Below are positions 1 to 64,000 of a stretch of DNA of 64,000 nt, one piece after another. Numbering within the stretch: the stretch's first letter is position 1; each line of letters starts with the position of its first letter. The DNA is from Ischnura elegans. Lineage: Eukaryota; Arthropoda; Insecta; Odonata; Coenagrionidae. Location: NCBI RefSeq assembly GCF_921293095.1, contig NC_060251.1, forward strand, positions 63,443,585 to 63,507,584, written 5' to 3'. Position numbers and translations under genes: made by a program. The notes beneath the pieces are model-generated. The model had not been told where the DNA came from and searched no databases. It was given only the letters and a program-made list of their open reading frames with translations.

Positions 1-299
1 TTAAAGGAACAAAATCATAAAAAAACCTTAGGATGCTAGTGCAAAGCTCTCCGTGCATCCATGAACCCAATACTACTGTGAGAATTAACCCAAGAATAAT
101 TCCTTTACACCATCCTCTTCAAGTACCTTTATTACAAAGGGCACATAAATGACACATAGAAATACGAGATAGACCTATTAATAGAATACTGATTCAGCAT
201 GACGAATATATTGGTAGATTGGTAATTTAAATTTACAAGCGTTAAAATGATATCATTTTAAAACTTATGCCTGATTATGAGAGCCGAGAATGTTTTAAC

Positions 300-540
300 G
301 GAAAACAGGATTCAAGCAATTGAACTAGTACGGTCATATGAAGAGAAAGAACAAGAGTAGATTTCAAAGGAAGACCACGAGGAGCTGACACTCCAAGAGA
401 ATATAGGATGAGGAAGACGAAAGAGCAGGTAGAAAGATGGATAAAGACAGCAGTTAGATAGGATCGTAACACCGATGGATGGACAAAGAGACTTGGAGGA
501 TAGAAATCAGAACATGTCGATTGGCATTAAGAACCGACCC
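300..540 (+). pseudogene. Possible decayed non-LTR retrotransposon C-terminal tail
   Basis: Plus-strand translation, with stops, gives a basic stretch (GRPRGADTPREYRMRK, then KEQVERWIKTAV, then DRNTDGWTKRL). It resembles the Gly-Arg-Pro-Arg plus 'DRxxW' tail at the C-terminus of many LINE reverse transcriptases. No catalytic domain is present and the frame is broken. The identification rests on a loose motif only, and chance similarity is quite possible. Confidence 0.25.
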
Positions 541-3500
541 TGTCCATACACTAATACAAAATCCATATAAATACTATAAAGGTACCAGGAAATTATCAAT
601 ATGACTGTTTACTGAGCATCAGTATCATCAATTGGTGGTGATGATGGTCAGCCATAAATCCAGATCCAAAACTTATATTCTATAAGTCGATGACACCGAT
701 AGTACCGTATAGGGAATGGATGCTATATTACCGTTCAACAAATTTTCACTAAGCTTTCGTAAATCCATACTATGGCGACAATTTGCGCATACAATTGTTC
801 ATTGGATTTCAATAAAACGCTTTATAGCAAAACTTACTGTGATTAATCGTTTAAAAAATTATTATCATAATTAATAAGAGTAAATAAGTGTATAATTCAA
901 AGGCATTTGGTATTAAATAATAATTAGATATAAAAAAAGTATCAACTTCCGATAATTTTAAGATAAGAATGACGTCTTGAGAGAATCTGCAGTCTACATA
1001 GCAGGCTACATGTGTTATGTGTAAGAAAATTTCAGCAAAAAAAAACAAAAATTAAAATTTTTAGTGCCGTATTTCTTAGCGAAGTAGGTGAAATACTTTA
1101 AAATGCTTCATAACCAAACCTAGAGTTGAAGTATATTGCACCATAACATACCGTGAAGTATCGACCTAGATGTTCCTTGAACAGGGTTGTATGAAAGATT
1201 TTTTTGTTTCACGAAGGATGCGGTACTCCACTAGCAAATGCTTCCTTTGGCTTTTTTGTAAATGATACCGATGAATGAGATCATTTTCAAACTGAACAAA
1301 ATGTATGTAAGAATAATACCTTTGTTTTATCATAACCAAGTGTCTTCATTATTACATTACTCATCAAAGCCTACAATTAAAACGAATAAACCATAACATC
1401 TTGACGGAAAGAACAGAAGATCATATTTTGAAATAAGGAAAATGAGAAAAACATTAGATAGGTGCCTTGCTGAATGGCATTTGCTAGCTTACGATAAAAT
1501 GAATGGTACACATAAAAATGTCATGTTTCACGCAAGAATACAACGATGGTGCAATTACTTGTACTCGCGTGGCCCCCATGGTACATTGACAATATTGCGA
1601 TTGAAATTACATTTCAATGATAATGTTGACGATTAAAGACACCGGAAAAAAACTTTTCTAGCATGAAACATCGCAAAGTAAAATAGACCCATCAATAGAA
1701 GATTCATTGAGTGTAACACAGATTAAATACTTGTCAGAGATAACGGTGGTAACATATAAAACGGAAGCTTGCTGCGGTATATAAATCACTTGATAAGCCC
1801 ATGCTGTTCCAATAGTGCGGGGTCTGAATTTTAATGAGAGTTCTTCATGCATCTTGTATCCGGTGACCTCAAGTGCTACAGTCTATTTATAGCAAGAAAA
1901 GAATACTGTGACGTATAGAGCGTACGGATAAAATTTCTATCGCCCAGATAATTTTAACCTTTTTATCTTAAAAGAACATATGGTTACAGTAAATATACGA
2001 ATAATGTTTAATTCTCAGACGGCTATTACGTTGAATTTTGATTATGGTCCATTTGCAGGTACCCTTTAATCTTTTAAAAATATTATATTATCGCCTGAAA
2101 ATAATAGCAATAGTTAACAATCTCCCAACACAAATGACCACGCTTCCAACACACATAAAAATACGCTCTTATTTTCAGCTCAATCATCAATTTCCATGGT
2201 TGTAATAACCGCTGAAAAAAGTTAGATAATTTTCAGATAACTTCACAAAGTAAATAAATTTAGATTCTGTATGAATGGAATGAAGTATATTCATTCCTGA
2301 GTTGCTTCCAAAATAAGCCACACCCAAGCTTATGCTGATACTTAAGAAAAACGAAGATTAAAATATAAAGATGCAGAAACCAAGCACTATCAATGATGTT
2401 GAAGATTAGAAATGAATAGAAATTTCAATGAAAAACGTTATGACAAAAATTTAGCACCAAGTTAACGGCTTGGAGCGCAAACATTATTTTCTGTTAAGTT
2501 AACGTCTTATGCAGTCCGCATTGCCAATTTTACGTTGCTGATGAGTTTAATTATAAGAGTTTATGCAAATCGAAGTTACGGATTTAATTTTTTTTAACCT
2601 TTTCTTTAGAAAATTTTCGTTATAATTTTAATGATGGGATAGTAAAAGATCAATTAGGAAATAGGTTGGGTAGTAGGACAAAGTTTTTCCAATCTGCCTC
2701 CAGAGGTCACGCTCGCGAAGCGACAATAAATTTCCTACTTAGGTTCCTGGTCGCAGAATGATTAAATCATTCGTTGTATTATGTGCTCAATGATTTATGA
2801 AGTAAATGATACTTTATTGGGAAACAAAGTTAGTACTCTGGAGTACAATTAATAACGAATTATACCATTTCTAGATTATATTTTCATTCGTTGGAGGGTC
2901 GCAAATTCAACGTTCGATATTGTATGGCGAGAATAAATCAAGCTTAAGGAATCGTCTCGTGTGTAAACTTGTGCATTCTGATTTGAGATATTTATATCTT
3001 TTCCCGAAGATGAGGAAATGGATTTCTATAGAATCTCTCTACAAGTGAAGATAACGGCTGGTTCACCGTTTTTATTTTTGATAACCCCTGACGATTAAAA
3101 TTACATCTAAAACAACGATCAAGTCACGTACAAAGTTAAATACTCATAAAATGAAATAACTTATTACCAAGGAAATAGCAATGAAATACGACACATGAGA
3201 ACGATACTCTACATTAAAGAAAATGTCATGAAAAAAATTGTGAAATTACACTAACTTGCCATCAGTGCTAAGTAATTCTCCTCTACAATGACTCTAGTCG
3301 AATGTATGACTTTGGTTAAGGATATGATATTTAATTGCATCACATTCAAAATAACGCATACATTCTACGGAAAAAAGGACGCAGTCAACTTCACGGTTTT
3401 GTCCTGACAAATAGCAAATAAATAAGTTATTCATGAGAGAGACTGACAGCGATCTAAAACCTATCACAAACTGAATATCGTTTAGTAATTAGCTGTGCAT

Positions 3501-5318
3501 TGAAAATTATGGATAATTAGTGAATGAAAGCCGTAATGGAGCCAGCATTTTCATCTCTGGTTGTCACTCAGTGATACTGTTGAAAATATATATCAGTAAT
3601 GAGTGATAGTGTTCTCTTGCAAAACAGAAGGTCGCGAGTACGAGTCACACTTGGGTAAACTATTGTTAACCAAAGCTTTTGAATCCACATTCTTCAATTC
3701 CTAAGCATTTCTAAAGTACTACCTTCCATTTCTAAAGTAATAATTTTCCGGAAAAGAACTGTCCGCGTTGAAGCTAATACTGAATTGAGTATGTGCTCTG
3801 CGAGTATCAGAAACATTCACTAGTGGGATTGAAAACCAACCTGTTACTTTCGTGGCTCAAGAACTGAATCCTGAAATGAATGATATCAACGCCGTAAATT
3901 GCGTGCAACGTGAAAGCAGAATGGAAAAACTCCACCGATTTGATGGGGCATGTATGAAGAGAGCGAGAATGGGAGGGTATACCAGCGCAAACAATGAGTT
4001 GGATATAATAATTGTCGGATATCCTGTCACACTTGAGAATTCCGAATCATTTTGACTTTGAAACAAACTTTTGATTTTAGTTAAGACATAATTACGAATT
4101 TACGAAAAAGTGCAAAGTATAACAACAAAACTTTACATTGCCAACGGAGTGATAATTTTTATACGTCAGTTGCATTAAGGTATGATACAACTACACTTTT
4201 TATATCCTCCAGGAATTTTAAAACAAAAAATGAATATTTCGTCTATAGAAAACAAGCCCTAATAATATCGTAAAATAGCTTTTATGAAGTTTAAATCCCT
4301 TAGCCTGTTACTTTTCTACTATTGCCGTTGTATCTTGATATAAGAATTCAATAAATTTATTTGTAAACCCGGATGGTAGGTGAAAATGATCATAAAAATC
4401 GACCAATTCAGTAAAACTTAATGTAGCTCCAAATGAGGATTGTCAAAACATTAAACTGACGTTTGATGTAAGGTTTTGAGCAAAATATAACTGCTTCAAT
4501 TGCAAGTCTCAGCAGCAAAAATAATTTTTATCATCGGAAAAAGCTCTGAATAGCCAAAATGATTCGAGATCCTGAAAGATCTGGGTAATTCATTCATCTA
4601 TCGAATAGCTAAGGATATTTTGGAGTTTAAGACGCACAAGGTAAGCATTCGTCAAAAAAATGAAGATTCTAGAGAATTCAGCGGTTTCTCCTTCTCCTGT
4701 GAGTAGAAGCGTACGTAACTATTACTGATGCGTGAAATGAGTCTAAAAAGCTAAATAACAAGGTTAAAATATATGAGCTTGCGTCTTTAACTAGAATGCA
4801 TTTTAATCCTGTATCCAATAGCCCAGTAAAATGGAAATCCAACTTGCCTTCACACAAAGTAGCTAAATAATGTTAATTATGTAAGCAAGAAAATAACTAG
4901 ATTCTTGTGGGTTCAATAAGGATATGCAGAAATAGCGTACTTCCGGAAGTTACAGCCCTTATCATACGACTAGGAAGGTGGGAGTCGGGGTATTAGGTCG
5001 CGAATATTAAGGAATGTACCTTTAAGTAAGTCTGGATATTTTAATACAAGAAAAAGCTACTTCATTCTAGTTGGCCTAAAGAGTCGCAAGCCAACTATCT
5101 GCTCCATAATATGTAATCCATCTCCTAGCCCACTATATATTTGTAAAAAAATATAGCGAGAGCCCCGTGGAACTCACCTCACTGACCTAGCGCACGCCTT
5201 CAGGCCGTTTCATAGGAAGAATGAGCAATAATTTTAAATTGAGCACTTGGCGAAAAATTAGCGTCAAAACCTTGGGGAATTTTCAGAAAAAATAACGCGT
5301 ACTCGATGCCGTCTATCA
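541..5318. other. AT-rich stretch without a recognised gene
   Basis: I see no exon with convincing protein similarity, no long reading frame and no RNA gene here. I looked on the minus strand for the missing cyclic-nucleotide-binding exons of the channel at 6764-8210, in particular the conserved C-linker and beta-roll, and did not find them. The only structured item is a weak tRNA-like segment at 3595-3660. This region is probably intron of the channel gene, downstream of the exon. Confidence 0.5.
3595..3660 (+). repeat. Diverged tRNA-derived (SINE-like) segment
   Basis: The segment reads like a tRNA half, with an anticodon-arm-like part followed by a degenerate B box (GCGAGTACGAGTCAC). The B box differs from the GGTTCGANTCC consensus and no acceptor stem closes. 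It is most likely an old SINE head, not a working tRNA gene. Confidence 0.3.
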
Positions 5319-5428
5319 TGCGAAAATTCGACGGAGAAAAATCATTCACCTTGACCGGGATTCGGACCCGGATCTCCCCATTCCTGGTCTTGTGCTTTAG
5401 CCAGGTTAAGCTACCGAGGCGTCTTTCA
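5319..5428 (-). repeat. tRNA-derived SINE head, left copy of an inverted pair
   Basis: On the minus strand this reads as a tRNA-like module with an A-box-like GGTAGCTTAACCTGGCTAA and a B box within GGGTCCGAATCCCGG. It is followed by an AT-rich tail (AATGATTTTTCTC). The same module recurs inverted at 5492-5598, and homology extends over about 110 bp of both copies. The two therefore form a head-to-head pair with about 60 bp between them. The extended tail argues for a SINE and against a true tRNA gene. Confidence 0.6.
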
Positions 5429-5491
5429 CCTCTGTGGAAATTTGTGGACTATACCGGACAAGATGGTGTAAATTACTGAGCATATGAGCAG

Positions 5492-5598
5492 TCCGCCTTT
5501 GAAGCCTAACTCGCTAAATCACTCGATCAGAAATGGAGAGATCCGGGATCGAATCCCGGTCAAGGCGAATGATTTTTTTCTCTGAGGAATTCACGCAC
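5492..5598 (+). repeat. tRNA-derived SINE head, right copy of an inverted pair
   Basis: Plus-strand counterpart of 5319-5428. The A-box region is AAGCCTAACTCGCTAAA and the B box is GGGATCGAATCCC at about 5545-5557. The acceptor-like ends GCCTTTG and CAAGGC can pair. The same tail follows. It differs from the left copy at many positions, so the pair is not a recent inverted duplication. Confidence 0.6.
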
Positions 5599-5699
5599 AA
5601 TGTATGCATTGCGGGTGACTCCGTAAATTTTTCACCGTACCTAGTCTCGGTATCTATCATTCTTCTGGAGAACTAACAGCAAACTGCATCTCGCAAGGT

Positions 5700-6026
5700 A
5701 ATGAAGATTCAGCTCAGAGGTTTAGGGGTTATGCATCGCGTGTCCATGCTCGTGGACGACAGTTTCGCCGGCATTGCAGCTGGCTTCTTCAGGTCGATGA
5801 AGTGCAGAGTGATAGTTTCGACCGTCTTTTATACTAATCCGTCGTAGTCGGGAAGTAGTGGTGTAACATAATATCCCGACTCCGACGGATGCATTAAAAA
5901 CGACCTACACAATTTCTTTGAACTTCATCGAGCTTAAGATACCAGCTGCAATGTCGGCGAAACTGTCGTCTTCGAAGATGGACACACGCGATGCATAACC
6001 CGTAAACGTATCCGCAGAATCTTCAC
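5700..6026. mobile_element. Foldback element with two hammerhead-like cores (PLE-derived)
   Basis: The inverted repeat pairs 5700-5808 with 5921-6026, and the centre folds again (about 5838-5853 with 5873-5890). On the minus strand the left arm reads CTGAAGA (5792 down to 5786), then a GCC/GGC hairpin region, GAAA (5766-5763), a short loop and GTC (ending at 5755). That is the order of conserved parts in a hammerhead ribozyme. The right arm carries a more degenerate core on the plus strand near 5935-5970. This architecture matches the terminal modules of Penelope-like retroelements. No coding part is present. Confidence 0.55.
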
Positions 6027-6763
6027 CACACCGTGAAAACCTACACAATGATTACAGCTTAATGAAATTGAGTTGAGTTGTTTTGCAGCCGAATAGATAC
6101 CTTTTCCGAAGGCTACTCTCACATCCATATTATATTCATGCCACTTCTAATCTTGAGATGTCTTCACCTATGATTCTGTGTTAGAGCTACCACATCAAGG
6201 ATGAAAAGTGCGAGGAACAAATGACTACGGTAAAACGTAGTTTCACCCAATATTTCATGTTGATTCAAAAACTGCAAAATCCACCATGATTATTGCGATA
6301 ATTTTGGCGGGAAAATTATGGTATAAAAATGCATTCCGCGATGATGTTTTCCAAGAACACTGCTGTATAAAGCTGCATTTTGACTATCTAACTGCCTAAA
6401 TTATAAATGGGTATGGCCTTTGAGACGTAAAAGTAAAAGAAAAAACTCATCGGAATGAAAAATCTGAAAACACAAAAAAATTCGATTTGTTCAACGCTTG
6501 AATTAACATGGGAGCCTTACGGGACTAAAAGGTTTTCGTTAATATCAAAAACTTAAACATATGCCAGGATAATTATATTCGGCTGGCTATACATTGACGC
6601 ATGTGCATTGAAATCTCCCGAAAAGTGCTCAATTTGGATAATTTAATGCTTATCTTATCTATAAAGCGGCCTCAAGGCTGTTAAGATGGCGTTAACACAT
6701 CTAAAAGAAAGAAAGAGAGAGAAAGGGAAGAAGACAGAAGGAATAAACAAATACTTTTCCTAC
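6027..6763 (-). other. Intron downstream of the channel exon
   Basis: This stretch follows the splice donor at 6762-6763 (minus strand GTAGGA). It is ordinary AT-rich sequence in which I recognise no element. The next coding exon should begin in phase 1 and encode the rest of the C-linker (in other insects, a residue followed by KLDGVK). It is not visible here. Confidence 0.6.
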
Positions 6764-8210
6764 CTTGAAACTCCTTCCTCGCGGCGCTGACGCTGGTCAC
6801 TATGTTAGCCACATGACCCAGCACCGTAGCGAAGAGCATCAGTCCGAAGAGCAGCTGCGCTATCACAAATAAATATTCGCCCTTCGACCTGGGCCTAGGG
6901 AGGTCACCTATCGTAGTCAGAGCCAGCGTGCACCAATAATAACTTTGCAAATATTGCTTAGCAACGTCCGGCTGCTGGTTACCCCCGTAGTGTTCTCCCG
7001 ATCCAACCCCCCCTCCTCCCCCGCCCCCACCGCCGCCCCTACCTTCCCCCCCCCCCGTCGAACACCCAGTTCTTGCTGCCGAAGCCGTTGTTCTTGGAGA
7101 TTATGTGGTAGAGGCACCCGTTCCAGTGAAAGATCACCAGAAGGTAGTGTATGAGGGAAAGGGCACGGAAGAGGTTGGGATAGTTCGTGTGTCTCTCCGT
7201 TCGGTCCATGAAACCCCAGAACCTGTATATCTTGACCAGTCGGAAGGAACGTAGTATCGAGTTGAAACCGACCGAGAGGTATAAGAAGTCCAGGGGAAGG
7301 AGACACAAGCAGTCTATGTAGAACGTCGTCGAGTTCATGTAGTGGGACCTGAGTTTGGCCGAGTCCGTCTGAAGGACGCCGTCCTCGAGGTAACCCGTAC
7401 GGAAGTGAAACACAATGTCGGCCAGGTAAAGGAAGTCCGACAGATAGTCCAAACAGAACCACACGACCAGCGAGTCCCTGTCTATCTCCTGGAAGGCGAA
7501 CCTGTATATCACTGCCCAGAAGTTGTAGAGGAACGCCAGCGAAACAACCATGGACCAATAGTAGCACAGCCTCCCCGCCGGGTCGAACACGAACGACCAG
7601 CGGCAGCGGTTCGCCCCGCCGGACACGCCGCCGCCCCCCAAAGTCCCGCCTCCCGCGGGAGTCCCCGCCAGGGCCCCCTGGGTGCTCACCGCACCGCGCC
7701 TCCGCCTCCCGGCCACCTGCTGGTTGTGGTGCCGGTACGCGTCCCCGCCGCCGTGGCTCGCTGCCCCCACCGACGAGGCGTACGAGGCGTCCAACCGCCC
7801 CGGGCCCCCGCCCCTCCGCCCCCGACCTCCACCCCCGGTAGCCCCGCCACCGCCTCCCCCTTCGCGGGTCTTCCGGGAGAGGTCGAGTTCGGAGGCGACG
7901 TGGGCCCGGTTCACGTAGGCCGCGGAGCGCTTGCGGTTGCCCCCGCCCAGACCGCCGCCGCCTCCGACGCCGAGGCGGCAGCTCACGAGGTCCAGGAGGC
8001 TCTGCTTGGACACGGACTTCCCTCCGCCCCCGGCCCGCGCGACGACGCTCTCCGCGCTGCTCTTGCCCCCGACGCTCACCACGCCCCCGCTCACGGCCCC
8101 CACGCCCACCACGAAGGCACCACCGCCGCCCCCGACGCCCCCGGGGGACGCGTCCAGCCGGTTGCCCGACGAGCTGAGCCGGTCTGCGATCATTCGGGAC
8201 GATGGACTCC
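6764..8210 (-). CDS. Cngl: Cyclic nucleotide-gated channel, CNGL type: large internal exon (partial gene)
   Basis: This exon encodes the membrane part of a cyclic nucleotide-gated, non-selective cation channel of the invertebrate CNGL family, a plasma-membrane channel. From the acceptor (8211-8220, TCCTTTGCAG on the minus strand) come about 200 residues of Gly/Ser/Arg-rich N-terminus. S1 follows (CYYWSMVVSLAFLYNFW), then S2-S3, and S4 with spaced basic residues (ILRSFRLVKIYRFW). S5 comes next, then the pore CTLALTTIGDLPRP with the CNG-type TIGD filter, then S6 (LFGLMLFATVLGHVANIV) and SAARKEFQ of the C-linker. It ends at a donor (6762-6763) in phase 1, as expected for this family. The reading frame breaks between S5 and the pore at an 11-G run (7046-7056). 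Removing one G leaves an uninterrupted frame through 6972-7045. The alternative is a 71-bp intron with a poor acceptor. The CNBD exons and the start codon are not in the window, so N-terminal and C-terminal coding is incomplete. CNG identity is secure; the subfamily assignment is from pore and S6 sequence. Confidence 0.9.
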
Positions 8211-8282
8211 CTGCAAAGGAATGAAATGGTGCATTTGAGAAGATAGACACAGGAAATTTAAAACAAATAACTTGCTTTATAA

Positions 8283-8635
8283 GCCACTATCAGGTGACCC
8301 GGCGTTGCATGGGAAGTATAATACCCAGAGAAGGGGGAAACTCGGAATTCATAGTTACCAAACTTGATTTTTAGGTAAAGGAAGGTTTTAGGAAAGAAGG
8401 TATGGTGATATAGGTATGTATACATAAGTAACAGCAAACAATGGAAGTAAAGTTTTTTAACGTGACGTAGCAAACGGTAATGAGAAAACGACGCAAAGGA
8501 TGCGTTGGACACAACCACAAGTAGCACTGCGGGATTTTGATGCATGAGAGCCACCAGCGTAATAACTTTGGTTGCAATCCGTGCAGCTCTATGGAAATCC
8601 ATGACAAACAAATATCCTATTTCATAGGTACTTCT
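8283..8635 (-). mobile_element. Helitron-like non-autonomous element, diverged copy
   Basis: The 3' end (read on the minus strand) carries the short hairpin CCCATGCAACGCCGGG near the terminus, as in the better copies at 18838 and 55226, although the terminal CTAG is mutated here. The internal sequence (roughly 8455-8630) matches the interiors of the 15.3-15.8 kb and 56.1 kb copies. It lies just upstream of the channel exon, inside the presumed intron. It is probably a short derivative with no Rep/Hel coding. Confidence 0.5.
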
Positions 8636-9464
8636 CTATAATAAGATGTCATCAAACCTTAAGCTGCGGTCGCAAGTATTTCGTTCTGTATGACTTAATT
8701 TTCTAATGAAGCCACTACCTTTCTTTTGCCGAGAAGGGTAAAGCATGTCCAAAAACCCTCGGAAACCCTTCTGACTCTTTTTCCAAGGGCCCACGGGTGG
8801 ACCTCGTAAACTTAGGACAGATAAGTAGGATTTCGGATTATTTGGTAATCTTAATTCATCGGCCAAAATCTACAAAAGTTTAATCGTTATTTTCTGTTTA
8901 ATTTTGATACCGAACACCAAGTAAATCGCGATATGGGAAGAAAAAACTCAAATGGCGTTGTATATCGCCCAATACTCATCCACCTTGCTACAATTAAACA
9001 TGTGTTGGCGTGCTGGAAAGAGGAGTTTCTTACCGCTGGTACCTAGCCCCAGGCACTCTACTGGAATCCTTTACCCCCCCAATTCCTATTAAGTTAGGTT
9101 GTCCTTCCGTCCTTTTCATTTTTGAAATCGTGTTGGAAGAGCCTTTTCTCGCTGAGAAGGGCCACATTGTGTGCCCAAATAAATGTTCGACCTGTTTCTC
9201 GTCCCTTTTCTGACCTTTGAATGCGATCTTCTTTGAGTTATATTTCTCCTGAAATGTTGGTAGCCATCCGTGGGTGATTTAATGTGTGTGTGACTGTTTC
9301 CTGAGTGCGAGTGTGCACATCTACCAACAACTAGGCAACGTTAGATGGGTCTCTCTAGTCCTTTAAAAAATCCCAGGTTGTAGACCAAGGGTTTGTAGGG
9401 ACCTTAGTTTGGTCCCCCACAGCCCTCGACAAGGATTTTGGTTTGTAATTTCACGAATTCATTT
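8636..9464. other. No recognised feature
   Basis: AT-rich sequence with no convincing exon, repeat family or RNA gene. Presumed intron of the channel gene. Confidence 0.5.
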
Positions 9465-9600
9465 TCACTGTGTGGTATTCCATTATAAGGTTCCTTGGGT
9501 CGCTTTATGTAAAAAAAGAAGTGGTATAAGTTATAGTTAACTAACAAACAAACCTGATCATGGTTTGGTTGCTCGTTTGTTAGAGTCGGTGTGTACATGC
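9465..9600. repeat. Remnant of a PLE terminal module
   Basis: The segment TGTGGTATTCCATTATAAGG, and the later text resembling GGTCGCTTTATGTAAAAAAAG, match the arms of the foldback at 39735-40195. A second part (CATGGTTTGGTTGCTCG, about 9558-9576) resembles the region after the hammerhead cleavage site in the 49.8-50.1 kb palindrome. It is a broken copy, too decayed for a ribozyme core to be claimed. Confidence 0.4.
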
Positions 9601-9660
9601 GTTTATAAGTGAGTTTGGTTTTCCAGGTTGAGAGGAGGGTCCGTAAAAACATTTCACAGA

Positions 9661-10837
9661 TGAGATTTCCTTTGCCAAACTAAATTAACAAAAGGTTGCG
9701 TTGAAAATTTACTGCAATCTATTGTACATGACATTTTAACGAGATTATCAAAATAAAATTAACAAAGAAATGTTCAAAATCCATATTCTGTATCAGTTAC
9801 GTTACAAAGTATTAGTTGCAATAGTTAAAATGACAATAAGATTATATATGGGTGCTACTAAAGTTCTACTACTAGGATTTCATACACTTTCAAGTCGTAA
9901 AAATGACGCAATATATCTTCGAAAACAGTGGAATAGAAAAACAATTTTGTGAAAACCAAGTATTTCAAGCATGCATAGAAATCGTGAAATGCTGTTTACT
10001 TTGGTTTCCCATCAATACAAGAAATATTATTCATTCTATTCCCATCACGTTCAAAATGTCCACATGTGTTACCCCATGATGGGCGTGAAATCAACTACAA
10101 TTGAGAATGTCTTTCCATATTTTTGTCACATAAAATTTGAGATCATTGTAAATAAGTCTCGACACGTGCTATGCATTGCATTTGAATACCATCCGGACAG
10201 GCACGGACGATTCTATTCTTTCCTAATTGTATTTATACACAGAGAGAGCCTCTCAATTCTAAAACGGAAGGTATGCATACTGTTTAGAGCTTTCCATAGT
10301 ATATGCACAAATTTGATCACACCATGAATATCCAGACGGATACGGAATGTAATGGGATAAAAGTGTCATCAAATAAAAGCTACGGGAACCATTTATCTTA
10401 ATAGGAAAATTCGCCTCCTAGTTTCATCAGTATTTCCTCCAGTGGAGTCCAAAAATGACAGCGAAGCGAATTGTATATTAGGGGTGCTCTCAGAATTCAA
10501 ATTCATTGCGCAGCTCGAGTGCAACGTTGCATAATGAATAGATCCCTCGCAACAACTCACCTGCCTTCTGCTCCCGGAAACGTACTAAATTTTTCCCCCG
10601 GCCTCGAGTAATATTAAAGTAAGCGTAAATAAGTGATGAGAATATATATTGATCCCACCCTTGAAAGATTAATGAGGGCACAGTATGAAAAAGAGGCATC
10701 TCTTTTTTTATTTCATACGCATCCATGGTACCTTCACCGTCATGTGATGGAATGAATGTAAAGGGGATGGACAAAGACACCTTGAAGATGACCTAGATCA
10801 GGGGGGTTATTTTGTGAAGAAAGTATTCACGAGTTTT
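9661..10837. other. No recognised feature
   Basis: I see open frames of up to about 118 codons (9971-10327, plus strand), but none has recognisable motifs or coding character. No repeat seen elsewhere in the window occurs here. Confidence 0.4.
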
Positions 10838-10993
10838 CTGCCGGGTAATTGGCTGCATGTCTCCCGACGTTTCGAAGAACAACTTGCTCTTCATCCGCGA
10901 TCTTCTGACTCTATCTTCTATTGAGAAAATCCCCTGAGGATGAAAAGCAAGTCGTTCTTAGAAACTTCGGGAGGCATGGACCCTATTACCCAT
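10838..10993. mobile_element. Short foldback with hammerhead-like modules (PLE-derived)
   Basis: The inverted repeat pairs about 10840-10895 with 10935-10992. Each arm contains the PLE-type signature: GAAACGTCGGGAGACATG on the minus strand near 10856-10877, and GAAACTTCGGGAGGCATG on the plus strand near 10961-10978. GGATGAA-type sequence and a hairpin precede each. The plus copy has lost the G before TC. It is a short derivative without coding sequence. Confidence 0.5.
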
Positions 10994-11404
10994 AGGAAAA
11001 TACGATAATCCTATCTGCACCCGATACGCCGGGAGAATGTAAGGGGCTATTTTGTACTGACGAAAGAATTGACCGAATTTAGAGAGCTACTGAATCTTCA
11101 AATGAATCGTTCCATTAGTCTTTTTTTGATAGAGGCAAAAATAATATCACGATGGAAATGAACCATTCCTGTGAAAAAAGGCGCCTTAAGTGAGCCGTTA
11201 CTCGCGAGATTTAGGTACTAAACTTCGAAAGAATGCTCATATTTGGTTAAATCTATGACGTCTTCCGAATTTGAGCCCGAATTCGAAAGTACAGAAGAAC
11301 CTTCCAGGGTTGGATAGTCGAAATGATCTAGCGGGCCTCTTTGGACCAGCATCTCAACTCAGCGGGCCGCATACGTAAATAAAGACACATTAAATGCCAT
11401 GAGA

Positions 11405-11460
11405 AAGAATTCCCCTGAGCCGGGAATCGAACCACGGACCTTTGGCTATCCGGGTCACTT
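11405..11460 (-). repeat. tRNA-derived SINE fragment (B-box half)
   Basis: On the minus strand this reads GGTCCGTGGTTCGATTCCCGG, a good B box and T-arm, followed by CTCAGGGGAATTC. The A-box half is missing or very diverged, so this is a truncated SINE head and not a tRNA gene. Confidence 0.5.
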
Positions 11461-12679
11461 TATTATTTGTCAATAAAAAATGTGTTCCACCAAAACCCAA
11501 TCAGAATTATCTCGATAGATTCATACATGTCATTTAATTTTGTAACATAAAATGACTCGATATTCATTTTAACATTTCATGGGCCTCAAAATGTACATCT
11601 TTTTTATATAAAGAATTTTCAAGTTTGAATATTACTCAGAGGCAAAATTGGGCTATTAAGGGCTAGACGACGACTCATTTGATAGTGTATTTTTGAAAAC
11701 AGTTTTTCACTAAATAGGACATTATAAAATAATTAGTGAGATATGGATAAGTCAAGAGAGTTATATTATTAACTTCATGATGACTTCTTGACATTTTAAG
11801 GGTCTTTCAGTACACCCAATTTGCTTCAAGATTGCATAATTAAAGCGCAGAAAGTAATTTAGGTAAGTAATTCAAGATTAGTGGAAAAGTACGAAGTACC
11901 AAAAGAATAAAAGATGGTAGTTAAGCATTATATATATATGTTGCAACAAGAACACTTCCACTGCGGTTAACGGAGAAAGTCACACTGAACGAGATACTGC
12001 TGCTAGTGGCCCTGCCGAATAAGATACGAGCGAAACGGAAACAAATATTGCCTCTAACCGCCATCTTCTTGGGCCTGCTTTAATGATGTCCCCTTGGGAA
12101 GAATACATGGCGGCGAAAGACAATGCATGTATTATGAGTAACACTGAGAAGCCATGATATCCCTTATGGTGAGCCTACGAGATCGTATTTTAAGAGAATG
12201 AGCTGATGTCCTAGCGTGGACTAAGGGACTCAACATTTTCGTTCCTGCAAAGAAACAATGGGAAACAATCTGATGCCCATCCTGTGAGAGAAGTATACTG
12301 CTATAACGACTCGAAAAACAAAAGAAAGGGAGAAGCGGCGAGCCGTTGGAAGTGTGAGAGGAGCAATTTTAAAATGGGGAAGAGGAATTAGGGTGGTGCG
12401 GAGGGACACCGTCAGGCGGGGACACCATCGCGCCGACCCTACTCCCATCTCTTGGCATTCTGCGAGGCCAATATCTTTTAGCGCCTCCGCAGTGCGATAT
12501 ACGCCTTGCCTTGAATCACTCGATGAGGACAATCCGACTGCCTTGGCCTCCAAATGAAACGTACGCGCCAAGCGAGCAATAATGAAAAGGGGAAAGAACT
12601 GAGAATTGAAGAGGGGAACGCTTTCGAGAGAAACAATGAACGGGGCTCACCGAAGGAGGCGAAAAGTTTGCACATTTTT
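11461..12679. other. No recognised feature
   Basis: Mostly AT-rich. A GC-richer patch at 12230-12570 has overlapping open frames on both strands, none with a recognisable domain. I make no gene call. Confidence 0.4.
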
Positions 12680-13345
12680 ATCTTCTTTTGCACATCTTTT
12701 CTGTAATACGCCTCCATTCATAGATTAATTCTAACTTGACTTTTCTGGGGAATAAAAAAAAAATACTTCTATTGTACTGTGTATCTCTAGACCAGTCCCA
12801 TAAGTCTGGCTTGCACATATTGTATACTCGTTAGCTGTGATACGTTTTCATTCATGGATTAATTCTTGGGTGACTTTTCTGTGAATACAAAAATATATTT
12901 CTATTGTACCTTGATCTCAAGACAAATCCCATAAATGTTGTTTGCACATGTTGTATTCTCGTTTGTTGTATAACGTCTCCATCCATTGATTAATTCTAAC
13001 TTGACTTTTCTGGGGAATCCAAAACAAAATACCCTCTATTGTACTGTGTATCTCAAGACCAGTTCCATAAGTATGGCTTGCACATATTGTATACTCGTTT
13101 GTTGTGATACGTTTTCATTCATAGATTAATTCTTAGGTGACTTTTCTGTGAGTACAAAAATATATTTCTATTGTTCCTTGATCTCAAGATAAATCCCATA
13201 AATGTGGTTTGCACATGTTGTATTCTCGTTTGTTGTAATACGTCTCCATCCATAGATTAATTCTAACTTGACTTTTCTGGGGGATACAGAAAATAATTCT
13301 ATTGTACTGTGTATCTCAAGACAAGCCCCATAAGTGTGGTTCTAT
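12680..13345. repeat. Tandem array of ~132-bp monomers in AB dimers
   Basis: Monomers begin at about 12709, 12843, 12974, 13110 and 13241. Monomers 1, 3 and 5 (type A, with ATTAATTCTAACTTGACTTT) are closer to each other than to monomers 2 and 4 (type B, with TTAATTCTTGGGTGACTTTT or a near variant). The dimer period is therefore 265-267 bp. A partial unit precedes the first and the last fades after about 13340. No coding content. Confidence 0.85.
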
Positions 13346-13379
13346 TTATGTTGCTCGAGAAGGCTCGATATACCGCAGA

Positions 13380-13650
13380 AAGTGTGTAAGGGAAAATACG
13401 TATTGTACTTTTAATTGAACCCTTTTCTAACACAGAGCTGCTAATGGGAGAAATTAAATTTCATGACTTACCATTTTAAGAAAGTGAAAAGTATTCTACA
13501 TAATCATTCGTAATTAATGTGGCAGCTACATATTTCACCATTACACTTGACAGCGAAAAAGAACAGGGAGTTTAAATCTTTCCTGATAAGAGATAAAAAA
13601 AGTATACATTTTTTATGTTAGTTAGTGGAAACATTGGATTGTAATGGGTA
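13380..13650. repeat. Dispersed repeat R, copy 1
   Basis: This stretch contains CAGAGCTGCTAATGGGAGAA, later GTGGCAGCTACATATTTCACC, and GAAAAAGAACAGG. The same succession recurs, diverged, at about 49060-49290, and its first part at about 50215-50250. The class is unknown, and no terminal repeats or coding were seen. Confidence 0.55.
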
Positions 13651-13859
13651 AATTACCACCATTTTATGATGATGCTTTACTATCATAAGACACTATAACT
13701 AAGTAAATGCGAAGTATAATGGACAGAAGAATAGAGCCAAACATTTCTCCTAGGAATCCCAAGCGATAAGTACTTCGTAGGTAAAAGGAAAGATGAAAAC
13801 GACAAGAATAGAATACCCCGCAAGCTGCCTCAACAGCCGTGTGGCGGGGGGTGTTAGAG

Positions 13860-14235
13860 TACCAGGCGTTTACATGTAAAAAGGAAATGCTCTAACGAAA
13901 TTACGCCTACTATTTATTGAGGTACTTCATCGTGCGAGAGCGAAATAAATTCCCATATCAATCCGTTCGACAAAATATCTCTCTTAATTTATCGTTTCTG
14001 TCAGACCTGTAAATTATAGTGGTGTTCTAATATGATGTTCTCCGCGTCGCTCTTTTAGATACATAATCTCAATTGCTCAAGCAATCTAAATCTAGCGTGA
14101 ACCCTCCGGGTCTCTGACGGCTTCCTGTCTAATTCGTTAAAAATCTGTGTAACTCTCCCCGTCCGCTCAAAGAAGTTTCTGGTAAATCGCGCAATTGTGG
14201 CAATTAAAAGTTGTTGACGATCTTGAGGCGATCTA
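13860..14235 (-). pseudogene. CR1-like non-LTR retrotransposon 3' fragment
   Basis: Minus-strand translation gives ELDRKPSETRRVHARFRLLE followed by QLRLCI. This matches the C-terminal region of the better copy at 45185-45662 (LSELGWEPLETRRLRARLRL). The following text (SDAENIILEHHY) and a 3' end with TTAGAGCATTTCCTTTTTAC also match the copies at 45.5 and 56.6 kb. It is broken by stops and 5'-truncated. Confidence 0.65.
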
Positions 14236-14399
14236 TTTGTGTACAAAAGAGGAACAAAAGCGTTAGGGGAAAAAAAGAAGGAAAGGAAGGCTGGGAAAAG
14301 AGGCCGTCGATAACAGGTGTTGGAAAAGGATACCTAAAATAAAATATATGGTTATGGTGAGAAATGAGATCTATGGAGGAATAGTAGAAGAAATGAACT

Positions 14400-14625
14400 A
14401 TCGATTGCTGAACGCCAAAGAAGAACACGGTGGATTAGCCACATAATGACACTGAATAGTTTCGTGGGAAACATAAAGGAAAAAGTTATGAAAAAGTCCC
14501 CAGGGGGAGAACAAGGGACAAGTACCTTGGACAGAACAAGAATAATGTAAGAAAAGCCTCGGGAGGATAAAAGAACTAGCAGTGAATAGGGAGAAATGAA
14601 GGGCTACTATATGCCAACCCTACAG
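14400..14625 (+). pseudogene. Decayed non-LTR retrotransposon tail (RTE-like)
   Basis: The translation contains RRTRWISHIMTLNSF, then GGRTRDKYLGQ, then a 'REKWRA'-like end. The order corresponds to GHILRHDGL, GRPRTKYMEQ and RTEWRAASNQ in the clearer copy at 31316-31610. Stops and substitutions show an old copy. Confidence 0.45.
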
Positions 14626-14802
14626 AATTAAATAGCTATGTATGCATGCATGGAGATTGGGAAAGGGATAAATGGTGGGTTAAACGCATAGTATAAATCT
14701 TAAGATTACAGTACTATGAATTTTAGCGATGAAAGCAACGGGTTGTGGTGTTGAAAAACTTGAAAAATAAAGGCACCAGTACGACTCAATATTTATGAGA
14801 TA

Positions 14803-15495
14803 GTAGCAGGCCACCCGGCGTTGATTGGGAAAGATAGTACTCAGAGAAGTAAGAAACTTGGGTCATGGAATTCATGGTCACAAGGCAGGAGTTTTGGGCA
14901 CGCTGAACAGCAATGTAAAAACGATGTCCGTATGACGCCCACGGGATTAGCTGATACACCGCCCCTCAATACTGATCGCTATGCATGCTAGTACGTGAGT
15001 ATACCAATAAGAACTCATATCCCAGCAAATAGGTTTGCATTGTGACGATTAATAGGTAAGGGTAGTGTTATTTGAGTTATATTTTCCCTTCGAGCTAGTG
15101 AATAGGTGTGCTTTCCCGGTAGGATGTGCACCAAAGAAGTTTTATGATGTGACGTAACAAATGGTAATGAGAAAATGACGTAAAGGACGCATCGGGTACA
15201 AAGAGAAGTAGCATTACGGGTCAACTTAAGGCTGGAAGGCGATACTTGGTGGAACTTGGTGACAGGAAACATAATGAAGACCTTGATAATGACATAGTGT
15301 AATGTCGAAACCTGGGTTGGTTATTAAAACTCTAGTGGAGCATTCAAAAGTGTATCTTTATTATGTTTCCTAGCATTACGGGGTTGGGGAGCATGAAATG
15401 CACCCACGTGATAACTTTGGTTGCAATCCGTGCAACAGTATGGAAACGCATAGCGGAAAAAACAAAATGACAACTTCTTTTGTATACACACTAGG
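14803..15495 (-). mobile_element. Helitron-like element, copy with internal insertion
   Basis: The terminus (plus strand TAGCAGGCCACCCGGCG) read on the minus strand is a CCCGG-type hairpin sequence followed by a CTAC-like end. The interior has GTGACGTAACAAATGGTAATG and CACGTGATAACTTTGGTTGC, shared with the copies at 8.3, 15.6 and 56.1 kb. Spacing is longer than in the neighbouring copy, so an insertion probably lies around 15230-15345. The next copy abuts it directly. Confidence 0.55.
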
Positions 15496-15497
15496 TG

Positions 15498-15815
15498 GCC
15501 ACCCCCTCGTTGCTCGGTAAGGATAGCACCCTTAGAAGTGAGAAACTTGGAACATAGGAGGACTTTCATGTTTTCTCTTCGATCTTGTATAAATGTGTGC
15601 CTACCAGGCAGGATATGTTACAGCTGAAGTGGGATGACATGACGTAACAAACGGTAATCCGAAAACGACGCAAAGGACGCATCGGACGCAATCAAAAGTA
15701 GCACTATGGGGTTCGATAGCATGAGATGTACCTATGTACCGACTTTGGTCGAAATCTATGCAACCGTAGAGAAACGCATAGCGGACAGGCAAACAGGCAT
15801 CCTATTTTATACATA
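15498..15815 (-). mobile_element. Helitron-like element, adjacent second copy
   Basis: It starts (plus strand) at ACTAGGTGGCCACCCCC, a diverged form of the shared terminus, and runs through the same interior as the preceding copy. The two lie head to tail. An open frame on the minus strand (15601-15792) is shared in part with other copies. It looks like an accident of the consensus, not a Helitron protein. Confidence 0.5.
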
Positions 15816-18800
15816 AAGATGTACATAGAAGATAAATATTCATAAAATCAATTTTTAAATTAATATAAGTATAAATAATTTAAATAAACCCTCTTTGACT
15901 AAACCAAGAACACCGTACGACTTATCTGAGCTAAGTATTTGACCTGTTACCAGCGAAGAAGCATTACGACTCATACACACACTACTACGTTTTATATCGC
16001 TAATCAGGCGCTGTGGTGTGACACGCGATGCTGAAGGAAGAGGTAGGCGGTGTAGGAGAATGAGGCATTTTGGAGACGGGATCTAGCTCCCAGCGCGAGC
16101 GACGAAACGAAAAGAGCAAAGCAAGGTGAAATAAAAGGCGTATGTTTTCATGACGCACGCGAGATTAATGCACGAGTGTTGAAACGATAAATGCAGCAAA
16201 ACAGACCAGGGGATATCTCTCGAGTATAAAATTCGGAACATCAACTTTGAGTTGCGTTGCCTGCATAAAGTAGTAAATAAAGAAAGGAATCCACTATAGA
16301 ATATTCATCCTCAGTAATACCTAGAAGATAGGGAAAAGCTAGGAAAACAAACGGCGATAAAAAGAAATTACAACGAAATTAGTCGCCTAAGAAAAAATAT
16401 TCGCGTACTTACTACAACTTATGAAACGGAAAAAATGGAAGAGCTTCATTTTAAGGAGCTGAAGTACTTTCAGATATAAGACTTCTCAGAGACTGTCAGA
16501 TAGGATTTATTTGAAATAAAGTAAATAAAAAACTGCGACAGAGAAGTTAGGCAGTTAAAATAAAAATTGTAAAACTAGATAGAGGTAGGACTTTTTTGAC
16601 CAGGAAACCTTATATTTTATATTGTAGGGGGAAAAAGTTGGTAAAAAGGAAAAAAAATGAAACACGAACATATACAAATCATTATTAGATTTAAAGACAT
16701 GGCTAAATCAAAGAATTTGGGAACATATTTCCATCAAAGTATAATAAATGCGTGTGATTTCGGGAAAATTATATTTAAGCAGAGGATTTTCCATAGAAAT
16801 TTCTTGAATCATTAAAAAATGAGAATTTTAAAAAACCTCCCACGTAGATATTAAATTAGATAGTCGGTGTACTAATTTCAGCGAGGATGTTTTTTGTAAA
16901 AAAATAAAAAGACAGGTTTAAGTTGAAAAGCCTTGAAAATTAGATTTTTGCCTTCCGGAATTGTTGTGGAGTGTCTCTATGGAATTTCTCAAATAAAGTA
17001 TAAAATGGGATTACAATATTCTTATTGTAGAAGTTCGAAAAGCGTATTGAAAACAGCAGAATTAATGGTGGCATTTAGAGCCTGTTGAGAGTAATATTTT
17101 GTAGTACCTTTAAAAGATAGTGACTCTTAGAGAATATACTTGAACAAGATGATGGCGGAATTTATGTGTTTCAATGAGCCGTTAAGATCAACTGCAAACC
17201 GAATCGTTAAATTTATGAGAGCTCTGAAAAGCGCCATTGAGTTACTTGGAATTTGAATAATCAGTGGCGTCAGCATTAATGTATAAGAGCACGAACAAAA
17301 ATATAATTACAAAAAATGATAAAAATGGAGATTAGAATAGGCAATATTCATGGATGAGCTCCTCTCATGTAACTTAATAGTGTTTTTAATACACTTCTCA
17401 ATGTGGTCGCTTTGCATGTACAGAGAAAATTACCCTCTAGATAGGGAATTTCTCATTACATTACCCATGGGGTATTGCAGCGTTATAACAATTGCGAGGA
17501 TAATGGAGTCTTTAGCTTCACTAAATTCGGAATAAAGGCAAGGTTCTCCTATTCTTGGAACGGGCCAGAACACCATAAAAACTTCCCCCACCGCAAAATT
17601 CCCCTCCATAACTTCCCGGAACTAATGCTCTGAATTATGAGCCAAAATCCTTGAAGCAGAAGTGGCGCCTCCCATTATGAGCGGAGTCTTCGGGAAACTT
17701 TCAACGCGAGGGCGTAATACATAATTAGAATGTGAAAAAGTTGGGACTGGATAATTTACGGGAATGGGTAAGGGCGATCATTCGGCTGCTGCTGCTTTCC
17801 CTGAGTGGGTGAGAGAGGACCCCGCAGATCCATGAAGGGTATTTCCTCCTCAATGAAGCTGTCCCAAGTTGAGACGAGCATCGTTTCTCAGTGGTTGGAG
17901 TACGGCTGCTAGAAGTACGATATTTCTGTTGCATTATTTCCTTCTGCTTGCAAGAAACGAATAACCAAGGGAGACCCAATTCTATCCCATAGAAGGCTGA
18001 TTTCTGTCGCCAATTAAGTCGCATTTTAATTGGTTTTCAAAATTGTCCGCGGTGCGGTTATGAGCGCCATGTGATCCACTTTTTTTTACAGTTTTTTGCA
18101 TTATAATGTGTGTAATTGCGAGGAATGTCATTGGAAAGTTATAAATTTGATAGATACAATCACCATGCACATAAATTACGGTTAAAACAGTTAATTATAC
18201 CTTATTTCCCAATGAAACTCGGATCACTTTGTCCGTCACCGACACGAGTGGCGACTTTTGTATACCCATTAAAATGCGCGATGGGTGGCAACGCATCCAG
18301 AGACTACTTGAGAATCCTCTTTTGCAATATTCGTGTGAATAACACTTCGCCATTGACACTGCGGAAAAATCAATTGAGCTAGTCATGTTTCCGTGACTGT
18401 GGCTCAACACAGAATGGCGTCTTGAACTCGGCAGTGACTTAAGCAGTGCTGGGAATGATGCGCAAAGAACTACTACGCATCACGTCCACCTGCCGCATGT
18501 CTGATTGTTGTGCGAATCAAACGGAGGTTGAATGGAAACACTCGTATGCCAGCTTTTACAAGTTCCGTGCCAGTTCTGATTTTTTGCTTCATAGTGCCGT
18601 TCGAGTATTTAATCAAATTGCGGGTAATTTCCATCAAGTTAAGGTTGAAACGATTTTAAATCGAAGTAAAAATAAATAATTTCAGTTTGAATAACTCTCA
18701 TGAATGTATAATCTTTATCTTCAGGTTTGACGCCGAGCGTGAAGATAATTCTCATAAAAAACATATTTTAAGTGAAACATACTTCCAAACCATGCTACTA

Positions 18801-18837
18801 AGATAAATTCATTCGAAACGAAATTCCTTACATTAAC
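15816..18837. other. No recognised gene
   Basis: AT-rich sequence with short open frames only. The plus-strand frame at 18446-18679 has a passage (YASFYKFRASSDFLLHSAVR) that loosely recalls C-termini of LINE reverse transcriptases, but not strongly enough for a call. No tandem or inverted repeat of note. Confidence 0.4.
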
Positions 18838-19345
18838 TACTAGCAGGCCACCCGACGTTGCTTGGGAAGGACGGTACCGAGAGATGTAGGAAACTTGGAA
18901 CTCTTGGTCACATGGTAGGATTTTTAGGTAAAGAACCCAAGCAGTATGATGAAAGTATTCATATGTATCAGCAAACAATAGAGAAAACGATTTCCGTATA
19001 CTGCGCCAGTGGCGCATTCAGGATTTTTAAATGAGGGGTAAGGTTTATCGGAAATTTTGGGGTCCTTCCGGTGTGCACCCCAGGGCAAATGGGATCCTCC
19101 CCAGAAAATTTTGGGATTGTTGATGTCGAAAAAGTAATTTTTAGGACTCAAAAGCAGTAATTTTGTACGAGTAATTCTTAATGTAGTCATCTCACTCGTT
19201 TTTGGCGCCTCTTTCTATGGCTCAAAGGGGGTTGTAACCCGAAAACCCCCTCCGCCCCCCGTGGCTGCGCTACTGCACTGCGCACGCGATCAGCTTATAC
19301 CCCGCTCCATAACGTTGATTGTAACGTGTTCCGTGTACCGTCCAG
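18838..19345 (-). mobile_element. Helitron-like element 3' portion, split by a hAT-like MITE
   Basis: The plus strand begins ACTAGCAGGCCACCCGACG. Read on the minus strand it ends with a GC-rich hairpin and CTAG followed by T, the Helitron-type 3' terminus. After 19006 it is interrupted by a MITE (19007-19275). The same Helitron sequence resumes at 19276 (TATACCCCGCTCC), matching the uninterrupted copy around 55395-55430. Confidence 0.6.
19007..19275. mobile_element. hAT-like MITE with 8-bp target duplication
   Basis: Ends are CAGTGGCGCA and TGCGCTACTG, imperfect terminal inverted repeats of the CAGTG type. The flanks are TACTGCGC (18999-19006) and CACTGCGC (19276-19283), an 8-bp duplication with one mismatch, as hAT transposases make. 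The 269-bp body has no coding capacity and holds a C-rich run near the right end. The neighbouring Helitron copy gives the empty-site comparison. Confidence 0.75.
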
Positions 19346-22300
19346 GTATGAATTGCGCAGTCACAACTGAGACGGGAGTGATGACGATTTGAGGGCAGGA
19401 GGCCAATTTTTTACGATTCCCTAAGAACGGATCCTTTCGAGAAAGAGATTAATAAATAATTAAATAATATAATAAATAAATAATAATTTTATTACTCCAC
19501 ACACAAATTACATGACAATGGCAAAATTGAGTAATTTTAGGTAGCCGCGAAGGATAACCTGTTTGAGGCTACCATCCACAATAATAATACATTATGCTTT
19601 ACATATAGTGTAGCTCATTTTGTGTTACCTTGATAATCTATACTAACAAAGCTCAAGTGCGTGCATGAAAAAAACAACTAAAGTAGTATTTATAATTCAT
19701 TTACATCAATATTTTATAACAATATTTGTTCTACACTTTCTTTAGTGAGAAGCCAAGAATGTGCATTTGGCAAAAACGTTTTCAAAGACTTCGAAATAAA
19801 GCATGACTGGGGTAAAAAATTAAAAACCTTTGGTCCTACGTACAAAAAAACATTAAAAAATCTTTTAAACAAAGTCAAATTTGGTTGTGGTAAGGGCACA
19901 CTTATTTTACGCACGGTAAAGTATATGGTTCAAATGTGGGTTATGAGTAATTAATGGGTCAAAATGAGCTGTGATCACAAGTCTTCCCTTGTTCGCCTTA
20001 CCATTCATTCCGAAAGGTTGAGAAGCGCCCCTAAAAAGGAGACTGCGCTGGGACTGGGCAGAGGGGGAAAAAAGGATCATTTCCACCCTTCAATGTCACG
20101 GTGGCGTGATTCTCATTCTTATATAATTCCCCCGCTGAAGAGAAAAGAAAATGGCTCCGCAGAAGACAATTCTTACGACACACCAACCGAAAAATTAGGC
20201 AAGGAAATACTTCCCTTTGCCTCACAGGTAGAGCTCCAGAACAACGGGCGGGTGTTATGACGCGAAAACACATTTATACCTGAGATATGCATCCTAGAAT
20301 AATATCATCAGCAGTCTCCCACGTCTATGTAATGTAGGGAGACTACTTCATAAACAGAAAATAAGACATGCAGGAGAAATAGCCAAAATACCAAGAAAAA
20401 ATACCAAGTAAAAAGGAGCAAGTTCATGTACTTGTACGCTTTATAGCTTTGCATGATTTACTTTTTGTAAGCATATATCCAATGTAATGAGGAAAGGGGA
20501 AAAAATGGTACGTCCAAAGTAGGGATACAGCAATATCTTACGACATCGCCACCACAGATTTCGAGTAAGATTGATTTTAACATAAAAATACGCGATTTGG
20601 ATCTATCCAGACACGAAGTACGGCAAAAAAATTTTCGTCTCATATTATTGCTCTAAAATATATATCTTCCTTCCATTGAACTCGTGTTGCTACAAAAATC
20701 GAGTACATTGTTGAAACTAAATGTTACCTTAAGGAACAAGTTTCAATTTCATTATAAAAATATAACAACTAGGGGGTTTCCATCTCAGACTCGCTGTCTG
20801 ATGAAAATGCTATAGGTTTATGCAATGTTAGGTAATGAGATACTACGTCCGATTTCAATCAAAGAAAAAGAATATTGGTTCAAAAAACTGAAATAATGAA
20901 ATTATAATTATATTTTGCAGAATTAACGACATGTGTATCGACCCAGTTGACAACTATTGTACCAGAATATTTTAAATACGCATTTTAGTACTTCTTTTCG
21001 GTTTGTTTCAATGTTTTTATTGGTAAGAAGACATTGGTGTACCGTAATATCGATGGGGCGAAAAAAATGCGATGGGAAAAATTCAGCAGTGAAGCCTCAA
21101 ATAAAAGAGTTTAAATAAAATGTTTTACCTGAGGTACATAACACAATCTTAAGTACCAGAGGAAATAATGGAAATATTTACTGAAAAAGGTGTGATAAAA
21201 TTTGAACGTGAATCATGAATACCAAGTTCTAATTTGAAAAGAATAGAAAAAAACTCGATTGTCACACGCAAATATTGAGATAACTGAAGTCACCGAGGTA
21301 CAAAACTAGGAAGGTCTTAATTATAAGTATTAATGGCTATGGATAGTGCCACATCTATTCTATTTTCAATATAGAACGATGCTGACTCCCAGTAATAATA
21401 GAAAAAATATCAAACGACGGTATACGATGCCAAGCTTCATTTAATTGCAGCTGTAATTTTTATTTTAAGAAATATTTTATTTTCTTGAGGCAAATATAGA
21501 TGTCAAAATGAAGAGGAATAATCAATCAGGCAATAGAACCTTACAGAGAGCGCTCAACATCAACTTGTACTCTAAACATTCTCCTTTTACTCTAGATGTT
21601 AGGGGAATAGGATTTTACCCTCGCTGAGATATTTAATCTCCGCTTTGCCACTCGACAGATTCACCAAGAGGCTCCATTTTATCTTCGCCGGCGCAGCTTC
21701 AAGCGAAGATGAGTTTGCAAGGGGATCCAAACGTATGCAATCTTAAAGCGCATGACTCCTCACTCAGCCGTTCAGTCGACGGAAAGATTTTGAAAGCAGC
21801 GCAGTACTACTCAAGAAGCAAGGCACTATCATCAGCTATTCATGACGGAGCGCTACTACAAACAGCTGCAGCAGCTGCTCCGCGACTGAGGGTTAGACGG
21901 TGTATCTGCACCGAGAAGCAACGTTGGCGTTGAAACTAATCACGGAGGTATAAAATCAGAGGGAATGAAAGATAACCGAAGAGACATCATGGCTCGGCAT
22001 TCTACATCATCACATCCTTTGAAATCCAAAGCAAATAATGAGTCGTACCACAAATAAAAGTTTCCCAATGATTTATTGATTCCTATCTCAATATTCCTTG
22101 ACAATTATGGGAAAAAATAATTAAACACTTATCGCATGCAAAGCCACCATGGACAACTGAATAGCAACGCATTTATCTACTGAGGATCCATTTCTGCAAC
22201 ACAACTGAAATTAATCATTCACGATTCTTAATTACTACCGATAAGACACTTTGCTAATTCCACAATACATTTTTTATTCTATTTTTGACCGGTTTTGGCT

Positions 22301-22671
22301 GTTACACCATTATAAGTACAGAAAGTACTGTGCATTTGAATATATTGTGGAGGAAACAAAGTGTCTATTATTGATAATATTGAGCCCTTCCACCACGTAC
22401 AAGCTTCAAGTTTCGATTTAATTCTTAATTGCAATGAAATATTTCACTTAATGATGAAATATAATACTAAATACATATAATAGCATACAGGTAATTCTAA
22501 ATACAATTAGTTTATGAACAGGATTAGCAAAACATAGAAATTTGAATGATTATGCAGGGAGTAAAAGAAAAAATTGGAAAGAAGTAAAAGAGGATCCGGA
22601 TTCAAGTCTTGTTAAGCTCTCGGATGCCCCCAAATAAAATCCTCTCAAAGCAATGTGGCTAAGGGGAAGGG
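19346..22671. other. No recognised gene
   Basis: AT-rich sequence with a simple (AAT)-rich stretch near 19440-19500. Frames at 19745-19954, 19964-20260 and 21709-21933 lack recognisable motifs. I see no copies of the families found elsewhere in the window. Confidence 0.4.
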
Positions 22672-23319
22672 CAGTGGCGGCTCGTGAGTCAAATGCTGGG
22701 AGGGGCACACTCCAGCGGGGGGTGGGAGGGTCAAAATCTTTGAATATTTTGTTTATTCTAGTGAGTTTTTCAGGCAATCTAGAGATTACTAATGCACAAA
22801 ACAATAACTAACACTAAAACACTAACAATCACTAACTCGATTAACTCTACTACAACTAGGCCTACTTTACATTAAAACAATTTACACATAGGTCAACTGG
22901 TCACCAAAACAAGGTAGGTATTCCGCAACACTGCAACACCAAGGTTATACGGCTGCCGGGCGACGCGGCGATGTCAACTCACTATATACGTCGCTCTGCG
23001 CATGCTCGGGCGGCTTCCATAAGACTTCCATAAGGCACAATCTTAGACGCGTCATAGCACCAGCACCCCCCACCACTACCACTCTTCATATAACTGCATG
23101 TTAATGGATTGGGACGCTGGCCAGCATCCCGCGGCTACAAATGCGAACTTCACGCGATATTTTTGCGTGTTTTTGCTACATTTTCGATGCATGCGATTGA
23201 TGAAGCACCTTGGTTCATAGATGCATAATTACAACTGAATGGGTATTTATATATTTTTTCCTTTTTCAATTCTTTGGGAGGGGCGGCGTGCGAGAGTCCT
23301 TAAGGGCAAGCCGCCACTG
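22672..23319. mobile_element. hAT-like MITE, 648 bp, with 8-bp target duplication
   Basis: Terminal inverted repeats are CAGTGGCGGCTCGTG at the left and AAGCCGCCACTG at the right. The flanks are GGGAAGGG (22664-22671) and GGGAAGGA (23320-23327), seven of eight identical. There is no transposase coding inside. It is a different family from the 269-bp and 307-bp elements, although all share the CAGTGGCG-like tip. Confidence 0.75.
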
Positions 23320-23439
23320 GGGAAGGAAGTGCCCCCAGCCCCTAACCCTGAATACGTGATATTCACACACTCGTGGCTAAAACTAGGATGAGCTCAACAA
23401 ACCTGCCCAACGTACCAACCTCTGGGTCGAAGTACTGAG

Positions 23440-23745
23440 GGGATCGCGTTGGTGTGATGACTAGAGTGTTGGCTTCCCACCCGGCGAGCTCGGGTTCAAA
23501 TCTCGGCAGTGGCAGAGAATTTTCAGAGACTACTCGATCCCTCCTTGAGTGTTGTGTGGAGGACATTACAAGCGCAACACTCCGTCCGTCGGATGGGACG
23601 TTAAGCCGTGGTCCCCTTAGCGCCTTTCGTTAAGAGTAAGCCAACGCCGACACCGGGTTTCTCTCCACCCTTCCTTCCATACCCTTCCCTCATGGCGCAA
23701 ATGGCCTCAGCAGTCGGTCGCCTCCTCCAAATACCATATCATACC
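23440..23745 (+). mobile_element. tRNA-derived SINE, full length, with target duplication
   Basis: The head has A-box-like TGGTGTGATGACTAGAGTG and B box GGGTTCAAATCTC, consistent with a tRNA-derived pol III promoter. A 3' body follows with CCGTCCGTCGGATGGGACG and an end CCTCCTCCAAATACCATA. A perfect 13-bp duplication, TCGAAGTACTGAG, flanks it (23427-23439 and 23746-23758), so 306 bp were inserted. The same body, lacking the head, occurs inverted at 30284-30479. Confidence 0.85.
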
Positions 23746-23758
23746 TCGAAGTACTGAG

Positions 23759-26700
23759 TGAATGACGACGAAACCTAATGTATATCATGGCATTCACTAC
23801 AGATAAATACTTCCTACAACGTGAGCATTCTCTTTATTTCGCTTCGGAATTATTCCCTCGCATGAAACCCCGCTACCTACGTTGTGCCAGAACCTTTTAC
23901 ACGATCGCCTTATCCTCATTTGACACAAGGGATGGATTGGAATAAAACTCCCCTCCCTGGTCTCAGAAGCGGAAAAGTGGGAAGCCCCAATCCCACCTGC
24001 ACCAAGAAACCCAATTTGAATCTTATCACACCCTATGAAAAGCTAAAGCATTTAAGTTCGGGAAAAGGATGAATTATAAATCTTAAAGGCCCTGGAAGAG
24101 ACAGCGTCCAGAAAAGAAAAAAGGATATGTTCGAAGATGAGGCAGAAAATGGATTACTTTTTCTCCGGCCGAGAAAAACTGAAATCTCCTCTCCTTTCCT
24201 TTGTTAAGCTATAAATTGCGTCATAAGAATCGGTGTCGATAAGATTGGATTCTATTTTTGAGGTGAAACATTGGACGATAGTGGGGGTTTGGCATTTTAA
24301 AAATCTTTTGTTAGTTTTGTAAATAGAATTTGAGCCCCCGATAAGGGTTTTTGGATTAGCGGATTACCGTATATACTGAATTAACCGAAAACCTCATCAT
24401 CAGTGTTTTATATGAGATTTTACAGTCCAAATTACATCACGGGCTTAAATACAGCGAGAGTTATTTTTAAACTATTACCATAACTATACGTCCAAGATCT
24501 CCAAGCTGAAGTATACCAGTATTTCATCGGCTAAACTTTGGGAGTTATCTGGAAACTGCAGAACACAACCGATTATAGCAGTGATATAGTGCTATGCACC
24601 CTTTAAGTTAAAACCTCAACAGAGAGAACTCTGTCTCTTCAATACTACTCATACCTTGAATTACGCAACTTGTAATTCAACCAAGGGATGATATGATCCC
24701 TGGTTAGAAGTGTGGAGACGAAGGAGAGGTATCTAAGGAATGGGAAAGAAAAATGTTTTCAGGAACAGGATTGGGCTTTTACGTGAAGTCTTCCCGGGAT
24801 TTCCGCCGGTTGAAAACGTTGCACTTCACTAACGCTTCACCGGAGGATGCATCCGTCATCAACCCCCCTAATTTTTGGCGCAATGCACAAATATTCAATA
24901 TGCCCTCATTGCGTACTCCGAAGAAATTTATCCAATATACGATTTCTTCCCACACATTGCAGATTAGGTTAGGACTCACTGTTTCCCCACTCATCGCAAT
25001 ACTTGTCTTCAAGAAGTCGCACCTTGCCTCTCCGAGATGGTGTGATAATGTTGCGGTCAAACAAACGTTTCCTTATTAAAGTTCAACTGGTGAGAGAAAT
25101 TCTGATTTAATTATATCTTGTAGCCTCATTAAATTAAACATACTTGTCCAAAGTTTCATAAAACCGACTTTTAATATGCTGTTAACCTTTCAATAGTCAC
25201 ATCATATTTTCACATACTAGCGCCTAACATGAGGTTAAAATTAATTGCTACTCAAAGAATTTATCAAGTGACCTTTGAGACCACATGTAAAGGTCAAGGT
25301 CATGCCTCGTAGTTCGTCAAGACTTAAATATTGACTTGCTATTGTGCACCTTATTCGAGAGAAACATATTAAACAATTTTATTGTTATCCACAAAACTAC
25401 GCAATGCAACTGGTATCTGAAAAAGGCAGTGAATCTAATATGCTCTTAATTTTATCACAAGTACAGACATTTGATATTGAAGCATTATTTTAAAATTGAC
25501 CTCTTTTTTTAGCCTAGGAAAGGGTTATAAGGTTCATCGATGAAAGGATCGAAAGTTGGTGGTATCTGCGGTGAATAGCGAGGGCCATTTGATATGTCCC
25601 GCCAGGATGATGGATCACCTTCAAGCGAAAAACAGAAGAACGCACTAAACCCTTAGTCTTTCACATAAAAAGTCCATTCGAAGTTGACAGAGTTGACATT
25701 TTCACGCACTTAGGGAGTTGCTCAACACAAAATTAACGAGACATATTAAATATAAATATGGGGTGGTAACTTACAAAAGTTGCCTTTGGCCTAAATATGG
25801 AGGCTCAGCAACCAAGATCGCGATATTGGTAAAAAAAAAGACAAGAGCACCTACTAATTAACAAAAAAATTATGCTCGAGATTCGTAAAATTACGAATAC
25901 ATTTTTATCCATTGAACTTTTGGCGGGTTTGGGCGATAATGTTGATACATACAGCATAAAGGCACTAAAACAATGTTGCCTAATATGATAGCTTAAAATG
26001 AAAATGGCAACAAAAATATTGTAAAATGCAAGAAGGCCCTAAAGTCTTATTTTCTCAAAACTGTCTTCGATCATGATGATTGATTTACTCAACACCCGCC
26101 AACTCCACACTAGAGTCACACACACACACATCATGAGGTTTATATTATTAACTGAAGTTTGTTCACCGAGCAAATATATCGATATAATTTGAAGGGATTA
26201 CCTGAATGGAGTAAAAAAGTCAGTTTAAAAGTAAAGGAGATGAAAATATCATTAAATATTTCTAGCAACATGCACAACTGGCATTGTTTGGCAATAATGC
26301 CATCACTTGGTAGACTACGTATCATATAAATTAAACCTTTTAAGTGCACGGGGGTGGATGTCACATTAACTGCCACGGGAAAAATTCTTGTGGAGAGATA
26401 TTCAGAACCAAGTCAGAACCAAGGATCTTTACCTTTCTAGGCCTCTGCATAAGACATAAGCTGTGCAACTTTGTTGCATTCTACGGCAATTTTTAATGCA
26501 ATGTTTCCGAAGGTTGCAGTTTCGAATCTCCGGTGGGTATTTTGCTTCTAAGAGCATGAATTCTTGCAATTGTCCCCCTTGCTTACTGACGGCGATGACT
26601 GCATTTCTGAAATTCGCGAGTTTTAAATAAGTATTTATTGTTTTTAATGCCCGCGGCTCAATTCTTGCTATAAGGGATTTTTTTCGTAACAAAAATTCGA

Positions 26701-29394
26701 ATTACGTGTACTCTATGAAATCCACGTATTCAAAATCATTCGTAGGAATTTTAAAGGTGATTTAGATAATGAAGGCTATAGGAAGGTGGAAGAGGAAATC
26801 AGAGGGAAAACAGAATAGAGGGTGCTTTTAAAAATTATTGTCACGTCATTTTGCTTAACGTTTAAATAAGAAAAGATTTGCTATGAAGCCTGAGAAAAGT
26901 GAGAAAGAAAATGATGGGAATTAGTTTGTTCTCAGTTAGGAGATGAATTTCTTATTTAAAGAATTGTCAATTTGCCCATACTTGGCATATTTCTAAAACT
27001 TAACTACGTAGCATATATCTTGGTATCTATTCATATGATTCATTGAATGAAACATTAACTTAATCGTGTGAAATGGTTTCAGGCTTGACGTAATTTAAAT
27101 GTGATATATGCATGATGAAATAGAAACAACAAATGATATTTTCCACACTTCAATATATATATCCATTATCGATCATGGCTTCGTCACTCTACGTCATTTT
27201 CAACGTCATTAAAACGTCGAAACCATAACCATTAGCGGAGTTATATTTAAAGTGGAGTAAGTAATTACTTTATGTTGCTTGAATTTTATCATGGATGTTC
27301 ACCGTTTCAAAGTAACAACATTTTAACTAGTTATTGCCGCCCATTACATTACATTTTATTTACAAATGCATGCCATAGAAAAGCTAAATATAAAAAATAA
27401 AAAAAATGCAAGCATAGCACTAGCATGCGCCAGAGAAAGAAAATGAATCGCTCGAACTGAAAGCACCAAACAAGATTGCACGTGGCATTAAGTACTATTT
27501 ATACTCCGAAAGGAGGCCCGTCGAGTAACACTCCTACTCGTCGAAAGCATTATGGGGCCATAAAACGGTAACCGGGCAGCACTAGGCTCTCTAAGGCAAC
27601 AAATGCTATCGTTAAATCTTTAGAGGAGGCAAAGTGTTACTCTAGCAAATAAAAATTGAAAAAACAACGAAAGAGCCTTAAAAAATTAGACTGAAAGAGC
27701 ACATTTTATTCAGTGAGCCACTGAAACTCTACCCTTGGGATATATTTGGAAATTCACTACACCATTCGCATGAGGAAACTACACATTGAGATTTAAATTA
27801 TGCATGGAAGATAAAATGGAAATATGAAGCAGATGCATATTACTTCAATGGCTGTACAGCAGTCTAAAATGTGTATTTTTCAAAGAAATCATCGTTTTCG
27901 TGTGATCGTTTACCTAAGGCTTCAGAAAATATGATAAAAGAAGTCGTAAATGCTATTAACGTCATCTATTTCTCCACCTTTTTTTTGTTAATATTACTAG
28001 CCTATCCAAAAATGAAGACATTGGTTACTCTACGGCGTTTCACGAGTGAAGGCAAAAGATTCGGCATCATATTAGACTTTGAACCAATGTGATCACAACA
28101 CCGTAATTCAGTACTAAACAAATTCGGCCTTGATTGGCTTCTTTTCCTCAAAACATTTTTGAGAGCACAAATAATTTCTTGCCTTTGATCTGACTCAGGA
28201 TCGAGGAGCTTAATGACACATGATATTAGTTAAATAATAATAGATCATGTGGTGGAAATTCGTTTAATAGTATGAGGTAAAAAATAGGTGAGTGAGTGCG
28301 TAATAAACTAGTTCTTTTTTTTTAAGCTGTAATAGGATGCCCAATGAAAGAATGTTTCCTTCCCTGGATGCCTGAAATTCACACGCCTATAGCTTATAAT
28401 GTGGCGAGCTCTACCCTCACTAATAAAAAAACTTTGGGGTTGAAGTAGTGAGTGAGAGAATACCTCAATATCAACTAAAGAAAATATACATCTTAGCATT
28501 CTCGATATCTATTTTTGAATCTGTGTAAGGACTGAATTATAAAATTGTATAGGAATGTAACAGGTGCTCAATAACCGCTAGCCACAGTTTGAAACAGAAA
28601 TGAAACTCAGTCTCTGTACCTCCTTGATTCTAAATTGAAGAGATCATTTTATCCTTTGGATTTGTCCCCATGACCATCAGTTACTAAAACTCCTTTTGAG
28701 AGCCGACTTCCTAGCCGTACTTGAGTTCCGAAACACTCGGAGTATTAGTCTGCACAAATGATTTCACACGCTCCTTCATCCGCTCAAATAGATATTTTTC
28801 TCGTATATCAGCTTCATCTTCATCACATAGCAATGCCAAGATTTTTTAAAGATATTTTTAGCTGAACACCCGCGAGATTATTGGAGTACCGCTTCACCAT
28901 AAGATTCTGGGTCCACTATTTCTTTTCACTTCTTTTCAGTGGAAATCGTATTTCGTCCGGGATCCTCACCGAGAAATGTATTTGCATTTTCTTTCTTCGT
29001 GTAACTCCTACGAATAAATGACATGCTTGGATTTTTGCCAAGATTGTATATACAACGTGCTGCATTCCAAACTTGAAAGAGATTCTTGCCTGCTTTTTCG
29101 TTCAAATTTTACTCGTCATAGTAAAACTCGGTGGCAGTCGGGATAAATTTTTCCCAAAGGTTACGGGTCGCGGATTCGTGAGTGGGCGTTTTTTTCTCAG
29201 ATCACCGTCGATAAGTGATTCAGAGCATTAAATGTCTTAAATTCGTAATAAAACATCGCTTGAGACCGTAAAGCATAGAGTCGTGTAATTTTTGTCCCTC
29301 AAATTACACAAAAAAAGGTTCCAAGTTATTGTAACGAAAGTATTATACCGATTAAGGTAGGTTTCCACGGATTACTTAAGAAACATTCCGGCAG
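23759..29394. other. Long stretch without a recognised gene or repeat
   Basis: This is the largest unexplained block. It is AT-rich, with open frames of at most 108 codons (24753-25079 and its opposite strand) that show no known motifs. A short (AC) run lies near 26118-26130. I found no members of the families seen elsewhere. It may be unique intron sequence. Confidence 0.4.
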
Positions 29395-29522
29395 CCTGTG
29401 CTTTCTTCATGCTTTTCCCTCTTCAATTCACAATAAGACCTACTCCCCTATCATTCTATTAAAAAATCCTATTCTTTTCCTTCCTCTCCCTCGTTTACCC
29501 AACATTCTACCTTCCACTATTG
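29395..29522 (-). pseudogene. Non-LTR retrotransposon fragment, distal part
   Basis: The plus strand around CTTCAATTCACAATAAGACC and CATTCTATTAAAAAATCCTA matches 40975-41060, where the same text runs on directly into AACATCCTACC and CTAAGTACTCGC. Here it is separated from its continuation (30208-30283 and 30491-30615) by a PLE insertion and a SINE insertion. Confidence 0.5.
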
Positions 29523-30207
29523 AAATTCTTGGGCGTTTTAATGATCTCTATTGCCTCCCTTATCAGCCTGGGGCAATACCTCTTTTCAGAGAGTGATCAG
29601 AAATCCGGCCAATCACGGCGAAGCGGCAAGGGTAACCGGCCAACAACACCGCGGTCGCGAGGAAGGAGAACTATATATACGCGGCAAAAATACGGAAATC
29701 ACGACTAACTCTTGACAGTCCCAAGAGTTCATTAGTGAACAAGCTAAATGCATGGGCGAACGACTCATACACAAAATCCACTCCTCGTAAATATTGGAAA
29801 AGTGAAAGGTATCGGGAAATCAGCCGGGTCAGGAAGGACATTGCTGCCACGTTTCAATGGGCTTCTATGCCATCGTCTTCAGGGCAAATTATGGACCTGG
29901 TTAGTGCCTGGCTTATATACACAGTTGGGGCGGTCAAGTCGTCTGTGATTGGTCATTTTTAGGTGTCCTTCCTCCTATTAGCTTACTCATTCTTTTGATC
30001 ATGGGATTCCATGATTTGCTGAGATTGAAACCCGCGTCTCTATTCATTTTATTATTTGCGATTCTTATTTCAATGGCCTCTTTTGTAGGACGGTCAGAGA
30101 CGGACAGAGAAGGCCAATGAAACGTTGGCAGCAATGTCCATCCTGACCCGGCCGATATCCTGAGAAGTCTTCATCAACAAGATTCGCCGGGAAAGCACCA
30201 AATCCTT
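29523..30207 (-). mobile_element. Penelope-like element insertion with two C-terminal ORF remnants
   Basis: Minus-strand frames give EAIEIRIANNKMNRDAGFNL followed by SKSWNP (about 30090-29990), and REAIEIIKTPKNF (about 29570-29525). Both match the conserved C-terminal 'EAIEI...NFNRD.G..LS..W' segment of Penelope-like proteins. Inverted terminal modules flank the first remnant (29818-29860 against 30112-30162). The lower one carries a hammerhead-like core, CTGAAGACGATGG with GAAACGTGG, on the minus strand. The reverse transcriptase and GIY-YIG parts are missing. A TATATATA motif lies between the module and the second remnant. An imperfect repeat of about 20 bp (AACATTCTACC at 29503 and 30211) borders the insertion. 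Confidence 0.7.
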
Positions 30208-30615
30208 CAACATTCTACCCTCTCAGCACTGTGTTCAGCATCCCCTTCCCGCTAAGTACTCGCTCCATCCTTACCTTCTGTCTGGTATGGTATGGTATTT
30301 GGAGGAGGCGATCGACAGATGAGGTCATTTGCGCCATAAGTGAAGGGGTAGGTAAGGAAGGGTGGAGAGAAACCCGGCGTCGGCATTAGCCTGCTCTTAA
30401 CGAAAAGCGCCAAGGGGACCACGGTTTACGTCCCATCCGACGGACGGAGTGTCGCGCTTGAAATGCCCACGGGATGGGAACCTTCTGTCTCCTCCGTATC
30501 TCATCTAGAAGCTGCCTCTCCTCACCCACCATCTCCGTCACTTCGTCGTTCCTCCTCCTTTCCGTCTACTGTACTTTCCCCATTCTTCTCCGCACCTACA
30601 TATCGAGCGCCTCCA
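30208..30615 (-). pseudogene. Non-LTR retrotransposon ORF fragment, interrupted by a SINE
   Basis: Leaving out the SINE at 30284-30479, the minus strand encodes MVGEERQLLDEIRRR (about 30535-30492) and then QKVRMERVLSGKGML (about 30283-30230). Upstream is LEALDM and VRRRMGKVQ. The order resembles the post-RT region of LINE ORF2 ('GEERxLLxxIRRRQKNWIGHxLRGxGLL'). The frame has stops. The same family is present near 40920-41160. Confidence 0.55.
30284..30479 (-). mobile_element. 5'-truncated tRNA-derived SINE with target duplication
   Basis: This is the reverse complement of the body of the SINE at 23440-23745, from the ATACCATACCAG-like 3' end to just past CCGTCCGTCGGATGGGACG. The tRNA head is absent. 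ACCTTCTGTCT occurs on both sides (30273-30283 and 30480-30490), giving an 11-bp duplication. A 5' truncation of this kind indicates retroposition. Confidence 0.85.
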
Positions 30616-30714
30616 GCATGACGTAGGCAGGTTGGAAATAAAAGACAGAGTTTGAAAACTTGGGTGGGGAAAAAAGAGAAGCCATTGATCGCTGTACGGG
30701 CTTGCCATCCGAGT

Positions 30715-30900
30715 TTTCATTTGTGTCGAGTCACTGGATGGATGGATGGATTCGGTGTGAGGCAATACCTCAATGGTGTGCAGTATCTCCAAGGGGTAGA
30801 GATGGGCGGCCTTTGGTTTCTTGTATCGATTGAAGGAAATAGAGCTTTATTCCAGCGCACACATCCAACGAGCCAATTGGACCACAGATCGCGCTATAAA
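30715..30900. repeat. Diverged duplicate segment, copy 1
   Basis: The passages GTGTGAGGCAATACCTCAA, TTTCTTGTATCGATTGAAGG and CCAGCGCACACATCCAACG match, with many differences, 31975-32120. The shared origin may be an old interspersed repeat. A short GGAT tetranucleotide run sits at 30736-30750. Confidence 0.45.
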
Positions 30901-31095
30901 TGAAGGTGACATCAAAATGCATCGTCATGATGAACCATCGCAGCTCGTAGCGACTTACAGAATATAAATGAGTCTTTCAGGAATACAAAATGAAAGTTAC
31001 TAAGAAGAAAAACAGAATAGTTGTATGCTATAATATCCCATATTTGATAATTTATAATTATTTTTTTTCCTTATCTTGACCTCGTTTAATTCATG

Positions 31096-31700
31096 TTAAA
31101 ACATTTCTTGGAGTGTAGGTCAACGTATGTTATGCAAAAACGTTTTAGCTAACGTTTCTGTTTATTTTAAACAATCATCAGGGCTTAACTTTGTACAAAT
31201 TTTAACGATTTTACATGTTTATTAATAATAATGATAAATACATATTTATAAATATTACATATTAATTAATAATATCAATAAATATGTAAAATCGTTCAAA
31301 TATGTACAAAGTTAACGAGGAAGTCCTAAGAAGGGTAGGAGAGATGAGAAGCCTCATGAAAACCTTAATAAGAAGGCGGAACAACCTTATAGGCCACATC
31401 CTGAGACATGATGGCCTGATGAAGACAATCGTCGAAGGACAAGTGGAAGGCAGGAATGGAAAAGGAAGACCCCGAACAAAATATATGGAACAAGCAAAGA
31501 GAGATGTGAAAGAGAAGAAATACGTAGGAGTGAAAAGATTAGCTGATAGGAGAACTGAGTGGAGAGCTGCGTCAAACCAATCCTAGGATTGTTGACCAGT
31601 GATGATGATGATGTACAAAGTTAAGCCCTGATGATAGTTTAAAACCTACACTCCAAGAACTATTTTAACATTGATTATTTATGTTGATGTTGCTAGGGAG
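31096..31700. mobile_element. PLE-type foldback interrupted by an RTE-like insertion
   Basis: The left arm (31096-31250) and the right arm (31285-31315 plus 31625-31680) are inverted copies. They share TGTACAAAGTTAAGCCCTGA and ACACTCCAAGAA. On the minus strand the left arm has CTGATGA (31181-31175), one U, a perfect 6-bp stem TGTTTA/TAAACA with an AAA loop, then GAAACGTT (31158-31151). This is a hammerhead-like core. The right arm has lost about 45 bp, including the GAAA half. The retroposed RTE-like tail at 31316-31610 splits the right arm. Confidence 0.6.
31316..31610 (+). mobile_element. 5'-truncated RTE-like non-LTR retrotransposon with target duplication
   Basis: The open frame gives NLIGHILRHDGLMKTIVEGQ, then KGRPRTKYMEQ and RLADRRTEWRAASNQS before a stop. 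This is the C-terminal tail of an RTE-like or related LINE ORF2. It ends with a GATGATGATGATG tail, typical of such elements. ATGTACAAAGTTAA flanks it on both sides (31302-31315 and 31611-31624), a 14-bp duplication. Only the last 295 bp of the element were copied, and the frame is still intact, so it is young. Other copies are at 32905, 38195 and 61740. Confidence 0.85.
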
Positions 31701-31949
31701 TTGTTGATGGTGGGAGAGGGGGGTGATTGAGGAGAGAGGAAAAAATGAAATTTGCCTGAAGTACGGAGGGAAAAAGAAGCTGTAAATCTTTAAGATAATT
31801 AACAGGATATGAAACGAAATAAACGTCCGGCGTTAAATCGGAACTAGAAGCTTGAACGCGGCGAGGGGCCCAGTATCCAGATATTTTTGGGGTGGCATAC
31901 ATCCCGCGCGCCCTTTCCCGGGTTAAGTGTACCAATATTAGGACATTGT

Positions 31950-32140
31950 CACTATGAACACGGACTTGATCGTTGGATAGAGTGTGAGGTTATACCTTTT
32001 ATGAAATACTTTCAGGTGACGGAGGGAGGCGGCATGGGATTTTTGTATCGTTTTGGAAGAAAAGAAACTCTATCCCGGTGCACACCAACGAAGGCAATTG
32101 AAGCGCAACTCACGCAAGAAGAGAATATAATGCGTTTATA
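31950..32140. repeat. Diverged duplicate segment, copy 2
   Basis: Counterpart of 30715-30900 in the same orientation about 1.25 kb away, with shared blocks around GTGTGAGGTTATACCTT, TTTTTGTATCG and GTGCACACCAACGAAGGC. Confidence 0.45.
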
Positions 32141-32904
32141 ATTCGATCCCCGAAACTTTCCTCCGCCTTTTCCTCTTTCCATCTCCCGGATGTTCCCCAC
32201 TCCAAATCCAGCCTTGCCTCCATGGCTCCCCCGAGGAAAATCATAACTCCCTTTCCTTGCTACCCACCCTACCCGAAATCAAGCCCCGAAAAACGCGCCA
32301 TCGATCCGTTATGCGGCAATCACTCCGGGATTTCGCAGGAGACGGTGGTGTGGGTGAGGTTGAGAGAGGGGGATGGGATTTTGGGAAGAGGTTGACGTTT
32401 TGCTGGCACGGGTGACGCGATGTGTGCTAAGAAAGGAATCCCCTCCTCACATGGCACTTTAAAATATTAATTTCTTCGTTTTCGCCACAATTATCAGCAT
32501 TGTAAACATCTTCAACTTTAGCTGTACTAAATTACGGTAGTCCATCGCTTTACGATATTAACTCATTTCCTTCCACCATTATCATTTGGCCTCACCACAG
32601 CGTCGCCACACTTATCAATATTATAAACATTTTCAGCTAAAAAAAGCTGTGCTACACTACAGTACTTCTTTACGATATAAACATATTTCCGCCCACCATG
32701 ACCATGTGACTTAACCCTACCGTGCAGGAAAAATGAGGATCTTGACTGAAAATTGTGCACTATTTCGTTTTTAAAATGTCACAAATGTGCTACTTAAGGT
32801 TTTGTCAACATATCCCATCTGTTATTTTATTTTTGAAACTGGTAAAATTAATCTCACTTGCTGAAAGAGACCGGTGCCAATCAGAATATTACTCAATTTA
32901 ATTT
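32141..32904. other. No recognised gene
   Basis: Within this stretch two nearby segments (about 32485-32580 and 32605-32690) share 'CACTTATCA..ATTATAAACAT..TTCA' and 'CTTTACGATAT.AAC', suggesting a diverged local duplication of about 120 bp. Nothing else was recognised. Confidence 0.4.
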
Positions 32905-33195
32905 CTTGCGTATTTAATCTCTTTCACATCTTTCTTTACCTGTTCCATATATTTTGTTCGAGATCTTCCTTTTCCGTTCTTGCCATCTCCTTGTCCCTCG
33001 GCGATTGCTTTCATCAGGCCATCATGCCTCAAGATGTGGCCTTTAAGGTTGTTCCATATCCTTATTAAGGTTTTCATAAGGCTTCTCTCCAACTCTTCTT
33101 AGGACTTCCTCATTATTAACTCGATAGATCCATTTGATCCTCATCATTCTACTGTAGCACCACATTTCGAAGGCCTGTCCATACCTCACTTCAAA
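32905..33195 (-). pseudogene. RTE-like retrotransposon tail, minus strand
   Basis: Minus-strand translation gives FEMWCYRRMMRIKWIDRVNN, then EEVLRRVGERSLMKTL, then NLKGHILRHDGLMKAIAEG and GRSRTKYMEQVKKD. The frame stays nearly open over 90 codons. It extends further upstream in the element than the copy at 31316-31610 but lacks the WRAASNQS end. It lies about 1.3 kb from that copy, in opposite orientation. Confidence 0.75.
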
Positions 33196-34384
33196 GCCAC
33201 TGTCTGTGTGGGCTACTCAGTGGCTATTCAGCGACGGACGTTTTCCAAAGCACTGCATGAGTGAGCTAAATTATCTTTTAAATACATATTTCACGCTTGT
33301 TGTAAATTTCGCCATTTTGTTTCCTAATTTTTCTATAAGTATTCTTTTAACATGTTCTCTGCGGAGTTAAATATCCTTCTGTAACAATTTCGCAATTCGA
33401 ACCGCAAGAAAGGGCCTCGAATGGTAAAATAAATTAACAGTTAAATTACCTGGATTGCTTGAATTTTGCTCGTAAATTCATTAATTGCGCTTGGTGGGCT
33501 GTGATAAACTAACATTTAAATAAATTATTTTTATTACGCATTATGCATGGTATAATTTCATAGGCATATGATTTCGGCATAACTTATTGAAACATGTTAT
33601 GGTTCATTCCATCAGAAATGCGAATTCCAATTATCCTCACGGATTTTGTAAGCGGCCAACTGCCTTAAACACTTGAAAAAGTACTACAATACTACTTATT
33701 TATAAAAAATATTATGGTTATGCATTGAGTGGTTATTTATTAGCTATTGTTAATAAAATAGTTTACAATTGTTGAAGATACCATCCACCTACCTAAAGTC
33801 TCCGAAATGTGAAGCTATTAAAGTCTGAAGGTTATCAATTCCTTTTCCTAGAAACATTTGGCGTGGGAAGAAACTTCTTGTTTACATTATACTCGGTTTT
33901 AATTCTCTCAGGAGTGCCATGGGTATTTCAGAATATTAACTCAAAGATACCACTTAAAAATACTTCTTAGCGACGAAAAAAATTGATAGTGAAAAAGCCC
34001 CATTATATCCGTTAATTCATGGTTTAGGGAGGCTATTTGGGGAAAGTATTGGATCGAAGTTTCATGGATGAGGTTTCCGTGCGGGTTTCATGGATTTTTA
34101 ATTTTTTTTACCTCCATCAAGGAGTGTGTGGTAATTACGGTAAAAGGAGGATTGTAGAGGGAAGGGGGTTAGATGGTGGAGAGGTTGGGTAAAGGAGGGG
34201 ATAGAGGTTACTGCAATCGCGACAAAGAACACTTAGAGAATTGAAAAAAATTGTAGAAGGCAGTGACACGCAAAGGCATTGGTCAATATTCACGCGATCC
34301 AAAAAATATTGTTATTTCAACATCCGGACGGAAAATTCAATGATTTTTGTATATGTATGTCTATACGTACGTCGATTGTTACTG
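33196..34384. other. No recognised gene
   Basis: AT-rich sequence with no motif-bearing frame and no copy of the families seen elsewhere. Confidence 0.4.
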
Positions 34385-34790
34385 TAAAAAATTCAAAGAC
34401 TTATCTCAAATACATCAATTTAAGTTGTTACGAATGAGCATTTACTTGTCATATTGGACACTAGGTAGCATCAGAGATTCACAAAGATCAATTGGATAAG
34501 TATAAATCCGATTACAGAGTACTAGAATAGCTCGTAGGATGAGGTTCTTACTTAACATATACGGGACAGAAGTGAAAGAAAATTTATCTGCGGTATTTCG
34601 ACCCCGACTTAAAAATCCAAATACCAACCCGCAAACTATATAAATAGGTATTTGGCAGGAGAAGTCAGAACATGTGCTACTTAAAAAACTCGCCCTGTCG
34701 TAGTTCTAACTGGGGATTTGGACTTCTAATAATCACAGCTACTTTTGATTATAGTCTTATTCTTAGTCTTAAAGAGTTTTTCTCTCAATG

Positions 34791-34943
34791 GTCGATGATA
34801 ATCGAAAAAATAACGTTGGTTATATAATTAATTTATACTATAGGTATTCATGAACTCGTGGCGTGTACTCGTGTCGATAATAATCGAAAAAATAACGTTG
34901 GTTATGTAATTAATTTATATTATAGGTATTCATGAACTCGTGG
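34791..34943. repeat. Direct repeat, two ~71-bp copies 82 bp apart
   Basis: GATAATCGAAAAAATAACG and GTATTCATGAACTCGTGG occur in both copies (34791-34861 and 34873-34943) with only a few differences. This is a recent local duplication inside the older satellite zone. Confidence 0.85.
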
Positions 34944-35749
34944 AGTCATAAAATTGTATGCTTAAGAGTTGAGACCGTGGACTATTGCTTTAAAAGATTT
35001 CAAAGAACTAATAATAAATAAAATATAAGTTGCTATGAATGAGCTTTTACATGTCACATTAAACACGTGGATGAGCAGGGAACACTATTCGAAATTATAA
35101 ATTTGAAAATGAAACAGTGAAATGATACGAAACTATCCACTTCATGTCATCTGTTTGTACGCCAAATCACTTCTCCTTGTGTTATTCATTGCAGTCAATT
35201 GAAATTTATACCTAGGAGCTTATGGCTCCAATTTCCACCAGTAGCAAATCAACACTCAAGAACAAACGTTTTGAATTAAACAATATTACTGTTGAAGAGT
35301 TCAACGTGTATTCTAAAATGAATCAAGTTAAGCTGCTATATATAAGCCCTTTCTTGTCACATTTGACAGATGGATGAGCATGGTACACACGCCGCAAGGA
35401 CATATTCACGGGAATCATTCGACTAGTTCATAAGAGAGTGGCGGAGAGAGTTTTTGGCATAATTTTTGTACGCTTGATACCTCGTAGAATTAGCATTGCA
35501 CATAAGGCGCGAGAATCGGGAAGCATTCAACAAGTTCATCAGAGGGCGGAGGAGAGAGGTCGTAGTACTACACAATATTAGAGTAGAATACTAAAAATTT
35601 TACAACAAAATGATTCAAGTTGAATTGCTACAAATGAGCCTTTACTGGTCATATACGTTAGACGTAGAAGCATAAAACAAAAGACGCAACGACCGGAAGA
35701 TTTTTTGACGGTAATCTCAGCAATTGACGCACCTTTCGAGTCAGACCTT

Positions 35750-36000
35750 TAGAACAGCCTCTCACTATTACACAATTACACATAACCCGTGGTAACCAGA
35801 TATTTTTCATGAACAGACTCATGAAAAACAAAATGATTCGATAATTCCAGGTTGCTCAGCATAGAAATTTTGAAGCAATTCAACAAATAAGCATCACCAA
35901 AATCTGAGATAATTTATGGAAAACATAAAAGAAGAGAATATAAACAATTTTAACTCAATAAACCCCTCTCATGGTAATACATTATTTTAGTTGAACGCTG
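35750..36000. repeat. Segmental duplicate of 38575-38830, copy 1
   Basis: AACAGCCTCTCACTATTACA, then 'ATGAACAGACTCATGA', then 'AAATCTGAGATAATTTATGG', correspond in order to 38580-38815 in the same orientation. The two copies are about 2.83 kb apart and moderately diverged. They link the 180-bp and 320-bp tandem zones into one repeat domain. Confidence 0.65.
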
Positions 36001-37391
36001 AAAATACTGCATTCGGAAATAAATCAAGTTGACTTGCTACGAATGATCTTTTACTTGTCACATTCGAACGATGGACGAGTATGAAAGACAAGGTGCAAGG
36101 GCCTCTTCACGGGAAGCATTCCACCTGTTCATTAGATAGCGAAGGAGGGAATTCGTAGTATTACTCATTTTTATAGCAGAGTACTAAAATTATAGTCCAA
36201 AATGAATCAATTTAAGTTGATAAGATTGTAACTTTACTTGTCACGTTCGACAGATGGAGAAGCATAGGACAAAAGGCGCAAAGACCACTTCACTATGATC
36301 ATTTGACCTGTTGGTAAGAGAGCGGAGTTCTTAGTAGCATTCATTTTTACATTAGAATACTTAAAATTATATTTAAAAGTGAATCAAGTTAACTTGTTAC
36401 GAAAGAGCCTTTGCTTGACACTTTCGACGGATGGACCAGCATGGTACACTAGGCGCAAGGACTACTTCACTGGGATCATTTGACCTGTTGATAAGAAAGT
36501 GTCGGAGTGAGTTCGTAGTATCATTCATTTTTACATTAGAATACTTAAAATTATATTTCAAAGTGAATCAAGTTAACTTGTTACGAAAGAGCCTTTGCTT
36601 GACACTTTCGACGGATGGACCAGCATGGTAAACAAGGCGAAAGGACCACTTCACGGGGAGCATTCCACCTGTTAATAAGAGATCGCCGGAGAGAGGTTGG
36701 GGTTCTCGAGCGGCACAGCCCACATACCCAAGCAAAGAAGGAATTCGAACACCCTCCACAGAGGAGTGAGTGAGAGTGAGAGAGAGAGAAAGCTATCCAG
36801 TCGCCCTTGGGGAGTATGAATCAACTCCTCGACTACGAGAGCCCATCGGTTTTAAAGTCGGCAGGAGAGAGCAGAGGTAATAGGGGCGTAATTAAAGTTC
36901 AAAAAGGCATGGCCAAGGGGAAAAGGGAAAAAAACTAGAGAGAGAGAAAGAATTGGTAAAAAGAAGGGTATTATGAGGTCGAATACAGGAGTTGGAGTAG
37001 GGGTATTTCTGGCATACATGGGTATGAGTACGCGGCAAGGTTGGGATGTATGTTGGGAATGAGGGGGTGATGGAAATGGAAGGGGGTTTTTGCCCAGGAC
37101 TCAACAGGTGTGGTGCTCTTTCAAGAGAACAAGGGGTAGGGGGGTGACCAAGTGGAGTTGGGGTAGGGGTTTGGTGAACAAAGTAATGTGGGAAGGGATG
37201 AAAGGGCAGCCGAACCACTTTCCCTTACCCCCCCCCTCCCCCCCCCAATTCCTGGCCCCCTGCCCCTTTTCACGGAGGCAAAGACCCCGGACCGACCCGG
37301 TCCGATGAGAAAAGCACTTTATTTACGCCTTAAAAAGTCCCCTATCCCCCTCACCCCCCGAAATGAAGGGACCGGAAAAAGGCGCGGAATT

Positions 37392-38590
37392 AAAAATTGC
37401 ACATGGGCAATTAGACGACTCGAAGGCTATGCATAAAAAACACCACCATCCAAAAATGGAGGGAGAGGGTTGCTTTATTAACTCATTACTAGGCAAAAAT
37501 TATGATTATTGGAATGAGGTGACGAGTGCCTAATATTTGTCCGAGGCTAAAGCCGCTGATTGAAGGATTGGAGGCTGAAGAGCTGTTGTTAGTGATTGGA
37601 AGCATTGAGGAATTTTGAGCGTTGATGAGTTCTTGTTTTTTTTGATAAAGTCAATATCAATTTAAAATGTTTGCTCTGAGCTTAAATCATTTGATGTTTT
37701 GTCGGTATTCTCGCCAATTTACGAAGCTAGAGCAAACGCGAGGTACTAAAAATGTACATGGGCAACTAGACGACTCGAAGTCTATATAAAAATACTCCAT
37801 CTTTCTACAAAGGATGAAGAAAGTTGCTTTACTAACTCATTACAGGCAGTAATAATTATTCTTAGGGTGTAGTAATGATTACCTTATATTTGTCGGAGAC
37901 AGGAGCCGCTGATAAAGATTAGGAGGATTGAGGACTTTAGACCGTGTATGATTGCTTGTTTATTTCGATAAAGTAAATGCTGCTGGGAAGTTTTTATTTG
38001 ACTTTGAACTACAAGATATGTAGCGGGTTATCTCGTCATTCCACGCAGCAAGAGCAAACGCGCGGTAGTAAAAATGCACACGGGAAATTAGATAACTCGA
38101 AACTATGGAAAAAACAAACTCCACCATCCAAAAAAAGGAAGGAAAAAGATACCTTAGTAACTAATAACAAGGCAATTATAATTATTCTTGGTAAAATCAT
38201 CTTCACTGGTCAACAATCCCAAGATTGGTTTGACTAAGCTCTCCACTCAATTCTCTGGCTAATTCAGCTGATCTTATTCTCTTCCACATCCTTCTTTACC
38301 TGTTTCCTATATTTTGTTCGACGCCTTCCTTTTCCGTTCTTGCCATCTACTTTTCCCTCGACAATTGTCTTCATCCGTCCATCATGTCTCAAGATATGGC
38401 CTATATGTTGTTGTCCGTGGAAGGAGCTGCTGGTAGTGCTTGGAAGGATTGAGGGCTTAAGTTCGTTGTTGGATTCATGTTATTTTTTTGCGATAAAGTA
38501 GTTGTTAAAATGTAAGGTTTTCTTACACCTTGAACCATAAAATACGCTGTCGGTAGTCTTATCAAATTCACGAAGCTAGAGCAGCCTCTC
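37392..38590. repeat. Three-unit tandem repeat, ~320-356 bp period
   Basis: Units begin with AAAAATTGCACATGGG at 37392, AAAAATGTACATGGG at 37748 and AAAAATGCACACGGG at 38070. Each contains 'AACTCATTA..AGGCA', 'GCCGCTGAT..A' and 'GA.GCTAGAGCAAACGCG' blocks. The third unit is longer because an RTE-like tail (38195-38413) inserted into it. C-rich homopolymers lie just upstream at 37227-37247. Confidence 0.75.
38195..38413 (-). pseudogene. RTE-like retrotransposon 3' tail inserted in a tandem unit
   Basis: The reverse complement starts with GGCCATATCTTGAGACATGA and runs through the region encoding the GRPRTKYMEQ-like and NQS-like ends to GATTGTTGACCAGTGAAGAT. It is a third copy of the family at 31316-31610. 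It carries frameshifts and is 5'-truncated. Confidence 0.75.
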
Positions 38591-38830
38591 ACCATCACAT
38601 AATTAATCTCACGTAACACGCGGTAGCCAAACGTTACTCATGAACCGACCTAATGATCAACAAAATGATTTGATTATTCTAAGTTTTTTTTTCACGATAA
38701 AATTGCAATTTTGAAACAATTTCACAAAAAACAACGCTAAAATTGGAGATAATTTGTGGAAAAAATTAAAACAAGAGAATATAAATGTTTTTAACATCGT
38801 CAACTCCTCTCACGTGAAATAAATGACTAA
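38575..38830. repeat. Segmental duplicate of 35750-36000, copy 2
   Basis: Same block order as copy 1, ending with 'ACTCCTCTCACGTGAAATA' where copy 1 has 'ACCCCTCTCATGGTAATAC'. Confidence 0.65.
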
Positions 38831-39734
38831 TTTGGCTACATGATGCCCGACGTTAAAACGAGTCCAATCTATGGCAACAATAAACAAAAAATAATATTTG
38901 AATATTGGTAAAGCAAAAATAGGCCAATAAATGTAATAGCTCTCTTAATTAAGCATTAAAATAGAATTTAGAGCCAACGTTGACTGATTATTTGAGCAGA
39001 AAATTATATTTCCGATATCCATCGACGTTAATGGGAAGGTTACATACAAATGACGGACAAATTTACAATTATCTCAACTTCCACCGTTCGAAAAATATTG
39101 CTAATAATTCGATGAAAAGCTTGTCGAACCACTATCCCTCTCTCCAGTTTTATTCCACGGACTTAAAGTAGCATAAATACTGTCCTGATTGGATGACAAA
39201 AGCGCTTAATTTACGTCTAAAAAGTCCTCCAAAGGAAGAGCTAAAAAGGTTAAAATATAAAAATACGCGGGACCAATTAGACAACCAATTAGTAATATAA
39301 ATACAGAAATTTACGCATAAAACGCCGCTCGTAAATGGAAAGAAAAGGCGGGTGGTGGTGTAAAACAGTTACGCAATGTAGAGTTGAATTGATCAAAAGT
39401 GCAACAAAAGCCTCTGCTTTCGACGAAACACCTGGATTGATGTTCCGATTCACACGGTCAAAATTTAGCAAGCCTCCGTTAAGGGTTGGGCTCTGATTCA
39501 CCTATCTCACAGACATCGAATTTTCCGCACAGATTTAACATACCATACTCTGCGGCTCCGAATCTTATTTCTATGGGTTTAAAAACCACTATACGTATTG
39601 CTACACTGCTGATAATAAGGATTTCTTAGAAAAGTAGAATATTCGTGGACATACATTCTTCCTGTCAAACAAATATAATTGCATGATAAATAACACAAAT
39701 GGCAATTTCAAAATTTACTAAATCATGATTGACT
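38831..39734. other. No recognised gene
   Basis: A weak echo of the 320-bp unit occurs near 39255-39320 ('AAAAATACGCGGGACCAATTAG'-like). No coding or RNA feature was recognised. Confidence 0.4.
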
Positions 39735-40195
39735 TTGTGGTATTCCATTATAAGTTTTCTTGGATATTACAAAATTACTTATAGCATTTCTTTTTTACAG
39801 ATCGCGACCCGGGTTTGGATGAATCATCCTCATCTTCAGGCGCAAATTAAATAAACAAATAAATAATTATTATTAGATAAACAAATCATAATTTGCGCCT
39901 GAAGATAATGATAATTCATCGAAACCTGGGTCGCGCTCTGTAAAAAAGAAATGGTATAAGTAATTGTGTAATATTCAAGAAAACTTATAAAGGTAATTTC
40001 CACACTGTTTAGTTCCAAAACTCAACAATGGAGCCAGGTTTCGACGAATTGTTTCGTTTTCAAGCAAAATGACGCAATGTGTTGAAACCTGAGTCGGTTG
40101 TTGAGTTTTGGAATTAAAAACTGTGGACATTACCATTTGAGTTCTTCCATCATGGATGTATCGAACTTTGACAAAATAAAGCCAGAAACGATGTC
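39735..40195. mobile_element. Compound PLE foldback with four alternating hammerhead-like modules
   Basis: Inverted arms 39735-39850 and 39885-40005 are followed at once by a second inverted pair (about 39992-40060 and 40070-40140), sharing the GGTAATTTCCACAC segment. Module orientation alternates minus, plus, minus, plus. The best core is on the plus strand, with CTGAAGA at 39899-39905, GAAA at 39921-39924, and a CCTGGGTC short stem III and cleavage-site region at 39925-39932. The third and fourth modules belong to the same family as the 49.8-50.1 kb palindrome, including the one-sided tail at 40150-40190 (ACAAAATAAAGCCAGAAACG). Confidence 0.65.
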
Positions 40196-40203
40196 ATAAA
40201 TGT

Positions 40204-40869
40204 AAAAGGGTAGTTTCCTTCATCAAAGAAAACGAAAGGCATTGATTATCATTCGTAACCCACCATTAATGTATTCATAATAAACAAATTATTTGGTTTT
40301 ATAAATCCCAGTTCAGACGAATGGCAATGGTCAATTTTAACGGCATTTGAAAAAAGGCCAGATTGGCGCCCATGCGATTCCACTCCACGTGACGTCACAG
40401 GGACCTAGTTTCTATACGAGTAGATAGGAGTTTTACATCGTCTGAGATTACCAATGCGTGCATGAGGCACAGACTTCAGGGAAACATTTCTTAATAATCA
40501 CCTATTAAAACTGCCTATGGTCGGAAAGTTTTCTTCGTTGATAAGGTATTAATAATCTTTATTTAAGCCAAGCGCTACCTGCCTGCAGGGTACTCTACTA
40601 CCTGCTAGCAGCCAGAATCGCAGCGGCGCACAATATCCTCGCCAAAAGGTTACCTCACACGGCGACAGCGGGAACCAGAATGACGTCACACGGGATTTTC
40701 CCATCATTCATTCTTAGCCGTCGCGTTTTCGCGCGCTTGAAAATTTTCTCTTTTCAATTAATCGCGAAAAATAGATATCGTTATTTAAAAACCTAAAAGC
40801 GTGAAATACGTACTGCAGGAGTAATAATCTTTCGATTTAGGCAAAAAAATAAGAGGAAACCACCCTATT
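40204..40869. mobile_element. Non-autonomous TIR DNA transposon (~660 bp), copy 1
   Basis: Ends are AAGGGTAGTTTCCTTC and GGAAACCACCCTATT, an 11-bp-class terminal inverted repeat GGGTRGTTTCC. The whole element recurs in reverse orientation at 54329-55015. It contains two TGACGTCA palindromes (about 40391 and 40681) and a CACGTG, but no transposase frame. I could not define a target duplication, so the superfamily is open. Confidence 0.7.
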
Positions 40870-42337
40870 GCATCCCCAGTATTCAGGAAACTAAATAAGT
40901 GCCCATTACTATTAATTTATTCTACCGATTAAGGTCATGGAGGACTAATGAAGCATTCTGTCAGTCTCCTATCCCTTCAAGTGCTTCTCTCTTCAGTTCA
41001 CAGTAAAGCCTACTCCCTTTCATTCTATTTAAAAATCATATTCTCTTCCTTCCTCTCCCAACATCCTACCCCCTAGCACTGTTTTCAACAACTCTGCTAA
41101 GTACTCGCACCATCCATACCTTATCTCTCCTCCGTATATCATCTAAAAGCTACCTGGGGAAATGAAAGTATAAGTTGATGAGTAGCACAATCATTCAAAA
41201 TACGATAGTGTAAAAAAATGCATTCTTTTACACCCGTTAAAGAAGATTCGTCACTGATAGAACTTCACTAAATAAACACCATGTTTATTCGGAAATGAAA
41301 ATTTATTTCATTATTAAAGTACCGTTAGTTTTACAATTTTTATATCTACATTTACTTGGCCCCAATATGCAGGTCACCTCAAGTCGTCAATGTGTATGAC
41401 CGAGTCACGAGTAAAAATCGTTGCGCACCAAGCAAGCTAAAAAAAGGCGTTTCATGACAGTAAAAACTGAAACACACGTAAGAGAAACATGTTTAATTTT
41501 GAAGACAAAAATTGATAGCAACTGCATTGACTCTCTTGGTAATATAAATTTGAAAATAGAAGGAAAAAATACTCATAATGCTACTTCGATTCTCTCCTCC
41601 AATCAATTTGGCGTATTAACCGGAGAATCGGAATGTCACATTGAAATAGCAGAATTCTAGCCATCTACGGGAGATTATGTAACCCTCAGACAGAGTTCTT
41701 GCTAAGAATCAGTTCAAACTAGTAAATACTGATGACGCCCTTAATAAACTAGGAACCTTAATATTAAACTATCTGATTGGACGTTTTAAGGGTTCGAAAT
41801 CTATAAATATTTCAAGTAATCACCATAGTTTTTTCCCAGGTTATAAGGTGGTTAACAGCGACACAACACGCAGAATAATGCCTCTAAAGAGTCAAGAGAG
41901 ATGGTGGTTTTTCGGAGGGGAGGGTTATGATAGCCGTGGGACACGGGATTTTTCCTTTCTCTTCCCGAGCTTCGGGTGACAAAGAAATGTGGCCGTCCTT
42001 TTTTTATGTCATTCCCGCCCCCCTCCCCCTTCCCCGAAGCGAAGCCGAGTGGGGGAGAGGGTGCGGAGGAAGAGCACGGCAGGTAAGCGTTCGGGCCAAG
42101 GCCAAAGGTCAACAGCCGAAAGAAAAAGCCACTGACCCAGATAACTGTACTGCTACATTTATGGAGGTCACCCTCGTTGACGCTCAACTGGGCTTTCGCG
42201 TTCGCTTGCGTTCTTCCTTGGTTCTGGACGCTCAACTTTTGAGTTCATTGCTCGAGAGAAAAAGAGGACAAACGCGAAAAGAATGCGCAACAAAACATTT
42301 GCCATTTTGCTATCAGAATGAACTCGATCGCCGAAGA
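40870..42337. other. LINE remnant, then unassigned GC-rich patch
   Basis: 40920-41160 is related to the non-LTR fragment at 29395-30615 and has no insertions. 41400-41660 is an AT-rich open frame without motifs. 41900-42250 is GC-rich with overlapping frames on both strands (up to 151 codons at 41927-42382). None resembles a known protein, so I do not call a gene. Confidence 0.45.
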
Positions 42338-42880
42338 GAGGGGTCGGCAACCTATGGCTCGCGAGCCATGCGGCTCTTTTAATGTCAAGTAGCGGTTGCT
42401 GCCAGGGGCGCTGCTAGGAATTAAAGCTAGGGGGGGTTTTAGGCGCAACTAACACTTAAAGATGTGGGGGTATTGCATAACTACCATGGTAAGCAGGTGT
42501 TGCGGGGGCTCTCCTCCAAAAAAAATTGAAGAATAATGGTTCAAAATTGCGAGTTTTACGGCTTTCTGAGGGATATTTGATAAATCCTATCTTTATTCTA
42601 TAAGTAATACTAATCAAGGTAAGTAAAATAGGTTAAACTTAAAATTTTCTCTGAGCTCTGGGGGGGGGGGAGTTTTATCCCCCAAAACCCCCCCTTTGCT
42701 GCGCCACTGGTTGCTGCGATATCAAAATGCACTTCATTTGATGCCAAATTACGAATCTTTCGAAGTCAAAAATTGAGGCTCTTTCGATGTCAAATTACGC
42801 TTCTTTCGAATTCAAGCTGAGGCTCTTTCGATTTCAAATTACGACTTTCCATTTCTATGCGCAAAAGTAATATTTTTACG
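42338..42880. mobile_element. Degenerate hAT-like end with internal minisatellite, split by a younger MITE
   Basis: GAGGGGTCGGCAACC at 42338 and then GGCTCGCGAGCC resemble the well-known hAT non-autonomous terminus that begins CAGGGGTCGGC. After a nested MITE (42403-42709) the interior resumes. It contains three diverged repeats built on CTCTTTCGATGTCAAATTACG and TTCTTTCGAA at 42745-42850. The opposite terminus was not found. Confidence 0.5.
42403..42709. mobile_element. hAT-like MITE, 307 bp, with perfect 8-bp target duplication
   Basis: Ends are CAGGGGCGCTGC and GCTGCGCCACTG, and GTTGCTGC lies on both sides (42395-42402 and 42710-42717). The body has long G and C homopolymers (about 42660-42695) and no coding. 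Its tips are close to those of the 19007-19275 element. Confidence 0.85.
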
Positions 42881-42944
42881 ACTTTATTTTCAAAACTCAA
42901 AAAAAATATTGCAAGCATGATAAAAAAAACTGGTCCTCAGGTTG

Positions 42945-43010
42945 GATTCCTGAATCCCTGAGGATAATGGGCGAGGTGCAAATCGAAACATCGGAAGGAG
43001 ATATGGAGGA
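42945..43010 (+). repeat. Single hammerhead-like PLE terminal module
   Basis: CCCTGAGGATAATGGGCG at about 42956-42973 is followed by ATCGAAACATCGGAAGG at about 42978-42994. The order of parts fits CTGANGA followed by GAAA, but no clean stem II forms, so this copy is probably inactive. No inverted partner is near. Confidence 0.4.
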
Positions 43011-43534
43011 CCTTACTCGGGGTGATGCCCAAGATACCTTCAATACAATTTGGTAAATGGTCAAGTGATTAGTAGGAATAAAATATGGTTTTGGGAAAGT
43101 TACTACTAGATTCATTTTTATTAGATTTTAAATGAGGGCTATCACTAAATATTTTCAACCACTAATTCTGAGCTTGAGTAAATAAACCTAACTTTTATAA
43201 TATATAGGGGAATGAGGGGCAAGAGTACGCATCTAACAAACAGTGATAAAAATTATACATTCAGGTTCAAAAAATAGTTTTTATTTTTAAAAAATTTGTT
43301 CACCGTTACATGTGTTACAATACTTATCTTTCGTATGCTTCATGAAAAATAAAGGACTTCTGTTAATCATCAAAATGAAAGTGAAAAAAAGTGAAAGAAA
43401 AACAAAGTGGAAACAAAGCACAGATAAAAATTACGCGGTCTTGCAATTTATATAAACGGTGCGTAAAAATGAAATACTATTACAAAACAATCACGTTCTA
43501 TCGTTCTTTGTATTCCACTCAAAGCACCCCTCTG

Positions 43535-43973
43535 CTACATTCGATCGCGTAAATGAAACTGATTAACTACAAGTGGCATCATCCCCGTATTGAGAGAACT
43601 ATTTAGGAAAAGGAATGTTGCCCCATGCGAACTCTTCGCCCTCCCTGCCCCACGTATCATCCAGGATGGAAAATGATCCTCATCGTTTCTTGACCATTCA
43701 ATTGATGCTAGAGATTCAGCAGGATCAATATCATTCGAGCATATGAGTGAAGTTTGATCAAAAATGACGTCCATTTGATCGGACTTCTTTGATAAATTCA
43801 GGACACTCCTTTTGATGCCGCTCCATTTTCTCCCAATGGTCGGAGTGGATCATTTCTCGAGATCCACTGAATTCCTTACGTCCATTCACCTTTACAAAGT
43901 CTTTCAGTTTCGCACAGCATATTTTTAGGTCCTCTAAGATCAAAGTTGTTCCGAACATTTTCACACTGTTCAC
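43535..43973 (-). pseudogene. Possible decayed coding fragment, unknown family
   Basis: Two overlapping minus-strand frames run on from each other with a frame change near 43760. The first contains LEDLKICCAKLKDFVKVNG and DHWEKMERHQKECPEFIKEV; the second contains DIDPAESLASIEWSRNDEDH. The composition looks protein-like, with charged helices and few low-complexity runs. I do not recognise a family. A single frameshift would join them into about 140 codons, which suggests a broken gene or transposase piece. Chance open frames are the alternative. Confidence 0.25.
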
Positions 43974-45184
43974 ATTTTATTATTTCAATTTGATGTGAGA
44001 AACAAATTTATCTTCTAAACTCTTTACCTATAAAAATGTTTCACTTGCTACGATTTAATTATTAGAAAGCTATAGACTGCAACAAAGGACTTCCGTTTGA
44101 AGATAGTCGAATAAAATAATCCAGAATGTATGCTATGAATTTAATTCTACACTTTCCACACCCCATGCAGAAATATATTCTCGACGGGAAAATAAGATAA
44201 AAAATAAACTGTGAATGAAGTACATTAAATAATCTGTGACTTTGTTGTAGCATAGTTATGAATGGCGAATAGAAATAAGGTCACACCAGTAAAATGGCCC
44301 AACATACAATGCTTCACAAAGATCATCTTGAGAAAAATGTATTCCATTTATTTTCAATTTTGCTACCAGCCGCATTCGTCTATGAACGCAAACCTTTTCG
44401 GCAAGTTCTAACACTAGCCCGATGATTAGAGATTCCATCTCCATAGAAATTTTAAAGAAAGATATTAAAGTAATTTTTCAAGCTAGATATTCGATTAGAA
44501 GGAATGCAAGTAGTATTTTAGGCTATTAGATCTCCTTAAATCATGTGAAGAGGCAAAAGGTCTAAAACCATTATACCTGAAGATTTCCGCATAATGCTGA
44601 AAAAATATTAAAATTTTCGTGTCCGATAAATATCGCGGAAAAATTTGAAGGTTCATATGAGGAGAAAAATTTAGAAGTCACTAATTTATCGTTGTTATAT
44701 CTCCTAATATTCACAAGTGTGATCGTTGCATCACCGAACTAAATCAACCGTCGAAGGTGAAATTCAGTTGCAGACCATAGAATTATATTATGTGATTCAA
44801 CTGCAAAATTCTCAAAACATAGTTTCTTGCGAATAAATCTGATCGCAAAAATGGCTTAACTTTTGATTCCTTGTCTTTTCTTTTGAAGCAATAAGTCGAC
44901 GGAACTGATCAATATTTGAATAGATACCAAGTCTTGAGTAGATTAAAGATATGTGTAGCTACGCGAGATAAATCTTACCATTAAACCGGCCTCTTAGCTC
45001 CCCAAAAACTTAAGTAACTGGTCGCGTCGGATCATTGTTACCCGAGACGAGTTTAATGCGATTTACAAACATTTTTCAATATATTGGTGTTATTTTACTG
45101 CTACTCATCCATTTAGTTGTTCGAATAAGGTTCATAAATTTTCATTGTTAAATTTGCAGTTATGTAAACAATAAACATAGCCCT
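43974..45184. other. No recognised gene
   Basis: AT-rich sequence. A minus-strand frame at 44256-44444 has protein-like composition (LELAEKVCVHRRMRLVAKLK) but is only 62 codons and matches nothing I know. Confidence 0.4.
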
Positions 45185-45662
45185 GAAGAAATTAAGATTC
45201 GTCACGCGTATTGTGGGAAGATTTTCGGATGAGAAAGAAAAAGAAAGGTGCTATTTCAAACTCGTCAGACCGCACCTTGAATATGCAGCGAGTGTATGGG
45301 ATCCGGTGCAGAAAGACTTGATCCGCGAATAGAATAAAATACAAAGGAAGGCTGCGCGTTTCGTCAAAAAATGCTACGGGCGTACTAACAGTGTTATACA
45401 GATGTTAAGCGAATTAGGCTGGGAGCCGCTGGAGACTCGGAGGCTACGCGCTAGGCTTAGATTGCTCGAGCAATTGAGAATGGATATCTTTAAGAGCGAC
45501 ACAGAGAACATAATATTAGAGCCACACTATATTTGCAGGTACGATAGAAGCGATAAATTAAGAGAGATGTTTTGCCGAATGGATAGATATGGGAATTCGT
45601 TTTTCCCCCGAACCATAAAGGGCTTAGGCGGCTTGCGGGGTTTTATGTAGATGTAGATGTAA
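45185..45662 (+). pseudogene. CR1-like non-LTR retrotransposon, 5'-truncated copy
   Basis: The plus-strand frame reads RPHLEYAASVWDPVQKDLIR, stop, NKIQRKAARFVKKCYG, then MLSELGWEPLETRRLRARLR, and ends FFPRTIKGLGGLRG. This is the thumb and C-terminal part of a CR1/Jockey-type reverse transcriptase, downstream of the catalytic motif, which is missing. One in-frame stop interrupts it. The 3' end is a TGTAGATGTAGATGTA tail, as expected for 3'-primed retroposition. Confidence 0.85.
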
Positions 45663-46795
45663 ACATTGCATAAACTATGGACGATGCATAGATAACGGCA
45701 TCAATATATATGTAAAGAACATATATAGAAACATCAAATTTGTAAAAAAAGGGAAATATATTGGGCTTTACAACATTTGAATAGATCAGCGTGCTATATA
45801 GAACAGACTAATATAAGACTAAAACAGAATAAAGCGTCGGGTCGCAGGTGGAAAATATCTGATATGCTCACGGTCTCGTCGAGCCAAAACATCGGTTGCA
45901 GCGAAACAAAGCAATACCTTGAAAATCCAACTTTACTCAGCGTTAAAATCGCAAGAAATAATAGACTAGAACAAATTCCAATTTCGAAAGACAATTATTT
46001 AAATAATCATCTTAGAAAATCTATTCAGGTCGATATGACCCGTCACGACCAATTCAGGGTTAAACAAATATATTGTTAATTATTTTATGATTACAATGTA
46101 AAAAAACATTAAGGTTAGATAATTTGAATTCATTTTCATTATCAGATATTTAATGGCCTAATTATGGTTATGATATATCATCGAAGGCCAAGTAGACGGG
46201 AAGAAGGCCCAAGTACGCCCATGAATGAGTTACATTTGACAAGTTTGTTATCTTTTTGCTAAAATAATTTTCATCATGGATGTAGGTAAGTGGATATGTC
46301 AAAACCCTGGCTTCGCTTGAAAATGTAGCCTTATTCCTGATCCAATACTCCATGAGATGCATATTGTTTTAGGATAAAAAGGGGAGGCCCGGGCAAGAAG
46401 CATAGTCATTATGAAAGTTTTAATGAAGAAGTACAGTGCGGGTAAGAAGAATAAGCGGCTTTTTTTTACCAATGGATGGCGTCACGATGATCGTAGGCCG
46501 GGTAAGCTGATCAGTTTGGCGACGCCATAGCAGTTAAAAAAAAAAAAAAACAATAACAATAGTGAATAAGAACAATTTCTGCTATTTTCTAACAAATTTC
46601 GCTAAGTCTTGTATGTATTTATTATACTAATTGACTAGTGATCTATAATACTTTCTATTTATTCGGTGGCACGTTTCTTTAAGTTTAATTTGTGGCTGAA
46701 GTCTTCCACTGACCGCTAAAGATATCAGAAAGTTTTATGCATCTTTCTTATATTGTGGCTTCGGGCATGGCGGATATGGGCTAAACGGATAGATA
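45663..46795. other. No recognised gene
   Basis: A 100-codon frame at 45777-46079 has no recognisable motif. A 14-A run near 46537-46550 follows GCCATAGCAGTT. Nothing else was assigned. Confidence 0.4.
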
Positions 46796-47191
46796 CAGTA
46801 GATTCCGGTTAATTGGGACACATCAGGACTTGGGCACTATGCCCCAATTAAGCGGCTGCCCCAGTTAAGCGAACTATCCTGTATATGGGCATAAACAAAC
46901 GTTCAAATGATAGAAAGAAGACTAAAATAGGGCAAAAATAGGAAAATTTGTGAAAAATAAGAGTAAATCAAAGGAGGAAAATAAAAAAAATAGTATTCTG
47001 CAAACAAAAAATTTTATTTCGTCGTGAATATAGAGTCTATGTCGCCTAATCATGGACCAATAAAGCGGCATGCTGTCTCAATTAAGCGGAGTACTGTGGT
47101 ATATTGCTCTATTAGATTCTGTTCTTCAAGATCTGCCCCAATTAAGCGGCTGCCCCAAGTAACCGGTGGACCCATTAAACGGAATCTACTG
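46796..47191. mobile_element. pogo/Tigger-like MITE with TA target duplication
   Basis: The left end CAGTAGATTCCGGTTAATTG and the right end GGAATCTACTG are inverted repeats (about 18 of the first 22 positions pair). TA lies on each side (46794-46795 and 47192-47193). Subterminal copies of CCCCAATTAAGCGGCTGCCCC occur near both ends, typical of this group. At 396 bp it has no transposase. Confidence 0.85.
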
Positions 47192-48670
47192 TATTAGCTT
47201 AGGAGGAGAAACACATCTTTGATGTGACTACCATATATAACATGGCCAAACAGGTGTGAAGAGCAGCGCAACTTCCACCATCAATAGTTTTATCTATCAA
47301 AAGCAAAAGCCAACTCGGAGTAGTCAACAGTACATAAAGGGTCCACTAACCACTATTACATGCTTCTGCAATGCAGCCGGTTTCTGTTTTGATACGAAAG
47401 TTTCGCAAAGGTTTTAACATATTTTTACTTCATTTGTCTTTACGGCAAACAGAAGGACATTCAGCGCCAGCATCTTCGGCTATATTCATACCACAGTAAA
47501 TCAGACCCATACCAGCTATGGTCGCTCTCAAAACAAACCGTAAACACAAGAGGCAACAACCCGAGACTTTGATCTCCACTTCTGTTGAAGTTGAGCAAGC
47601 TAAAAGGTATGATTGATTAAAAAACAAAAAAGACAAAGATAACAGAATTTTCAGGACCCAACAGGTGCAGGAAGACAGAGAATCCAAGAATAAAAATGCT
47701 ACATCAGATTTATTTTACTTGGTGTGAACTGAAAAATACAGCGAGCCGATTATTGAGGACTGGCTATAGTACAGCCAATACCAAGGATGAACACACGAGA
47801 ACTGCACATCATATACAGGAGTAGGTAGCTACATCTGAAATGATGCCAAGACTATTTTCATTTTTTAAGTTATCCATTTTACCCTTATGGTGTATCCGTT
47901 TTGCCCGTAGAGTTCCGACAAAACGGATAATTGCTACGTTTTTATTTAAGTGATTTTGGTAGAAGTTACCGTTTAAATTATCATTTTTTTAATACGAGAG
48001 ATTTTTTAATAATTTAATACTCGTAGCTCAGTCCAAAGTTTGTGAAACAAATTACTGATTAATAATGAAGAAAGTTCTGTTGATCATATATTCCTACCTT
48101 TTTGTCTACGCTTTCCCTTAATATATGCGTCTTGCCCGCGTCTTCCCCACGTGTATTCTCTCGCACTCAGATATCCTTACGCGCAGCACAGATTGTAAGG
48201 GTGCGCACTTTCTCCCTTAATGGCAATCGAAACTGTTTCCTTCGAGGGAGACGCGCTCACAAACGACTTTCATCTTCATCGCTCACCGGCTGGTGCGGCC
48301 ACTCGCCTCGTATCGAACATCTTCCTCTCACGGGTGGATTTCTCGAAAGACAGTTGCCTCCGTCATCATCATCACCATCATCATCATCCTCCGAGGCTGA
48401 AGCTGTGCTCCTCTCTCAAAGGGTTTCCTTCCCGCATTATAAGGCGACGAAGAAAAGGATGAAATCACAAGACTGCCACGCTCTTGCCATTAGCTTCACG
48501 TTTCTCCCCCTCACCAACGGCCACATCTAAGTCATCGATCAACGGTTCACATGATGGGCCGAAATGCTTCGAGCCACAATGTATCCACATTGCATAATAC
48601 ACCGCCTTAATACACGTTTTGCGGGTGGTGTTGGGACACCCACCTTTTAAAAAAATGAAAAGTAAATTCA
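47192..48670. other. No confident gene; one GC-richer open frame
   Basis: 48102-48530 (plus) is open for 142 codons, with a Ser-rich segment coded by a TCATCA-type repeat (48360-48390). An overlapping frame is open as well. No known domain, signal peptide or splice context supports a gene. Confidence 0.35.
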
Positions 48671-48900
48671 CTACCTAATTTTTAACTCCGTGGTATCCCA
48701 TTTTAACCTTTTCTAACCTTCATATTTAACTTTAAATTACGAATAAAAATCGAGGTAGTGTTCCAATCATAAAAAAGAATATTAAATCTATTACCTAATT
48801 TGTTACTCTATAGTATTCCATTTTACCCCATTCCTTTCTAACCTTCATATTTAATTTTAAATTCCGAATAAAAATTGAGATTCAGTTCCAATAATAATAA
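48671..48900. repeat. Tandem duplication, 2 x ~120 bp
   Basis: 'CTACCTAATTTTTAACTC' at 48671 and 'TTACCTAATTTGTTACTC' at 48791 begin two copies. Both continue through 'CTAACCTTCATATTTAA' and 'GAATAAAAAT.GAG'. The copies are diverged at roughly one position in eight. Confidence 0.8.
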
Positions 48901-48919
48901 AAAAGCTGTAAGTTTGTAT

Positions 48920-49290
48920 AGCCATCTGGTTCTGAGTTATCTTGAAAATTTCAGCTTGACAGCTAATCGAAAAGTGGGTTAAAGTCCTATGTGTAGAATG
49001 TAGACTTCTTATTTTTCTGCATAAAATGTTTTCTTGCAATGTCACTCAGCAACCGCAATAAATTAACCCTTTCTAATCTAGATCTGCTTCTGGGAGAAAT
49101 TAAATTAAAATACTTCTCATTTTAAACATGTAAATTTTTTTATCAATAATAATTACTCTGGCAGCTACATATTTCGCCATTAAACTCTACAGCATAAAAA
49201 AACGCATAGCTGATATCTTTCCTGAATAGAGCTGAAAATGTGTACATTTTTGATGGTACTTTGAAGCAATATTGGGTTATAAAGGGCTAA
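48920..49290. repeat. Dispersed repeat R, copy 2, with upstream extension
   Basis: It shares TGGCAGCTACATATTTC and the AGATCTGCTTCTGGGAGAA block with 13380-13650. Its upstream part (AGCTAATCGAAAAGTGGGTT through TTCTTATTTTTCTGCATAAA) is also present at 49745-49784 and 50133-50180, where a palindrome interrupts it. Confidence 0.6.
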
Positions 49291-49689
49291 GGCTATCGAC
49301 CAAATGTTTTCGGCGGACGAGTTTAAAAAAATCAGTGGTGCACAGTGAAAGTGATCTTGGTTGCAGTTTCTCTGAATATGGCTCATAATTTACCAAGAGA
49401 CGATTTCCGCATGGCTTTTAGACATTATGCCACTCTTCTGGGACTGATTGTAAAATTTAAGATTCTGATAGATCAATTAGACATGTGGAATATATATTCA
49501 TTTTAATGCAACAATTGAAATGGTCTCTACGTGGGGTAGACAGGAAGAAACTTCGGTATGAGGAAGAAAGAGAAGTTATGAGCTTCCATAAACAGCAAAT
49601 ATGATAAAAGTAATTTTGCTATGCACTTAATATGTAACTGCCATAGGAGTGATTTTAAAATTAAATTATATATATAAATCATGCAACGA

Positions 49690-49725
49690 CCACCGTTTCG
49701 ATGTCCGACTCGTTCTGATTTATTC
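49690..49725 (-). repeat. Hammerhead-like remnant next to the palindrome
   Basis: On the minus strand CGAGTCGGACATCGAAACGG is followed by TGGTCGTTGC, which resembles the GAAA-stem III-GTC part of the PLE modules. The CTGANGA half is not clear. Confidence 0.35.
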
Positions 49726-49784
49726 TGAATATTTCAGGTTAATAGCTAATCGGAAAGAGGGTTAAATCCTATACCTATGTAGAA

Positions 49785-50133
49785 GCATGATAAAAAGAAG
49801 AACACAATGGTAATTTCCACACTTTTATTGTCACAACTCAGCAACCGACCATGGTTTCAACACGTAAGTGTCATTTTCAAGGTGAAAAAACCCAGTACTC
49901 TCTCGGTATATATACCCAGGCCAATGTAGGAGGTGGGGGCATATGGAATTACCTTGGCCTGGGTATATATACCGAGAGAGTACTGGGTTTTTTCACCTTG
50001 AAAATGACACTTACGTGTTGAAACCATGGTCGGTTGCTGAGTTGTGACAATAAAAGTGTGGAAATTACCATTGTGTTCTTCTTTTTATCATGTATATAAA
50101 GAACTTCCACAAAATCGAGCCGGATACGATTTT
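49785..50133. mobile_element. Perfect 139-bp-arm palindromic element of the PLE/hammerhead family
   Basis: The arms 49786-49924 and 49954-50092 are identical inverted copies over all 139 bp, around a 29-bp spacer. Each arm carries a hammerhead-like core. On the plus strand the left half begins CTTG (49997), an ACAC/GTGT stem II follows, GAAA is at 50020-50023, and an ACC/GGT stem III ends in GGTC at 50031. The first half has an extra base compared with CTGANGA. A one-sided tail (50093-50131, with CCACAAAATCGAGCCGGAT) follows. Flanking TATACCTATGTAGAA and TATACTATATGTAGAA suggest a target duplication of about 15 bp within repeat R. Confidence 0.75.
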
Positions 50134-50214
50134 ATACTATATGTAGAATTTCGACTTCTTATTTTTCTGCATAAAATTTTTCCTGGCAATGTCGCCAAGC
50201 AACAAAAAAAATTA

Positions 50215-50380
50215 ACTCTTTCTAACCCAGAGCTGCTTCTGAGAGAAGCCACCAGGGACTGCCAATACAAGAATGCACTATTCAAGATGACTACTCAGGG
50301 TGAGATTTTATTTATACATATTGCTGCTCCAATATATGTTTATCAAGGCATATCGAACATTTCTTCTAATAATTAACAAT
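50215..50380. repeat. Repeat shared with 51655-51785, copy 1
   Basis: CCAATACAAGAATGCACTATTC, in part, and ATGTTTATCAAGGCATATCG followed by a TTAACAATT end match the second copy in order and orientation. It lies just after the repeat R core. Confidence 0.6.
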
Positions 50381-50499
50381 TCCTGCAGTGACCATGGTTC
50401 TCAGATCTATGAGAGAAACCTTTTTATAACTAAATCTTCGGCAAAATATCTCTCTGAATTTATAATTTCGTCGTACCTAAACGCATAGCGAGACTTCAA

Positions 50500-51650
50500 G
50501 ATGATATTCTCCGTTTCGCTATGAAAGTTAACTATTATGTAGATATAAGAAATCGTTTCAGGAGTAACTTAGTAGAAGTTGTTAGTCATCATAGCGAAAC
50601 ACGATAGAGAACTTATGACATGGCATTGAGCTGCCGAAACTCAGATCTGTCCTTTTTAAGTGAGACGTTTACTAGTGTTTCATCATGAAAATAAGGCTCT
50701 TTTTTGAAAGACGGTATGGAATTATAATCCAGATTGAAAGCCAACGCAGTGACTATACCTGGATACTACACCAACCTTGTTGTTGCGGTAACAGACGGCG
50801 GGGATTGGAACCTTAAATTCCTTGGGTCTAAACATATTTTTTTAAAGTCGAAAATGTAATAAAAATTACCGGTAAAATTTAATGTTTCACGTGGTTTTCA
50901 GTAGTATGTATCTTTTATAAACCATATTGTAAGGTATCAACTCCCTTAGAACCATATAGATCATTTTAACGGTCATCATTTTGATTATAGGTGTACATAT
51001 TATCACTATTTTTATCTTTATCCCGAAGTTTTCATTTCACTATCCATTCAAATCTTTCTCCAGAATTTCCATACGGTCATTTTTTCTAAACATAATCATA
51101 GCCGAAAAGCATATGTATTTGGTTGTTATGACTCTCCGTAAGCAATTAACACATAAAAAATGAGAAAGCTGAGGTAGAAATACAGATAAAACCCGAAGAA
51201 ATAAATCGCCCATAATAACCGAGACATTGAGCAACGTACAAAAGAGCGGATACTTAATATTGCATTACCTACGCTCTGCCTAAGTTAATTGAACGCAGGA
51301 AATAAAGGTATAGTCAAACTAACTTGAGTGCAAAATAAAAATGGCGGATGACTGAAACTTAAAACAAAGATTCTGTTTGCAAAGAGGGGCCTTTTCAGCA
51401 AGGCGGTAACGGAGCAAGGGAACTTCCACAACAGCCCTTCATCTTCGAAGGGAATTAGCGAATGCGAGCTTTAAGGTAAGAGCGAAAACTCAAAGGAAAA
51501 CTTTTGCGTTGGATTTTAAAGAAAGTTTGAATGTTGTTTACGGGTAGTATCCTGTACGGTTTCTTAAAAGCCTTTCCGAATTCCATTTGTTCGACGCTAG
51601 GTTCTGCAACTTATCACAAGAAAAGTTGAGACGAATATAGCAAGGGAGGT
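50500..51650. other. No recognised gene
   Basis: A loose inverted repeat pairs about 50490-50525 with 50595-50625 (both contain CATAGCGAAAC or its complement). Otherwise there is AT-rich sequence with no motif-bearing frame. Confidence 0.4.
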
Positions 51651-51654
51651 CGGG

Positions 51655-51785
51655 AAAACATTGAAAAGGGACTGGCAATACAAGGGTACACTATTCAAGG
51701 TGACCTTCATTCATACATATTGCTGGTCCAGTGTATGTTTATCAAGGCATATCGAACAGTTCTTGTTATAATTAACAATTAATGA
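51655..51785. repeat. Repeat shared with 50215-50380, copy 2
   Basis: GACTGGCAATACAAGGGTAC through ATGTTTATCAAGGCATATCG and ATAATTAACAATTAA. It is about 25 bp shorter than copy 1 in its middle. Confidence 0.6.
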
Positions 51786-52067
51786 AGTGTTTCAGTAGTC
51801 TTTCACTTGACATCGACAACAAACAGCTTGATCACTTTCGCTTCCAATAGAACGTCGAAAAAACGTTGGTACAGTTAAGTACGGAAACTGGGTCAATTTT
51901 TCAGCTTCTTCATAGTAAAATAACAAACTCCTGCGGGAGCTAGCTAGTTATCAATAACGCTCAGGGTTGTCTTGCGTTGCCGTGAATGTTTCTCGGGAGT
52001 GGAAACAATCATATAGTCTATAATTTTTGATATTATTTACTACTTCTACTAAAGTAGGAACTGTGGT

Positions 52068-52136
52068 AGTAGCCTGGTGGGTTCAGCGCTTGGCAGCTGA
52101 TCGAAGGATCCCGACTTCAAATCCTGGGTACAGACT
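52068..52136 (+). repeat. tRNA-derived SINE head
   Basis: AGCCTGGTGGGTTCAGCGC resembles an A-box region, and CCCGACTTCAAATCCTGGG a B box and T-arm. No acceptor stem closes, and the downstream sequence is not the body of the 23.4 kb SINE, so this is a separate or decayed family. Confidence 0.45.
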
Positions 52137-52163
52137 TCGTACACCAACAAATATATTATAATA

Positions 52164-52205
52164 TTCCGCTTCCCACTTCGATAATTATCAAAGTGGGAAG
52201 CGGAA
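52164..52205. repeat. Perfect 15-bp-arm hairpin
   Basis: TTCCGCTTCCCACTT (52164-52178) and its exact complement (52191-52205) flank a 12-nt centre that includes GATAATTATC. It lies about 30 bp downstream of the SINE head. No T-run follows, so a terminator reading is not supported. Confidence 0.7.
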
Positions 52206-53049
52206 ACGAGGTAGCCCCACTGGCATGAAATTGTCGAATTCACACGTCTGCAGCCTACACTGAAGGGAGGTCAATCGTCTCCATTTCAAAGAAACCTTTT
52301 GTGTTTACTTTCTGAGTAATTCATTAATTTTCCTTATTTTATGAATTTTTTTATGGAAATATGGACGGAGAACATTTATTTTCTGCTGAAAAAATTGCAA
52401 TATCTGAAAATGTGCCTAAGGATTCAGCTGTGGACTTATTGCTAGTAAAAAAACATCTTCGTTACGGATGCCAACTACAAACCGATCTGGGAGGCTATGA
52501 AAACACCTATACAATTACCTATCCGCCCGCCTCATCCGAAGGACGAAATAATAGCTATGTTATTTATTTTTAATTATTATGTTGTTTTAATTACTATTTA
52601 TTTTATTGCATGGTGAATTGATAAAAATCCTTGGAGGTTAGATATAATTTCGTATTTAAATCCATATTTCAACTTTTTTTAAACTTTTAGTGCAGTGAAA
52701 TAACTTTGCACCACTCAGCCAGAAACCTTGCAACAATAACGTGAGGCCTCACTTCAGAGAGGCAGAGGACCGTTCCAATGGAACGAAATCACATTGACGA
52801 GGTGGAAAGGGCCACCAAATGTCATTAATTGTACCAACTGGTTTTGAACCCCTCTGCCATTCGCGTCTACGACCATTACGAGGATCCTACTTACGAGCCC
52901 GGCTTTTTCCGTATCTGCTAAGTTGTTTGTTTCTCTCATTCTCTCTACACTATACGGCTGTTTTCCATTCCCTCTCTCAAACTTGACAAATTCCCCCCCT
53001 TTTTCCTCAAATGTGATGTAATTGTGATGTTCTCATATAATGGAGGAAG
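52206..53049. other. No recognised gene
   Basis: Short open frames only (for example 52361-52573). No repeat family was recognised. Confidence 0.4.
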
Positions 53050-53285
53050 AACTCTCGGGTTTCAACCGGGTCCGAGAGTTTTCAGCGCCGACGTTTCGAT
53101 GGCTGTCTACCATCGTCTTCGTGGTGAAACAAGGGCTATTTTTTTAGGCATATTTATAGGCATGTCTGAACTTCTATTTCAATAAATATTGAGAGCCATT
53201 TGAAGGAGAAAATTGAGTTCTCAGGGAGGGAACTTCGGATGATGGCACTGTGAACCGAAACACATTGTACGGGGTAAAATAATCG
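53050..53285. mobile_element. Two PLE terminal modules, opposite strands
   Basis: On the minus strand CGAAGACGATGG (about 53120-53109), a TAGACAG loop, CCATC and GAAACGTCGG (ending about 53087) make a hammerhead-like core with a good stem II. On the plus strand GGATGATGGC and CCGAAACACATT (about 53237-53267) resemble a second, degenerate module. AACTCTCGG/CCGAGAGTT forms a hairpin at 53050-53080. No coding remnant was seen. Confidence 0.5.
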
Positions 53286-54269
53286 TGGAAACGCGCAACT
53301 GACTTTTATTTCAATAAACCTTGCAAGACTTTTGTACGAAAGGGTGTGATTAACTTTCGCTTTTATCCCTTGACCTAGTAAAAATATTTACGTAATATTT
53401 TTAATCGTTGAAAACTTCTTTTTAGACTTGATGAGACCACAAATAAAATCTCTAGAGAGACTCTTAAGAGGTTTCTGGCCGTGACAAAATTGAGCAGCTC
53501 TCTCCGGGACCGAATTGCGGCCGACTGCACCGCTGGCAGCAAAAGGGAACTCGCCGAAACTTCTTAATTGGCCCTCTTTTCTCTCCAACCGTCCGCGGAC
53601 CGCACACATGAATGGGAGCAAATTGCAATCTGGTCCAGGGGAGGGGAAGGTTTGGGTGGAAAAGACTCCGGGGAGGGTTGGCGAAACGAGCGGAAACAAT
53701 TCCGGGAATGGAAAGAGGAGGCATGAAATTTACATTCCGTCCACTCGGCTGGATCAAGAGAGAGTACAACCATAGCACCGGTCCTTATCCCGTGTTTTTT
53801 TATTTTATAAATCATCATTATAATTCTAAAAAGGGACGGGGAACAAAAGGAAAGCGAAATGGACGGAGAGAGTGAAAGAGAGAGAGAGAGGAATATAAAT
53901 TGGACCTCTGAGCGAAGGAAAATGGGAAATAAAAAAAAGTGCGCATCAGCGATTCTTTTGTTTCTCTCCGACGCGGCGACGAAAAGGAGCGCACTTTTTA
54001 TTTTTTTCTCCGTTCGGTTAGCGGCGCAGATGGATGGACGTGATAAGAAGAGAGAGAGAGAGAGAGTGAGAAAATTTCCAACGGAAGTGGAAGAGCTACT
54101 TAGTCAGCATGTCGGTGATTTGACCAAGAGCAGCCCGCCTTCAATCACTCCTAGTTCATCTGTTCGCCACTCGAGGGCCGCGGTTAAAGCAAGTAAAATC
54201 GCCTTCTCGCCGCAGGTGATAGAGCAAACCAAGGAGACTAAATAGAGAGGGCCAGAGTTCATCTATATT
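53286..54269. other. GC-richer patch with overlapping frames, unassigned
   Basis: Frames of 80-128 codons overlap on both strands between 53388 and 54245. The longest (53859-54245, plus) is driven by (GA)n runs at 53870-53890 and 54050-54065 and shows no known domain. I do not call a gene. Confidence 0.4.
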
Positions 54270-55215
54270 AGCAGGCCACTCGGCATTGTCCGGGAAGGAT
54301 AGTACCCAGAGAAGTGGGAAACTTGGATAGGTAGGGATAGGTAGGAATAGGACTAGGGTAAAATAGGGTGGTTTCCTATTATTTTTTATGTCCTAAATCG
54401 AAAGATTATTACTCCAGGAGTACATATTTAAAGTTTTTAGATTTTAAAATGGCGATATCTTTTTTTTAGCGATTAAATGAAAAGTGAACATTTTTAAGCG
54501 CGCGAAAACGCGACGGCTAAGTATGAATGCCAGGACTGTGTGACGTCATTTTGGTTCCCGCTGTCGGCGTGTGAGGTGACCTTGGGGCGAGGCTTTGAGC
54601 GCTGATACGACGCAGGCTGCTATCAGGTAGCAGAGTACCCTGATAGCAGGTAGCGCATGGCATAAATAAGGATTATTAATACCCTATCAAACGAAGGAAA
54701 CTTTCCGACCTTAGGCAGTATTAATAGGTGATTATTAAGACATGTTTCCCTGAGCTCTGTGCCTAATGCATGCATTGGTAATCTCAGACGATGTAAAACT
54801 CCTATCTACTCGAATAGAAACTAGGTCCATGTGACGTCACGTGGAGTGGCATCGCATGGGCGCCAATCTGGCCTTTTTCAAATGCAGTTAAAATTGACCA
54901 TTGCCATTCGTCTGAACTGGGATTTCTGAAACCAAATAATTTGTATATTATGAATAACTAATGGTGGGCACAATCAATGCCTTTCGTTTTCATTGCTGAA
55001 GGAAACTACCCTATTCATGGTAGGATTTTTAGGCAAAGGAACAATGCAGGTATGATGATGCTACACATTTGTAATAACAAACAATGGAAAAATTATTACC
55101 GTATACTCCACATTTCAGGAAGATTTCGCATCAATGCGTACTTTATTGCGTACAAATTCCTCCTCGGATTTGATCGACACCCTGTTGATTCGTCGCTTAT
55201 TTCGAAATGCGCTGC
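54270..55215 (-). mobile_element. Helitron-like element split by the ~660-bp TIR transposon
   Basis: The plus strand begins ATTAGCAGGCCACTCGGCA, the shared terminus with a CTAA-type end on the minus strand. The Helitron text GAGAAGTGGGAAACTTGGA stops at about 54328 and resumes at 55013 as ATTCATGG and TAGGATTTTTAGGCAAAGG. That is exactly the order in the uninterrupted copy at 55280-55325. Confidence 0.6.
54329..55015. mobile_element. Non-autonomous TIR DNA transposon (~660 bp), copy 2
   Basis: Reverse orientation of 40204-40869, with tips AATAGGGTGGTTTCC (54362) and GGAAACTACCCTATT (ends 55015). About 33 bp of TAGG-rich sequence at the left (54329-54361) is not Helitron and not in copy 1. 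TGACGTCA or a near match occurs at about 54541 and 54832, the second within GTGACGTCACGTGG. No transposase frame. Confidence 0.7.
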
Positions 55216-55677
55216 TTGATATGTATTACTAGCAGGCCACCCGGCGATGCTCGGGAAGGACACTACCAGTAGATGTAGAAACCTTGGAATTCATGGTCAC
55301 ATAGTAGGATTTTTAGGTAAAGGAACAAAGTAGGTACGATGATGGCATACATGTGTAACAGCAAACAATAGAAGAAACGATTTCCGTTTACCGCGCACGG
55401 GATCAGGTTATACCCTGCTCCACAGCATTGATCATTATGTGTCGATACCTCAACTGCACAAATGCTCAATAATCGCCCACCGAATCAAAGCCGCTCATCT
55501 AGTGGCCCAACATTACGAATCCGCTCAGCTGGCAGAAGCCGGAGCATAAACGCTCACCTCCAATTATCCTAGCTTCGGATGTATTCAACGGTGTCTGGCG
55601 AGATGTTGTGGAACATATTGCAGTTATAAATGAAAGTGAAAAAACTTTGTGAATGTCCACAGTATTTTTTCAAGTAC

Positions 55678-55709
55678 GACGCGTTTCAGCGAATCATCGC
55701 TATCATCAG
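55678..55709 (-). ncRNA. Hammerhead-ribozyme-like core, minus strand
   Basis: Mirror copy of the core at 55772-55803, identical across the core. It lies on the strand on which the channel gene would be transcribed. A transcript spanning both arms could instead fold into one long hairpin, which would compete with ribozyme folding. Confidence 0.65.
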
Positions 55710-55771
55710 GTAGTGTAATAATAAAATTTTTAATAATAATAATAATTATAAATAATAAATTTTTTTTGTAC

Positions 55772-55803
55772 CTGATGATAGCGATGATTCGCTGAAACGC
55801 GTC
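55772..55803 (+). ncRNA. Hammerhead-ribozyme-like core, plus strand
   Basis: CTGATGA, a 5-bp stem II, GAAA and GTC are in type I order, closed by a 4-bp stem I. Stem III is minimal (A-U and C-G around two bases), as reported for hammerheads in Penelope-like elements. One unpaired U between CTGATGA and stem II departs from the classical consensus and recurs in other modules of this window. Predicted cleavage is after 55803. Activity is unproven. Confidence 0.65.
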
Positions 55804-56215
55804 GTACTTGAATAAATACTGTGGACATTCACAAAGTTTTTTCACTTTCATTTATAACTAGCTTCGGAGGTGAGCGTTTATGCTCCGGATACTGTTAGCT
55901 GAGCGGATTCGTATTGATGGGGTCCTAGATGAGCGTATTTGATTCGGTGGGCGACTTTTGAGCGTTTGTTCAGTGGAAGTATCGGTATGTCTACACGTGC
56001 GTAGACAAAAAACGTAATGTGAACGCATACCCTAGCATAATGGTTTGCACCAAGTAGTAATAGGGTTTTTTCTCCCTTTGAGTGCGTCAAGAGGTGAGCC
56101 TATCCTGCAGGATATCCAGCCACAGGTGTTGTATGACGTGACGTAATAAACGGTAGTGAGAAAACGACGCTAAGGACGCGCCTGACACAACCAGAGGTAG
56201 AACAACGGTGTTTGG

Positions 56216-56660
56216 GAGCATTGCGAGCAAGCGTATTATGGAAATATTTTCGGACGAGAAAGTAAATGACAGGTGCTACTTCATACTCGTCGGCCACACC
56301 TTGAATATGTAGTGAGCATATGGCATCCGGTGCAGAAAAACTCAATAATTATAAATAATATACAAAGGAAAGCTGCACGATTCGTCAAAAATTGCTACCG
56401 GTGTACAGAGAAAGCGTTGCGGACATGTTAAACGAATTAGGTTGGGAACCGCTCGAGACTCGGATGCTACGTGCTAAGCTTAGATCGCTTGAGGAATTGA
56501 ATATATTTATCTTTAAGAGCGACAAGGAGAACATGATACTAGTACCCACAACATTCCAAGATGTAATAGGAACGTCAAATTCAGAGATACATTTGCCGAA
56601 CTGATAGGTATAGAAATTTGGTTTTTCCCCGCACGATGAAAGACTTTAATAAATACTGGG
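56216..56660 (+). pseudogene. CR1-like non-LTR retrotransposon fragment, second copy
   Basis: The plus-strand translation contains IQRKAARFVKNCY, then MLNELGWEPLETRMLRAKLR, and IFKSDKENMILVP. It is parallel to 45185-45662 but with frameshifts and stops. The 3' part continues into TTAGAGCATTTCCTTTTTTC, shared with the 13.9 kb copy. It appears inserted in the Helitron copy ending at 56215. Confidence 0.75.
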
Positions 56661-57331
56661 CGTAATTCAGTTAGAGCATTTCCTTTTTTCGTATGAACGG
56701 CTGTTGTCGTAACGCCCCTCGGCACATACCTATTGGGGCGGCCTGAGGGGCATTTGATAAATGAAGATTAGGTGCAGAGCGAGCCATTGATTCTCCGTAT
56801 TTGCAATTTACTTTTGCAATAACGAGGAATGAGATTAAAAAGTAATTAATTCGACAAATCACATCATCAGGAATTTAAATTTCATTTAACGGCACCAATT
56901 TTATCTTATTTCTAGGTCAAATTCTGATCGCTCTTCCGATGATGTGAATCCATCTATCTCAAGAGATTCCGAGAAAAATTGTTTCGCAACCTGAGAGGAG
57001 GATAGAAATGTGCGAGAGCTCAATTATTTTCTTAATTTTTAATGAACAAAAATATTGAACTATGGTTACCATTGGTAATTGAATTTGCGTATGGACCGTT
57101 TGAATAATAAGTAATTCCTATTGCGCAGTAGTAGTAGAATTGAACGCTGGGGTGCGTCGACGGCTAGGTTACTGTGCACCACCACTGAATCATTTGATTC
57201 AAATCGTGTAGCAAGAGGATCGTTACTGCATAATTTATTTACATAAAATAAACAAGAACTTTTAAATGTTATTAAACATACATATTTTCCATAAAATTAA
57301 AATTTTACTATTTAAATTAGTAAGGTGGTCC

Positions 57332-57500
57332 CTAGAAGGTATTTAAGGTCTCCCCTGTACTGAACCGTATCCGTGCGTAAAAGTATTTATCACACTCTGT
57401 CAGGATATGACGGATACTCAAAGGGCACCTACACTCATCACACTGAGGGGCTTGCTTCTCTTCAGTATAGAGAAAGTTTAAGAATAAGTTTAAGTAAAGA
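57332..57500 (-). pseudogene. Non-LTR retrotransposon RNase H / C-terminal zinc-knuckle fragment
   Basis: The minus-strand frame reads PQCDECRCPLSIRHILTECD, then KYFYARIRF. The CxxC...H...C arrangement with 'PL.I.HIL.EC' is typical of the C-terminus of Jockey/R1/I-type LINE ORF2, after the RNase H domain. The catalytic parts are missing, so this is a short relic. Confidence 0.6.
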
Positions 57501-58377
57501 ATTCCTATTGCGTTAAGTTTTTTCTCTTTCAATGGCTGTCCTCCACCTCTACATTATTTAATGCTTTGCGTACCATGGGCGTAATATCACGTCATGTGAA
57601 ATCCTTGGATTTTATTTTCAACGGGCGTAATATTACACCATGGGCCTTATGAAAAATCCTAGCTTATAATTTTTTAACAAAGTGGTAAACCTCTAAATCT
57701 AACCTGTAAATAAACGAATGAAAAAATAACAAAATCAAAATTCTTTCTTAAAATGATACCAAACACCTATTCCTCACAGCAAAGGTTGGCTGCTAAGAAA
57801 TAACACAAAAGTATTGAAAACTGCAAGCACCAGCAAGGTGAGTGTCAAATCCTGTTAAGTTTTTGACATCACTTCTACCCCGCGTCCCTGCTGATCTCTT
57901 CCCGTTTTAAGCTTAGCTACGGTCGTCAGGCTTTTCGGGAGTTCATTTCATAACACGGCCGTAGATACGCTCATCTCTCCAATAAAGGGAAGAGAAGGTT
58001 ACGAGGCGGATGTGGGCACAAGGAACGGAGTGAAGTGCAAGCCTTTTCCGTCACATTTGCCCTACACCTTCGCGCCCATGGTTTCCTCGAACCTGCGCCA
58101 TGAAAACCGCAAGTGTTGGGTGTTATACAGGGAAGGCTGCCTCACCACACCAAAACCCTTGGGACTGGGAACTTGGGATTAAATTAACGGATAATCCAAC
58201 CAGTTAATTAGCCATTCATTCGCCACAGGAAGCACGCTCCCCTTAACGAGCCGCTGGGTCATTTGTCATTCCATTGAGCTTAAAGGATGATGGGAAGACA
58301 CCGCCGAGGGATGGTCTCAAACTATGTAAGCATACCGACTTAGCCAGTCATCCTCCAACCCATTTTCATGTTGAAAT
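57501..58377. other. No recognised feature
   Basis: Neither strand shows a motif-bearing frame or known repeat. 57575-57650 contains two copies of a 'GGGCGTAATAT.AC' phrase, probably a small local duplication. Confidence 0.4.
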
Positions 58378-59060
58378 TAGCCATTCTTCCACCACTCAAG
58401 TTGAGTTTCTAACTTACTAATGCACGGAAAAGGGTGAAACTTCCTATTACAAGGGTGGGATATCTCCACTATAGCTGTTCAAAATTAATTATGATGAAAT
58501 AGACATTTTATAAAGCAATGTTTGATAAATTAATAGTTTTAGTTGGTGAGATTTGAGCCTTTCTTCGGCCTCTAAAGTTGAGATTCCAACTTAGCAGTTC
58601 ATGGAAAAAGGTGAAATTTCTTCTTACATGAGTTAGACCTCTCCACTATTATTGTTCTAAGTAATATTGATAAAAAATACACCTTCCACAGCATTTCTTG
58701 ATAAATAAATAGTTTGAGTTAACGTGATCATAGCCATTCTTTGACCACTGACGTTCAGTTTTCAAACTAGTAGTAATTGGAAAATTGTGAAACTTCTTAC
58801 ATGGTTTGAATCTCTCCACTATAGTGCTTCAAAGAAATATTGATGAAACAGACATCTTCCAAAGCAACGCGCGATAAGTAAAATTTGAGTCAACGTGATT
58901 ATAGCCATTCTTGGACCACTCTAGTTAAGTTTCTAACTTAGTAGTACAAGGACGACGATGAAACCTGTTGTAACACATCTTGCACATCTCCCCTATAGCT
59001 GGGCAGAGTGAAACAATTGATGAAATAGACATCTTCCAAAGAAATGCTTGATAAATTGTT
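58378..59060. repeat. Four-unit tandem array, ~175-bp period
   Basis: Units start at 58381, 58558, 58734 and 58905 (periods 177, 176, 171). Each begins 'CCATTCTT..ACCACT', passes 'TTTCTAACTTAGTAGT' and 'CTCTCCACTATAG', and ends 'GACATCTTCCAAAGCAA...GATAA'. Units are clearly diverged. No coding content. Confidence 0.85.
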
Positions 59061-59971
59061 GTATAAGGACTGTGTAAAATAAATCTGTAAAATACGTCTG
59101 CTGTATGTTTACTGCTGTAAAAAACTGCACCATGTACATCACATCAATACGAGTTAATGGTCCACTGTGCAACATTTTTGAATAAGTCTGTAGGAGAGGA
59201 AATTAATTGCCGAAAAAAATATAGGATAACATTTAAAAAAGACATACCGCTGTTCATATCTTTGTAAATAATAAAGCTACAAGAAAGGCAGTCATGCTGA
59301 TTAATGTCCCCCTGACGGCTAATGAACATTTGCTTCACACATTTTTGAATTTGCATCTGGACAAAAAGTTATTTCGGGTGGTCAAGATAAATGGGACACC
59401 GTGCATAAACATGCTTCATAAGTAGCATCCGATGAAAATCTTCCTTTCTAGGAATACGCATTGAAAATTCCATGGAGAGAGCGCAAGTGTTAAGGAAGTA
59501 AAAGGCAGGCAAGAGACAAAAATGTGCCGTTCGCGCGGGAGACATTCGCCTCCTTTTCTGCAGAACAATATTCCCCTTTATTCTAACACTCTGGTAGCAG
59601 CCGGGCAGATGATTGAGGAGTGGAAAAAGAAGTGCTGGGGTGCGAGAGAGCAATCTGCCATCCCCATCCCCTCTCCTCCAACTTAAATTGCTTCTTCCGC
59701 AAAGCAAAGAAGAGGGAGAATGCGCATCTGGGGGGAGGAAGGGTTGGTCGATCTAAATTAACGCACCTCGGGAGAAACGGCGAGGGACTCCGGGAGTGGA
59801 GATGGTGAGGGAGACACGAGGAGGGGTGAATGCGGAGACAAGATATCGGAGCCTTAAGTCACGAATATTACTATAGAGGACTCTGCAGTTGGCCACTAGG
59901 CATGCACGGTGATTCAGGAGGAATATGCAATACCTCAGGAAGCGGAGGAAGAAATTTTAAAGTATTTTTCT
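59061..59971. other. No recognised gene
   Basis: A GC-richer patch at 59600-59900 has overlapping short frames on both strands. None has a known domain. Confidence 0.4.
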
Positions 59972-60221
59972 ATACCTCCACTGCAAAAACGCTCAACGAT
60001 CGCCCACCGAATCAAATCCGCTCATCTAGTAGCCCAACAATACGAATCTGCTCAGCTGGCAGTGTCCGAAGCATAAACGCTCATACCTCCAAGCTTGGAG
60101 AATAGGAGATGAGCGTTTATGCTCCGAACACTGACAGCTGAGCGGATTCGTATTGTTGGGCTACTAGATGATCGGATTTGATTCGGTTGGCGATTGTTGA
60201 GCGCTTTTGCAGAGGAGGTAT
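59972..60221. mobile_element. Foldback MITE, intact copy (113-bp arms)
   Basis: The arms 59972-60084 and 60109-60221 pair with about nine mismatches and no gaps, around a 24-bp centre with CCAAGCTTGG. Tips are TACCTCCACTGCAAAAACGC and its complement. TA at the borders is compatible with a TA target site but is not decisive. The same element, split, is at 55445-55982. Confidence 0.85.
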
Positions 60222-60589
60222 CGTTTTGTCCATAAATATGGGGTCGAACTCCTTAGTAACTGAGCTATGACAACGCGAACATTATTAGAATGAACTTTGC
60301 AGTTACCATGAACGGTTTTTTGAGTGTCCACCCTTTTTGACGTTTTATTTTAGACTCTAAATTTTTAAAGACATTTAATAATTAATGTTGGACGAAAATG
60401 TGCGAATATAAATGTCGGGAACAATGTTTGAACTTAATTAAACGAGAGATTTCAGTGAGTATCAAATACACGATTGCTCATTTTCAACCATTTTGAGATT
60501 AACTCCCATATTCCTCCTGAAACACCCTGTATTGTCACCCACCGCTTACAAAAAAGATTAAACAGAGCCCGATCGATTTTAGACGAGTT
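60222..60589. other. No recognised feature
   Basis: AT-rich sequence between the foldback MITE and the next element. Confidence 0.4.
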
Positions 60590-61235
60590 AACTTGTGGAA
60601 ATTCATGGTAAAGAGATATAAACAGCCGTGGTAATTATATTTTACATTTATTTATCTCAACCGGTTTCAATAATAATAATAATATAATTTTATTTCTGTT
60701 GGTTACATTATGCAACATAGAAATCGTCAGGTATACATACATACATAAATATATACAAGGCATAAAATAGAGGGTCACATTTTACAACAATCACAGTCAT
60801 TATCAAAATATTCTGCTAAGGTGTAGTATGCTTTCTTAATTAGGAGCTCCTTTAGACATTTTTTAAAATTGGATATGGATGTAATGGATTTTATGTTCGG
60901 TGGTAAGCTATTGTAGATGACTGAAGCTGAGTGAAGTGGACCGTGCTGAGATGAGGGCAGAGAATAATGGGGCAGGTGAATGTTATTATGATTACGAGTG
61001 TGGTAGGAGTGTACTTTGTGGTGAGCTGGGAAATCTTCTGGGTTTTACTTTACAAATAGGGCACAGTTTAGAATGTAGAGGGATGGAACAGGTTAGGCAA
61101 TGATTACACACACGTGCATATATTTTGACGAGTGTATAAACATTGAAACCGGTGGCGATAAATATGTGTGGAATATACTACGGCTATTTCTACGTTATAT
61201 CACCAACAGAATATCACCTCTGAGATAAAATTGTC
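60590..61235. mobile_element. Diverged PLE-type foldback split by a Jockey-like insertion
   Basis: The minus strand of 60676-60595 (GAAACCGGTTGAGATAAATA onward) and the plus strand of 61143-61230 (GAAACCGGTGGCGATAAATA onward) are related inverted arms. They share the later ACGGCT and TATATC blocks. GAAACCGGT recalls the GAAA-stem III part of the hammerhead modules, but the first half is missing because another element occupies the centre. Confidence 0.45.
60677..61142 (-). pseudogene. Jockey/CR1-group non-LTR retrotransposon, 5'-truncated
   Basis: The minus-strand frame is open for about 90 codons and reads DFPAHHKVHSYHTRNHNNIH, then LPHYSLPSS, then SVIYNSLPPNIKSITSISNF, then KKCLKELLIKKAYYTLAEYF. 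This is the conserved end of many arthropod LINE reverse transcriptases ('YxTRxxxxxxxP...FN.LP..IK....FK..LK..L'). The 3' UTR has AATAAAA and ends in an (ATT)n tail at 60680-60692. The intact frame points to fairly recent insertion. Confidence 0.75.
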
Positions 61236-61739
61236 CTATTAAATAGACATATAAAGGTTGAAAAGAGTCTACTCGTCAACTCTAGATGTATGTACTGAAC
61301 ATTTCAAGAAGACAGCGTTCGTGGTGTATAGGCATAGACGTGACGTAAAACGACTGGTGGTAGTAATGCTTCTTCCAAAGGTTTCTCTTGGTCACTCACC
61401 GCATACTAACATAGGTTTACAGAAATCGCCACTCGTGTCGCTGACAACAGAGTGATCTAAATTCCACGGCACAAAGAGCAACAATTAGGGCCTTTGACCG
61501 AAATTTATGCTCACAATTATGATCATGACGGCTTAATTTACAGAAATTTGTGCATTGGGGAAAGATGTATTCATAAAAAAAACTCCCCAAGATAAGTTAG
61601 CAAATAGCAGTATTGAGCATAGACCTGCAACGAATGAATAGACGGATTTTTAACTGATAATAACGGATAAATAGAAATTTCTGCATCATAGGCAGACGTG
61701 TCTATACAAAGTAATTAAAATATTTAGAGATGATAATAG

Positions 61740-61830
61740 AGTCAAAACTATTTAAGAAAAGTTAGCACATAGAATTGATTGGATAGTTGCGTCAAACGAA
61801 TCTTTGGATTGCAGTTGTTTATGATGACAT
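61740..61830 (+). pseudogene. Old RTE-like 3' end
   Basis: TTGCGTCAAACGAATCTTTGG and ATTGCAGTTGTTTATGATGAC match the SNQS-coding end and 3' tail of the 31316-31610 copy, with many substitutions. Confidence 0.5.
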
Positions 61831-63400
61831 AATATAAAAAAATTGGACATCGGGGTGAGACATATTCCTAGTAAAACTCGTTTAAGGTGACTAGAAGCGT
61901 ACTGCGTGGATGAGATACCTCATTTTACTCGCAAGGGATTCACCGGGGTATTCGCAGTAGATATACTCTACTCTCCATCCGTCTTCACACTTTCCACCGT
62001 ATGGGAGACAAAGAGGCCGAGGTGTAGGGCTTGGGGAGACGATATAGAGTCTCACCGAACCCAACAAAGAGAGGTCGCGCTTTGGACCGAAAAAGAAAAG
62101 CACTCCAAGCGATTCGCGCCGGAGGAGAACAATTCGCCACCTTCTCCACAGAGGGTTTTGCAATCACTCCCACTACTCCGCCACCTCTCCTTCCACTCTA
62201 ATTCTAATTTCAACCGCTGCCCTTATCACGGCAGCACTGGTATTGTGTGAGGCCCCGCGGCAATTGCGAACCTTTATTTTCAAAAAAATAAATAAAAATA
62301 TGCAAAAAACAGCAAAAATAATATTGGCGATGTTCCGGAGTAGGAATGAAGGAAATTGCGCCCAGATACGCCGGCAACGAAAATACACGTGCACGAAATA
62401 TTACAATCTGAGAGTCAACCTTGATATTAAAGACAGTGACGTTTGCTGCTTGCAAGACGTTCACCATTGCGCCGGAAAAAAAGTTTTCGGGAGATTTTAC
62501 AAGGGATTGGCTTACAGAATGTACGTGGCTGAAGTTTATAATATTATAAACAAGGCTTATTAGAAATAAATCATGATATAATTGTTATAACAAAAAAATA
62601 TTATAAAAAAATACGAAAAAGATTAAGAGGATCAATATTAAGGAAATTAATCGCATGACGCTGAGTTTATGGGATACCATTATTCTTTGAGCAGTAAATA
62701 AGAAGAATAAGTAATAAATGGGAGCATGGATAGGATAATAAAATAAATATGCTATGTGAGCGATAAAACGCCTGAAACGAGCCAGATGTGGTGGGTAGCG
62801 CCGAAAAAGGCAGAAAAGTCGAAGGAAACATTGATTAAGAATAGGATTGAGGCGTTCGTGATGTGGGTATAAATAAGGTTGGAAAAGGTGGACGATAACA
62901 AAAAAGGGAAAAGGCAATACATAGTGGGTGAAGAAAAGATATCAATTATTAACTGAATTTAATCAGGTAGTGTGGCTATCCGACGTGGATTTAGAACCTC
63001 AAAAATATTGAACCTTACAACTAACAGTTAAAAAAAGCATTGAGGTATATTTATTGTTGGCCTGCTAAGATTGTGGAACCAAATGAAAATATGATTACAT
63101 GAAGGCTGAATTATTAGGGTTACACCGCGTCGTCGTTGGGTAAGACACAACAGTTTCTCATGGATTCCAGCAAGTGTCTTCACGTCGAAGTGCTTGTTAC
63201 CGCGCGTACTTTATGGCACGACATGACGCACTTCGATCTGAAGACGCCTGTGGGAATGTAGGAGAAACTACTGATATAACAAAACGCTGACGCGGTGAAA
63301 CCCGAAAAGTGTAGCCTTCATTATCATCGCACAGCAGAGACCTTCGCATCATAAAAATATCAAACTGATCAACCTTTCTCGGAATTCCCACCGGGTTAAA
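61831..63400. other. No confident gene
   Basis: Overlapping frames at 61891-62563 (up to 114 codons) lack recognisable motifs. 62580-62930 is AT-rich. I make no calls. Confidence 0.4.
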
Positions 63401-63450
63401 AACTCCATGCCGACGTTTCGAACTCCGACTCGGGGCTCAATGTCTGGTGA
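63401..63450 (-). repeat. Single PLE terminal module remnant
   Basis: The minus strand reads CCCCGAGTCGGAGTTCGAAA followed by CGTCGGCATG. The GAAACGTCGG half of a hammerhead-like core is intact; the CTGANGA half (TTGAGCC) is degraded. Confidence 0.4.
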
Positions 63451-63497
63451 ACTTCGTTTTATTTATACGATTTTAATTTTTCCTGGTGAATACTTCT

Positions 63498-63918
63498 GAC
63501 GAATATTTCTCGGGTTTTCAGCCAGGCTAATGCTTTTATATAAGCCGATGTTTCGGGAGACGACTTGTCTCCCATTCTCAAGGCTATGTTACTTTATGGA
63601 AGTCCCATTTCACGCTGAGCCGGATCGACCGTTTACCGAGGACAACAATACGGCTCAAGTGTCGTCCGATTGGCTGTAGGTCTTTTGAAATTCTTCACGT
63701 TCAACCCTTATGTTCTTTATACGCCTGATTACAGGCCTTTATGTGTTGCTAAGATGAAAGCCGATGTCCCGATTGAAATTTTTGGTATTGCGGCGGATCT
63801 CTATTGCTTCCTGAATTATTAGGGTTGAACGTGAAGAAAAAGAAGACAAGTCGTCTCTCGAAACGTCGGCTTACATAAAAGCTTTAACCTGGCTGAAAAC
63901 CCGATAAATATTCGTCGT
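63498..63918 (-). mobile_element. Penelope-like element: C-terminal ORF remnant between inverted terminal modules
   Basis: Arms 63498-63572 and 63844-63918 are inverted copies (CGGGTTTTCAGCCAGGCTAA, GAAAC and TCGGC parts). The minus-strand frame between them gives EAIEIRRNTKNFNRDIGFHL followed by SNT. This is the conserved C-terminal segment of Penelope-like proteins, and it matches the remnant at 30090-29990. A hammerhead-like core (GGAGAC/GTCTCC stem II, GAAACATCGG) is on the minus strand near 63590-63545. RT and GIY-YIG domains are absent. Confidence 0.75.
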
Positions 63919-64000
63919 TTTATTTGTTTTTTGGTTTCTATGGCACATTCTTAACCCAGTGAGCAACCGACAAAATTTTACCCAGATAATTCGCCGGGAA

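Follow-up and report, generated by a model that had tools for sequence, protein, structure and literature searches.

A 278-bp insertion in Ischnura elegans is very probably a minimal Penelope-like element insertion made of two opposed leader copies

Results

A 278-bp insert lies within an older palindromic repeat. We analyzed a window of 64,000 nucleotides from Ischnura elegans (contig NC_060251.1, positions 63,443,585 to 63,507,584 of the forward strand), and feature coordinates are given within this window. The insert spans 55580-55857, and these coordinates hold on re-check. The exact 11-bp target site duplication reported in the first-pass annotation of this DNA is confirmed: CTAGCTTCGGA is found at 55569-55579 on the left of the insert and at 55858-55868 on its right. 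The insert interrupts an older palindromic host repeat, whose left (55443-55561) and right (55866-55984) arms are 119 bp long and 86% complementary. The paralogous repeat at approximately 59963-60230 is uninterrupted, and its aligned middle holds one diverged copy of the target. This empty repeat with a single target copy shows that the insertion and its duplication are real. The host repeat, of which the second copy lies 4 kb from the first, is probably an older fold-back mobile element that became the target of the insert.

Two other features were observed in the window. An exon-like frame of a cyclic nucleotide-gated channel lies at 7039-8286 on the minus strand (best solved match CNGA2, E 1.4e-48). 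A tRNA-like Rfam match lies at 5347-5420, also on the minus strand, with 31.2 bits, just above the gathering score; either a tRNA gene or a tRNA-derived SINE would fit it.

The insert consists of a tail, two opposed arms, and a centre. At the left lies a 42-bp tail (55580-55621, minus strand), which forms the outer 3' end of a fragment of a Penelope-like element (PLE) pseudo-LTR (pLTR). It is followed by the left arm (55622-55712), a pLTR leader that is in sense on the minus strand, and by an AT-rich centre (55713-55768) that holds the head-to-head junction. The final 4 bases of this centre (55765-55768) agree with the sequence at which the family leader usually begins. The right arm (55769-55857) is the same leader in sense on the plus strand and has no tail. 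Positions 55622-55712 and 55769-55859 pair across 91 positions with a single mismatch at 55668. The arms had been described as 91-bp inverted repeats with one mismatch; the mismatch stands, but the element's own arm is 89 bp, because the 2 bp at 55858-55859 are part of the target duplication.

Each arm carries a minimal type I hammerhead-like motif. In the right arm (55768-55807, plus strand), the order is GUAC, CUGAUGA, U, AGCGA-UGAU-UCGCU, GAAA, CGCG, UC, GUAC, with GUAC/GUAC as stem I and a predicted cut after 55803. The left-arm motif (55675-55712, minus strand) has the same order, with the core followed by stem II (AGCGA/TCGCT), GAAA, ACGCGU, and GUC, but it opens with CUAC and its stem I is 3 bp (CTAC/GTAC). 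The complete hammerhead order with a 4-bp stem I first ascribed to both arms is thus found in the right arm, while in the left arm stem I is shorter. Compared with the canonical core, both motifs have one additional U between CUGAUGA and stem II. Helix III would consist of a single A-U pair capped by a CGCG loop; alternatively, ACGCGU of two copies could pair over 6 bp. The predicted pairing of two motif copies is -22.7 kcal/mol, versus -9.9 kcal/mol for each alone.

The loose pattern CTGATGA-N-GAAAC-N-GTC occurs twice in the window, where 0.08 matches are expected, and is confined to these two arms; because the arms are inverted copies, the two matches amount to one event. A strict descriptor (4-bp stem I, stem II, GAAA, and A15.1-U16.1) matches the right arm alone; when the window is shuffled with its dinucleotides preserved, 1 shuffle in 300 produces a match. 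The motif is largely conserved in the window and in 19 loci, where the core and the stems show scattered changes. Among copies of a second subfamily that fit its search expression, to which this listing was restricted, loop II is longer and different, and the core and stems are alike. According to the available text of two reviews, PLE hammerheads are minimal type I ribozymes without helix III or tertiary contacts and may cleave as dimers (PMC7761336, PMC6155905). The repeats had been proposed to encode a PLE-type hammerhead, and as a motif this is upheld: the pLTR carries a candidate minimal type I hammerhead.

The Rfam hammerhead models give no match in the window at gathering score and none in the insert region at E up to 10. 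They also miss the leader motif of L068/L045, a PLE copy with reverse transcriptase (RT) and GIY-YIG domains. The covariance check suggested in the first-pass annotation yields no hammerhead, and because the PLE copy is missed too, this is weak evidence against the motif. Some strong-looking miRNA and sRNA matches reflect the long hairpin described below, and all fall below their gathering scores. A loose hammerhead pattern also occurs in eight viral contigs and one bacterial contig, which we take as chance; none of the eight viral loci has an Rfam match at gathering score. The leader pattern has no match among the viral contigs, a BLAST search against plasmids returned none, and no PLE-like leader was found among the listed matches of the loose hammerhead pattern in these collections.

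Transcripts of the whole insert, from either strand, are predicted to fold arm to arm into a hairpin (-157 and -153 kcal/mol). The hammerhead at this locus is thus predicted to be trapped within a long hairpin, and the earlier idea that either transcript could be processed appears doubtful.

The tail is the start of a PLE open reading frame (ORF). Read on the minus strand from an ATG at 55616, it encodes MFHNISPDTVEY, which corresponds to codons 1-12 of the PLE ORF. In L068, a hammerhead leader is followed by an ATG and MFHNISPNTVEYICNASTAHQAKLF, and on into the PLE frame. This locus overlaps L045, and the MFHNISPNTVEY that follows the L068 ATG continues into the L045 frame, so that the tail peptide, with one residue changed, opens the PLE frame in L068/L045. 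We identify the tail as the ORF start because leader, ATG, and peptide run into this frame. The tail frame alone is weak evidence, since an ATG followed by 10 or more open codons is present in 12% of randomly chosen 42-base stretches of the window; the L068/L045 ORF is decisive. We read the ORF start in full in a related subfamily whose protein is ~75% identical, the fetched copies of the window's subfamily being 5'-truncated. A search of solved structures with the 35-residue tail frame gave a single chance-level match (E 1.2). In PLEs, a tail of 30-40 bp at one repeat matches the ORF start; here the tail is 42 bp long and covers 12 codons. The description of the insert as coding-free is not borne out.

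The arms belong to a PLE family with RT and GIY-YIG frames. In many copies, a TATATAAG box lies upstream of the leader, and further upstream is the 3' end of a frame finishing in a GIY-YIG-like domain. The pLTRs follow a frame with SGIYEISCDSCDAKYIGQTGR, assigned to GIY-YIG with a Pfam E value of 0.0032, which is below the curated cut-off. A protein search with this frame gave 15,868 first-look candidates, of which 107 were scored. Two copies of the related subfamily have both domains: L054 (RVT_1, E 8.7e-13; GIY-YIG, E 0.00097, below the curated cut-off) and L045 (RVT_1, E 1.1e-12; GIY-YIG, E 0.0017, likewise below it). The L045 frame runs for 823 residues without a stop and contains MGSPLSP and FYWFRYVDDIL. 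The repeats therefore adjoin an ORF with RT and GIY-YIG domains, with the long frames coming from the related subfamily. The first reading of the insert as a PLE-related retroelement insertion is well founded, its arms being the 5' part of a PLE pLTR. We infer that the insert needed PLE machinery in trans.

PLEs are very abundant in this genome, as the 15,868 candidates for one GIY-YIG frame illustrate. The two subfamilies share the tail peptide, and a further PLE group is ~42-45% identical. On C15, matches to the insert at 6208557, 6213391, and 6218227 (cf. L037) are spaced ~4.8 kb apart, which suggests a tandem duplication that included the insert.

Other copies share the outer ends of the insert but not its centre. 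The host genome is 1.72 Gb, and the 278-bp query gave 881 candidates, of which 40 were scored for the element. Among these 40, five places besides the window match at near full length (80-86%); four are independent, as L020 and L021 share flanks. Many scored copies match the tail and left arm alone, at 96-99%. We fetched 20 regions, whose flanks differ with the exception of L020/L021. The tail-bearing arm ends at the exact end base of the window insert in 17 of these 20 loci and 2-3 bases short of it in the remaining 3. The centres, on the other hand, differ among the five independent short copies, window included, and the window's centre is present in no scored copy (40 of 881). The junctions of L018 and L020 hold additional, partial copies of the hammerhead 5' part, which in L020 run in both orientations. 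This is the pattern that template switching by the enzyme within the leader would leave.

These copies bear on the possibility that the insert is a distinct, non-autonomous retrozyme-like element, with two opposed hammerhead modules copied as a unit via ribozyme-processed RNA. The hammerhead order is real, short copies do exist, and the outer ends are common to other copies, as the first-pass annotation anticipated for its copy search. A common centre is absent from the scored copies: no unlinked copies sharing both ends and centre were found among the 40 of 881, and movement of a distinct element as a unit is unsupported at this scope. The tail is coding, and the predicted hairpins would work against processing of whole transcripts. 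We consider copying as a unit improbable, and the arm ends described next weigh further against it.

The predicted ribozyme cut does not coincide with the ends of the arms. We inspected 22 arms and dropped four (L069, L070, L062, and L041) that continue into normal upstream pLTR. Positions are given relative to the leader start and are BLAST ends, which may be some bases off. Leader similarity is lost at -3 to -7 in 16 of the 18 remaining arms, two of which share one L027 junction; in the other two, it is lost at 0 (the left arm of the window) and at -10. The TATA-like box starts at -34, and the -3 to -7 end points fit an mRNA start ~30 nt downstream of it, which would make this a putative transcription start site. 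The predicted cut falls at leader position 35 in the window subfamily and 38 in the second subfamily. Ten 5'-truncated arms start at 19, 28, 40, 44, 48, 48, 61, 61, 67, and 117, and none of the ten starts at the cut. Because the arms of the window also continue through the cleavage site, we conclude that the ribozyme did not set the ends. Instead of the ribozyme-defined element first envisaged, we find outer ends that are recurrent PLE end points.

Opposed pairs have one tail each. Of 53 sources examined, 21 independent loci have a counted opposed pair, and the remaining sources have a single arm or another arrangement in the stretch covered. Three rows were left out of all counts: L021, which is the L020 flank in opposite orientation, and L038 and L051, which are the same places as L028 and L031, respectively. 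We find exactly one tail-bearing arm in all 21 counted pairs, and the arm that lacks the tail extends to leader position 85-100. Twelve of these loci come from a query that contains the tail and are therefore biased towards at least one tail; the nine from the protein query are free of this bias, and all nine have one tail per pair.

The inverted pair might also have arisen by self-priming, in which one cDNA snaps back on itself, rather than by priming on both target strands. According to the available text of PMC3846280, palindromes at inverted junctions led to this proposal for PLEs of Adineta vaga, and the extra partial leader repeats in the centres of L018 and L020 are in line with it. However, snap-back arms should share their 3' end, tail included, unless trimmed, whereas every counted pair has exactly one tail. 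In addition, the tail-less arm ends near the second site at which reverse transcription would start. Self-priming is therefore unlikely, though less so than copying as a unit.

Target duplications enclose most pairs. They are 8-15 bp long in 18 of the 21 counted pairs. L018 and L072 have a 7-bp duplication only, a length that is reached by 9 and 32 of 200 shuffles, respectively, and no target duplication was found for the counted pair of L027. Where a pair lies inside one duplication, both arms must have arrived in one event, and the head-to-head pLTRs of the window lie within 11-bp copies. Long inverted repeats and duplications of 9-11 bp are also traits of Mutator-like MITEs. A DNA transposon MITE of this or another kind would account for the long inverted arms and the 11-bp duplication, yet 42 bp lie outside the arm at the left end, the length of the duplication varies among copies, and the arms are part of a PLE whose frames encode RT and GIY-YIG. 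As the inverted repeats do not lie at both extreme ends and the duplication length is not fixed, we regard a MITE origin as negligible in probability.

One locus shows that a junction can be duplicated after it has formed. In L027, one centre, which differs from that of the window, occurs twice (3233-3352 and 4001-4197); the two copies are separated by 0.9 kb, face opposite ways, and differ in their outer ends. This could reflect a local inverted duplication, or a unit or junction that was copied again. The centre is shared by the counted pair of L027 and another opposed pair at this locus, which is broken: its arms reach 80 and 59, and neither has a tail. This broken pair lies outside the count of 21, and its inclusion would give one tail in 21 of 22 pairs. 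A centre that is shared despite different outer ends is what a copied unit would give, as would a local inverted duplication. On account of L027, we have slightly raised our still low estimate for copying as a unit and slightly lowered our confidence in the head-to-head joining of two leader cDNAs, set out below.

Discussion

We conclude that the insert is very probably a minimal PLE insertion without an ORF body, in which two cDNAs of the mRNA leader were joined head to head. The PLE protein, with its RT and GIY-YIG endonuclease, would cut both target strands ~11 bp apart. On one strand, reverse transcription would begin inside the ORF start, at about base 37 of the ORF, and on the other strand it would begin just before the ATG. 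Synthesis of each cDNA would continue to the 5' terminus of a PLE mRNA whose start lies ~30 nt past the TATA box. A small amount of filler would then link the two cDNA ends head to head, and repair would close the gaps. The hammerhead would be a passenger in the leader, uncleaved in both templates.

This reading points to a more general possibility, to which we give slightly less than an even chance: that PLE insertion is an asymmetric two-primer reaction in which every event employs both internal start sites, with reverse transcription starting within the ORF on one target strand and before the ATG on the other. If so, the 278-bp insert would be a relic of this reaction in its minimal form, with both templates being mRNA leaders that carry an uncut hammerhead. 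The assignment of one start site to each target strand is our own addition and stands as a prediction. We found no prior count of tail asymmetry in opposed pairs in the open-licence literature, although such a count may have been published elsewhere.

PLE integration is poorly understood. An insert with little beyond two reverse transcription products, together with its sister copies, shows where synthesis started and stopped on each side. Direct tests are possible both for the one-tail rule and for the end points near the putative transcription start, and our data argue against a role of the hammerhead in defining where inserted DNA ends.

The closest likeness is to PLEs of Adineta vaga. As described in the available text of PMC3846280, these have inverted pLTRs, one of which bears a 31-bp tail extending the start of the ORF, and a 9-bp duplication, and self-priming is favoured there for head-to-head repeats. 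Like Pen2a and others in that text, the insert and its family show head-to-head pLTRs, one tail that extends the ORF start, a short duplication, and an ORF with RT and GIY-YIG. Unlike them, the insert is leader and tail only, with no ORF body, and its tail-less arm stops before the ATG, whereas the Pen2a pLTR includes 12 codons. The accessible part of a curation guide names inverted pLTRs and short 3' extensions as peculiarities of PLEs (PMC8969392).

The mechanism can be compared with PAc, the Poseidon element of Anolis carolinensis, as covered by the available sections of PMC11167929. In vitro, both target strands are cut and extended, and reverse transcription starts inside the RNA at two neighbouring sites that delimit the tail. 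Two internal start sites with a tail between, and a hammerhead at the junction of leader and ORF, are common to PAc and the insert. The positions differ: PAc starts 111-118 bp into the ORF, while the starts in the window would lie ~37 nt into the ORF and just before the ATG. Insertion by PAc is reported there to be unchanged by hammerhead mutants, and PAc showed no strand difference in the start of reverse transcription, whereas each counted pair here has one end of either kind.

Retrozymes offer a second comparison. PLEs have been proposed to move metazoan non-LTR retrozymes (PMC7761336, in the text available), and these share with the insert a small size and a type I hammerhead (PMC7229834). 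As the available part of the latter source describes them, retrozymes consist of repeats in direct tandem array, contain classical type I hammerheads, and form circular RNAs; the insert differs from them in its opposed arms, its minimal motif, and its coding tail. We find neither direct tandem repeats of ~150-400 bp with type I hammerheads, the arms being opposed, nor a non-coding sequence, the tail being the start of the PLE ORF. Like the minimal PLE hammerheads that reviews credit to Cervera and de la Pena (2014) and Lunse et al. (2017), the motif is type I, has a very short or absent helix III, and includes a self-complementary ACGCGU able to pair between two copies. As a candidate ribozyme, it stands apart by the extra U before stem II relative to the canonical core.
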